NCBI GenBank assembly: GCA_945890645.1
Contig: CAMDCV010000036.1
Span: 1 to 43,212 of the forward strand
Reading direction: 5' to 3'
Length of the DNA: 43,212 nt
Source of the DNA: Akkermansia muciniphila
GTDB taxonomy: Bacteria; Verrucomicrobiota; Verrucomicrobiia; Verrucomicrobiales; Akkermansiaceae
Under the pieces are notes generated by a model. That model saw only the letters and a list, made by a program, of their open reading frames with translations. It did not search any database and was not told the origin of the DNA. The position numbers were made by a program, and so were the translations under genes. Below are positions 1-43,212 of the stretch, one piece after another. Position 1 is the stretch's first letter, and every line of letters starts with the position of its first letter.

Positions 1-245
1 TTTTTTGTTATTTTTTTTCTGGTCGCCGAAATCACCCGTTTCGATTCGTTAGTCTGGCCACGGTCGTCGTTCGCGGTTCACTGAAAGTTTCGCGCTTTGA
101 TGGAGAAGTCGGCTCATCGATGAGGTGTGCAGACACGAAGCGCATAGCCTAAAATGCGACTCACTTATTTTTGAGAGTCAAAGACTGCTGCACGCACTGC
201 AAAGTAAATGATTCACAGGAACAATGATCTTCAGGCCGATCAAGC
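1..245. other. Intergenic, no gene recognised
   Basis: This left edge holds no convincing coding region. It begins with a T-rich tract. The short open frames on either strand lack recognisable motifs. It may contain decayed DNA of the transposase whose C-terminus follows, but I see no clear homology in the other frames. Confidence 0.4.
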
Positions 246-482
246 TTGGGGAGAACCATATCTTGGTTTTTCCTATCCCAAAGGGATTGCCTACGAAAGC
301 CCTGGGTTGCTCCGCTCAGCGGGGCATTGAAAGGCCTTGAAGTGGGATTGAGGCCGGTCGCAGAAGCGAAATGGGCCGTGTATTTCGAGCACGTGGAGCT
401 CGGGATTTTTGATGAACGCAAAGGCCGTGTGACCGGAGTTCGGCTGCTAAAAACGCAATCCGCCAAGGAGGAACTCGAATGA
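246..482 (+). pseudogene. C-terminal remnant of an IS481/rve-type transposase
   Basis: The last ~50 residues of this 78-codon frame read like the small beta-rich C-terminal domain that follows the DDE (rve) core in integrase-type transposases. The pattern is VGLRPVAEAKWAVYFEHVEL followed by GIFDERKGRV. The catalytic DDE core and the N-terminal helix-turn-helix are absent, so the gene is 5'-truncated and cannot be active. The first ~25 residues are probably out of the ancestral frame. The stop codon lies only 5 bp before a set of TGTTACCC-type repeats, the usual arrangement at the end of such an insertion sequence. The family assignment is by eye; a related rve transposase family is possible. 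Confidence 0.6.
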
Positions 483-487
483 CTAAC

Positions 488-553
488 TGTAACCCAAGCC
501 GCCGGGAGTGTTACCCATGTAACCGGGAGAAAATGTTACCCTTGCATCGGGAG
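488..553. repeat. IS terminal repeats (three TGTTACCC...CGGGAG units)
   Basis: Three imperfect copies of a ~20-bp unit follow the transposase stop: 488-508, 509-529 and 534-553. Each begins TGTTACCC or TGTAACCC and ends with a CGGGAG core. Subterminal repeats of this kind are typical transposase-binding sites at the ends of IS481-like elements. They mark the right end of a decayed insertion sequence. Confidence 0.6.
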
Positions 554-855
554 ATTCAATGGGGAGACAATTACCCCAGGGTAGTCACGCCTTTGTCGTG
601 CCAACCCCGGGCTATAGTAGGCAACTCCATCGGAGTTGTGAGGAAAAATCAGGAGTTCCTCATCTATTTTCCTTAGCTTGATCGCCGTGGAATGATCTTC
701 ACCATTTTCTGCTTGCATATTGGATGCTTTCGTGTTGAAACACTCGCCGAAGAAGCTTCCGACGAAAGAAAGGAGTGGGTAAATTACCCACTCTTTTGTG
801 TCTCAGGATGCCTCGTTGTTCCATTCCACTTCAACCGCAACGCGTACAGACCACC
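554..855. other. Leader region upstream of nusA
   Basis: About 300 bp without a gene. It contains a 7-bp-stem hairpin at 622-638 (CAACTCC, loop ATC, GGAGTTG). A second possible pairing lies at 640-644 with 657-661. A terminator-like hairpin is at 773-797. rimP, the usual neighbour before nusA, is missing here. The promoter for nusA-infB-rbfA presumably lies in this stretch, but I see no strong -35/-10 pair. Confidence 0.45.
773..797 (+). terminator. Intrinsic terminator or attenuator before nusA
   Basis: A perfect hairpin, GAGTGGGTA with TACCCACTC (9-bp stem, 3-nt AAT loop), is followed directly by TTTT. It lies 59 bp before the nusA ATG. No intact gene precedes it for about 290 bp. It could end the transposase transcript, or it could act as an attenuator in the leader of the nusA operon. 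Confidence 0.6.
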
Positions 856-2121
856 ATGACAAACGATATCGAAGCCTTGATCGATTATTACGAACGGGAG
901 AAAACCATCGACCGCAGCCGTGTAATTGCCGCCTTGGAGTATGCTTTTTGTGCCGCTTACCGGAAGATGGTTCCCGGTGCGGAGCACATCGAGAGCTTGC
1001 GCGCTGACATCAATATTAAAAAGGGTGAAACGAAAATTTTCGCTACTCTCACCGTGGTGGCGGATGACGATTATCAGGATAAATTCAACGAAGTGCCGTT
1101 GAAGGTTGCTTTGAAAAAGAAAGCGGATGCCGTCATCGATGACAAACTCGACTTTAACATCACGCCGAAGGACTTCGGACGGATCGCCGTGCAAACCGCT
1201 AAGCAAACGATGCAACAGCGCCTGCGCATGGCGGAAAAGGAGATGTTGTTCGAGGAATTCAAGGACCGCGCTGGCGAGATTGTCTCGGGCGTGGTGCATC
1301 GCTTTGAGCGCTCGGATGTTTACATCGACCTCGGCAAGTTCGAGGCCATCATGCCTGCTCGTGAGCGCGTGCAAACCGAGGAATACAATATCAATGACCG
1401 CATTCGCGCCTACGTGGTCGCCGTCGAAAATGAAGGTCGTGGCCCCGAAGTGATTTTGTCCCGTAGTCACCCGCATTTTGTCCGTCGTCTCTTCGAAGCG
1501 GAAGTCAGCGAGATTGCCGACCGCACGGTGGAAATCCGCGCCATTGCTCGTGAAGCGGGACATCGTACCAAGATCGCCGTTTGGAGCAAAGACGATAAAG
1601 TCGATCCCGTCGGTGCCTGCGTCGGCCTGCGCGGTGCTCGTGTGAAGAATATCGTTCGTGAACTCAACAACGAAAAAGTCGATATCATCCGTTGGAGTGA
1701 AGACCCCAAGCAATTGGTCGAAGAAGCACTCAAGCCCGCCACGATCCGTTCGATCACTCTCGATCACGAGAAAAAAATTGTCCACGTCACCGTTTCGGAA
1801 GAGGACCTCAGCAAAGCCATTGGTCGCCGCGGTCAAAATGCACGCCTGACCTCGCGTCTCATCGATTGGGATGTGCAGGTGCGTCGCGATGAATCGCAGC
1901 AGAAGATGTTTGATGACCGCATCAACAATGCCGCTCACGGGTTGGGCGAGCAATTGGGTCTCAATGACGATCTTGCCGCCAAGTTGTTCCGCGCCGGTGG
2001 CATCACGCTCGATCTCGTTGTCGAGATGCCCGCTGAATACATCGCCGAATCGTTAGAAATTTCTGAAGAAGAAGGCGCGGCCATTTTGGCTAAAGCCCAG
2101 GAGCTCATCTCCACGAAGTAA
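856..2121 (+). CDS. nusA: Transcription termination/antitermination factor NusA
   Basis: NusA binds RNA polymerase and nascent RNA and modulates pausing, termination and antitermination in the cytoplasm. The 421-aa product has the N-terminal polymerase-binding domain and then an S1 domain (GEIVSGVVHRFERSDVYIDL, about residues 133-200). Two KH domains follow, with the GLRGARVKNI and GRRGQNARLT loops. The C-terminus is a helix-hairpin-helix type region (AAKLFRAGGITLDLVVEMP). I chose ATG 856 because MTNDIEALIDYYEREK matches the usual NusA start; the open frame upstream to 775 runs through the terminator-like hairpin and looks noncoding. It heads a nusA-infB-rbfA cluster. rimP, the usual first gene, is replaced by insertion-sequence debris. 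Confidence 0.95.
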   Translation: MTNDIEALIDYYEREKTIDRSRVIAALEYAFCAAYRKMVPGAEHIESLRADINIKKGETKIFATLTVVADDDYQDKFNEVPLKVALKKKADAVIDDKLDFNITPKDFGRIAVQTAKQTMQQRLRMAEKEMLFEEFKDRAGEIVSGVVHRFERSDVYIDLGKFEAIMPARERVQTEEYNINDRIRAYVVAVENEGRGPEVILSRSHPHFVRRLFEAEVSEIADRTVEIRAIAREAGHRTKIAVWSKDDKVDPVGACVGLRGARVKNIVRELNNEKVDIIRWSEDPKQLVEEALKPATIRSITLDHEKKIVHVTVSEEDLSKAIGRRGQNARLTSRLIDWDVQVRRDESQQKMFDDRINNAAHGLGEQLGLNDDLAAKLFRAGGITLDLVVEMPAEYIAESLEISEEEGAAILAKAQELISTK

Positions 2122-2160
2122 TCTTGTCTCACACCCCCCAAAACGTCGCCACTACCACTG

Positions 2161-4359
2161 ATGCCATCCGATAGCGAAAGCAAACCACCGAAAAAAACAA
2201 AAGTGTTGGACCTGATTGAGGACCAGCCCAAGCCTTCGCGCCGTGAACGGCAACGCGAAACCGCTGCCAAAAAAGTAGCACCTGCACCTGTCCCAGCTCC
2301 CGCGCCGATCAAAAAAGCGGCTTTGGACATCTTCGAAGACGAAGGGAAAAAGAAAAAGAGTACAGGCATTCGCAAAACGGAACGATCGGGTAAATCAGTC
2401 GTGCCTACAATTTCCAAAGTGCTTGATAAAGAGGATGCCGACCTAGCGATGCCGCCATTGCCTCCATTGCCTGAACTTTCCTCAATCCTGCCGAACATTT
2501 CCACCATCGCGCCGACAGCCCCCGCCACGCCTGCTGCTCCTGAGACAGCCGCCGTACCTGCTGCGGATGGCACCAACGATAAACTCATCAGTATCAAGCC
2601 ACCGATCATCGTGGCCGATCTCGCCACGCGCATGGGCCTGAAGTCGTTCATCCTGATGAAGGATCTGATCGAATTGAAAATTTTCGTTTCGCCGAACCAA
2701 GCGATCGAGCCTGACATCGCGGCGAAAGTTTGTGAAAAACACGGCTTCACTTTTGAACGCGAGAAACGCGAAAAAGGTGGTGGCGTTCACAAGCAAGAGG
2801 ACATCGTCGTCGAGCCGGAAGCGCCTGTCGAAGAACCGGAAGAACTTCTCAAACCCCGCGCTCCCATCATTACGATCATGGGTCACGTGGACCACGGTAA
2901 AACGACGTTACTCGACACGATCCGCAAGAGCCGTGTGGCATCATCGGAAGCCGGTGGCATCACGCAGCATGTGGGGGCTTATCAAGTCATTCACAATGAC
3001 TTACCGATTACTTTTCTCGACACACCTGGTCACGCCATTTTCTCCAGCATGCGCGCTCGCGGTGCCGATGTCACAGACATCGTCGTCATCGTCGTCGCTG
3101 CCAATGATGGCGTGATGCCGCAGACCAAAGAAGCCATTGAGCACGCGAAGAAAGCAGGCCGCACGATTGTGGTCGCCTTTACGAAGTGTGATTTGCCCGC
3201 TTCGAATGTGATGCGTGCGAAGACTCAACTCGCGGAGTTGGGCTTGCAAACGACCGACTTCGGTGGCGACACAGAATTTGCCGAAGTATCGGCTTACACC
3301 GGCGCTGGCATGGAACACTTGCTTGAATTGCTATTGCTGCAAGCGGAAGTGATGGAACTCAAGGCTAATCCGAAAGGCAATGCCCGCGCGAACATCATCG
3401 AGGCCCGCGTGGTGGCAGGTCGTGGCGCTACCGCGACGGCAATCATTGAGAGCGGCACGCTCAAAGTCGGCACGCCCTTCATCTGCGGACCTTTCGCAGG
3501 AAAAGTGCGCAGCTTGGCAAACGATCTCGGCCAACCGATCAAGGAAGCCGGCCCTGGCACACCGGTGGAAATCATCGGATTCGAAGACATGCCGCACGTG
3601 GGCGATGAACTCGTCGAAATGGAAAACGAACGCGCGGCCAAACGTCTCGCCGAAGAACGCCAAGCAGAACGCCGTTCCGCACGTCTCGTCAACCCGCTGA
3701 AAATGCGCATGGAAGACATTTTCTCGATGGTCAACGACAACGCTGGCAAGCAGAAATTGAAGATCGTTCTGAAATGCGATGTACAAGGTTCGGTCGAAGC
3801 CATCAAGAATGCGTTAGAAACCATCGAATCGAAAAAAGTCGAGTGTCAGATCCTCGTCGCCGGTGTCGGTCCAATCTCGGAGTCGGACATTTTGATGGCC
3901 AGTTCCGCGAACGCCATCGTCATCGGCTTCAACGTCAAAGTGGAAGGAAAAGCCGTCAAGTCGATCAAAACGGAACACGTTCAGGTCAAGCTTTACTCAG
4001 TCGTGTATGAACTCATTGATCAAGTGCGCGAGGCGATGAAAGGTCTGCTTGAACCTCTCAACCGTGAGCACATCGTCGGCTTGGCAGACGTCAAAAAAGT
4101 TTTCAAACTCACCAAAGGCGTGGCTGCTGGTTCGTATGTCAAACAAGGCAAGATTCTTCGCAAAGCGCACGCTCGTGTGGTTCGCGGTGGAGTGCCTATT
4201 TTCGATGGCAAGATGTCCACCTTGCGACACTACCAGAACGAAGTGGATGAGATCAAGGTCGGTAGCGAGTGCGGTATCCGCCTCGGCGATTTCGATGAAT
4301 ACCTGGAAGGTGACTTAATCGAGTGCTACACACTCGAGAAAGTAGCGCAGGAGCTGTAA
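2161..4359 (+). CDS. infB: Translation initiation factor IF-2
   Basis: IF-2 is the GTPase that places initiator fMet-tRNA on the 30S subunit and promotes 50S joining. The 732-aa protein has a Lys/Pro/Ala-rich N-terminal region (residues 1-140) and an IF2_N-like segment (about 150-205). The G domain starts near residue 235, and domains II, III (VQGSVEAIKNALE) and IV follow. G1 is GHVDHGKTT at 241-249, with switch II DTPGH. The G4 motif reads TKCD (341-344) where IF-2 normally has NKxD, so Asn is replaced by Thr. It starts 39 bp after nusA and is probably cotranscribed with it. Length is within the family range. Confidence 0.96.
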   Translation: MPSDSESKPPKKTKVLDLIEDQPKPSRRERQRETAAKKVAPAPVPAPAPIKKAALDIFEDEGKKKKSTGIRKTERSGKSVVPTISKVLDKEDADLAMPPLPPLPELSSILPNISTIAPTAPATPAAPETAAVPAADGTNDKLISIKPPIIVADLATRMGLKSFILMKDLIELKIFVSPNQAIEPDIAAKVCEKHGFTFEREKREKGGGVHKQEDIVVEPEAPVEEPEELLKPRAPIITIMGHVDHGKTTLLDTIRKSRVASSEAGGITQHVGAYQVIHNDLPITFLDTPGHAIFSSMRARGADVTDIVVIVVAANDGVMPQTKEAIEHAKKAGRTIVVAFTKCDLPASNVMRAKTQLAELGLQTTDFGGDTEFAEVSAYTGAGMEHLLELLLLQAEVMELKANPKGNARANIIEARVVAGRGATATAIIESGTLKVGTPFICGPFAGKVRSLANDLGQPIKEAGPGTPVEIIGFEDMPHVGDELVEMENERAAKRLAEERQAERRSARLVNPLKMRMEDIFSMVNDNAGKQKLKIVLKCDVQGSVEAIKNALETIESKKVECQILVAGVGPISESDILMASSANAIVIGFNVKVEGKAVKSIKTEHVQVKLYSVVYELIDQVREAMKGLLEPLNREHIVGLADVKKVFKLTKGVAAGSYVKQGKILRKAHARVVRGGVPIFDGKMSTLRHYQNEVDEIKVGSECGIRLGDFDEYLEGDLIECYTLEKVAQEL

Positions 4360-4385
4360 GTCATAACTGTTAGATTTTTACCTCA

Positions 4386-4751
4386 ATGTCCCAGCGCCAA
4401 GATCGAGTCAACGAATTGCTCCGCCGCGAAATTAGCGCGGTGCTGACCAAGGATTACGATTGGCCGGGTCAATTGGTGACCGTGAACGAAGTAGAAATCA
4501 CGCAGGATTTCCGCGAAGCACGAGTTTGGATGAGCATCCTCGGTGGTCACACCCAGCCCGTGCTGGACAAACTCAATCGCGATCACGGACGAATCCAAAG
4601 CCGCGTGATGAAACGTGTGGTCTTGAAATCGACTCCGATCCTCAGCTTCCGTCACGATAGTTCGGCCGTGAAAGGCGTGAGCATGGTGAATTTGCTTCAG
4701 GAAGTCGATCTCATCCCCAAAGCGAAGGATAGCGACGACGTCACTGAGTGA
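4386..4751 (+). CDS. rbfA: Ribosome-binding factor A
   Basis: RbfA is a small KH-fold protein that binds the 30S subunit and helps mature the 5' end of 16S rRNA. The 121-aa product begins MSQRQDRVNELLRREISAVL, the typical RbfA N-terminal helix. It has the conserved stretch VEITQDFREARVWMSILGG and ends in a short acidic tail. It lies 26 bp after infB in the classical nusA-infB-rbfA order. No clear intrinsic terminator follows in the 115 bp before the next gene. Confidence 0.93.
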   Translation: MSQRQDRVNELLRREISAVLTKDYDWPGQLVTVNEVEITQDFREARVWMSILGGHTQPVLDKLNRDHGRIQSRVMKRVVLKSTPILSFRHDSSAVKGVSMVNLLQEVDLIPKAKDSDDVTE

Positions 4752-4866
4752 TGGTAGCGGCAGCATTCGCTTCTGTTTATCGCGCACACGGCGTGTCATA
4801 CTTAGCATTCGTGTTGCAAGATTCCTGTCTTTTTCGCGTATCTGTGCTATCTGGTTTCAGTCACTC

Positions 4867-7719
4867 ATGATGCGCGTCTTTTTCACAGTATTGCTCGTTT
4901 CCCTTCCGGCTCTTGCGGAGGAAGTTCGTTTCAATCGCGATATCCGTCCGATTTTCACCAAGCATTGCACGGCCTGTCATGGTGGTGTCAAAGAGGCGGG
5001 TAATATCTCTTTGATTTTCCGTGATAAGGCATTGGCGGAAGGAAAGTCCGGAGAAATTGCGATTGTTCCCGGCCATCCCGAAAAGTCGGAAATCATGCGC
5101 CGCATCACATCCAAAGATCCTGACGAAATCATGCCCAAGCCGAAACATGGGCCACCTCTGCATGAGAAGGAAATTGCGACCATCGAACAGTGGATCAAAG
5201 AAGGAGCGAAGTGGGAAGAATTGTGGTCGTTTATGCCGACGCAAGAGCAACCACTGCCCGGTGTGCAGCAAAAAGATTGGCCGAAGCAATCGCTCGATAC
5301 TTGGGTGTTGGCGAATATTGAAAAGCAGCAGCTCAAGCCATCGCCAGAAGCTAGCAAGGCCGAGTGGCTGCGCCGTGTCTCGCTCGATCTCATAGGTCTG
5401 CCGCCGACACCGGAAGAGTGGGCGGCGTTTCGCGATGATGCCACACCAGAAGCTTACGAAAAAGTCGTCGATCGCTTGCTGGCCTCGCAACACTATGGCG
5501 AGCGCTGGGCGGTGATGTGGCTCGACATGGCGCGCTACTCGGACACGCAAGGATTTGAAAAAGACAATCCACGCACGATTTGGCCGTATCGCGATTGGGT
5601 GATCCGCGCTTTCAATCAAGACATGCCTTATGATCAATTCACGATCAAGCAGTTAGCCGGAGACTTATTAGAAAATCCAGCGCCCGATGACCTCATTGCC
5701 ACTGCCTTTCATCGCAATACGATGAGCAACACGGAAGGTGGCACTGACGACGAGGAATACCGCATCGCGGCAGTGATGGACCGTGTCAGCACCACATGGA
5801 CCGCATGGCAGGCGACGACTTTTTCCTGCGTGCAGTGTCACTCGCATCCCTATGATCCTTATCCCCACGAAGATTATTTTCGCTTCATGGCATTTTTCGA
5901 CAACAGCGAGGATGCCGATCTTAATAATGACTTTCCCAGCACCAAAGTCGCAAATGACATTACTCGACAAGCGGATGTTGTACGCATGGAAAAAGAACTT
6001 CGCACGTTGCGTGAAAGCATCAACAACGAGGCGCTTCGTGTTGCGGATAAAGTCACGGATTACGAAGTATGGAAATCGATTTCTGCGAAAGCTTCCGCCG
6101 CCTCGGGTGGCATCGTGCAACAGGACGATGGCTTGTTTGTTTCCTCTGGCACGAACCCGACTCGCTCGTCCTACACACTGACATTTCCCGCGAAGGATTT
6201 CGCCTCGATCCGTCTGGACATTCTACCCCTGTCCGACGATCCGAAAAAATGGTCGGCTCTGGCGGCAGTGTGTGGTGAGTTTCAAGCATGGCTCATCCAT
6301 GCCGATGGCAAGCGCGAGCAAGTGCGTTTCAAGGAAGTCGTGGCCGATGCCATCGTTGGTCCCTTTGATCCGAATGACGCGCTCGTAAAAGGGCCGGAAG
6401 GCTTCGGTGACTATCCCGCACAGCGCGGTCCGCGTTGGTGTGTCTTCGTTCCAGAGCAACCAGTGGTAGCAGGCGAGGGGAGTCTTTTGGAAATTTCCAT
6501 CTTCCATTCCATTTCCTGCAATGCTGATAACCAGCCATCGATCCTGAAAAAATTCAAGCTGTCGTTCTCGAACAATCCGAGCTTGCCACAATGGTTGCAA
6601 ACACCTGAGCGGGCGCAACGCTGGGCGGAGCATGCGGCATTGAAACAACAGCATAGTTCCATCCCCGGAACGATGATGCCTGTGATGAAAGAGCGTGACG
6701 ATAACGCCCGACGCGATACCCGCGTGTTCATTCGTGGCAATCGCTCAACTCTTGATGAATCGGTGCAACCCGGCATCCCCGAAATCGTACGACCACCACA
6801 AAAAACCGAACGCCTCAATCGCATCGACATGGCGCAGTGGTTGATGAGCGATACCAACCCGCTCACCGCCCGCGTGATGGCGAATCGCCTGTGGGCCGAG
6901 CTTTTCGGCATCGGCATCGTCGAGACGCAGGAAGATTTCGGCACCTCTGGCACACCACCGACACATCCTGAGTTGTTAGATCATCTCGCACTGCGTTTGC
7001 AAAAACATCATCAATGGCGCATCAAGCCATTCCTGCGCGAAATTGTTCTTTCTGCCACCTATCGTCAGCAATCGAAAACATCGCCGGAATTGTTAGAAAA
7101 AGATCCACGCAATCAACTCCTCACTCGCGGCCCGCGCCAGCGCCTCACTGCGGAGATGGTACGCGATCAATCATTGCTCATCTCGGGCTTGCTCTCACGG
7201 AAACAATTTGGTCCGTCGGTGTTTCCTCCACAACCCGATGGCATTTGGAAATCGGTCTACAACGGTGCGCAGTGGAAGACATCGCAAGGCGAAGATCGCT
7301 ATCGTCGCGGCGTCTATACCTACAGCAAACGCACCAGCGGTTATCCATCGTTTTTAACGTTTGATGCGCCCAGTCGTGATGTTTGTTCGCCACGTCGACT
7401 TGGCTCGAACACGCCCTTGCAAGCACTCGTTACGCTCAATGACCCCGCCTACATCGAAATGGCCCAAGCGTATGCCCAGCGAATGCGTGGTGCTGGTGGC
7501 GATCTTTCCACGCAAATCAATCAAGGCTATCAGTGGCTGACCCTGCAAGAGCCAGCACCGCAAGTCGTGGAGGCTCTCATAGGACTCCATGCCGATGCGA
7601 TGGCAGAGTATGAAAAGCAGCCCGCACAAATGCAAAAACTTGCTCCCACGGCATCGGAGGCCGCGATGGTGCTCGTCGCCAACACCATGCTCAATCTCGA
7701 TAGCGCCCTCACTCGTTAA
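4867..7719 (+). CDS. Secreted PSCyt1-DUF1549-DUF1553 protein
   Basis: This is a large exported protein of the kind abundant in Planctomycetes and Verrucomicrobia. A signal peptide (residues 1-17, ending PALA) is followed by a PSCyt1 cytochrome-like domain with a heme-binding CTACH at 34-38. DUF1549 comes next and contains a second CxxCH (CVQCH, 321-325). The C-terminal half is DUF1553, with the typical NRLWAELFGIGIVETQEDFG and the late SNTPLQALVTLND stretch. The 950-aa length is normal for the family. The DUF1501 gene follows 20 bp downstream and the two are almost always paired. The biochemical role is not established; periplasmic redox or polysaccharide breakdown are the usual proposals. 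Confidence 0.9.
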   Translation: MMRVFFTVLLVSLPALAEEVRFNRDIRPIFTKHCTACHGGVKEAGNISLIFRDKALAEGKSGEIAIVPGHPEKSEIMRRITSKDPDEIMPKPKHGPPLHEKEIATIEQWIKEGAKWEELWSFMPTQEQPLPGVQQKDWPKQSLDTWVLANIEKQQLKPSPEASKAEWLRRVSLDLIGLPPTPEEWAAFRDDATPEAYEKVVDRLLASQHYGERWAVMWLDMARYSDTQGFEKDNPRTIWPYRDWVIRAFNQDMPYDQFTIKQLAGDLLENPAPDDLIATAFHRNTMSNTEGGTDDEEYRIAAVMDRVSTTWTAWQATTFSCVQCHSHPYDPYPHEDYFRFMAFFDNSEDADLNNDFPSTKVANDITRQADVVRMEKELRTLRESINNEALRVADKVTDYEVWKSISAKASAASGGIVQQDDGLFVSSGTNPTRSSYTLTFPAKDFASIRLDILPLSDDPKKWSALAAVCGEFQAWLIHADGKREQVRFKEVVADAIVGPFDPNDALVKGPEGFGDYPAQRGPRWCVFVPEQPVVAGEGSLLEISIFHSISCNADNQPSILKKFKLSFSNNPSLPQWLQTPERAQRWAEHAALKQQHSSIPGTMMPVMKERDDNARRDTRVFIRGNRSTLDESVQPGIPEIVRPPQKTERLNRIDMAQWLMSDTNPLTARVMANRLWAELFGIGIVETQEDFGTSGTPPTHPELLDHLALRLQKHHQWRIKPFLREIVLSATYRQQSKTSPELLEKDPRNQLLTRGPRQRLTAEMVRDQSLLISGLLSRKQFGPSVFPPQPDGIWKSVYNGAQWKTSQGEDRYRRGVYTYSKRTSGYPSFLTFDAPSRDVCSPRRLGSNTPLQALVTLNDPAYIEMAQAYAQRMRGAGGDLSTQINQGYQWLTLQEPAPQVVEALIGLHADAMAEYEKQPAQMQKLAPTASEAAMVLVANTMLNLDSALTR

Positions 7720-7739
7720 TCCCATCTCCTCACACGATC

Positions 7740-9206
7740 ATGTTGCAATACCTAGAACTGGAACACCTCACACGCCGTCATTTCCTCAGCAAATGCTCAA
7801 TGGGACTCGGCGGATTGTGGCTTGCTTCTCAAGGCCAAAGTTGGGGCGCATCGGGACCCATGAAAAAGGATCCCGCGCAGCCATTGCTGCCCGATCTATC
7901 GCATTTTGCACCGAAGGCGAAACGGGTGATCTACTTGCACATGGCGGGCTCGCCGAGCCAGTTGGAGATGTTTGATTTCAAACCAGAACTTGCCAAGCTC
8001 GATGGCAAGGAATGCCCACAAGAATTTCTCGCGGGCAAACAATTCGCTTTCATTCAAGGAGTGCCGCGCATGCTCGGTTCGCAATTTCCCTTCCATCAGG
8101 CGGGAGAGAGCGGCCACTGGATTTCCGATCGAATGCCGCATCTCGAAACCGTGATCGATGAACTATGTATTGTGAAATCGATGTACACCGATCAGTTCAA
8201 TCACGCCCCTGCGCAGTTGCTGATGCACACTGGTTCGCCGCAACTCGGTTGGCCGTGCGCGGGTGCATGGGCGACCTACGGCCTCGGTTCGGAAAATCAA
8301 AACTTGCCCGGTTTCATCGTCATGACTTCCGGTGGTGTCAATCCCGATGCCGGCAAGTCGGTCTGGGGTTCCGGATTTCTGCCGTCGGTCTATCAAGGCG
8401 TGCAATGTCGATCTCAGGGCGAGCCGGTGCTTTTCTTGCAAAACCCCGATGGCGTTTCGCAAGCACTGCGCCGTCGCACGCTCGATGCCCTATCCGACAT
8501 CAACGAACGCATCGCCAAAGAAGTCGGCGATCCCGAAACTGTTACTCGCATCGCCCAATACGAGATGGCCTATCGCATGCAAATCCATGCGTCCGATGCC
8601 TTCGATATCATGCAAGAACCGGAAGCAGTCCACAAAGCCTACAACACTCAACCCGGCAAAGAATCCTTTGCGAACAACTGCCTGCTCGCGCGTCGTCTCG
8701 CTGAGCGTGGGGTGCGTTTTATTCAACTCTTCGACTGGGGTTGGGACTCGCACGGCACGGGCCCGAACACCGACCTGAAAATGGGCTTTGTCGATAAATG
8801 CAAAGAGATCGATCAACCGATTGCGGCTCTTTTGAAAGACCTGCGTCAGCGCGGCTTGCTCGATGAAACGTTGGTGATTTGGTCCGGCGAATTTGGTCGT
8901 ACGCCCATGCGCGAAAACCGTGGCGGTGTGGAAATGAAGCACATCGGTCGCGACCACAATCCTGGTGCTTACACTTTGTGGATGGCAGGTGGCGGCGTGA
9001 AGCCCGGCTACAGTCACGGCGAGACCGATCCCATCGGCTACGAAGCGATGATCGATAAAGTTTCTGCCCACGACCTGCATGCCACAATGCTGCATTTGTT
9101 AGGCATGGATCACGAAAAATTCACCTACCCGCATCAAGGAGCGATGCATCGTCTCAGCAACATCACCAAGACCGGCACAAAGGTCGTGAAGCAGTTGCTG
9201 GCGTAG
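7740..9206 (+). CDS. Tat-exported DUF1501 protein
   Basis: A 488-aa DUF1501 protein, the standard partner of the DUF1549/DUF1553 gene just upstream. The N-terminus has a twin-arginine signal, TRRHFLSKCSMGLGGLWLAS, so export in folded form by Tat is expected. The DUF1501 fold is related to the alkaline phosphatase/sulfatase superfamily. The conserved IWSGEFGRTPMRE and HDLHATMLHLLGMDH stretches are present. The gene probably shares an operon with the upstream gene. The substrate is unknown. Confidence 0.9.
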   Translation: MLQYLELEHLTRRHFLSKCSMGLGGLWLASQGQSWGASGPMKKDPAQPLLPDLSHFAPKAKRVIYLHMAGSPSQLEMFDFKPELAKLDGKECPQEFLAGKQFAFIQGVPRMLGSQFPFHQAGESGHWISDRMPHLETVIDELCIVKSMYTDQFNHAPAQLLMHTGSPQLGWPCAGAWATYGLGSENQNLPGFIVMTSGGVNPDAGKSVWGSGFLPSVYQGVQCRSQGEPVLFLQNPDGVSQALRRRTLDALSDINERIAKEVGDPETVTRIAQYEMAYRMQIHASDAFDIMQEPEAVHKAYNTQPGKESFANNCLLARRLAERGVRFIQLFDWGWDSHGTGPNTDLKMGFVDKCKEIDQPIAALLKDLRQRGLLDETLVIWSGEFGRTPMRENRGGVEMKHIGRDHNPGAYTLWMAGGGVKPGYSHGETDPIGYEAMIDKVSAHDLHATMLHLLGMDHEKFTYPHQGAMHRLSNITKTGTKVVKQLLA

Positions 9207-9282
9207 GGATTAACTATTTTAGCAAAACAGAAAAAATTGTCTTGCCAGAATGAGCGGATTCGTGGAGATTCGCCGCCCCGTT

Positions 9283-9359
9283 CGGGGCGTAGCTCAGCCT
9301 GGTAGAGCGCCTGCTTTGGGAGCAGGAAGTCGTCAGTTCGAATCTGGCCGCCCCGACCA
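9283..9359 (+). tRNA. tRNA-Pro (anticodon TGG)
   Basis: A 77-nt cloverleaf. The acceptor stem CGGGGCG pairs with CGCCCCG. The anticodon stem CCTGC/GCAGG encloses loop TTTGGGA with anticodon TGG at 9317-9319. The T loop is TTCGAAT and the 3' CCA is encoded. It lies 77 bp after the DUF1501 stop. Confidence 0.95.
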
Positions 9360-9416
9360 CTACATCGTTGTAAATTTTCCTTGCTTCACCGCAAAAAAGT
9401 CTGCAACTTCGCCCCC

Positions 9417-9438
9417 GCCTCACGGGAGATTGTGAGGC
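9417..9438 (+). other. Hairpin between the two tRNA genes
   Basis: GCCTCAC (9417-9423) can pair with GTGAGGC (9432-9438) just before tRNA-Asn. There is no U-tract, so it is more likely a processing or leader structure than a terminator. Confidence 0.3.
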
Positions 9439-9446
9439 ATTACAAA

Positions 9447-9521
9447 TCGGGTTTAGCTCAGCGGTAGAGCGGATGGCTGTTAACCATTAGGTCCTAGGTT
9501 CGAATCCTAGAACCCGAGCCA
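9447..9521 (+). tRNA. tRNA-Asn (anticodon GTT)
   Basis: A 75-nt cloverleaf. The acceptor stem TCGGGTT pairs with AACCCGA, with discriminator G and an encoded CCA. The anticodon loop CTGTTAA carries GTT at 9479-9481. The T arm contains TTCGAAT. It lies 87 bp after tRNA-Pro and is followed by an intrinsic terminator. Confidence 0.95.
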
Positions 9522-9527
9522 AATAAG

Positions 9528-9556
9528 GGTCTCGTTCTCACGAACGAGGCCTTTTC
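9528..9556 (+). terminator. Intrinsic terminator after tRNA-Asn
   Basis: GGTCTCGTTC (9528-9537) pairs with GAACGAGGCC (9542-9551), a 10-bp stem with one G-U pair and a 4-nt loop. TTTT follows. It ends the tRNA transcript before radC. Confidence 0.8.
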
Positions 9557-9617
9557 CTTTGCTACGCATCCGATTCCTGGCTTGCGTCGGACGAATGGTT
9601 CGCTAGGGTCATTTTTC

Positions 9618-10310
9618 ATGGAACCAATGATGCGTGATCTATCGGCGGCAGATAGGCCCAGGGAAAAAATGCAACAGCACGGGGTGAGGGCTTTGTCGAA
9701 CGAAGAGCTGCTGGCGTTGTTTTTGCGCACAGGAGTGAAGGGCAAGAGTGCGATCCAAGTCGGGCGGGAATTGATTCATCGCTTTGGTTCGCTCGGGCAA
9801 CTCGGTCAGATCGGGGTGGATGAAATGAAAAAATGCCACGGACTTGGATTGGGTAAAGCGTCGCAATTGGTGGCGGCTTTTGAGTTAGGGCGTCGCGTGG
9901 CGGTCGAGCAGGTGCAAGGAGTACCGCTGGATACACCTGCCTTAATCTATGAGCATTTCGCGGCGCAGATGCAGCACTTGCCGCAGGAAAAGTTGGTGGT
10001 CGTGCTTCTCAATACGAAGTTGCACATGCAAGCGTTTGTGGAAATCAGCACGGGTACGGTGAGTGAGACGCTGGCTCATCCGCGCGAAATTTTACACCCG
10101 GTGATCAATCGCAATGCCTATGCATTTTTTCTCATGCACAATCATCCATCGGGCGAGCCGACGCCAAGTCGGGCGGATACACAATTGACCGCACGTGTGC
10201 GCGAGGCCAGTGATCTGATGCAAATTCGTTTTATCGATCACGTGATTATTGGCAGGCCTGGTATCGGTCGTGCCCCCTATTTTTCCTTTCGCGAAAGCGG
10301 GCAGCTGTGA
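9618..10310 (+). CDS. radC: RadC/JAB-domain DNA repair-associated protein
   Basis: A 230-aa RadC-family protein. The N-terminal half is helix-hairpin-helix-like (LSNEELLALFLRTG, then KCHGLGLGKASQL). The C-terminal half is a JAB/MPN domain with the metal-binding signature HNHPSGEPTPSRAD. Despite the historical name, a direct role in recombination repair is not established for the family. I chose ATG 9618 (MEPMMRDLSAADRP) over the TTG at 9582 because family homology begins near RDLSAADRPREKM. It is convergent with lipA, with only 2 bp between the stops. Confidence 0.9.
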   Translation: MEPMMRDLSAADRPREKMQQHGVRALSNEELLALFLRTGVKGKSAIQVGRELIHRFGSLGQLGQIGVDEMKKCHGLGLGKASQLVAAFELGRRVAVEQVQGVPLDTPALIYEHFAAQMQHLPQEKLVVVLLNTKLHMQAFVEISTGTVSETLAHPREILHPVINRNAYAFFLMHNHPSGEPTPSRADTQLTARVREASDLMQIRFIDHVIIGRPGIGRAPYFSFRESGQL

Positions 10311-10312
10311 AG

Positions 10313-11305
10313 TCAAAGGATGCTGCTTTGCAAAATTTCACGCGGGGCTTGAGGGATAGCTAGGTGCTCGGGTTGCAGGTCGAGGCCGTGCAGCGGACGC
10401 ACGTGTTTTTCGGCGTCCTCTAGGATATCGAGCTCGGGACGGAAATCAGCAGCATGATAGGAACTGCGCACCAGCGGACCACTTGCTACATGGCGGAAAC
10501 CTTTCGCGATGGCAATTTCCTTATACTCGGCGAATTGATCGGGATGAATGTAGGCGACCACAGGCAAGTGACGCGGAGTAGGGCGCAGGTACTGTCCCAT
10601 CGTTAGCACTGTGACATCTGCGGCGAGTAGGTCATCCATAGCCGTGAGGATTTCCTCGCGGGTTTCACCGAGGCCGAGCATGATGCCGCTCTTGGTGGCG
10701 ACTTTTCCCTGCACCATGGCCTTGGCTTTTTTCAATACTGCGAGGCTGCGATGATACTTCGCCCGCGAGCGCACGAGCGGCGTGAGGCGTTCGACTGTTT
10801 CGAGATTGTGATTAAAGATGTGCGGTCGAGCATCCATGACCATCTGCAAGGCCCAGTCGCGGTCGTTAAAGTCGGGCACGAGCACTTCGATGACGATGCC
10901 GGGATTGATGGCGCGCACGGCTTCGATGGTTTTTTGGAAATGCTCGGCACCACCGTCGCGGAGGTCATCGCGCGCGACAGCGGTGATGACGACGTGGCGG
11001 AGTTTCATGCGACGTGTGGCTTCGGCGACTCGCAGAGGTTCATCTTCTTCGAGCGCATCCGGCTTGGCGGTCTTAACCGCACAGAAGCCGCAGGCGCGGG
11101 TGCATTTTTCCCCGGCGATCATGAAAGTAGCGGTGCCTTGGCCCCAGCATTCCCAGCGGTTCGGACATTGGGCTTCTTCGCAGACCGTGACGAGTTTGAG
11201 GTCGGTGATGAGTGACTTCGTCGACCAGAAAGCAGGATTGTTCGGCAAGCGGACTTTGATCCAATCGGGTTTGCGCTCCTGGTGGAGGCTAGGATCCATT
11301 TTCAT
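10313..11305 (-). CDS. lipA: Lipoyl synthase
   Basis: LipA is a radical-SAM enzyme that inserts two sulfurs into octanoyl groups bound to carrier domains of 2-oxoacid dehydrogenases and the glycine cleavage H protein. Both cluster motifs are present: the auxiliary cluster motif CEEAQCPNRWEC and the radical-SAM motif CTRACGFC. The conserved RPHIFNHNLETV and SGIMLGLGE stretches are also there. A start at 11305 (MKMDPSLHQERKPDW, 330 aa) fits the family. Starts at 11329 (ATG) or 11365 (TTG) would add residues without obvious homology. No lipB or pyruvate dehydrogenase gene lies nearby. Confidence 0.93.
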   Translation of the reverse strand: MKMDPSLHQERKPDWIKVRLPNNPAFWSTKSLITDLKLVTVCEEAQCPNRWECWGQGTATFMIAGEKCTRACGFCAVKTAKPDALEEDEPLRVAEATRRMKLRHVVITAVARDDLRDGGAEHFQKTIEAVRAINPGIVIEVLVPDFNDRDWALQMVMDARPHIFNHNLETVERLTPLVRSRAKYHRSLAVLKKAKAMVQGKVATKSGIMLGLGETREEILTAMDDLLAADVTVLTMGQYLRPTPRHLPVVAYIHPDQFAEYKEIAIAKGFRHVASGPLVRSSYHAADFRPELDILEDAEKHVRPLHGLDLQPEHLAIPQAPREILQSSIL

Positions 11306-11552
11306 TTGCGGTCCGTGGCAGGCGCTCATCGCGCGTAAGGTAATCGCGTTCGGTTGGTGGGGCAATGAAAAATGCGGCGTAATTTCGTCGGGAATTCGTA
11401 GTCAAAATAGTCACCACTGTCACCCGAAGCCACTGATTTTTTTAGAGAGGTTCGGGTGTTTGTTTTTGGTGCGGTTTTATGATCACAGATTTTTGCATTA
11501 GTATCGAAATATTATTTTTTTCACGGGAACTTCATTCTGTCTTCATGAGGGT

Positions 11553-12380
11553 ATGGCGCAATGGGCTCGTTCATTGACGATGCAAGCCGCTACTACTACC
11601 ATCAATCGTATCACTCACGTTTTGGATCGCGTATTGCGACCGGATCCGGTGTGGCTTCGGGATTTGCCTCTGAGCAAAGCGCTGGGTCTATTGGGAGTGG
11701 TGGTGATGGGTTTCGCGATTTATGGGTTCACTGTGGGAGCATGGCGGGCACCGGAGATGGGAGGGTATGTGGCGGTGAAGATGCCGATGTTGGTGTTGCT
11801 GACTTTGGGCTGCAATGCGTTGCTCAATGGACTGCTGGGGATGTTGTTGCATGGTTCATTGGGGTTTCGCCAGTCGTTGATGGCTTTGCTATGGGCCTTT
11901 GCCACGGCGGCGGTGTTGCTGGCATCGTTAGCGCCTGTGACCTTGGGTCTGGCATGGAATGCGCCGACTCCTGATGCTCCCAATGCCGCGACGGCGCATG
12001 CGGGATATTTGTTATCGCACACCGTGCTAATTGCGGCGGTGGGAATTTTTTCTAATATCCATTTGCATCGGTTGCTGCATGGATCGGGTGGCAAGGGATC
12101 GCTGCCGACCTTGATTGCTTGGTTGGCGGGCAATGGTTTGTTAGGTTCGCAATTTTCTTGGATCTTGCGGCCATTTTTTGGTTCTCCGCAACTGGAAGTG
12201 GCGTTCATGCGAGAGGATGCCTTTGAGGGCACTTTTCACGAGGCGGTGTGGCGTTCCTTCGGCCGTGTCTCGCGAGGCTATGAATACGAAGTCGTCGGCC
12301 TTTTGTTTTTCATCGCACTACTACTGGTCATGTTTTTAACGAAGTCGAAAAAGAATCTCCCTAACAAAATACAACTATGA
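11553..12380 (+). CDS. Multi-pass membrane protein with an SWILRPFFGSP motif
   Basis: A 275-aa hydrophobic protein with about six membrane spans, starting near LGLLGVVVMGFAIYGF and ending near VVGLLFFIALLLVMFL. The stretch QFSWILRPFFGSP, followed by a short loop, recurs in a family of bacterial membrane proteins of unknown function. The next protein carries a related version (TTLRPILGRSDKFI), so the two look like diverged paralogues. It overlaps the next gene by 4 bp (ATGA), which implies translational coupling. GAGG lies just before the ATG. No enzymatic motif is visible. Confidence 0.7.
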   Translation: MAQWARSLTMQAATTTINRITHVLDRVLRPDPVWLRDLPLSKALGLLGVVVMGFAIYGFTVGAWRAPEMGGYVAVKMPMLVLLTLGCNALLNGLLGMLLHGSLGFRQSLMALLWAFATAAVLLASLAPVTLGLAWNAPTPDAPNAATAHAGYLLSHTVLIAAVGIFSNIHLHRLLHGSGGKGSLPTLIAWLAGNGLLGSQFSWILRPFFGSPQLEVAFMREDAFEGTFHEAVWRSFGRVSRGYEYEVVGLLFFIALLLVMFLTKSKKNLPNKIQL

Positions 12381-13210
12381 ATCATACTCTTATGAATGAA
12401 CACAATGACGAATTAAGATCTGGAGCCACGCCTCCCAATCCACCTGTATTTCCAAGCACAGGTGCTGCTCGGTCGGTGGATAGGCAGGCAATCGATGAGA
12501 CGCCCATGGGCAATCAACCGACCATGCGTGAATTGTTTGAAGCTCTGCTGCGGCGTCCACGCGACCTCGCACAAGTTTTTGATGGACCGGCATTTGGCGG
12601 GCTTCTTGCGAAACTGTTAGGGATCGCCAGCGTTTCACTATTGGTTTTCGGATTTGTGTTAGGCTGCTTCAGTCGTCATGAACAATTGTGGGCATCGCCG
12701 CTCAAGGTGCTGAGCGGCATGTTGTTTGCGGCGTTGATTTGTTATCCAAGCTTGTATGTCTTTAGCACGCTGGCAGGGGCGCGGTTTTCCCCGAAGGCGT
12801 TGCTCCTATGTTTGGCGGGGTCCTTGGCACTGGGCGGCATGCTCTTGTTAGGCTTGGCGCCGGCTTTGTGGATATTTGTGGAATCAACGACATCGTTTGG
12901 TTTCATTGGTTTTCTCGCTGTGGCAGCGTGGGGGGTGGCCATGTTTTTCGCATTGCGATTCATCAAGGCCTGCGCTGGATCGGGTGGCGGCGTGAGCAAT
13001 GGTCCTGTGGTGGTATGGTCGGTGTTGTTTCTATTAGTAACTTTACAGCTGAGTACGACACTGCGGCCGATATTGGGCAGGTCAGATAAATTTATCCAAG
13101 TGGAGGAAAAAAGATTCTTTTTGGAGCATTGGGCCATGACTGCAAGTGAGAGTTCCAAGCCGAAAGAAGCGCCGCAATCAGAGAGTGGGGAATCGGAGGG
13201 AGGGCGTTGA
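12377..13210 (+). CDS. Multi-pass membrane protein, related to the preceding one
   Basis: A 277-aa protein. It has a ~70-residue hydrophilic N-terminal region (MRELFEALLRRPRDLAQVF, likely cytoplasmic). Five to six membrane spans follow. The motif LRPILGRSDKFIQVEEKRFF resembles LRPFFGSPQLEVAFMREDAF in the upstream gene. The C-terminus is Ser/Glu/Lys-rich and polar. It is coupled to the upstream gene through an ATGA overlap. Function unknown. Confidence 0.65.
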   Translation: MNHTLMNEHNDELRSGATPPNPPVFPSTGAARSVDRQAIDETPMGNQPTMRELFEALLRRPRDLAQVFDGPAFGGLLAKLLGIASVSLLVFGFVLGCFSRHEQLWASPLKVLSGMLFAALICYPSLYVFSTLAGARFSPKALLLCLAGSLALGGMLLLGLAPALWIFVESTTSFGFIGFLAVAAWGVAMFFALRFIKACAGSGGGVSNGPVVVWSVLFLLVTLQLSTTLRPILGRSDKFIQVEEKRFFLEHWAMTASESSKPKEAPQSESGESEGGR

Positions 13211-13304
13211 TGATCACTACTGTTGCAGATTGATCACCGCAAAAATGACGAAGTTGGAATATCAACGAGCTTGATTTCATCTTGCGATGGAGGGAAAATG
13301 AAGC

Positions 13305-13832
13305 GTGCAATGGAGTTGGCAACAGTTACTTGATCGAGTGAATGGGTTTTCTCTCGATGAACCATCAGCAGCGCTACCATTTTCCGCGCGCCTCGCCCGT
13401 GAACAGGGGTGGACCCATGCCTATGCGGCACGGGTCGGCGATGAGTATAAGCGCTTCATGATGTTGGCAGTGGCCGCGGGTCATCCCGTCACTCCGTCGG
13501 AAGAGGTTGATGCCGCGTGGCATCTGCATTTGCTCTACACTCGCAATTATTGGCAAGTGTGGTGTCGCGATGTTCTCGGAAAAGAGATTCATCACGATCC
13601 TACGCAGGGCGGACACAAGGAAGGGGAAAAATTTCATGATTGGTATGAGAAGACCCTGCAAAGTTATCGGCAGCACTTTGGGGAAGAACCGCCCTCCGAT
13701 ATTTGGCCCGATGGGAACAAACGCTTTGCGGCAGCTGCGTCGCAGCAGTGGGTGGAGCGCACTACTCATCTCATTGTGCCGCGTCCCTTGTATCTCATGA
13801 AAAAGCTCTTTCGCCTCCTGCGCCCCATATGA
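13305..13832 (+). CDS. Glycine-rich-domain (GRDP-like) protein
   Basis: A 175-aa soluble protein that resembles the glycine-rich-domain-containing protein family. The signature is DEYKRFMMLAVAAGHPVTPS, then EEVDAAWHLHLLYTRNYW, with the characteristic VDxxWHxHLLYT stretch. The proposed start is GTG 13305. A purine-rich AGGGA lies about 12 bp upstream, and no ATG before it gives the same frame. Its stop overlaps the start of the next gene (ATGA), so it is probably translated together with the TIGR04222-like protein. Its function in bacteria is not known. Confidence 0.7.
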   Translation: MQWSWQQLLDRVNGFSLDEPSAALPFSARLAREQGWTHAYAARVGDEYKRFMMLAVAAGHPVTPSEEVDAAWHLHLLYTRNYWQVWCRDVLGKEIHHDPTQGGHKEGEKFHDWYEKTLQSYRQHFGEEPPSDIWPDGNKRFAAAASQQWVERTTHLIVPRPLYLMKKLFRLLRPI

Positions 13833-14776
13833 AATCGCACTACATGCTCTCCGAATTGATTGTGCCGAACGCTCATAACGCACTGGTTCTCGGCCTGTAT
13901 ATCGCATTGCTGATTGCCGTAATTATTTTCGCTGTGCGGTACCGCAAGCGCGCTATGGAACGGATGGAGCGTCCCAATGGTCAGGCGCCTAACATGAGCT
14001 TGGATGAACTCGCTTTTCTAGCAGGCGGCGCACAACGAATGATGCAACTCGCGACGTTTCGTTTGTTCGAGTGCCAATTACTTACCTGCGAGACTCGTTG
14101 GATGCAACAGAAGTTCGTGCCCGTTGAAAGCCAGGACTTTGATTCTAAACGACTGACAACATTGGAGCAAAATCTGTATGCCGTCTCCTGCGCCAAAAAG
14201 AAACTCGTGGGCATGGATGACAATAAATTTCGCATGTACGTTAGTCCTATGATCGAGCAGATCGAAACGAAACTCGCCATTGCTGGCTATCGTCCGAAAC
14301 AATCAGAGCGTACTTCGATGATCTTTACCACGATGTTGCCGTTCTTGCTATTGATCGCCTTGGGAGTGGTAAGAATCCTTTATGGCCTTTCTCTCGGCTA
14401 TCCGGTACTATATCTGGTGATCCTCGTAATGATCACATTCATCGTCGGGCTGATGGTTTCGAATGCTACTGCAAAACTCACCAAAAGAGGAATGTCTCTG
14501 TTAGAGCAACAAAAGCAACAACTTGACTCTTCGATGGCTCGCGTGGTCTCTGCTGCCGAGCGCAATGAGTTTGCTGGCCTAGCCGTGGCTCTCAGTGGCG
14601 CGGCGGGACTTGTTGCATTCTCGGAATACAAGCACCTCCAAAGCGCCCTTCAGTCGATGAGTAACAGCGGAGGCGGCGATGGATCGGGTGGCAGTGGTTG
14701 TGGGAGTTCGGGCTGCGGATCTTCTGGTTGCGGCTCTTCCGGATGTGGTGGTGGTTGCGGCGGGGGAGGCGATTGA
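13829..14776 (+). CDS. TIGR04222-like membrane protein with a Cys/Gly-rich tail
   Basis: A 315-aa protein. It has an N-terminal membrane span (LVLGLYIALLIAVIIFAV) and a conserved soluble segment beginning LDELAFLAGGAQRMMQLA. Two spans follow near the middle (MLPFLLLIALGVVRILYGL and LYLVILVMITFIVGLMV). The C-terminal tail has four GCGSS-type repeats ending in a GCGGGCGGGGD-like run. This organisation matches TIGR04222 membrane proteins, which are uncharacterised. I chose ATG 13829, which overlaps the upstream stop, over the longer upstream frame, which only shadows the GRDP-like gene. The tail could bind metal or form disulfides; that is inference. Confidence 0.75.
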   Translation: MKSHYMLSELIVPNAHNALVLGLYIALLIAVIIFAVRYRKRAMERMERPNGQAPNMSLDELAFLAGGAQRMMQLATFRLFECQLLTCETRWMQQKFVPVESQDFDSKRLTTLEQNLYAVSCAKKKLVGMDDNKFRMYVSPMIEQIETKLAIAGYRPKQSERTSMIFTTMLPFLLLIALGVVRILYGLSLGYPVLYLVILVMITFIVGLMVSNATAKLTKRGMSLLEQQKQQLDSSMARVVSAAERNEFAGLAVALSGAAGLVAFSEYKHLQSALQSMSNSGGGDGSGGSGCGSSGCGSSGCGSSGCGGGCGGGGD

Positions 14777-14828
14777 CATAAAAGTTTCGCGCGGAACGGA
14801 CGTGACCTCTATCGTAATTTTCTCGTGC

Positions 14829-15683
14829 TTATTTGGGCATTTTCACAACGGGGCGGAAGTCGTTGTTCCATGAAGTGGAATCCAGAGGAGAGGTGCCGCC
14901 GGGAGCGTATCGCTCTTGTCTTGCTGAGCCATCGATGCGGATGTAAACAGCGCGGCCGTCAAAAGGTTTGGGGTCAATTTTTCCGTTAGAATCGGCGAGC
15001 GGAGCGATAAGAAAGGGAATATCTCCGCCATCGCTGGTGCTTAAGCCTCGAACGACGTCCTCTTCTTCTGTTTTGTCATCGACCAGCAAATACGCCCAGC
15101 CGTTTTCTCCTTTTTTAAGGATTTCTTCGGGTGGATTCATGATATTATCTGATTTTTGGGAGCCTGCAGGACCCATGGGGAACATGATTTCGTCGTAACA
15201 GTAACCGCCAGCGATCAGTTGCGCGAGATAGGGATTCGCCGAATTTCCCTGATATAGCGCGGGATCGGGAAGTTCTTTCGCCGTGAGGTCATCAGGAAAT
15301 GTTCCCATGTCCGATTCAAAGTCCATCATGCAGAGGTAGATTTGCTTACTGTTAGACATGGCTCTTGTCATTTCTGCCTGCCGTTTCTGTTTGAGAATCG
15401 CAGGAGTGGCGAGGGCGGCGAGTGCGGCAATGATAAGAACCATAAAGCCCATGACCAAGCTGATCACTAAACCAGCGGTCGCCAATCCGGATCCCGTGAG
15501 GGTGCCTTGTGATTCGCGAATATTCTTTTTCGCTTTCACCGAGCAGATCAAGGCTGCCACGGTTGTTAGAGGCACAATCGGGATCAGAGCACAGACCAGA
15601 CTCGCAATCGCCAGCTTGGATGTTTTCGGAGCAGCTGGCATGGCTGGGGGCGATTGCGGCGGTGGCGGAGGTGTGTTCGTCAT
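14829..15683 (-). CDS. DUF4190/pseudopilin-like membrane-anchored protein
   Basis: A 284-aa protein with a proline-rich N-terminus (MTNTPPPPPQSPP) and a DUF4190-like pair of membrane segments (LAIASLVCALIPIVPLTTVA and GLATAGLVISLVMGFMVLII). A pseudopilin-like segment follows (ATPAILKQKRQAEMTRAMSNSKQIY), resembling the helix of type II secretion pseudopilins. The exterior C-terminal domain includes GRAVYIRIDGSARQERY. The architecture is common in Verrucomicrobiota. It is divergent from the SHD1-like gene at 15802 and convergent with the TIGR04222-like gene. Function unknown. Confidence 0.65.
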   Translation of the reverse strand: MTNTPPPPPQSPPAMPAAPKTSKLAIASLVCALIPIVPLTTVAALICSVKAKKNIRESQGTLTGSGLATAGLVISLVMGFMVLIIAALAALATPAILKQKRQAEMTRAMSNSKQIYLCMMDFESDMGTFPDDLTAKELPDPALYQGNSANPYLAQLIAGGYCYDEIMFPMGPAGSQKSDNIMNPPEEILKKGENGWAYLLVDDKTEEEDVVRGLSTSDGGDIPFLIAPLADSNGKIDPKPFDGRAVYIRIDGSARQERYAPGGTSPLDSTSWNNDFRPVVKMPK

Positions 15684-15765
15684 AGACTATGACTTCGTTA
15701 GCCAATGAGCTGTCGCCTGTATAGCGAAAAATAGCGCCGGCACTTTTCAAATCTCATACTTTGCC

Positions 15766-15794
15766 ATTTACAAGCGCCATGCGGATTTGTAAAT
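15766..15794. promoter_or_regulatory. Inverted repeat ATTTACAA-N13-TTGTAAAT
   Basis: Perfect 8-bp arms at 15766-15773 and 15787-15794 lie in the divergent intergenic region, ending 7 bp before the 15802 start. This could be an operator or a short hairpin in the leader. No T-tract follows. Confidence 0.35.
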
Positions 15795-15801
15795 ATGATG
15801 C

Positions 15802-16455
15802 ATGACTTTGTGGACGCGATGGGGATTTTTGATTCCGATTCTCTGGCTGATGGGCTTTGTGGTTTTTTACTGGGTGAATCATTTTACCCAAGGGTTCGTG
15901 CCCGATAAATGGATCGTCACAGTGGGCCATCTTCTCGGCACGATCTTTGTATGGATCTTTTCGATCACGCTCGGAAATACGACCGTTAAGGAGGTGATCG
16001 ATGTGAAAACGGAGGAAAGCACCATCATTGAACTGCCGCATAAGTTTTTGTTCTTTTCGGCGAAAATGTGGGGCCTGATTCTCACGCTGGGAGCCGGTTG
16101 GTTCCTCTACCAACCGCCGCCGAAGTCATGGCTGGATAAGGCCTTTTTGCAAAAAGACGCGCTTGAGAAACGAATCAAGCAGGCGGGGGAGGATGCGAAA
16201 GAAAAATTTCAATCGAAAGGCGAGGAGTCCGACGCCCCGGATAAGGCCACGACTCCCGTAGATAAAACTCCGGCGATGCGCGAATGGATCAATGCCGAGG
16301 GCAAAAAACTCAAGGCAAAATGTGTGGGCGTGACGACAGCGGAGGGCAAGCGCAAGGTGCGTTTCGTGAAGGAAGACGGCACGGAAATTTTGTACGATTA
16401 CGAGAAGCTCTCGGCGGACGACAAGAACTATGTTGATGCGCGGTTTCCTCAATAA
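15802..16455 (+). CDS. Membrane protein with C-terminal SHD1-like domain
   Basis: A 217-aa protein. It has three hydrophobic segments (residues about 8-27, 38-57 and 88-104), a charged linker rich in Lys/Glu/Asp, and a C-terminal ~55-residue domain. That domain (REWINAEGKKLKAKCVGV...VRFVKEDGTEILYDYEKLS, ending ADDKNYVDARF) matches the SLA1-homology-1-like repeat common in secreted or membrane proteins of the PVC group. It is 21 bp upstream of the phosphorylase gene and may share its transcript. Its partner is unknown. Confidence 0.7.
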   Translation: MTLWTRWGFLIPILWLMGFVVFYWVNHFTQGFVPDKWIVTVGHLLGTIFVWIFSITLGNTTVKEVIDVKTEESTIIELPHKFLFFSAKMWGLILTLGAGWFLYQPPPKSWLDKAFLQKDALEKRIKQAGEDAKEKFQSKGEESDAPDKATTPVDKTPAMREWINAEGKKLKAKCVGVTTAEGKRKVRFVKEDGTEILYDYEKLSADDKNYVDARFPQ

Positions 16456-16476
16456 GTTGCCACTTTTTCCGCGACG

Positions 16477-17712
16477 ATGATGCACATACCGACATTGATT
16501 GCCCGCAAGCGGGAGGGGGAGATACTGGCCGATGGAGAGATCCGCTCGTTGATTGAGGGTTTTACTCGTGGCGAGGTGACCGATGCGCAAATGGCAGCCT
16601 TTGCGATGGCGGTATTTTTCCGCGGTATGACGGCAGAGGAAACGGCGGCGCTAACCTATTCGATGCTCGAAAGCGGTGAACGCTTTCAGTTTTCTGGAGA
16701 TCATCCGCCGGTGGTGGACAAACACTCGACGGGTGGCATTGGTGACAAAGTTTCGCTGATTCTCGCCCCTTTGGTGGCTTGCTGTGATTGCTGGATCCCG
16801 ATGGTTTCTGGCCGAGGCTTGGGCATTACAGGCGGTACTTTGGACAAACTTGAATCGATTCCCGGATTTCGTGTAGGACTCTCGATTGAGGAAGCGCAGC
16901 GTCAACTTCGTCGCATCGGCGTGGTGATGATGGGCCAGACCGAGCAATTTTGCCCTGCCGACAAAAAACTTTACGCTCTTCGCGATGTCACTGGCACGGT
17001 GCCGTCGATCCCGCTCATCACGGCTTCGATCATGTCCAAAAAACTGGCCGAATCGCTCGACCGCTTGGTGCTCGATGTGAAGTTCGGCAGTGGTGCGTTC
17101 ATGCAAACGTTTGAACAGGCCGAGGAGCTGGCGGGGGCGATGCAGGCTGTCGGCAATGCGATGGGGGTGCAAGTTTTCACCGAGATCAATCCGATGGACG
17201 AACCACTTGGGTGCGCGGTGGGTAATGCTCTGGAAGTCGTGGAATCTCTGGCGATTATGCGCGGCGAAGGCCCCCCCGATTTGCTGGCACTAGTTCTTTC
17301 ACAGGCGGAAAAAATCACGCAATGCACTCAGGATCAACTGCTTGAGAAAATTTCGTCGGGTCAGGTAATGGATAAATTTTGTGAACTTGCGATAGCGCAA
17401 AACGCTTCAATCGAACGTTTGTTTGAAATGAATGTTGTGCACCAAGCTCCGGTGATTCGCGATGTTCTTTCGGTCGAGTCGGGTGTGGTTACGCGCTTCG
17501 ATGCCGGACGGATTGGTCAGGCAGCGCTCGAATTGGGAGCGGGCCGGAACAAGGCCAGCGATGCGGTGGATCCGCGGGTGGGCTTTGACACGCTGGTGAA
17601 AGTGGGCAGCAGTCTTGAGCGTGGCGAAGTGATCGCACGAATCCACAGCCGCAATGCAGATGATGCCGACCGCGCCGAAGCTGCAGTGAGGCAGGCTTTG
17701 GTGCTCGGGTGA
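16477..17712 (+). CDS. deoA: Thymidine/pyrimidine-nucleoside phosphorylase
   Basis: The enzyme splits thymidine or deoxyuridine with phosphate into base and deoxyribose-1-phosphate, for salvage and catabolism. The 411-aa protein has the all-alpha N-terminal domain and the phosphate-binding VDKHSTGGIGDKVSL (K82). The family signature region SGRGLGITGGTLDKLESIPGF is present. In it the residue that is His in E. coli DeoA is Ile (I117). The substrate-site Arg/Ser/Lys stretch YALRDVTGTVPSIPLITASI and the C-terminal alpha/beta domain are also present. It could be a broad-specificity pyrimidine phosphorylase (pdp); sequence alone does not decide. Two adjacent ATGs (16477, 16480) are possible starts. 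Confidence 0.88.
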   Translation: MMHIPTLIARKREGEILADGEIRSLIEGFTRGEVTDAQMAAFAMAVFFRGMTAEETAALTYSMLESGERFQFSGDHPPVVDKHSTGGIGDKVSLILAPLVACCDCWIPMVSGRGLGITGGTLDKLESIPGFRVGLSIEEAQRQLRRIGVVMMGQTEQFCPADKKLYALRDVTGTVPSIPLITASIMSKKLAESLDRLVLDVKFGSGAFMQTFEQAEELAGAMQAVGNAMGVQVFTEINPMDEPLGCAVGNALEVVESLAIMRGEGPPDLLALVLSQAEKITQCTQDQLLEKISSGQVMDKFCELAIAQNASIERLFEMNVVHQAPVIRDVLSVESGVVTRFDAGRIGQAALELGAGRNKASDAVDPRVGFDTLVKVGSSLERGEVIARIHSRNADDADRAEAAVRQALVLG

Positions 17713-17809
17713 AGGGACGCCACTAACTCGGTGAGGGATATTTTTCTACGGAACACTCCATATGAATCGGGTTGACGCGTCTCACTTCGGCTGCAAGACT
17801 CATGGAGTC

Positions 17810-18244
17810 ATGAAAACGGATGATTCGCTCACAAGCTCCGCTCCTGGCGGATGGATCACCTTTCTCGCGCATTTTCTGATCATCCTCTCGGCGTGGACGT
17901 TGGTGATCAAATACATCTTTCCCATCACCTATGCTGCCGCGCACGGGTTGCCTCTGACGGCTCACGTTTTCTGGGATTTGTGGCCTGTCGCCCACGTTTG
18001 GCTCGCGTGGGTGTTGCTCAGACCGCAACCCTACACCGCTTGGCTCGCCATCATAATGTCCGCGATTGAGATCATTATTATTGTCACGCTGTTTTACCGA
18101 TTCCTCAGTTCAGCGGAACCAGAGTGGACGATCTGGCGGACAAATTGGTTTATCAACAAAGTCTTCGTCCTCTCCTGCTTCATCCTCATCCTTAGCACCT
18201 TCGCATTTTTCCGCAAAAATCCAACCATCGCATCAACACCATGA
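17810..18244 (+). CDS. Small four-span membrane protein
   Basis: A 144-aa hydrophobic protein with about four spans, from FLAHFLIILSAWTLVIKYIF to NKVFVLSCFILILSTFAFF. I prefer the start at 17810 (MKTDDSLTSSAPGG) over 17762 because the first 16 residues of the longer form look random. It overlaps the aldo/keto reductase gene by 4 bp (ATGA), so the two are probably coupled. I do not recognise the family. A membrane partner for the exported reductase is only a suggestion. Confidence 0.55.
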   Translation: MKTDDSLTSSAPGGWITFLAHFLIILSAWTLVIKYIFPITYAAAHGLPLTAHVFWDLWPVAHVWLAWVLLRPQPYTAWLAIIMSAIEIIIIVTLFYRFLSSAEPEWTIWRTNWFINKVFVLSCFILILSTFAFFRKNPTIASTP

Positions 18245-19161
18245 ACCGCAGACACTCGCTCAAACTATTCGGCACCGGCGCCAGTGCGCTCGCCTTTTCG
18301 CCCGCCACTGGATTCGCGCAAGAAGGGAAGGGAGCTATGAAAAAAATTCCCTCCTCTGGCGAAGAACTTCCTGTGATCGGCATGGGCACGTGGCGCACCT
18401 TCAATGTCGGCAGCGACACAGTATTGCGCGATCGCTGCACAGAAGTGCTAAAAACCTTTTTTGCCCATGGCGGCGGCATGGTGGATAACTCGCCGATGTA
18501 TGGCTCTGCCCGCGAAGTGGTCGGCTACGCACTGAAGAAAACGGGCATCCCCAAGAGCCTTTTCTCCGCTGAGAAAATCTTTACAGAGGATGGCACCGCC
18601 ACTCGCAATCAGACTGCCGAGTCCGCTGGCTTGTGGGGAGTGAAGACCTTCGACCTCATGCAGATCCACAACCTCGTCGCGTGGCAGGAGCACCTCGCCA
18701 CCTTGCGGAAAATGAAAGAAGAGGGCGTGATCCGTTACCTCGGCATCACCACCTCCCACGGGAGGAGGCACGAGGATTTGGAGAAAATCATGAAGAGCGA
18801 GCCGCTCGATTTTGTGCAACTCACCTACAACATCACCCATCGTGAGGTCGAGGAGCGTTTGCTCCCTGTCGCGGCGGAAAAGGGCATCGCCATCATTGCG
18901 AACCGTCCCTTCGATGGTGCCGATCTTTTCAAACTCGTAAAATCGAAGAACGCCAAGCTGCCCGATTATGCGGCGGAGATCGGCTGCGCGACATGGGCCG
19001 CATTTTTCCTCAAGTTCATCGTCTCCCACCCCTCCGTTACCTGCGCCATCCCTGCCACCAGCAAGGTCGCTCACATGCAGGAAAATATGGCCGCCCGCCT
19101 CGGGGTCATGCCGGATGAGGCCACCCGCAAGCGCATGATCGAGACGATTACCAATCTATGA
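18241..19161 (+). CDS. Tat-exported aldo/keto reductase
   Basis: A 306-aa aldo/keto reductase with an N-terminal signal, RRHSLKLFGTGASALAF, of Tat type. The catalytic tetrad is visible as D82 (VDNSPMYG), Y87, K112 (SAEKI) and H143 (QIHN). The distal part that normally grips NADP(H) has AIPATSKVAHMQENMAA. Export of an NADP(H)-using enzyme is unusual, because free cofactor is scarce outside the cytoplasm. It may be loaded with cofactor before Tat transport. It sits between two membrane-protein genes with ATGA overlaps on both sides. Confidence 0.82.
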   Translation: MNRRHSLKLFGTGASALAFSPATGFAQEGKGAMKKIPSSGEELPVIGMGTWRTFNVGSDTVLRDRCTEVLKTFFAHGGGMVDNSPMYGSAREVVGYALKKTGIPKSLFSAEKIFTEDGTATRNQTAESAGLWGVKTFDLMQIHNLVAWQEHLATLRKMKEEGVIRYLGITTSHGRRHEDLEKIMKSEPLDFVQLTYNITHREVEERLLPVAAEKGIAIIANRPFDGADLFKLVKSKNAKLPDYAAEIGCATWAAFFLKFIVSHPSVTCAIPATSKVAHMQENMAARLGVMPDEATRKRMIETITNL

Positions 19162-19832
19162 TCGACAATATCAGCAGCTACTCGATCGAAAATTTCATCC
19201 CCTTCGTCGATGAAGTGTATTTTCGTCTCTTTGAGCGGCATTTCGAAAAATGGTGGCCGTGGCATCCGCTGATGCTCGCGCTCGGGGTAGGGATCCTTGT
19301 CCTCGCGTGGCTGGGGAAAACTCGCGCGCTAGCCGTGGCTCTCGCTGTGCCGCTTGTCTTCTGTGCCGTGACGTTTCATTTCCAACTTTACGCCGAGTTA
19401 ACCCCCTTGGGGAAATACTTCGGCTGGGCCTTTCTCCTGCAGGCTGCGTTTATTTTGCTTTGGGGTTTTGTCGCGAAGCCGTGCGGAAAATTGCGCATCA
19501 ACGTGCCCTCGATTTTCGGAGCCGTGATCGCGTTATTTGGCATCGCCCTCTATCCCTTTCTCGCCCTCGGCGAAGAGCAGAAGATGACGGGTGCTCAATA
19601 CCTTGGCATGTCGCCCGATCCCACCATTTGCTTCGTGCTCGGCATTCTTCTCATGGCCGTGCGGCCCCTTTGGTTTTTCCTACTTTTTCCCATCCCTTTC
19701 CTATGGGCCTTCGCCACGGCAGGAACCCTCGACACCTTTGAAGTGCCCATGGCCATGACGCTGCCTATTATCGCCGCCATCGCGTTAGTTGTAGCGATCG
19801 CGAAAAAATTTCTCTGGGTGAGAGTCTCCTAA
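19158..19832 (+). CDS. DUF6064-like membrane protein
   Basis: A 224-aa protein with about seven membrane spans. The N-terminal stretch IENFIPFVDEVYFRLFERHF, followed by WWPWHPLMLALGVGI, matches the pattern of DUF6064 membrane proteins. It is translationally coupled to the reductase gene through a 4-bp overlap. It ends 14 bp from the convergent clpP stop. Function unknown. Confidence 0.65.
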   Translation: MIDNISSYSIENFIPFVDEVYFRLFERHFEKWWPWHPLMLALGVGILVLAWLGKTRALAVALAVPLVFCAVTFHFQLYAELTPLGKYFGWAFLLQAAFILLWGFVAKPCGKLRINVPSIFGAVIALFGIALYPFLALGEEQKMTGAQYLGMSPDPTICFVLGILLMAVRPLWFFLLFPIPFLWAFATAGTLDTFEVPMAMTLPIIAAIALVVAIAKKFLWVRVS

Positions 19833-19846
19833 TCGTTCGGCTGAGC

Positions 19847-20485
19847 TTACGCTTTCACGTCGGGCAGTTCGCGGCGGGTGAGGACTTTGTCCACGAGGCC
19901 ATAGGCGGTGGATTCCTCAGCAGTCATGTAGTTGTCGCGATCCGAGTCGTGTTCGATCTGCTCGACAGTCTTGCCGGTGTGATGGGCAAGAATGCCATTG
20001 AGGCGTTTTTTCAGATTGAACATGAAGCCGATAGTGCGTTCGACATCGGAGGCCGTGCCGCTCGCGCCACCGGAAACTTGGTGAATCATCACGTGGGAGT
20101 TCGGCAAGCAAAAGCGTTTGCCCTTGGTGCCAGCGGTGAGTAGCACGGAACCCATCGAAGCGCAGATGCCGATGCAATAGGTGTTCACGTCGCAAGTCAT
20201 GAACTGCATGGTGTCGTAGATCGCAAGACCTGCAGTCACGGAGCCGCCGGGGGAGTTGATGTAAATGTGAATGTCTTTTTTCGGGTCCTGCATTTGCAAG
20301 AACAGAAGCTGGGCGATCACGGAATTTGCAACAAAATCATCGATACCAGTGCCGATAAAAATGATGCGGTCCTTGAGCAGGCGTGAATAGATATCGAACG
20401 AGCGCTCACCGCGACCGTCGGACTCGACGACGACTGGCACGTAGTAGCTATTTTTCGGAGCGATGGAAGTGGGAAATTGGTTCAT
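19847..20485 (-). CDS. clpP: ATP-dependent Clp protease proteolytic subunit
   Basis: ClpP is the tetradecameric serine protease that degrades substrates unfolded by ClpX or ClpA. The 212-aa protein has the catalytic triad S110 ([10 protein letters not shown]), H135 (HVMIHQ) and D184 (DSDRDNYM). Spacing between the three residues agrees with E. coli ClpP. The serine motif reads GICASMGS rather than the common GQAASMGA. Its ATG overlaps the tig stop by 2 bp within a shared ATGA. It therefore follows tig directly in a lepA-tig-clpP gene order. clpX is not in the window. Confidence 0.95.
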
Positions 20486-21816
20486 GCGTCAGGTGTGGTA
20501 GTTGCGGAAGTTTCCGTGACTGAAGCGTGTTCCAGCAGGAAATCAAGTGCTTTGTTGATCAGCAATGAATTGCGGATGCCGGGGATTTGGCCATTGCGTT
20601 GCAATTCTTTGATGAGCTTTGTCGGCTCTTCTTTGCGGCGTTGGGCGATGGCCATGATGTGCTGGATCATTTCTTGATCGTTGACGACGATGTTTTCCTT
20701 CTCGGCAATCTCTTGCAGGATGAAATTGGTTTTGATGTTGGTGCGCGCTTGGACAGCTGCGGTATCGAGCAAAGCATCACGTTGACTGGTGATTTCTTCG
20801 TCGCTCATGCCCGCCTGTGCGGCACTGCGCACGAGGGTATCGGCCTGACTCTGGGTCTCCGCTTGCAGCAAAGAATCGGGGATTTCAAATTCCACCAATT
20901 GATCGAAGTGTGCGATCAGTTGATTGATTTTCATGTCGTCGATTTCTTTTTGTTTGTTCGACTTCATGCCCTCGATGATGGTGTTTTTAAGATCGTCCAC
21001 AGTTTTTTCCGGGCCCATCAATTTTTCCGCAAAGGCGTCATCAAGATCTGGCAACACTTGCTGCTTCACTTCCTTGAGGTTGACGTGGAAGGTGATGGCT
21101 TTTTCGCGCAACTCCTCGATCGGGAAATCTTCTGGGATGATGATATCGACATCTTTTGTATCCCCCGCATTGAGACCCACAAGTTGTGGTGCGAAGCCAG
21201 GGAGGAATGAATCGTCCTGCATTTTCACCCAGAAACCTTCGCGTCCAGCGAGATAACCTGCGGGGCGGCCGAGTGCTTCTTCGAGGGGCTTGCCCTCGAT
21301 GCTTGAGGTGAAGTCGATGACTGCGAAGTCTTCCATGGCGACCGCGCGGTCTTCGATGGCTGTGAAGTCAGCAAAACGCTGGCGCAGGCCTTCGAGTTGT
21401 TCGGTGATTTGTTCGTCGGTGACCTCGTTGGTGGGAACGCTGACGGCGATCCCTTTATAATCGGGCAAAGTGAAATCGGGCGCCAAGGTGAGCACCGTTT
21501 CGTAACTGAATGAGCCATCGGCGGTGAACGTCAGCTTGTCGGGATTGCCGAAATCGAGCACCTTGACCGCTTCTTTTTTGAGCGACTCTTGAAGAGATTG
21601 ATTGATCAGACGCGATTCAACTTCTTCCTTGATGTCGTTCTGATAGCGTTTTTCGATGACCGCGAGAGGTGCTTTGCCAGGACGGAAGCCGGGGATTTTC
21701 GCTTGTTTGGCATAGGAGGCGAGAATCTTGCTTTTTTCCTCGGCAACAGTGGCGGCGGGGACTTCCACGCGCAGGGTGGCGAGGCATTTTTCTTGGCGTT
21801 CGATCGTAATGTTCAT
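20482..21816 (-). CDS. tig: Trigger factor
   Basis: Trigger factor is the ribosome-bound chaperone and peptidyl-prolyl isomerase that meets nascent chains. The 444-aa product has the ribosome-binding N-terminal domain with the signature [18 protein letters not shown]. An FKBP-type domain follows (about residues 160-240, [11 protein letters not shown] onward). The long helical C-terminal chaperone domain makes up the rest. The usual tig-clpP pairing is kept, with a 4-base ATGA overlap. A TTGACA sequence lies about 60 bp upstream on the coding strand but lacks a good -10. Confidence 0.93.
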
Positions 21817-21985
21817 GAGTGAAAAGGGTGGGACGAGAGTGGAGGGGCGGGAAACGTGGGGAGTGCGTGACGGCTTGTCAATGGAAAAGGCGGGAATCGG
21901 TGGGAGTGGGGTGTTGAGCTTGAGAACCTGGGAGGCGAGACCCTCCTTCGCCGAGGCTACGGCAGGGCAGGCTGCCTCGCCACGG

Positions 21986-23785
21986 TTAGTCTCCTGTCTT
22001 CAGGACTCGGATGAAGGCGTCTTGGGGGATGTTGACTTTGCCGATGGCCTTCATCTTCTTCTTGCCCTCTTTCTGCTTCTCTAACAATTTCCGCTTGCGG
22101 GAAATGTCGCCGCCGTAGCACTTGGCGGTGACGTTTTTGCCCATCGAGGAAATGCTTTCGCGGGCGACGATCTTGCCGCCGACGGTGGCTTGGATGGCAA
22201 CGACGAAAAGTTGGTTCGGGATGACTTCTTTGAGTCGCAGGGCGAGCGAGCGACCGAAAGATTCCGCTTTGTCGCGGTGGACGATGGTGCTGAAGGCTTC
22301 GACGGGTTCGCCGGCGATCATCATGTCCATCTTGACCATTTTTGCCTCGCGGTAACCGTTGTGTTCGTAGTCCATCGAGCCGTAACCGCGGGTCATCGAT
22401 TTGAGGCGATCGTTGAAATCAACGAGGATTTCGGCAAGAGGCAAAAGGCTGGTGAGCATCACGCGCGATTCATCGATGGTCTCGGTATTGATCACTTCGC
22501 CGCGTTTTTCCATGACCAGCGACATCACATCGCCGATGTATTCGCCGGGGACCATCACGAAGACTTTCACGATGGGTTCGCGCACTTCCTGGATCATTTG
22601 TTGCTCCGGGAACATCGCGGGGTTATCGACGATGAGTTCGTCGCCATTGGTGAGGGAAACTTGATAAATCACCGAGGGATAGGTGGAAATCACGTCCATG
22701 TTGAACTCGCGGCGCAGGCGCTCTTGGATGATTTCCATGTGCAGCAGGCCGAGGAATCCGCAGCGGAAGCCGAAGCCCAGCGCGGTGGAGGACTCGTTCA
22801 TGTAGGTGAACGCGGGGTCGTTGATTTGCAGTTTGCCCATCGCCATTTTCAGGGCCTCGTAGTCTGAGGTATCGATGGGGTAAATGCCCGCGAAGACCAT
22901 CGGCTGGATTTCCTTGTAGCCGGGCAGTGGCTCGGTGCAGCCGCGTTGGGCATCGGTGACGGTGTCGCCGATTTTCACTTCTGCCGCCGACTTCATGTTG
23001 GCGATGATGTAGCCCACATCGCCAGCGACGAGTTGATCAACGGCGGTCATTTTCGGTGTGAAAATGCCGACTTCTTTCACCTCGTAGTTGTTATCGGTGG
23101 CGAAGAGTTTGATTTTCTGACCGCGTTTCACCGAGCCGGAAAAAACGCGCACATAGGAAACGACACCGCGGTAGGTATCGTAGAGCGAGTCGAACACCGA
23201 GCAGCGCAGGAGCTTATCGGGGTTCTCTGTCGGATGAGGAACGCGTTCGACGATGGCTTCGAGAATATCAGTGATGCCGATACCATTTTTCGCCGAAGCG
23301 GGAATGGCATCTTCGGCGGGGATGGCGAGGATGTCTTCGAGCTGCTTGCGGCATTTTGGGATATCGGCGGCGGGGAGGTCGATCTTGTTAAGAATCGGGA
23401 TGATGGTGAGATTTTGCAGCAGCGCGAGGTGAAGATTTGCGACGGTCTGGGCTTCGACGCCTTGGGCGGCATCGACCATCAACACCGCGCCTTCGCAGGC
23501 GGCAAGGGCGCGCGAGACTTCGTAGGTGAAGTCCACGTGGCCGGGGGTGTCGATGAGATTGAGTTTGTAGGTTTGGCCATTTTTCGCTTTGTAGGCCATG
23601 GTGACCGGGTGCGATTTGATGGTGATGCCTTTTTCGCGTTCGAGGTCCATCGAATCGAGCAATTGGTCCTGTTTTTCCCGATGCGTGATGGTATCGGTGG
23701 ACTCAAGGAGGCGGTCAGAAAGCGTAGTTTTACCGTGATCGATGTGAGCGATGATCGAGAAATTTCTGGTGAATTCAATGGACAT
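21986..23785 (-). CDS. lepA: Elongation factor 4 (LepA)
   Basis: LepA/EF4 is a ribosome-associated GTPase implicated in back-translocation and 30S biogenesis. The 599-aa protein begins MSIEFTRNFSIIAHIDHGKT with a canonical P-loop. It has switch II DTPGHVDF, NKIDLP as G4, and the EF4-specific C-terminal domain with AKCYGGDISRKRKLLEKQK. I start at 23785 rather than at the open-frame limit 23926, because the extra N-terminal residues run into the repeat copy at 23818. tig follows 169 bp downstream on the same strand. The region just upstream is the copy adjacent to lepA of a 77-bp direct repeat. Confidence 0.95.
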   Translation of the reverse strand: MSIEFTRNFSIIAHIDHGKTTLSDRLLESTDTITHREKQDQLLDSMDLEREKGITIKSHPVTMAYKAKNGQTYKLNLIDTPGHVDFTYEVSRALAACEGAVLMVDAAQGVEAQTVANLHLALLQNLTIIPILNKIDLPAADIPKCRKQLEDILAIPAEDAIPASAKNGIGITDILEAIVERVPHPTENPDKLLRCSVFDSLYDTYRGVVSYVRVFSGSVKRGQKIKLFATDNNYEVKEVGIFTPKMTAVDQLVAGDVGYIIANMKSAAEVKIGDTVTDAQRGCTEPLPGYKEIQPMVFAGIYPIDTSDYEALKMAMGKLQINDPAFTYMNESSTALGFGFRCGFLGLLHMEIIQERLRREFNMDVISTYPSVIYQVSLTNGDELIVDNPAMFPEQQMIQEVREPIVKVFVMVPGEYIGDVMSLVMEKRGEVINTETIDESRVMLTSLLPLAEILVDFNDRLKSMTRGYGSMDYEHNGYREAKMVKMDMMIAGEPVEAFSTIVHRDKAESFGRSLALRLKEVIPNQLFVVAIQATVGGKIVARESISSMGKNVTAKCYGGDISRKRKLLEKQKEGKKKMKAIGKVNIPQDAFIRVLKTGD

Positions 23786-23817
23786 GGCGAGGCGATGAAC
23801 GGGTGGGCAGGGGAGGC

Positions 23818-23894
23818 GCGGAGATAGAAAGCATGAAACGGGGGCTTGGTCTATATAAAATCCTTGGTGAAAAGCAGGTATTTGCGCACGAAAG
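23818..23894. repeat. 77-bp direct repeat, copy 1 (lepA side)
   Basis: This 77-bp sequence starts GCGGAGATAG and ends GAAAG. It recurs at 24904-24980 with a single difference (C versus T near the right end). It lies 32 bp upstream of the lepA start, so it probably holds the original lepA upstream region; on the lepA strand it contains TATATAG. The two copies bracket a PIN-type toxin-antitoxin module. Confidence 0.9.
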
Positions 23895-23902
23895 AGGCTT
23901 TG

Positions 23903-23990
23903 AACCACAGATTGCACAGATTTCACGAATTAAGAAACCATGGCAGTTCTATAATTCCAAAAATCTGCGCAATCTGTGTAATCTGTGGTT
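23903..23990. repeat. Long inverted repeat with AACCACAGATT arms
   Basis: The left arm (AACCACAGATTGCACAGATT from 23903) is the near-complement of the right arm, which ends ATCTGTGGTT at 23990. The arms can form an imperfect hairpin. Similar AACCACAGATT-type palindromes occur between genes in other bacteria. The element begins 8 bp after the direct repeat. Confidence 0.7.
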
Positions 23991-24034
23991 GAACGTCAAT
24001 TTTCGGTTGATGAGGGCTAATACAAAACCGGCGC

Positions 24035-24154
24035 TATGATATGTCGCGCATGGCAGGGGTCTGGCTGGATATTTCGAACAGAAAGGTCCCAGAGGGTTTC
24101 GGGCCCATGTTCTGGAGAATAATGATTGCAGATAGAATCTGATGTCATATCATA
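24035..24154. promoter_or_regulatory. Paired TATGATATG / CATATCATA elements
   Basis: TATGATATG at 24035-24043 has its exact complement CATATCATA at 24146-24154, about 50 bp before the toxin start. They could be operator half-sites for autoregulation of the toxin-antitoxin pair or an inverted-repeat trace of insertion. The rest of 23991-24204 holds no gene that I can support. Confidence 0.3.
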
Positions 24155-24204
24155 AACACCTGAGCGTATTAGCTTTTCTAGGCAGAAATTAATCATCACC
24201 CACG

Positions 24205-24681
24205 ATGGCAACTGCATACATCGAGACTACGATTCCAAGCCTCTACACCGCGCGGCCTGCGCAAAGACTTGTCGAAGCTGCTCGCCAGAATCTGACACGA
24301 ATTTGGTGGGATCAGCATCGACATGAGTTCGATCTCTATTGCTCGCAAACCGTATTGGATGAGTGCGCGGAAGGTGATGCCGAGATGGCGATTATGCGCA
24401 CGGAACTGTTGGCTGGCATTCCACTTTTGGAGCTCACCAACGATGTGGTTTCGATTGCCCAGATGCTTTTGACAAAACAGATCATTCCCGCGAAAGCTGC
24501 AGATGATGCCATCCATATTGCTGTGGCTTCGGTTCATAGCATCGATTATTTGGTGACATGGAACTGTAAGCATCTCGCCAACCCACGAAACTGGAGGCGA
24601 ATTTCGGATTGTGTTGCGGGATTCGGTTTCCGTGCTACAGTAATCTGCACCCCAGAAGATTTAATCGGAGATGATAATTGA
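24205..24681 (+). CDS. PIN-domain (VapC-like) toxin
   Basis: A 158-aa PIN-domain protein, probably the endoribonuclease toxin of a type II toxin-antitoxin pair. It begins MATAYIETTIPSLYTARP, the usual start of this subgroup, with Glu (E7) in place of the first PIN Asp. Other acidic residues lie at E53 (VLDECAEGD) and D100/D101 (AADDAIHIAVA). The stretch DYLVTWNCKHLANP is typical of the subgroup. The presumed antitoxin gene overlaps its 3' end. The toxin-first order is normal for this subgroup. The whole module sits between 77-bp direct repeats upstream of lepA. Confidence 0.82.
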   Translation: MATAYIETTIPSLYTARPAQRLVEAARQNLTRIWWDQHRHEFDLYCSQTVLDECAEGDAEMAIMRTELLAGIPLLELTNDVVSIAQMLLTKQIIPAKAADDAIHIAVASVHSIDYLVTWNCKHLANPRNWRRISDCVAGFGFRATVICTPEDLIGDDN

Positions 24682-24913
24682 CCACCAAATGACTGTTGTC
24701 GAGGAAGTGCGCTCCTTCAAGGAGGCGGTCGCCGCCAAACACGGTTTCGATGTAGCACGAATCGTACATGCAGCTCGTCAGCGACAAGAGGCGTCCGGCC
24801 GGCGGATCATTCGACAAGGGGAACTAACCAGCGCCGGTCAACTCGCTACCCTCCCTGAGTCGAAGTCGGAGGGTGAAGACTATCCTCAATCTGAATCGGA
24901 GTTGCGGAGATAG
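24671..24913 (+). CDS. Small antitoxin-like partner of the PIN protein
   Basis: An 80-aa protein containing TVVEEVRSFKEAVAAKHGFD. This resembles the short VEEVR...YD partner ORFs that follow PIN genes and are taken to be their antitoxins. ATG 24671 overlaps the toxin by 11 bp and has GGAG directly before it. ATG 24689 is an alternative. The last codons and the TAG stop lie inside copy 2 of the direct repeat, so the C-terminus may have been reshaped at insertion. Confidence 0.65.
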   Translation: MIIDHQMTVVEEVRSFKEAVAAKHGFDVARIVHAARQRQEASGRRIIRQGELTSAGQLATLPESKSEGEDYPQSESELRR

Positions 24914-24980
24914 AAAGCATGAAACGGGGGCTTGGTCTATATAAAATCCTTGGTGAAAAGCAGGTATTTGCGCATGAAAG
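24904..24980. repeat. 77-bp direct repeat, copy 2 (distal)
   Basis: This is the second copy of the sequence at 23818-23894, with the same orientation and 76 of 77 positions identical. The period is 1086 bp. It overlaps the end of the antitoxin-like gene. Flanking sequences differ completely on both sides of the repeat, so the repeat boundaries are sharp. Confidence 0.9.
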
Positions 24981-25005
24981 CGGTATTCGGTTTGAAGAAT
25001 TTAAT

Positions 25006-25100
25006 CCACTGATACACTGAGAACCACTAAGTTCACTGAATAAAAGGCAAAAGAAATCAGAAATTAATGATTAATGCCTTCCCACCAGTGTTTTCAGTGG
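25006..25100. repeat. Imperfect inverted repeat, CCACTGATACACTG-type arms
   Basis: The arms at 25006-25019 and 25086-25100 are nearly complementary, separated by about 66 bp. The layout resembles the AACCACAGATT element near copy 1: both lie just beyond the same side of a repeat copy. Confidence 0.5.
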
Positions 25101-25272
25101 GCTTAAGTTTGTCAGTTGTTCGAGGCATGAATCTGCAACCCAATTTCCGAGCACCACCTTGCGATATCTGTTAGAGAAACGAATCACGACTATTTCATGT
25201 TCCAAGAAGTCAGCACATCCAAAATGATCGGAAAAAGCTTTGATTTTTAAAGGTTTGAGAGGTTTTAGAAAA

Positions 25273-25301
25273 TTGCCTTTTCATCATTTTTCTGTTTGAT
25301 A
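25273..25301 (+). promoter_or_regulatory. Possible sigma70-type promoter
   Basis: TTGCCT (25273-25278) and TTGATA (25296-25301) are spaced 17 bp apart in an AT-rich stretch, 39 bp before the ATG of the Tat-exported protein. The match to consensus is moderate. Confidence 0.35.
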
Positions 25302-25340
25302 TCATCTGCAAGGTAACTAAATAACTGTTAGCTCAAGAAA

Positions 25341-25952
25341 ATGAACAGACGCCGCTTTCTAGGACTCTTTTCGGCGACTACGGCCGCAGCCCTCGCAAGG
25401 GTTCCTGGTATGATGACCCAACAAGACTCGTGGGTCATCAGCCAAGTTCTCGGAGTTCGCTTCAAAGTTCCTCGGTCATGGGACTTCTTGTCGAGCGAGC
25501 GGCTCTTGCTGGTCGGTTCCGAGCAGGTTCTTTATGATGACGGGATTTCGCCTACACCGTTCTTCGGTTACACCAAGTATCCTGAGCCAACGCCGAGGAT
25601 GAATCCAAGTATTGGGATCTTTCTGGATCGTCACGATGAGTGGATGGGAGAGGACTCTGAAGATTTTGCAGTTAAGAATGCAGCGTTCTACGCCACTCAG
25701 GTTGAGAATGCCTTGATTGAGGCAGCGGGCGAAAAGGTTCTAATCGACGGTCACCATTGGACTCGAACTGTGATTGCCTTCGACTTTCACGGTCAAGACG
25801 GCTTTTTTGAGCGAGTTCGAATGCTGACGATGACAACATTTACAGAAGAGCATGTCTTGCTGCTAAACCTTACTGACTCTTTTTCAGGTGCAGAGAAGGC
25901 TCAAGAGGAGTTTCTGGCCTTGCAGAGCAGTATCCAGCATCGAAAGAGCTAA
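25341..25952 (+). CDS. Tat-exported protein of unknown function
   Basis: A 203-aa protein with a twin-arginine signal, RRRFLGLFSATTAAALARVPG. The mature part begins SWVISQVLGVRFKVPRSWDF, a pattern seen in small secreted proteins that handle surfactant-like or PsbP-like folds, but I cannot assign a family. No cysteine cluster or catalytic motif is visible. It is the only non-toxin gene in the lepA-tal island. It lies between the two toxin-antitoxin modules and could be ancestral to this spot or part of the acquired DNA. Confidence 0.6.
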   Translation: MNRRRFLGLFSATTAAALARVPGMMTQQDSWVISQVLGVRFKVPRSWDFLSSERLLLVGSEQVLYDDGISPTPFFGYTKYPEPTPRMNPSIGIFLDRHDEWMGEDSEDFAVKNAAFYATQVENALIEAAGEKVLIDGHHWTRTVIAFDFHGQDGFFERVRMLTMTTFTEEHVLLLNLTDSFSGAEKAQEEFLALQSSIQHRKS

Positions 25953-26065
25953 CAAGACGTCACTCCTAACGCCTGACCCGCCTCCAATTCCAGCCGTCAT
26001 GACAGCTACCACCTCAACCCCGTGTTCGACACTCGCCCCCGGTCAGGCGTAGGAGGACTCGACGT

Positions 26066-26099
26066 AAAAAAATCCGGCACGGAATCAACCGCGCCGGAT
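26066..26099 (-). terminator. Duplicated tal terminator
   Basis: On the minus strand ATCCGGC pairs with GCCGGAT (26072-26078 and 26093-26099) and is followed by a T-tract. It is a copy of the functional tal terminator at 26915-26949 with a shorter tract. Here it would terminate leftward transcription. Confidence 0.7.
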
Positions 26100-26120
26100 G
26101 GATGAGAGAGTTCGCCGTGC

Positions 26121-26302
26121 TTACAGCATCGAAGCCACGAGTTTCTCCAGCTTGATGATGTCGGCGGAGAACTTGCGGATGCCATCGGCGGTTTTTTCGA
26201 CGGCCATGGCGTCTTCGTTGTAGAGGAAGCGGAAGGCTTTTTCGTCGAGCGTAATTTTTTCGGCAGGGTCTTGCGCGGCTTCGGCGGGATCGAGGCGGCG
26301 GG
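26121..26302 (-). pseudogene. tal: Transaldolase C-terminal fragment
   Basis: A 60-codon piece of tal ending in the same [10 protein letters not shown]-stop as the intact gene. It has two amino-acid differences (DPAEKI versus DPTEKV) and otherwise mostly synonymous changes. There is no upstream part and no start. The mostly synonymous divergence suggests that it came from the tal gene of a related strain rather than from a recent local duplication. Confidence 0.85.
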
Positions 26303-26323
26303 GCGCAACCGGTATTCGGTGCG

Positions 26324-26355
26324 AAGTGCATTTCGGAATCGGGAAAAATACACTT
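26324..26355. promoter_or_regulatory. Inverted repeat AAGTGCATTT / AAATACACTT
   Basis: The arms at 26324-26333 and 26346-26355 are complementary except for one position. They lie 34-65 bp before the antitoxin start. This is a good place for an operator bound by the antitoxin or the toxin-antitoxin complex. Confidence 0.45.
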
Positions 26356-26388
26356 TGCAATGCCCCCTAATCCAAGTATCCTTATTGC

Positions 26389-26601
26389 ATGGCAACGCTG
26401 ATAGAACTTGAGGAGCAAGTGCTACAACTACCGGAAGATCAACGCGCTTTTCTTGCTGCACAGTTACTCGAATCTCTCCCTGCGATGCTTCATGACGATG
26501 ATGCTGGCGTGGCAGAGGCCATGCGTAGGGATGCAGAGCTTGATCGCGATCCTAGTTCAGGGATGTCGCTGGATGAATTTAAAAAATCCTTTGGTCGCTG
26601 A
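26389..26601 (+). CDS. Addiction-module antitoxin
   Basis: A 70-aa protein that matches the pattern of the putative addiction-module component family (TIGR02574-like). It has LIELEEQVLQLPEDQRAFLA, then AQLLESLP, and an acidic C-terminus ending SLDEFKKSFGR. It likely neutralises the downstream ParE/RelE-like toxin. The stop and the toxin start share one base (TGATG), a normal coupling for such pairs. The module is flanked by two copies of the tal 3' end. Confidence 0.8.
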   Translation: MATLIELEEQVLQLPEDQRAFLAAQLLESLPAMLHDDDAGVAEAMRRDAELDRDPSSGMSLDEFKKSFGR

Positions 26602-26900
26602 TGGCTACAACCGTGATCTTTCATCGACTTGTCCAGCGGGACATGAATGGAATCCTGAGCTATTACACTGTGGAAGCCTCAGATGCCGTGGGCGATCGAT
26701 TTTTTCAGGAATTTCTCGCTGTTGTTGATAAGGCGCTTAAGAATCCGAGGGGCTATCATCTCATTTCCCCTGCATTGCGCCGAGCTGATATCCCGGGATT
26801 TCCTTATCATTTTCTCTATCGCGAGATGGCTCATGGAATTCGTGTCTTGGTCTTGCGTCATGATCGAAGGCATCCGTCCTATGGGCTCATGCGACAATAA
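26601..26900 (+). CDS. ParE/RelE-family toxin
   Basis: A 99-aa protein with the ParE/RelE signature. It has VIFHRLVQRDMNGILSYYTV at the N-terminus, ALRRADIPGFPYHFLYREM in the middle, and a basic ending (LVLRHDRRHPSYG). Related proteins act on ribosome-bound mRNA or on DNA gyrase; sequence alone does not say which. It is cotranscribed with the antitoxin. It is convergent with tal, whose terminator begins 15 bp after its stop. Confidence 0.8.
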   Translation: MATTVIFHRLVQRDMNGILSYYTVEASDAVGDRFFQEFLAVVDKALKNPRGYHLISPALRRADIPGFPYHFLYREMAHGIRVLVLRHDRRHPSYGLMRQ

Positions 26901-26914
26901 CAGCATTGGCCTCC

Positions 26915-26949
26915 AAAAAAAATCCGGCGCGGAATCAACCGGGCCGGAT
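26915..26949 (-). terminator. Intrinsic terminator of tal
   Basis: On the minus strand ATCCGGC and GCCGGAT (26922-26928 with 26943-26949) form the outer stem, with extra GC pairing inside. Eight T residues follow (26915-26922 as A on the plus strand). Confidence 0.85.
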
Positions 26950-27152
26950 GTATGAGAGTAGTCGCAGAACTTACAGCATCGAAGCCACGAGTTTCTCCAG
27001 CTTGATGATGTCAGCGGAGAACTTGCGGATGCCATCGGCGGTTTTTTCGACGGCCATGGCGTCTTCGTTGTAGAGGAAGCGGAAGGCTTTCTCGTCGAGC
27101 GTAACTTTTTCTGTCGGGTCCTGCGCGGCTTCGGCGGGATCGAGGCGGCGGG
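26916..27152. repeat. Direct repeat of tal 3' end, copy in intact tal
   Basis: This is the tal-attached partner of the repeat at 26066-26302. It covers the terminator and the last 60 codons of the functional gene. Similarity stops abruptly at 27152, where tal continues and the distal copy turns into unrelated sequence. Confidence 0.9.
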
Positions 27153-27930
27153 CGAGTGGCTCGGTGGATGCCTGCAATTCCTTGAGCAAGCCTGGGCTGA
27201 TGGTGAGCAGGTCACAACCAGCAAGTGCTTGGATTTCGCCGACGTTGCGGAACGAGGCGCCCATGACTTCGGTTTTGTAGCCGTATTTTTTGTAGTAGTT
27301 GTAAATGGCTTTCACCGAGATCACACCTGGATCTTCATCGCCTTGGTAGTCCTTGCCGGTGCTGGCTTTATACCAATCGAGGATGCGTCCGACGAAGGGG
27401 GAGATGAGCTGGACCTTGGCTTCGGCGCAGGCGACGGCTTGGGCGAACGAGAATAGCAGCGTGAGGTTACAGCGGATGCCGTCTTTTTCCAAAATCTCAG
27501 CGGCCTTGATGCCTTCCCAGGTGGAGGCGATCTTGATGAGGATGCGCTCGCGGGTGTGGCCTTCTTTTTCGTAGGCAGCGATGAGTTCGCGGGCCTTGGC
27601 GACGGTGGCATCGGTATCGAAGGAAAGTCGGGCATCGACTTCTGTCGAAACGCGACCTGGCACGATTTTGAGGATTTCGAGGCCGAAGAGGATCAGAATG
27701 CGGTCGAGTATGGCGGCAAGTTGCGCTTGTCCGGTGAGGCCCGAGTCGCGGAATTCCGCTACGGCTTTCTCCACGAGAGGGCGATACTCCGGTTTTTCTG
27801 CGGCTTGCAGGATCAATGAGGGGTTGGTGGTTGCGTCCTGTGGTTGATAGGATTTCATCGATTCGAAATCTCCGGTATCGGCTACCACCACGGTGAACTG
27901 CTTCAGTTGGTCAAGTTGCGTAAGGCTCAT
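26971..27930 (-). CDS. tal: Transaldolase
   Basis: Transaldolase moves a three-carbon unit between sugar phosphates in the non-oxidative pentose phosphate pathway. The 319-aa product starts [20 protein letters not shown] and has DATTNPSLI. The Schiff-base lysine stretch [19 protein letters not shown] is present, as is [20 protein letters not shown]. The length fits the long (TalB-like) subfamily. ATG 27930 is preferred over the upstream open frame to 28014, which adds unrelated residues. The last 60 codons and the terminator are duplicated 850 bp away around a toxin-antitoxin module. Confidence 0.94.
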
Positions 27931-28170
27931 GTCGGCGCTGCTATAGCGTGCCCAAGCAGCGAGGGAAAGCCCAAACTGCGACTTTTGTGTCGCATTGATC
28001 ATTTCCGCTATCAACTCCCTATGCCAAAAACAACTAGCTCACAGATGTTAGTTACCATCCATATTGGATCAGTGAGTCAAAAAATCGAATCACTCCCTTC
28101 CACTGAATTGGTAAAATGTAACGTTGACGGTTGGGGGAATTTTCATTATCTAACGGTTCGCCATAAATGA

Positions 28171-30207
28171 ATGATTGAAAAATCAGCAATGCCAGAAAAA
28201 GCGGGTGAAGGCGCGGCGATGGCTATGCCTGCGGGTGACGCGCCCGAATCTAGTCAACCCGATGCAGAGGAAATTAGCCCCTTTCGCTTCAGTGTTTTGT
28301 GGCAATTTGGTCGCACCTATCTGAAGAGTCATCTGGCGTTGGTGTTGCTCTACATCGTCGGTCATCTTTTGGTTCACACGGTTCTTCCGCAGCAGGCCGC
28401 GGTCTATTTGGGAAAACTCACCAACCATTTTTCGTCCTCCGGTCTGTCCAAGGAAGTTTTGCCTGGTGCTGGCGGTGAAAATTTGATGGTCACTTTCAAT
28501 TACTGGATTGTCTTCACAGTTTTACTCGTGATCGGAATGTTTTGCTTTCAGTGGTTGGTCGCCCGACTTGATGGGAAAATCACTAATGGTGTGAAAGCGG
28601 ATTTGTTCGCCACGCTGTTACGTCAGCCACCGCAATATTTTCACGAAAACGATTCGGATCGCTTGTCGATGATCGTCAATCAATACACCAATCAAATTGC
28701 CAGCTCGATCCGCAGCATGTTGATCGAACCGCTGCTGCAAGTTGTCGGCATCATCATCATCGCCCTTACGATTTATCAATCGCTCTTGGGACTCACGCAA
28801 GGGCCTGCCGTGTTCACGATCTTTGGGATCAATGGCGTATGGGTATTGTTTGGTGCCACCTTTGTGTTCGCGTTGACATCGCCCTGGATCGTCAACCGCA
28901 TGGGCAAGTATTTGCAACGCGACACCTCCGCCGTGCAAGAACAACAACTGGGTCTTGCGACATTGATTGGCGGTGCTTTGAAAGCTCCCGAAGAAATCCA
29001 AGCGATGCGCGCGGAGACGGTATTTGAGAAAAAACTCAATGTTTTATTGGATCGTTCGCTCGCCTTACGCATGTCGCAAACGATGACGATGGAACGGATC
29101 AATGCCTTCAGCCAGCTTCCCGGCACTATCGTATTAGCGGCCTTTCTGGGGCTTGCCATTTTTCTTGAAATGAAAGGCGTGAACGGCCAACCGGGGACCA
29201 TCGTTCAGGTGGCGCTGCTGACGCCCTTGTTGATGGGCGCGATCCAACAACTATCCAGCTTCGGCATCGACATGCGGATGAACTGGCCGCCGATGGAAAT
29301 GATCCACACCATTTTGGAATCCAAACCGGCACCGGAGAATCCGACATCAACTGAATCGAACGCACCACTCACGGCATCGCTTGAAGCCCGCGATTTGGTA
29401 TTCAGTTATCGTCCCGGTGAACGTCCCAATGTGTTGTAAGGCACTTCCTTCATCATTCCTGCGGGCAAAGTCACGGGCTTCGTCGCCCGCCCCGGACAAG
29501 GTAAAACGACGTTCTTCCGCCTCGCATTGCGCTTCTATCCCTGGCAGAGCGGTGACATTTTGTTAGGCGGCACACCGATTCGCGATCTGCCCCTTGCCAC
29601 CGTGCGCCGCCATCTCGTGCTGATGTCGCAATTTCCCGCATTTTTCTATGACACCGTGCGTGAGAATATGTGTGTCGCTTGCCCCGAGGCCACGGACGAA
29701 GAAATCCTCCATGCCGCAGCACTGACCGGGCTCGATCAAGTGCTGATGAAATCCATGGGGCCCAAGGCCTTGGATATGCCGTTTGCCGCGGGCGCAGGTT
29801 TGTCGGGCGGTCAGAAAAAACTGTTCGCTCTGACGAGATGCTTGTTGCGCAAGCCCTCGGTATTGTTTCTGGATGAGCCGACCACCGGCATGGGACCGAT
29901 GGAAAAATTCCCCTTGATCGATACCATGCGCCGATCGCTCGAAGGTCGCACCGTGGTGGTGGTGGATCACGACATCGTATGGCAATCGCGTTTTTGTGAT
30001 TACTTCCATGTCCTCAATGAAGGAAAAATTATCCAGTCGGGAAGCGCTGAGGAACTGATGAATCAGCCTGGCTTGTTCCGCGATCTTTACGAAGAAGCTT
30101 CTGGACAAGGAAATGATTCTACGCATGATTGCATTGATTCATCCATGACCATTGATCCTTTATCGAATCTTTCCACCGAAATCCCCAAGGAGATTGGTGG
30201 TCTTTAA
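28171..30207 (+). pseudogene. ABC exporter interrupted by an in-frame stop
   Basis: A 678-codon ABC transporter half-unit with a fused membrane domain and ATPase. Residues about 40-380 hold six predicted spans. Codon 423 (29437-29439) is TAA and splits the gene after RPGERPNVL. The same frame continues without another stop through Walker A (ARPGQGKTT, 439-447), the Q-loop region (LMSQFPAFFYDT), the signature LSGGQKKLFALTR, Walker B (VLFLDEP) and the H-loop (VVVDHD). A GAA, CAA or AAA to TAA change explains this. The upstream product lacks all ATPase motifs, and any restart would miss Walker A. A recent nonsense mutation or a sequencing error is the likeliest cause. The substrate is unknown. 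Confidence 0.85.
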
Positions 30208-30230
30208 CACAACACTAAAACAACAAATAT

Positions 30231-30464
30231 ATGTCAGACGAAAGACAAAAAATAGAAGTAGGACTCGGCGAAAAGTGCGAGCCACAAGCAGACGCCGAAG
30301 TCATTGATACCGTGAAACCTGAAGATGATGAAGTGGGTGGTCGTTATCGCCGCTATAACAACGTCATCTGCCCTTATTGCTATGCATCATGCCGCATTCT
30401 TGAGGACACCAACTATCGCTTGCGCCATCGTTGCTGGAATTGTGGTTCCACCTTTGTCTACTAA
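30231..30464 (+). CDS. Small zinc-ribbon protein
   Basis: A 77-aa protein with an acidic N-terminal half and a C-terminal zinc ribbon. The four cysteines are C47 and C50 (CPYC) and C68 and C71 (CWNC). It follows the ABC gene by 23 bp and ends 16 bp before a strong terminator, so it may share the ABC transcript. Its role is unknown. Confidence 0.7.
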   Translation: MSDERQKIEVGLGEKCEPQADAEVIDTVKPEDDEVGGRYRRYNNVICPYCYASCRILEDTNYRLRHRCWNCGSTFVY

Positions 30465-30480
30465 GCGAAACTTTTAAGAT

Positions 30481-30520
30481 GGCGGACGTCGACCCTGTGT
30501 TGGCGTCCGCCGTTTTTTTT
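30481..30520 (+). terminator. Intrinsic terminator after the zinc-ribbon gene
   Basis: GGCGGACG (30481-30488) pairs with CGTCCGCC (30504-30511), followed by G and eight T residues. It separates the rightward ABC/zinc-ribbon genes from the leftward protease operon. Confidence 0.9.
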
Positions 30521-31337
30521 ACTGATTCGGGCCGCGTATAGAGGGAACCCAGGGTTCGGAAATTTCCTGCAACAAGGCCTTTGCCACGGGCGGCTTGAGA
30601 CTTGGATAGACTGACAACAATCGCGCTAATAATCCCGAGACATGCGGTGCGGCAAAACTGCTTCCCGACTGTTTTGTCCATCGGCCATTTTTCCAAGGCA
30701 CTTCGAGATCCACACCGCGTGCTGCGAATTCGACAAGGTGTTTGGAAAACTCTCCTTCGGGTTCGTCCCAGCGGAAAAATAAATCATCGCTCAAAGTGTT
30801 GGCCATGTTGACCGTCACTACCGATGGGAAATGTCCAGGCCACTCGGCACTACGAAAATCTTCGTTATCACAAGCGCTTACGATGTGAACACCACGTCGA
30901 TACGCGCGATCCACCCATGGCTTGAAATGTTCGATCTTCGATAAATCGGCGCGACTGCCAAAACTGCAATTGATGATTTGATAGCCGAGATCCACGGCCA
31001 AGGATGCTGCTTCGCGGATGATTTGAAATTTGCTGCCGAGCTGTGCATTCAGCACGCGGAAACTGCCGATTTGTGCTTCGGGGGCGACGCGGCGGATGGC
31101 ATGAGCGACTGCGGTGCCGTGGCCGAAGAGATCAACTCCCCAAGCGGGCGATCTTTTCACGACTCCCTCTTCTGTTAATTCGAATGCAAGATCATCGACC
31201 AATCGCAAACCTGTGAGTGCCGGATGCGATAGCTCGATTCCGGAATCGATCACCGCAATTTTTACGCCACGTCCACGTCCTATCGTCATCGCTTCACGCG
31301 CTGCTTCTGGTGTGATCCATGTGGATTGATGGTTCAT
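30519..31337 (-). CDS. Cytosolic subtilisin-like serine protease (S8)
   Basis: A compact 272-aa S8 peptidase domain with no signal peptide and no propeptide. The catalytic triad is visible: Asp in AVIDSGIELSHP, His in DLFGHGTAVAHAI, and Ser in SGSSFAAPHVSGLLARL. The oxyanion Asn region reads SACDNEDFRS. Without a signal or prodomain it should be intracellular and needs another control. It is the last gene of a three-gene leftward operon, with a 4-bp overlap with the GAF-like gene. That context suggests the two upstream proteins gate its activity. The target is unknown. Confidence 0.88.
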   Translation of the reverse strand: MNHQSTWITPEAAREAMTIGRGRGVKIAVIDSGIELSHPALTGLRLVDDLAFELTEEGVVKRSPAWGVDLFGHGTAVAHAIRRVAPEAQIGSFRVLNAQLGSKFQIIREAASLAVDLGYQIINCSFGSRADLSKIEHFKPWVDRAYRRGVHIVSACDNEDFRSAEWPGHFPSVVTVNMANTLSDDLFFRWDEPEGEFSKHLVEFAARGVDLEVPWKNGRWTKQSGSSFAAPHVSGLLARLLSVYPSLKPPVAKALLQEISEPWVPSIRGPNQ

Positions 31338-31894
31338 ATGGATTCGATTCCCAAAGTCGCGCGGATCAAACGGTCTTCAATCAATCGACCCAATAAAGAG
31401 GCGAGTTCGGCAGGCGCTCGCAGTGGGGCGGTAAGATTTTTTTCATAGCTGACTCGACTCAACACCAAGGTGATGTTTTCAAACAAAAATACGGGACTCG
31501 ATGCCATCGCTTCGATCTCACAGCCACGAAGCATTTCTAGATTTGTCCAATCCGCCGCTTCTAATGCATCGGCTACGGCGCTTTCTGATCGTCCACTGCC
31601 CATCACCCGTGCAATCATGCCTTCTTGCGCATCGGCCCGTGCATAACCTTCGACTAACTCCTTAGGCGCACGCGTCGACAACGCGACAACAAAGTTTTTT
31701 CCTTCATTTGCCCATAATAACAGCTCGCAATTCGAATCATCGGCGGCCGCGTGGAAACTACGCAGCGCCTGCGTTCCCATCACTTGGGCAAGATTATGAG
31801 CATTGATTTCACGCGCAATACCCACAAGGCGAGGTTTCAACGAAAAACCAAGCGCTTCGTGCGCATCATCGGGAATAATCACAAGTCGGTTCAT
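31334..31894 (-). CDS. GAF-like domain protein
   Basis: A 186-aa protein. Residues about 45-160 follow a GAF-like pattern: NCELLLWANEGKNFVVALST, then EGMIARVMGSGRSESAVAD, then WTNLEMLRGCEIEAMASSPVF. That would make it a small-ligand sensor domain. The assignment is by pattern only. I start at 31894 (MNRLVIIPDDAHEALG); the longer open frame upstream only overlaps the preceding gene. It lies 13 bp after the TRAFs-binding gene and overlaps the protease start by 4 bp. Confidence 0.5.
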   Translation of the reverse strand: MNRLVIIPDDAHEALGFSLKPRLVGIAREINAHNLAQVMGTQALRSFHAAADDSNCELLLWANEGKNFVVALSTRAPKELVEGYARADAQEGMIARVMGSGRSESAVADALEAADWTNLEMLRGCEIEAMASSPVFLFENITLVLSRVSYEKNLTAPLRAPAELASLLGRLIEDRLIRATLGIESI

Positions 31895-31907
31895 AGAGCG
31901 ATGAGTT

Positions 31908-33761
31908 TCAGCTAGTCTGGAGGCGGAACAATCGATCACCGCGACCATCGACCACGGAAATTCCCGCGTGTTCAAAGCGGATGCCGCGCAACGATTCCAA
32001 TGCGGAGAGTGCGGAAAATGTTTCGGTCGCATAGGCAACACCCCTGGGCAATCCAGTGGCCATGGCCGCTGCGCGTGTGATCGCAGCTCCTTCATGCGCA
32101 TAGAAATTCAGCACAGGATTGATCATTTGCCACACTGGTCCAGCATGAAGGCAAAGGGACGGCAAGCATTTCGCGTTTGCCTGTGGCGCTTGTAAAGCCT
32201 CCAGCAAACTGAGCGCCATGGAGGCGGCGGGAAACAATTGATCGAAGACGAATAAATAATTTCCACCAAATCCTTGTCGATCGATAGGCGGGCATTCGGC
32301 AAGTGCGAGTTTGGTCGCGATCACGCCTAACACATCGGTTTGAAAGGTCGCGAAATCTGCGTCGCTCATCTCGCTGTATTGGGGGAAATGAAGCAACAAC
32401 ATCGCGCAAACGGCAACCTTGGGTTTGGTGGAGTTAGACTTAAGTGCGCGAGCGAACGGAGCGGGTTCCGATTTCGCATCTTTGTCGGGAATGCCATCGA
32501 GTTCCGGTTTTTCCGGATGGATTTGATGCAATGAGAGATTGGGTTGCGTCCACAATTTTGCCGAGGTGTTCGACATTTGTTCGCCGACCCATAAGGTCCG
32601 CAGGGAAAATCCGAGATGGTTGGCAAGCAAGGCGCCGCGCGCCGCGATCATGCGGTCGGTGAACTCCACGGCTTCGGTGGGGGCGCTGGTCACTTCCTGC
32701 AAGATCGTGATCGATATTGATTTCTCACGAACGGCGGCAAAGCGTTGCACCCAAGTCTCTCCTTTGGGCTGCAGGATCAACTCGCAATATCGCTCTGCGG
32801 AGCAGGGGAGAATCAAATGCGTTTCGATTCCGGATGCCTGGAGTTTTTCTAACAGAAATAAGTCCCATCCCAGACGCGCACTGCTGAACACGCTGCGAAC
32901 CGAATGAGTGGTCGCCCACTGCATGACGCGCGATTCTACATCGACAACCCATGATGCCTCGCATTCCACTTGATCGGCTTTCAGCGCTTCGGCCGATAGG
33001 ACGGCTACAGCTCCCATGGGAAATGCCGCATCCATATGATCCCTGCGGCCGTAAAGTTTCAGACTGAGTTCCCGACACTGCTTGCGTGTCGATGCTAAAT
33101 CCGCCCAGCGATTTTCTCTCGCTGCGAGCTGGGCCGCGGCGCGATAAAGCTCGGTCGCCTCTTCACACTTTTCAAGAATCAACGAAGCTTCGGCTCGCGT
33201 TGCGATTCCGTAATAGCTGTGATCTTCTGACGCTTGATCTAGTGTGCTCAGCGCCAACTCCTGAGATTTCTCTTTGTCATCAATCAAGGCCGACAAGGCT
33301 GCCGCGTTGATTCCACAATACGCCGCGCCGCCGCGATCTTTGGCTTCGAGAGCACGACGGTAACCGATTTCGTAGTGCTGCCGTGCTTCGCGTAAAAATG
33401 CCACACGTTCCTCCGGAGTGGTGGCTGTTGCCGCGAGGTCTTTCTCGATCCGAGCCAGCAATCCCAGAGTCTCTGCATCATCCGCCCGACCCAGTTCAAT
33501 CCTTGCTAACAAATTTTTTGCCTCATGGCTTGATCCAAGCACCGCCAACGCGCGTGCCATCTGCTGCTGGATGGGAACTGTGTCGGGAATATTCCCTTCT
33601 CGTAACGCTGCTTCGCCGATTTCAAGTACGAGTAAATGTTCGCCAGCGCCATTTGCCTTTTTGAGTAAGCCATGAAGGGCGGGGCCATTCTCTAAAAGCA
33701 TCCGTCGCTCCGCCAACCACCGTGCGCGTGGCGTTTCCTGCATGAATTCAGAGCGGTGCAT
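31908..33761 (-). CDS. TRAFs-binding/TPR protein with SLOG-like and cyclase-like domains
   Basis: A 617-aa cytosolic protein. Residues about 1-230 match the TRAFs-binding/DUF4071 helical repeat region (GEHLLVLEIGEAALREG, YGINAAALSALIDD, TELYRAAAQLAARENRWADL). About 270-380 is Rossmann-like and resembles SLOG-type regions (SSARLGWDLFLLEKLQASG, then ETHLILPCSAERYCELIL). About 440-615 is a class III cyclase-like domain (SEMSDADFATFQTDVLGVIA, LCLHAGPVWQMINPVLNF, AYATETFSALSALESLRG). Both metal-binding aspartates seem lost: the first site reads MLLLHF and the second GFGGNYLFVF. It is probably a nucleotide sensor rather than a cyclase. The start is uncertain; 33743 and 33845 are alternatives. Confidence 0.7.
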   Translation of the reverse strand: MHRSEFMQETPRARWLAERRMLLENGPALHGLLKKANGAGEHLLVLEIGEAALREGNIPDTVPIQQQMARALAVLGSSHEAKNLLARIELGRADDAETLGLLARIEKDLAATATTPEERVAFLREARQHYEIGYRRALEAKDRGGAAYCGINAAALSALIDDKEKSQELALSTLDQASEDHSYYGIATRAEASLILEKCEEATELYRAAAQLAARENRWADLASTRKQCRELSLKLYGRRDHMDAAFPMGAVAVLSAEALKADQVECEASWVVDVESRVMQWATTHSVRSVFSSARLGWDLFLLEKLQASGIETHLILPCSAERYCELILQPKGETWVQRFAAVREKSISITILQEVTSAPTEAVEFTDRMIAARGALLANHLGFSLRTLWVGEQMSNTSAKLWTQPNLSLHQIHPEKPELDGIPDKDAKSEPAPFARALKSNSTKPKVAVCAMLLLHFPQYSEMSDADFATFQTDVLGVIATKLALAECPPIDRQGFGGNYLFVFDQLFPAASMALSLLEALQAPQANAKCLPSLCLHAGPVWQMINPVLNFYAHEGAAITRAAAMATGLPRGVAYATETFSALSALESLRGIRFEHAGISVVDGRGDRLFRLQTS

Positions 33762-33904
33762 AATTCTAATAGTATCGGCAGCAGTTTCTTTTATGTGTAA
33801 GTTGACTAACAGTGTTAGCATGCCCGATTCCGCCGAGTCACGCAATCCGAGAATCTTGGCTTTTTAGGGAATATTTTTATCAATACAAGCCAGACAATTT
33901 TTTG

Positions 33905-33932
33905 TGATCCTTTTGACGAGAGAATTTCGCAT
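33905..33932 (+). promoter_or_regulatory. ECF-type promoter motif, site 1 (sigma gene)
   Basis: TGATCC (33905-33910), 14 nt, then TTTCGCAT (33925-33932). Three further sites in the window have the same two blocks at the same spacing. It lies 90 bp upstream of the sigma factor start and would make the sigma gene autoregulated. Confidence 0.7.
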
Positions 33933-34022
33933 ATGATAAAGAGAAGTGATTTTATCGCTGAGAGTGTTTTTCAAGGTCGGAATTTCATTGCCAAAGATGT
34001 GGCAAAAACGAGAGAGTAGAAC

Positions 34023-34592
34023 ATGCCAGACGACAGCGATAACGTGACGCGAATTCTTCATGCGGCGAGTGCGGGCGATAGACAAGCGGCAGAAGATTTA
34101 ATCCCGCTGGTGTATGATGAGTTGCGCAAGTTAGCGGCGTGGCGTTTGGGGCAGGAAGCGCAGGCCCATACGTTACAAGCGACGGCTCTGGTGCACGAAG
34201 CTTACTTAAAACTCTCGCCAGGTGAACAACAATGGGAGGGCCGCAAGCACTTCTTCTGCGCCGCCGCGGAAGCGATGCGTCGTATTCTCATCGACCGAGC
34301 AAGGCATAGGAAAGCGGTACGGCATGGCGGTGAAATGCAGCGTACGGAGTTCGTGGAAGATGGAATCGCCGTTCCCTCTGCAAAAGACGACGAGATCCTT
34401 GCCATCCATCAAATCTTGGATCGCTTTGCACAAATCGAACCGCGCAAGGCCGAGGTGGTCAAGTTGCGTTATTTCATCGGCATGACGATCGAAGAAGCTG
34501 CTGATGCACTCGGCATTTCGACGCCTACGGCGAAGCGAGACTGGATCTTCGCTAGGGCTTGGTTGTTTCGGGAACTGAAACGGGATGATTGA
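34023..34592 (+). CDS. ECF-family RNA polymerase sigma factor
   Basis: A 189-aa sigma factor of the planctomycete-type ECF subfamily. Region 2 spans about residues 15-95 (LIPLVYDELRKLAAWRLGQE, ATALVHEAYLKLSP, AAAEAMRRILIDRARHRKAV). Region 4 spans about 125-185 (RKAEVVKLRYFIGMTIEEAA, then DALGISTPTAKRDW). No anti-sigma gene is adjacent. In this subfamily a linked Ser/Thr kinase is often the regulator, and one lies at 35536. A conserved two-block promoter motif precedes this gene and three neighbouring units, so it probably controls its own regulon. Confidence 0.9.
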   Translation: MPDDSDNVTRILHAASAGDRQAAEDLIPLVYDELRKLAAWRLGQEAQAHTLQATALVHEAYLKLSPGEQQWEGRKHFFCAAAEAMRRILIDRARHRKAVRHGGEMQRTEFVEDGIAVPSAKDDEILAIHQILDRFAQIEPRKAEVVKLRYFIGMTIEEAADALGISTPTAKRDWIFARAWLFRELKRDD

Positions 34593-34677
34593 GGAATCGT
34601 TAGTGTGCTATGCCCGATTCGTGCATTGACTCCCACCTGTTTTTTTACCACTCTCCAGTCACGACAAATATACTACC

Positions 34678-35403
34678 ATGAAACTATTTCCCAAATGCAT
34701 CCCCACTCTCGTCCTGATGGCTCTCGGCTTCTTTGCCGCGCATGCCCAGGAATTAGAATCCACCACACCAGTCCCTGGTAAAACGAACGGCGAAAAATGG
34801 TGGAATGGAAACTATGAGCGAATCAATACCGACCTCAAGACTGCTGGGGAAAAGATTGACGTCTGTTTCGTCGGCGACTCGATAACGGCTCGTTGGCGCG
34901 GCAGTGAGAACTGGACCAAACACTGGGGGAGCTACAAGGCCGTCAACATGGGCATCGGCGGCGATAGCACACAGATCGTCTTGTGGCGCTTGCAAAATGG
35001 CCAATTAGAGGGCTACAAAGCCAAGGTGTTTGTCGTGATGATTGGCACAAACAATCTCTGGGGTAAACAAGCCAAACCAGAAGATGCGGCCGCTGGTGTG
35101 AAAGCGATCCTTGATTTGATCCAGGCAAAGCAACCACAGGCGAAAATCCTTCTGATGAGTCTCCTACCCACGGGTGAGAAGCCTAACCCCGGCCGCGATT
35201 TGAGAGCCGCAGTGAATGTCATCATCTCCAAATACGCCGGAGGCTCCATCACCTATATGGACATTTACGACAAATATCTTCAGCCGGATGGCACCATCAG
35301 CAAAGAAGATATGGGCGATTACCTGCATCTCGCTCCCAAGGGCTATGACATCTGGGCGGATGCCATCAGCGCCAAGGTTAAGGAACTCGTCGCCGAAAAA
35401 TAG
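34678..35403 (+). CDS. Secreted SGNH/GDSL hydrolase
   Basis: A 241-aa SGNH-fold hydrolase of the platelet-activating-factor acetylhydrolase-like group. A signal peptide (MKLFPKCIPTLVLMALGFFA, cleavage near AHAQ) leads to block I with the nucleophile (CFVGDSITARW). The block II-like MGIGGDST, block III (MIGTNNLWG) and block V (DYLHLAPKGYDIWADAI, with catalytic Asp and His) follow. It likely deacylates or deacetylates an envelope or extracellular substrate. It lies 85 bp after the sigma gene. No copy of the promoter motif precedes it, so it may be cotranscribed with the sigma gene. Confidence 0.85.
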   Translation: MKLFPKCIPTLVLMALGFFAAHAQELESTTPVPGKTNGEKWWNGNYERINTDLKTAGEKIDVCFVGDSITARWRGSENWTKHWGSYKAVNMGIGGDSTQIVLWRLQNGQLEGYKAKVFVVMIGTNNLWGKQAKPEDAAAGVKAILDLIQAKQPQAKILLMSLLPTGEKPNPGRDLRAAVNVIISKYAGGSITYMDIYDKYLQPDGTISKEDMGDYLHLAPKGYDIWADAISAKVKELVAEK

Positions 35404-35482
35404 ATTGAGAAGAAGGGGGATGGTCTGAAACTGGCTGGAAGCGTGTTTGCCATGCAAGGCGAGACGCACTGTCCTCCTTATT

Positions 35483-35510
35483 TGATCTTTTCTCCACCGA
35501 TTTTTCGCAT
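35483..35510 (+). promoter_or_regulatory. ECF-type promoter motif, site 2 (kinase gene)
   Basis: TGATCT (35483-35488), 14 nt, then TTTCGCAT (35503-35510), 25 bp before the kinase start. Block spacing is identical to site 1. The short distance to the ATG leaves room for a leader of about 20 nt. Confidence 0.7.
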
Positions 35511-35535
35511 AGGAAAGTGGTAGGCAAACATTTCG

Positions 35536-37875
35536 ATGGCCTTACCACTAACCGATATGTCGCAACCACTTGCAGCGGAAATCATCATGGAAGAAGCCCT
35601 GGACATTCCGGGTTTGGCGGAGCGTGCCGACTACCTTGCTGCGGCCTGTGGGGGTGATCCTCTGCTACGAGAAGAAGTGGAGTCTCTCATCGCCGCGCAT
35701 TTGGCGGATGACAGCTTTATGACTACACCTGCGGAAGCCTTGTGGCGCGAAGCCCGCAGGGAAGGCGAGGGCGACATGATAGGCCGATACAAGCTACTCC
35801 AGCAGATCGGTGAAGGTGGTTTCGGTACGGTTTTTCTCGCGGAGCAAAGTGCGCCGATGAAGCGTCAGGTAGCGCTGAAGGTGATCAAGCCGGGAATGGA
35901 CTCGAGAGAAATTATTGCACGTTTTGAAGCCGAGCGTCAGGTGCTCGCGCTGATGGATCATCCGCACATCGCCAAGGTGCATGATGCGGGAACCACCGAG
36001 GGTGGGCGTCCCTATTTCGTGATGGAACTGGTAAAAGGCGAGCCGATCACGAATTATTGTACTGAAAAAAATCTCGATACCAAGGAGCGACTGGAGCTTT
36101 TTATCGATGTTTGCGCGGCGGTGCAACATGCGCATCAGAAAGGCATTATTCACCGAGACTTGAAGCCATCGAACATCTTAGTCTCTCCCCACGAAGGGAG
36201 TCCCTTGGTAAAAGTGATCGACTTCGGAATCGCGAAGGCCATCGGGGTGGAACTCACCGAAAATACGATCTTCACGCAGTTCGGTCGGATGATTGGTACT
36301 CCGCAATACATGAGCCCCGAACAAGCAGGACTGAACACACTGGATGTGGACACGCGCAGCGACATCTATTCGCTGGGAGTAATCCTCTATGAAGTGTTGA
36401 CCGGGACAACGCCGCTGGATGGGAAACAATTGCGCAATGCGGACTACGGCGAGATGCAACGTCTCATTCGTGAGGTGACTCCACCGAAGCCGAGTACCAA
36501 ACTCGCCGAATCATTCGCAACACCCAAAGCGTCTAACATTTTTCGTCCCGGAGTTTCACCGCGCATTCTGCGGGGGGATCTCGACTGGATTGTACTGAAA
36601 GCTCTCGAAAAAGATCCCGCTCGCCGCTACGACTCCGCAGGGGCGATGGCGGAAGATTTGTTGCGTTTTCTCCAGCATAAACCAATTGAGGCCCGTCCGC
36701 CGAGCATGGCTTATGCAATGATGCGTTTCACTCGTCGTTATCGTGGTCCGGTATTTGCAGCGTCGACGCTGTTGATAGCTCTAATATTGGGAACAGTAGG
36801 CACTACGATTGGCCTGAATCGGGCGCTCGATGCCAAGGGGGAGTTAGAGCGGAAGAACGCCGAACTGGACCAGCAAAAACTAGAGCTCGTGGATACCAAA
36901 GAACGGTTAGCAGGACTCCTCGAATCGAACCAAAAAATGCTCGACGAAATCAGCAAGATGAGCACGAATGAAGCAACACTTCCTCGTGAATTTGAGGCCC
37001 TGCGAAAAGAGAACAAAACCTTGTTAGATAAAGTCAGCAGCGAGGTGGCGAATCAAGAGCGCTACACGCAGGAAATCGAAAATCTCAAGCAGATGAAGGG
37101 GGAGATGGAGGAAAGGGTGGGGAGACAAATTCAAATAAATGCGGTCCTCAAAAAAGAGAAAGAGCAGCTGCAAGGTAAACTCACCGGACTTCAACGTTCG
37201 ATATCGATGATGACTCAAAGCCAGTATGAGGGAACATCTAACAATTTCACCGATGTCGTTCCCGTAGACCGCAAGACCGGCGAAGTGACCGTCGCGCACA
37301 CCGTTGTCGCACTCACGGCGGAACAGATCGACGAAACCCAGACGCTCGGAACGCTCACCCTCACTCCCGAGCAGTGGAACGAAGTGCGTGCGAAGTCACC
37401 GCAGAGCCCGAAGCGATTCACCCACATATTGCCCCTGCCATGGCCTGACCGCAGTTTCGGCGCGGATGTGGAATATGTGATTGAGCTATCGCGCGACCGC
37501 ATGGCAGTGCTGCACAAAGGTGATACCAGCATGAGTGTTGCTTCGTTGCGTGACGAACTTTTTAAAGACAGCATCACCTCGCTCCGCGTGAATGATCGCG
37601 GTATGTATTACCTCGGCGGAAATCTGATCCCTTTCCCCACGTTGCTTCAAGCGTTCGCCACACCGCCTGACGATGCCCAGCGCGACGCTGAAGGGAAACT
37701 TGTTGTCACCGCGACCATAGCCGGCCGCGAAATAACCGCGCCACGCTGGCTAGGAGTAAAGTTGCCCGCAGGCGCCAAGCCCACCGATGCCGTCTTTCAT
37801 TTTCGTCTCACACAACTCGCAGCCGCCGCAGATCAAATCGGCCTCCGGCATGAGCTTTTTTTGGAGAAACAATAG
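35536..37875 (+). CDS. Receptor-like Ser/Thr kinase with a novel ectodomain
   Basis: A 779-aa PknB-like transmembrane kinase. A ~80-residue N-terminal helical region precedes the kinase domain (about 84-380). That domain has the Gly loop GEGGFG (92-97), Lys K115 (VALKV), HRDLKPSN (catalytic D208), DFG (229-231) and an APE-like SPEQ. One membrane span follows (about 404-424), then a long coiled coil (430-560). The C-terminal ~205 residues (574-779) form a domain I do not recognise. It is clearly homologous to the mature part of the secreted protein at 38788. The coiled coil and last domain should lie outside the cytoplasm. A promoter motif shared with the sigma gene precedes it. ATG 35557 is an alternative start. 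Confidence 0.9.
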   Translation: MALPLTDMSQPLAAEIIMEEALDIPGLAERADYLAAACGGDPLLREEVESLIAAHLADDSFMTTPAEALWREARREGEGDMIGRYKLLQQIGEGGFGTVFLAEQSAPMKRQVALKVIKPGMDSREIIARFEAERQVLALMDHPHIAKVHDAGTTEGGRPYFVMELVKGEPITNYCTEKNLDTKERLELFIDVCAAVQHAHQKGIIHRDLKPSNILVSPHEGSPLVKVIDFGIAKAIGVELTENTIFTQFGRMIGTPQYMSPEQAGLNTLDVDTRSDIYSLGVILYEVLTGTTPLDGKQLRNADYGEMQRLIREVTPPKPSTKLAESFATPKASNIFRPGVSPRILRGDLDWIVLKALEKDPARRYDSAGAMAEDLLRFLQHKPIEARPPSMAYAMMRFTRRYRGPVFAASTLLIALILGTVGTTIGLNRALDAKGELERKNAELDQQKLELVDTKERLAGLLESNQKMLDEISKMSTNEATLPREFEALRKENKTLLDKVSSEVANQERYTQEIENLKQMKGEMEERVGRQIQINAVLKKEKEQLQGKLTGLQRSISMMTQSQYEGTSNNFTDVVPVDRKTGEVTVAHTVVALTAEQIDETQTLGTLTLTPEQWNEVRAKSPQSPKRFTHILPLPWPDRSFGADVEYVIELSRDRMAVLHKGDTSMSVASLRDELFKDSITSLRVNDRGMYYLGGNLIPFPTLLQAFATPPDDAQRDAEGKLVVTATIAGREITAPRWLGVKLPAGAKPTDAVFHFRLTQLAAAADQIGLRHELFLEKQ

Positions 37876-37949
37876 CGGTGAGGAAAGTGGCGGCGATAGC
37901 ATCGCACGTTACACATCTCTTCCAAAAATTTCAGAGCAGCAAATTTTTC

Positions 37950-37977
37950 TGATCTATTGGCGGAAGGAATTTCGCAT
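37950..37977 (+). promoter_or_regulatory. ECF-type promoter motif, site 3 (membrane protein gene)
   Basis: TGATCT (37950-37955), 14 nt, then TTTCGCAT (37970-37977). If this is a promoter, transcription would start about 6-8 nt later, inside the GTG at 37980. The ATG at 38004 is then the real start of the next gene. Confidence 0.65.
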
Positions 37978-38003
37978 CTGTGACTGATCTCATCTTCAAA
38001 GTC

Positions 38004-38711
38004 ATGAAAAAATTTATAACGCCTCTTCCTCAACTGGCACTCATTCATCCGGGCATGGTTGGGAAAAACGATCTTCCTCATCTTCGTGATGGCATGGCGG
38101 CCATAATGATGTTTGGCATCGGATTCGCACCCATCTCGGCTCTCGCGTTGTCGCTCATGGGAATTTTCACTCTACCCGTTGCCACGCTCATTCTGGTCAT
38201 TCCGTCACTCGTGATTGCCATTGGTTTGAGCTTTTATCATCCTGAATATGGCAGATTGATGCTGCGTGCATATTTGATGGGGATCATCGCGGTCGCTTGT
38301 TATGATTGCGTGCGCATTCCTTTTACGATGATCGGATGGATGGATGATTTCATTCCCAAAATTGGCGGCATGCTGGTGGAGGATGGCAATCCACATGCGC
38401 TCATCGGCTACCTCTGGCGCTATCTGGGCAACGGGGGAGGGATGGGTATGGCATTTGTGACTGCCTATGCTCTTTTGCGGCATCGATTTTTGATGCTTAG
38501 GTTGTTAGGCGGACTGAAGACCGCGCTCCTTTTTGGGTTTTTTGTGTGGGCGTGCCTTATCATTACATTGAAAATTTCGCCCCAGGGTGAGGATCTGATG
38601 TTTGTCATTACTCCTAGTAGCCTGCTGCTCAGTTTGATCGGGCATCTGGTTTTTGGGTGCACACTTGGGTGCCTCGTGAACCGTTTTCGACCAGAAGAAA
38701 TGGGAAAGTAA
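38004..38711 (+). CDS. Multi-pass membrane protein in the sigma/kinase cluster
   Basis: A 235-aa protein with six to seven predicted spans (for example MMFGIGFAPISALALSLMGI, LILVIPSLVIAIGLSFY and LLGGLKTALLFGFFVWACLI). I do not recognise the family and see no catalytic motif. I start at ATG 38004 (MKKFITPLPQLALIHPG) instead of GTG 37980, because the GTG overlaps the predicted transcription start of promoter motif site 3. It lies between the kinase and the secreted homologue of the kinase ectodomain. Each of those also has the motif, so it is a candidate member of the same regulon. Confidence 0.65.
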   Translation: MKKFITPLPQLALIHPGMVGKNDLPHLRDGMAAIMMFGIGFAPISALALSLMGIFTLPVATLILVIPSLVIAIGLSFYHPEYGRLMLRAYLMGIIAVACYDCVRIPFTMIGWMDDFIPKIGGMLVEDGNPHALIGYLWRYLGNGGGMGMAFVTAYALLRHRFLMLRLLGGLKTALLFGFFVWACLIITLKISPQGEDLMFVITPSSLLLSLIGHLVFGCTLGCLVNRFRPEEMGK

Positions 38712-38718
38712 TTTTTTA

Positions 38719-38746
38719 TGATCCTTTTTATAGGCAAATTTCGCAT
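38719..38746 (+). promoter_or_regulatory. ECF-type promoter motif, site 4 (secreted protein gene)
   Basis: TGATCC (38719-38724), 14 nt, then TTTCGCAT (38739-38746), 41 bp before the start of the secreted protein. The first block and the Ts after it match site 1 exactly. Confidence 0.7.
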
Positions 38747-38787
38747 TTCTAACTGACAGGCCAAATCAACATTTAGTCATCACAATT

Positions 38788-39495
38788 ATGAAAGCCATTT
38801 TATGCCTCATCACATCGTTATCCGCCTCTGCTTCACTTGTATTTGCTGATGGAATTCCGGTAGATCATGAAACGGGCCAAGTAATGGTTCCGCACACGAT
38901 CCTCTCATTGACCGATGAGCAGATCGATGAAATACAGACACTCGACACCTTCACTCTCGCTCCAGAGCAGTGGAGGCAAATGCGCGCGAAGATGCCGCAG
39001 TGTCCGAAAAGATTCCACAATGTTATTCCCGTGACATGGCGCGACTGCCTTTGCTGTGTCGGCCATGATGGGCCATATGTCATCGCGCTGTCGCGGGATC
39101 GCATCGCCGTGTTGCATGAGAATGAGAGTGGACTAAGCGTCGAATCCATTCGTTACGAACTTTTTTTTGATGTGCAAACCACGCTGCGTATGAATGAACG
39201 CGGGGAGTTTTTCTCCTGCGGCAAACTGGTGCCTTTCCAGACTTTGTTGAACGCGTTCGCGTCTCCGCCGGACAAAGCAAAGCGCAACAATGAAGGAAAA
39301 CTCGTCGTCGCCCGCACCTCTAGTTATGGAGAAGAGTATTTTGTGTTCCTTAGTTTGTCTGTGGCATTGCCTGTGGGCGCGAAACCGACAGATGCCGTGT
39401 ATGAATCACGTCTCAAACAACTCGCGTCCGCCGCAGAAAAAATTGGTATCGAGCATAGTCTCTTCTACCAAGAAGGTGACGATTCAGATGAATGA
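38788..39495 (+). CDS. Secreted stand-alone copy of the kinase ectodomain
   Basis: A 235-aa protein with a signal peptide (MKAILCLITSLSASASLVFA, cleavage before DGIP). The mature part aligns from end to end with residues 574-779 of the kinase at 35536. Shared stretches include PVDxxTGxVxVxHT, LTxEQIDExQTL, PEQWxxxRAKxPQxPKRF, IxLSRDRxAVLH and PxGAKPTDAV; about half the positions are identical by eye. It differs in having CLCC in the middle, which the kinase lacks. I do not recognise the domain. It could be a ligand, a competitor or a co-receptor of the kinase. Its promoter motif points to the same sigma factor. Confidence 0.75.
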   Translation: MKAILCLITSLSASASLVFADGIPVDHETGQVMVPHTILSLTDEQIDEIQTLDTFTLAPEQWRQMRAKMPQCPKRFHNVIPVTWRDCLCCVGHDGPYVIALSRDRIAVLHENESGLSVESIRYELFFDVQTTLRMNERGEFFSCGKLVPFQTLLNAFASPPDKAKRNNEGKLVVARTSSYGEEYFVFLSLSVALPVGAKPTDAVYESRLKQLASAAEKIGIEHSLFYQEGDDSDE

Positions 39496-39544
39496 GTCGC
39501 CTTGAATTCACTCACTTCAAAAAAACTCTAACATCAATCAATTC

Positions 39545-40357
39545 ATGAACAACGATACCACAAACAAAACATCAGAACGCACCTCTAAAATCCACCTGCT
39601 TCCCTTCGGAGCCGCCTTAGCCATTGGCCTTGCCGCGGTCTTGTCCACGTTGATCGCGGCAGGCACGTGGAAGGAGGTCCGCAAAGCTCCCGATAAAAAT
39701 AACATCCGCATCACTGGCTCCGCGCGCAAACGGATTGTCTCGGATTTGATCCAATGGTCCGCGACCATCGAAGCCAGAGCCCCGGAGCGCACCGCCGCCT
39801 ATATGTCGCTCAAGAGCGGCACCGATCAGGCCGTAGCATTTCTTAAGGCGGCGGGTCTCAAGGACGATGAAATTCAAACCCAGTCCGCTTTCCTAATTGA
39901 GGAGTTTGAAACGATTCAAGAGGACAAGGTGCTGCCTGGAACAAACGTCGCACTACGATCGGAAAAGCAAGTTTCGAAAGGCTTCCGTGCAACACAAGTT
40001 GTTTCCGTGAGTTCCACCAATGTCGCGCTCACCGAGAAGGCATCCCGTGAAATCACCTCGCTACTCGAACAGGGAATCGCAGTAACATCAAGAGCACCCA
40101 ATTATTATTATACAAAACTGGGTGAGGCTAAGCTGGAGATGCTCGCAGAGGCGGCAAAGGATGCCCGCAGTCGTGCAGAAAACATCCTCGACTCCGCTGG
40201 CAAAACTACCCTCGGCAAATTGGTGCACGCGCAAATGGGCATCATCAATATCAATCCCGCTAACTCCACCGATACCTCCTCCCAAGGGAACAACGACACC
40301 ACTTCTCGCGAAAAGGATATCATCACCATCGTGCACGCCGAGTTTAAGGTGAATTGA
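39545..40357 (+). CDS. SIMPL-domain (DUF541) membrane-anchored protein
   Basis: A 270-aa protein with one N-terminal membrane anchor (about residues 19-41) and a periplasmic SIMPL/DUF541 domain. The conserved segments are NIRITGSARKRIVSDLIQWS, FLKAAGLKDDEIQTQ, and LAEAAKDARSRAENILDSAG followed by LGKLV. SIMPL proteins are envelope or periplasmic proteins with poorly understood roles, some linked to stress. It follows the secreted kinase-ectodomain homologue by 49 bp but has no copy of the ECF-type motif. It might still be reached by read-through from site 4. Confidence 0.85.
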   Translation: MNNDTTNKTSERTSKIHLLPFGAALAIGLAAVLSTLIAAGTWKEVRKAPDKNNIRITGSARKRIVSDLIQWSATIEARAPERTAAYMSLKSGTDQAVAFLKAAGLKDDEIQTQSAFLIEEFETIQEDKVLPGTNVALRSEKQVSKGFRATQVVSVSSTNVALTEKASREITSLLEQGIAVTSRAPNYYYTKLGEAKLEMLAEAAKDARSRAENILDSAGKTTLGKLVHAQMGIININPANSTDTSSQGNNDTTSREKDIITIVHAEFKVN

Positions 40358-40409
40358 TAGCAGATAAGCTTCCCTAAGGATGGCTTAACCCTTCCGAACT
40401 CACTTCATC

Positions 40410-42182
40410 ATGCACCCTCACTCCTCCGAACGCGAAATGCCCCACCGCTGGCAGGCCATCGCCTTTTATGGGAAAACGCGCTTGTTTCAATTGCGTCGCA
40501 CAGTCGCGGAAATCGGTAAGCGTCCTCTGGAGCACGGGAAGGCACGAGCGCTGATCGATGCTCCGTTGATGGCGGAAAAACGGGCTCGGTTGTGGCGGGA
40601 ATTGAGACCCGAAGAGTTTCCCCTGACGGCAGGCAAGGTGGAAAACCTACGCATCGCCGCACGCGCGTTTCACGGCCTAGAAATCCCTCCCGGTGAGATC
40701 ATGAGTTTTTGGCGTCAGTTAGGTCGGACCACTCGGCGCAAAGGATTTCTCTCGGGACGCGAGCTGCGCGAGGGCTGTATCGTTCCTGCCATCGGCGGGG
40801 GGCTATGCCAGCTCAGCGGCCTGCTGTATCAGGCGGCGCTCGCTGCGGGGTTGGAAATAATTGAGCGCCATGGACACTCGCGCGTGGTTCCCGGTTCCCA
40901 AGCTGAGCAGGATCTGGATGCCACGATTTTTTGGAACTATGTCGATTTGCGATTCCGTAGTCACTTGCCGTGGCGCATCGAAATCGAACTTACGACTGAC
41001 GAGTTGGTAGTTCGGCTCCGCGGAATTTCGGGTTCGCGACAACAAGATCCACCTGCGCCGTTGCGACTGTCACCCCCGCGTTCTTTGCCGTCCGGTGATT
41101 GCTTGACCTGTGGCATGATCGAGTGTTTCCGTCACCCATCCGCGGTCAAAGAGAACGCTCCTGCACTGGGACACTCCGCGTTTTTGTTAGACGCACGCTG
41201 GCCGGAATTCGACCGCTGGTGCGCGGAGCATTCAAGGCCCGGCGACCGCTGGTTCACACCTATGGATGGTAACCGATGGAAGAAGCCGAATTATCAGTGG
41301 ACGGCGCCAGTTGGAATAGCCGTGCGTCACGCTACTTTAGCCGCGCTACGACGATCTTGGAATCAGCGTCGACTGCCAGCTCAAGGAGCTCTCCGGCAAC
41401 AGGTCTTGATTGAGGGCGAGAAAGAAATTGCTCGGACATACGCGAGAATGCTCCATCCTCAATGCCGGCATGTGGTGGTTTCACAAAACCTCCTGCCGCA
41501 TCTGTGGCGGCTCGGCGCGCTGGGTGGACGCAGTTTTGATGTGTTGATGGAACGTTGGCCGATGGAAGAAATGCAACGTCGGCTTGACCAAGCGCGGGCT
41601 GCCCACCCACAATCCACCACCTTAGGCGACTTTCGTGCCGAAGAAGAATTACTGCAGGCCGAACGGGAGGCTCTCGCAGCAGCCGCGCGCCTTATAACGC
41701 CGCACCTCGCGCTAGCAGCGTATTTCGGTCCGCGTGCATGGATTATCCCGTGGGAAATGCCGGTCCCTATGCCCCTTCTTACTAGTCAGGGAAAACCTTT
41801 ATTGTTTTTTCCCGCATCTCGACTGGGCCGCAAAGGCGCTTTCGAGTTAGCTGATGCGATGAAGTCTGGCATAAGCGCAGAGTTGCACTACCTCGGGGCA
41901 GCTGATGAAGGGATCGCCGATCCGTTTGTGGGTCTGAATTGTAGCCGTGGTGTGAAGAGTGACCTAGCATCAGCATCCGCCCTGATTCTTCCCGCGTGGA
42001 TCGAGCACCAGCCCCGCCTCGCACTGCTCGCACTTGCCAGTGGAATTCCTGTGATCGCCACCGAGGCCTGTGGGCTGCCACCGCATGAAAAATTGTATCA
42101 GATCGCTGCTCCCGATGCCGTTGCTTTGGCAGAAGTGATTAGCTCAGTGTTGCGGCCTACTTTGTCAACTTGTGTGGCCTGA
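40410..42182 (+). CDS. VanW domain fused to a glycosyltransferase-like region
   Basis: A 590-aa protein without a signal peptide. The N-terminal half contains a VanW-family domain (about residues 90-190): PPGEIMSFWRQLGRTTRRKG, then IGGGLCQLSGLLYQAA and ERHGHSR. A short cysteine-containing linker follows (GDCLTCGMIECFRHP). The C-terminal ~160 residues resemble the second half of a GT-B glycosyltransferase (PLLFFPASRLGRKGAFELAD, ALILPAWIEHQPRLALLALA, then SGIPVIATEACGLP). VanW is named from vancomycin-resistance clusters but its activity is unknown. This fusion would tie it to glycan transfer. Confidence 0.72.
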   Translation: MHPHSSEREMPHRWQAIAFYGKTRLFQLRRTVAEIGKRPLEHGKARALIDAPLMAEKRARLWRELRPEEFPLTAGKVENLRIAARAFHGLEIPPGEIMSFWRQLGRTTRRKGFLSGRELREGCIVPAIGGGLCQLSGLLYQAALAAGLEIIERHGHSRVVPGSQAEQDLDATIFWNYVDLRFRSHLPWRIEIELTTDELVVRLRGISGSRQQDPPAPLRLSPPRSLPSGDCLTCGMIECFRHPSAVKENAPALGHSAFLLDARWPEFDRWCAEHSRPGDRWFTPMDGNRWKKPNYQWTAPVGIAVRHATLAALRRSWNQRRLPAQGALRQQVLIEGEKEIARTYARMLHPQCRHVVVSQNLLPHLWRLGALGGRSFDVLMERWPMEEMQRRLDQARAAHPQSTTLGDFRAEEELLQAEREALAAAARLITPHLALAAYFGPRAWIIPWEMPVPMPLLTSQGKPLLFFPASRLGRKGAFELADAMKSGISAELHYLGAADEGIADPFVGLNCSRGVKSDLASASALILPAWIEHQPRLALLALASGIPVIATEACGLPPHEKLYQIAAPDAVALAEVISSVLRPTLSTCVA

Positions 42183-42240
42183 TGCTGTCGTGCGAAAGTT
42201 AAGGCAATAAGAATTCCCCATTCGTCCAAAACGGGACGCA

Positions 42241-42246
42241 TATAAT
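42241..42246 (+). promoter_or_regulatory. Consensus -10 TATAAT upstream of the PPK2 gene
   Basis: A perfect TATAAT lies 78 bp before the PPK2 start. No good -35 sits 16-18 bp upstream, so the call is tentative. Confidence 0.3.
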
Positions 42247-42323
42247 AGCAGCCTTGTTCAACCTGACAAAGATTTCGCACAGGAAAGCTTGCCAAATCGA
42301 GTTGGTGTGCATCAACATGGGTC

Positions 42324-43148
42324 ATGAATTTCACCGAGTTTTCTTCGCGTTATCTCGTCAAGCACGGCGCTAAGATTCAGTTGAGTCATATCGACCCTGA
42401 TGACAAAGTTTGGGCACCGCCGGAAGAACGTCATATCGCTGAGCGCAAACTCGACTCACTACGTGATGAAATTCAATCTTTGCAGAAAGTTCTCTATGCG
42501 CAAGGCAAGCATCGCATTTTGATCATTTTGCAGGCGATGGATACTGGGGGTAAGGACGGTTGTGTGAAGCATGTGTTTTCCCGTGTCGACCCTCAAGGCA
42601 TCACAGTGAAGGCATTCAAAAAGCCAACGGATGACGAACTGGCACATGATTTCCTCTGGCGCTTACACCCCCACGTTCCGGGCAATGGCGAGATCGTTAT
42701 TTTCAATCGCAGCCACTACGAGGACATCATCGCGGTTCGCGTGAAAAGCCTTCGTCCGGAAGAAGTGTGGAAAAAGCGCTATCGTCATATTATTGACTTT
42801 GAAAAAATGTTGGTCGATGAGGGCACGGTCATTTTAAAGTTTTTTCTGCACATCTCACCCGATGAACAAAAAGCGCGATTAGAGTCGCGCCTCCGCCAGC
42901 CAGAAAAGCATTGGAAGCTCAATCCCGAAGATTTGCAAGACCGCGCACAATGGGGTGAATTTATGGCAGCTTACGATGACCTCTTATCGAAAACATCATC
43001 GCTCCATGCGCCATGGTATGTCGTTCCGGCGAATCGCAAATGGTATCGGAATCTGGTGGTAGCGCAGTTAGTGGTCGGACGTCTACGCCAACTACAAATG
43101 ACCTATCCTAAGCCTAGTTGGGATCCAGGATCAATCGTGATCGAATGA
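42324..43148 (+). CDS. ppk2: Polyphosphate kinase 2 family protein
   Basis: PPK2 enzymes transfer phosphate between polyphosphate and nucleotides, usually making ADP or ATP from AMP or ADP. The 274-aa one-domain protein has Walker A MDTGGKDG (72-79) and Walker B FNRSHYED (127-134). The lid-region stretch ARLESRLRQPEKHWKLNPED, followed by RAQW, and the C-terminal PWYVVPANRKWYRN are also present. The form resembles the AMP- or ADP-phosphorylating single-domain class; the exact class cannot be set without alignment. The remaining 64 bp of the window contain no gene. Confidence 0.92.
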   Translation: MNFTEFSSRYLVKHGAKIQLSHIDPDDKVWAPPEERHIAERKLDSLRDEIQSLQKVLYAQGKHRILIILQAMDTGGKDGCVKHVFSRVDPQGITVKAFKKPTDDELAHDFLWRLHPHVPGNGEIVIFNRSHYEDIIAVRVKSLRPEEVWKKRYRHIIDFEKMLVDEGTVILKFFLHISPDEQKARLESRLRQPEKHWKLNPEDLQDRAQWGEFMAAYDDLLSKTSSLHAPWYVVPANRKWYRNLVVAQLVVGRLRQLQMTYPKPSWDPGSIVIE

Positions 43149-43212
43149 TTTTATCTCATTTTCTGAAAAGTATCTGGTAGAGTGCCCAACCGGCAGGTTA
43201 GGAAAACATGAT

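Follow-up and report, generated by a model that had tools for sequence, protein, structure and literature searches.

The four copies of a two-block motif found in the window (the whole analysed stretch of 43,212 nucleotides) are best explained as promoters recognised by the ECF sigma factor whose gene starts at 34023, with phosphorylation of its Thr54 by the neighbouring kinase as the presumed switch; we give this reading a probability of roughly 0.8. The first-pass annotation had proposed that this sigma factor recognises the motif, and three lines of sequence-based evidence speak for it: the motif is confined to this locus in the genome, it is conserved across genera, and a residue-to-base table drawn from related sigma factors gives TGATC. 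The features of the locus, all on the plus strand, are as follows.

33905-33932, plus strand: promoter site 1 (TGATCC-N14-TTTCGCAT), ending 90 nt 5' of the sigma gene
34023-34592, plus strand: ECF sigma factor of 189 aa, TIGR02999 / Sigma70_ECF by profile matches
34182-34184, plus strand: Thr54 codon (QATA motif of sigma2.2), presumed phospho-acceptor from its invariance and by analogy with EcfP/EcfK
34524-34535, plus strand: codons of the sigma4 recognition-helix residues 168-171 (P168, T169, A170, K171), of which 168 and 171 covary with -35 bases
34678-35403, plus strand: GDSL/SGNH hydrolase (domain matches, sequence), probably secreted, its N-terminus hydrophobic; the gene lacks its own copy of the motif
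35483-35510, plus strand: promoter site 2, ending 25 nt 5' of the kinase gene, the most widely conserved position in relatives
35536-37875, plus strand: Hanks-type Ser/Thr receptor kinase (domain matches, sequence features)
37228-37872, plus strand: C-terminal domain of the kinase, presumed sensor, 55% identical to the secreted protein
37950-37977, plus strand: promoter site 3, ending 26 nt 5' of the ATG at 38004
38004-38711, plus strand: multi-pass membrane protein, sub-threshold match to DUF6789
38719-38746, plus strand: promoter site 4, ending 41 nt 5' of the secreted protein gene
38788-39495, plus strand: secreted stand-alone copy of the kinase C-terminal domain, by comparison with the kinase
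39545-40357, plus strand: SIMPL (DUF541) protein, probably in the site 4 transcript; motif upstream of the orthologs of five relatives
40410-42182, plus strand: VanW-domain protein, probably the end of the site 4 transcript; the ortholog in genome G080 has the motif directly upstream

TGATCY-N14-TTTCGCAT occurs in four exact copies in the window, at the positions and with the 14-nt spacer given by the first-pass annotation, and its statement that the window holds no other copy extends to the whole 3.82 Mb assembly (97.6% complete), in which the same four sites are the only ones. No exact motif with another spacing (5 to 30 nt, both strands of the window) was found. The sites precede the genes for the sigma factor, the kinase, the membrane protein and the secreted protein, as had been described, with start codons 25-90 nt past the site ends. 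The motif behaves as a sigma-factor promoter, with two blocks at a fixed spacing, in agreement with the ECF-type geometry suggested earlier; its sequences TGATC and TCGCAT are nevertheless not the AAC in the -35 and CGT in the -10 that PMC8103513 describes as the hallmark of canonical ECF promoters. A relaxed search for further regulon members (TTYCGCAT, one mismatch allowed) gave 13 more places in the genome, one of them without mismatch on contig C9, and all 13 fall within ORFs; two of these ORFs are short (103 and 108 codons). Allowing two mismatches lengthened the genome list to 96 places; the reversed pattern, a control unmatched in composition, gave 22. Between 33800 and 40500, sigma-70-like promoters numbered five against 5.3 expected, and no RNA family reached its gathering score between 33600 and 42400.

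The sigma factor scores above the curated cut-offs of TIGR02999 (210.5 bits against 126.15) and PF07638 (189 against 21.1); among PDB sequences a profile search found no relative at E<=1e-5, the best single-sequence match having an E value of 0.027. Its sigma2.2 region carries QATA in place of DAED, and an alignment of the window protein with 14 orthologs shows no variation in QATA or Thr54 among the 15 sequences. PMC13147305 defines ECF43 by the absence of DAED from sigma2.2 and by a Thr-containing, QTTA-like motif there, which QATA matches. A further mark of ECF43, a Hanks-type kinase beside the sigma gene, is found here with the GDSL gene in between and also in 12 other genomes. The window sigma factor is presumably ECF43-like and activated by phosphorylation, and Thr54 is the presumed phospho-acceptor by analogy with EcfP and EcfK (PMC8999054, PMC13147305). 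Since the acidic DAED, which serves core polymerase binding, is replaced by QATA with Thr54, the unphosphorylated protein is probably inactive. This likely control step, phosphorylation of Thr54 by the neighbouring kinase, was absent from the first-pass annotation. Pfam and NCBIfam searches of nine neighbours, one of which encodes an uncharacterised membrane protein, recognised no anti-sigma gene.

The kinase consists of a kinase domain with the motifs GEGGFG, HRDLKPSN, DFG and SPE, one transmembrane segment (residues 407-425), a coiled-coil-like stretch and a C-terminal extracytoplasmic domain. For the latter, Pfam gave nothing above cut-off (one match at E 0.12) and a fold search gave no match at E<=0.001, with ExbD entries recurring among the weak top matches. 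The predicted model, of mean pLDDT 60.8, reaches 72-89 only over residues 121-220; its C-terminal half aligned to ExbD 8p9r with Z 5.0 (70 aligned residues, rmsd 3.3), practically tied by an unrelated chain at Z 4.9.

The alternative that survives best keeps the sigma factor as reader of the motif and places its control elsewhere than Thr54 phosphorylation, for example in its level alone or in other phosphosites. The EcfK of Xanthomonas citri offers a precedent, its T51A variant being still functional and its linker sites being important according to PMC13147305; the invariance of QATA and Thr54 and the adjacency of the kinase point the other way, and we regard this alternative as unlikely, at about one chance in five.

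Related sigma factors of Planctomycetota and Verrucomicrobiota connect the protein to the -35 block. Residue 168 tracks bases 3-4 and residue 171 base 5 of a block located downstream of the sigma genes, 17 nt before [TC]CGCA. Among 167 positions these two best predict bases 3, 4 and 5 (z 12.8, 13.7 and 9.3; runners-up 5.5, 3.7 and 3.7), and the signal is restricted to offset 22 and to the sense strand. This all-position scan was done after a one-residue rule, K171 giving T at base 4, had turned out to hold poorly (overall Fisher p 0.02; second set, 1.0) and was rejected. When the prediction was fixed in advance, the predicted pentamer was present in 8 of 40 downstream regions and in none of the 40 on the reverse strand, as compared with a mean of 0.94 and a maximum of 4 in 1000 runs of shuffled predictions. 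Clustering of the sigma factors at 62% identity was tried as a control, chained into three clusters and was replaced by a nearest-neighbour control: residue 168 was right for base 4 in 36/45 cases versus 27/46 for the nearest neighbour, and residue 171 for base 5 in 35/39 versus 22/46.

The code that we propose assigns to residue 168 the bases 3-4 (R, GC or TC; A, AG; P or I, AT; N, GG) and to residue 171 base 5 (D or E, G; K or R, C; Y, N, A or H, A), at sites 17 nt 5' of TCGCA, just past the sigma gene and mostly before the kinase gene. The window sigma factor has P168 and K171 and therefore should read TGATC, the very block reported by the first-pass annotation. The assignment of C to K171 is firm, while that of AT to P168 stands on few cases, namely two of four in the first table, one of them (L085) from the window's own family, and one blind case; the table as a whole is drawn mostly from lineages other than that of the window. 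In the wider family, 107/153 and 41/53 sigma genes have no TG-N20-[TC]CGCA within the next 300 nt, and these are also mostly followed by a kinase (75/107 and 31/41); where such a site exists, a kinase match lies within 1.3 kb downstream in 41/46 and 9/12. At nine Verrucomicrobiota loci TGA was at the right distance in none, with another code-like site in one (L169).

Conservation in relatives is clearest before the kinase gene. The motif (TTYCGCAT, at most one mismatch) lies 5' of the kinase in 10 of 12 other genomes of the family with an orthologous sigma-kinase pair, without mismatch in nine and with one in the tenth; the best of six other spacings at these kinases had at least three mismatches. 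The other two are G042, with two mismatches, and G128, with no motif before a kinase whose start lies about 10 nt past the sigma ORF. Four sigma-bearing genomes stand outside this count: G124 and G125, without an orthologous kinase beside the sigma gene, G108, which ends there, and G078, whose kinase is divergent and which has no site with up to one mismatch in 19 kb. The motif also precedes orthologs of the SIMPL, membrane-protein and VanW genes, and in G042 and G080 it lies at the start of the membrane-protein gene, so that the comparison with related genomes suggested earlier found it before the same genes, across genera. In a position-weight scan built from 26 family sites, most of the 53 sigma-kinase gaps searched scored weakly, and a few deeper relatives stood out clearly.

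Autoregulation of the sigma gene, as put forward in the first-pass annotation, agrees with site 1 in the window genome and not with the relatives, since the site is absent in 14/14 orthologs. We rejected conserved autoregulation on this basis: in up to 300 nt upstream (220 in L060; the more divergent L065 and L067 left out), the best spacing-14 match among those listed had at least four mismatches. One two-mismatch site at spacing 13 was observed upstream of the sigma gene in L055. With the sigma-gene site missing from all 14, the conserved feedback loop would run via the kinase.

The exact motif is present in 11/17 genomes with a sigma ortholog versus 16/178 without (Fisher p 3e-7), and eight of those 11 carry it beside the sigma gene. 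This enrichment bears on the idea that another sigma factor of the cell reads the four sites, for which a candidate exists: a second TIGR02999-like sigma factor, 42% identical and accompanied by a kinase of its own, is encoded on contig C21. In that paralog the two residues are R168 and E171, a pair that the table translates into TGKCG, and the 18 kb around it hold neither a TGKC-type site nor a TGATC site with up to one mismatch; we thus hold this idea to be improbable. About equally improbable is that the motif serves as operator, not as promoter, for an ordinary DNA-binding regulator, with the adjacent sigma gene incidental. In its favour, the 92% complete assembly G051 retains one exact and one one-mismatch site upstream of SIMPL with no sigma factor of the window family at E<=1e-15; against it stand the fixed spacing of the blocks, all on the coding strand in the window at a short distance before start codons, and the covariation of the -35 with two residues of the sigma factor's own recognition helix in the wider family, which makes a separate regulator a poor explanation. 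Chance or a recent functionless duplication can practically be set aside, since the genome-wide search proposed by the first-pass annotation shows the motif far above chance frequency (four observed in window and genome, against 0.0005 and 0.05 expected from base composition, and no match to the reversed pattern in the genome), the sites share just 4-8 of 14 spacer and 6-16 of 30 flanking positions and are thus not copies of one stretch, and conservation across genera amid diverged surroundings already contradicts it.

With the four sites taken as promoters of the sigma factor at 34023, the earlier claim that it controls its neighbours gains support, and the regulon probably exceeds four genes. 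The SIMPL and VanW genes probably belong to it, as both closely trail site 4 and in some relatives are directly preceded by the motif, and the GDSL gene may be read from the sigma-gene promoter. The VanW protein has a C-terminal stretch weakly resembling glycosyltransferases. For the membrane protein, ATG 38004 is a more likely start than GTG 37980, because the GTG precedes any transcription start placed 6-8 nt beyond the -10 block.

The motif with its positions, its exclusivity and conservation, and the correlation between residues and bases can be read directly from sequences; how the genes would be transcribed and grouped into operons, the phosphorylation, the signal and the role of the secreted copy are proposed from them as follows. 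A signal outside the cytoplasmic membrane would be sensed by the C-terminal domain of the kinase, which would switch on the kinase and, through Thr54, a sigma factor probably off until then. Its sigma4 helix (P168, K171) would contact the -35 TGATC and sigma2 the -10 TCGCAT, with 17 nt between, leading to transcription from sites 2 and 3, ahead of the kinase and membrane-protein genes, and from site 4, ahead of the secreted, SIMPL and VanW genes. The response would amplify itself because the kinase gene carries a site, as does the sigma gene in the window genome. The secreted sensor-domain copy would be produced largely in the active state of the system; it may act as a competitor for the signal or as a binding partner of the sensor.

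The system resembles the ECF43 pairs EcfP-PknT of Vibrio parahaemolyticus and EcfK-PknS of Xanthomonas citri as described in PMC8999054 and PMC13147305, which also lack DAED and have a Q[TA]T[AE]-like motif with Thr and an adjacent transmembrane Hanks-type kinase. Unlike them, it belongs to another phylum and would govern a local set of mostly envelope-type genes, in which the kinase gene itself is a conserved site and a secreted copy of the kinase's C-terminal domain is included. For TGATC/TCGCAT, the available text of these sources gives no EcfP or EcfK promoter to compare. The planctomycetal groups ECF59, ECF61, ECF62 and ECF217 also pair an ECF sigma factor with a neighbouring Ser/Thr kinase, in phyla related to that of the window (PMC8999054); by the same account, groups other than ECF43 retain a DAED-like motif, and ECF59 and the former ECF60 use Ser (PMC8103513), descriptions that set them apart from a sigma factor with QATA. 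Autoregulated ECFs with an anti-sigma factor, such as RpoE, share the fixed two-block promoter, local regulon and positive feedback, but here no anti-sigma gene is recognised among the nine neighbours, TGATC/CGCAT replaces AAC/CGT and the conserved feedback passes through the kinase instead of the sigma gene. Todor et al. 2020 (PNAS), in the description given by PMC8103513, predicted -35 and -10 bases from the DNA-contact amino acids of sigma2 and sigma4; beside that code, ours concerns a kinase-linked QATA family with two largely independent helix positions and a TCGCA -10.

The kinase-activated ECF sigma factors that the available sources name as tested are EcfK, EcfP and one of Hyphomonas neptunium, given there without promoter sequences, and the genomes searched hold many sigma-kinase pairs of the EcfK/EcfP kind, with up to 13-14 close copies (E<=1e-40) of kinase-linked QATA sigma factors in some. 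We consider it rather likely that the QATA family uses a modular two-residue address code, with private promoters and insulated kinase-sigma lines, of which the window would be the TGATC line. With a locus-exclusive motif tied to two sigma residues, a genome can be read as a testable wiring diagram in the phyla concerned, and candidate orthogonal sigma-promoter pairs with kinase input become available. If true, the two-residue code would make the regulons of kinase-sigma lines readable from sequence, and the secreted copy of the sensor domain would be a built-in modulator added to the TGATC line.

An exact pattern search agreed with the first-pass annotation, which had placed four copies of TGATCY-N14-TTTCGCAT at 33905-33932, 35483-35510, 37950-37977 and 38719-38746 and none elsewhere in the window; all four lie on the + strand and only a spacer of 14 nt gives matches. 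These four are also the total for the whole assembly (3,824,162 bases, 66 contigs, 97.6% complete), as against about 0.05 matches per genome expected from base composition, and the reversed pattern has none there; the sigma locus is the only place in this genome where the motif occurs. Since the 14-nt spacers and the flanks of the four sites are unlike one another, the sites are not the product of duplication. Relaxing the search (TTYCGCAT, one mismatch) added 13 places in the genome, every one within ORFs. The genes of the locus are as follows.

34023-34592, ECF sigma factor, well over the TIGR02999 and Sigma70_ECF cut-offs
34678-35403, GDSL hydrolase, without a motif site of its own
35536-37875, Hanks-type kinase with GEGGFG, HRDLKPSN, DFG and SPE motifs and one transmembrane stretch (residues 407-425)
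38004-38711, membrane protein, with a DUF6789 match below threshold and nothing else
38788-39495, secreted protein, 55% identical to the kinase C-terminal domain
39545-40357, SIMPL protein, after the secreted protein
40410-42182, VanW-domain protein, after the SIMPL protein

From its sequence, the kinase C-terminal domain would sit outside the cytoplasmic membrane; no third copy of it was found in the genome at E<=0.01. Because the gaps between the secreted protein, SIMPL and VanW genes are about 50 nt, the site at 38719-38746 probably serves all three. Past its VanW domain, the protein at 40410-42182 has a stretch weakly similar to family-4 glycosyltransferases, and a PPK2-family polyphosphate kinase (42324-43148) lies directly beyond the regulon. 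On the - strand, a divergent cluster at 30519-33845 contains a subtilase (30519-31337), an ORF (31334-32101) and, at 31908-33845, a TPR-S protein of 645 aa; it has the look of a TPR-S/protease module in its own right.

Among 195 genomes of the family, the exact motif is present in 27 and an ortholog of the sigma (E<=1e-70) in 17; the motif occurs in 11 of those 17 versus 16 of the remaining 178 genomes (Fisher p 3e-7), and other genera of the family also carry it. At E<=1e-75, orthologs are found in 16 of 386 genomes of the order, all within the family. The exact site adjoins the sigma gene in 8 of the 11 genomes having both, and lies on another contig in G108, G124 and G125.

An orthologous kinase is adjacent to the sigma in 12 of 16 sigma-bearing genomes (the window's excluded), and the motif (TTYCGCAT) precedes it without mismatch in nine, with one mismatch at locus L064 and with two at L056; it is absent at L059, where the kinase ORF begins ~10 nt past the sigma ORF. 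With six other spacings as a control, the best one had at least 3 mismatches at each of the 12 loci. Four genomes fall outside this count: in G124 and G125 the sigma has no orthologous kinase next to it, in G108 the contig runs out, and in G078 the kinase is divergent and no site with one mismatch or fewer is present. At a few loci the longest kinase ORF begins upstream of the motif, thus the true start must be later. It had been proposed that the sigma controls itself and its neighbours: the conserved site before the kinase favours the second part, but a site upstream of the sigma gene was found in 0 of 14 orthologs, being seen in the window's genome alone, and therefore we assign the conserved feedback to the kinase gene, through which it would run rather than through the sigma gene.

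With zero or one mismatch, the motif also lies upstream of SIMPL in G059, G193, G039, G051 and G171, of the membrane-protein gene in G042 and G080, and of VanW in G080. In G171 (L057, 6418-8015) an operon runs motif, SIMPL, stand-alone sensor copy, a gene order opposite to the window's; such a copy is thus present in at least two genomes, downstream of a site both times. The G051 contig (L070) has two copies upstream of SIMPL, at 8703-8730 and 9309-9336 (one exact, one with a mismatch), and no sigma of this family was detected in G051; they could be a relic, reflect a missing contig or serve another reader. In G125 (L068, 5244-18662) four sites, two exact and two with one mismatch, lie in front of ORFs, large kinase-like ones among them, and the contig is not that of the sigma ortholog.

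We then considered the best 80 sigma loci among the matches listed from a collection of 84,980 species genomes, whose sigmas are 49-80% identical to the window's and whose record titles name Verrucomicrobia, Planctomycetes and relatives and, in one case, Alphaproteobacteria; two are from the window's family (L085, a contig of G080, and L086, of G067). L086 (CAMAYN010000056.1, window's genus) holds a related sigma-kinase pair in a MAG titled Akkermansia muciniphila, a title which may be a mislabel. TGATCY-N14-TTYCGCAT (at most one mismatch) matched nine times on the sigma strand, with 0 or 1 at other spacings, and twice on the opposite strand, with up to 3 at other spacings. In 40 sigma-kinase gaps of 60-300 nt, TCGCA occurred in 25 sense and 1 antisense (expected 5.8); the contrast was weaker in a fixed 300 nt after the sigma (43 vs 21 of 80), as in a second set of nine loci from the phylum plus further copies from 25 genomes (43 vs 23 of 73). 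A TGA exactly 22 nt 5' of TCGCA was found at 12 of 54 loci with a downstream kinase, with at most 3 at other distances from 14 to 33, and TG-N20-[TC]CGCA in 46 of the 153 regions downstream of the distinct sigmas of both sets.

Out of 167 sigma positions, numbered as in the window's sigma, residue 168, in the recognition helix, best predicts bases 3 (z 12.8, runner-up 5.5) and 4 (z 13.7, runner-up 3.7) of the -35 pentamer, and residue 171 base 5 (z 9.3, runner-up 3.7); both would correspond to DNA-contacting positions of E. coli RpoE. The signal is lost away from offset 22 or off the sense strand, where every combination with at least 8 cases gave z<=2.2. The resulting residue-to-base table is modular: R168 goes mostly with TGKC, the next base being G for D, A for Y and C for K at 171, and A168 mostly with TGAG, the next base being G for D/E and A for Y; P168 goes with AT in 2/4 cases and K171 with C in 7/9, the window's sigma having P168 and K171. 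Built on the first 80 loci, the table covers 24, 24 and 13 of 26 second-set cases for bases 3, 4 and 5 and was correct in 19, 22 and 12 (baselines 8, 10 and 8); the nearest relative, helix omitted, was a poorer predictor than the two residues.

The table was then fixed before reading 60 new loci, which after removal of seven known ones left 53 sigmas, 40 with covered residues; the first set had already drawn one locus or more from their genomes. The predicted pentamer-N17-[TC]CGCA occurred in 8/40 sense and 0/40 reverse regions, with 0 or 1 matches at the other spacings from 12 to 22, and shuffled predictions gave a mean of 0.94 and a maximum of 4 in 1000. No TG-N20-[TC]CGCA was found in 41 of the 53 regions; nine covered sigmas had one, and the predicted pentamer was there in eight, the sole miss being A/D (168/171) with TGAGT. 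The matches include the new combination A168/K171 (TGAGC) and P168/K171 (TGATC, the window's own -35), the latter in a sigma sharing 49% identity with that of the window. A kinase match lies within 1.3 kb downstream in 41/46 site-bearing sigmas of the first two sets and 9/12 of the blind set, versus 75/107 and 31/41 of those without a site. The code ties the motif to the window's sigma, and together with exclusivity to the locus and sharing with other genera it argues for recognition by the sigma at 34023; the original observation and its core inference hold.

The sigma-kinase type is already known, and PMC8103513 outlines a general ECF promoter code (Todor et al. 2020); none of the literature matches listed was seen to give a promoter motif for sigmas of the ECF43 type or for kinase-linked sigmas of Verrucomicrobia. 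New here are the specificity for this promoter, a feedback whose conserved target is the kinase, the secreted copy of the sensor and possibly the code of private promoters. Thr54, within QATA, is present in 15/15 aligned sequences. According to the sections of PMC8999054 and PMC13147305 on ECF43, a group with a cognate Ser/Thr kinase, its sigmas have at this place a motif without the acidic residues that contact core polymerase, and the neighbouring kinase phosphorylates a Thr of this motif in EcfP and, with further sites, in EcfK. A second TIGR02999-like sigma of the window's genome (contig C21; L006 and L071), 42% identical and beside its own kinase, has TLDTCGLLH instead of TLQATALVH and so lacks the conserved Thr54; its neighbourhood has no site of the predicted type.

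The C-terminal half of the sensor domain was modelled with pLDDT 72-89, and its best-ranked fold neighbours are ExbD periplasmic domains, a weak likeness (Z 5.0, on a par with an unrelated chain) that is a lead, not a result. The secreted sensor copy may compete for ligand and dampen the signal, or tune the kinase. By analogy with ECF43, the best reading is that the window's sigma would be kinase-gated, governing a small, mostly envelope regulon with feedback via the kinase.
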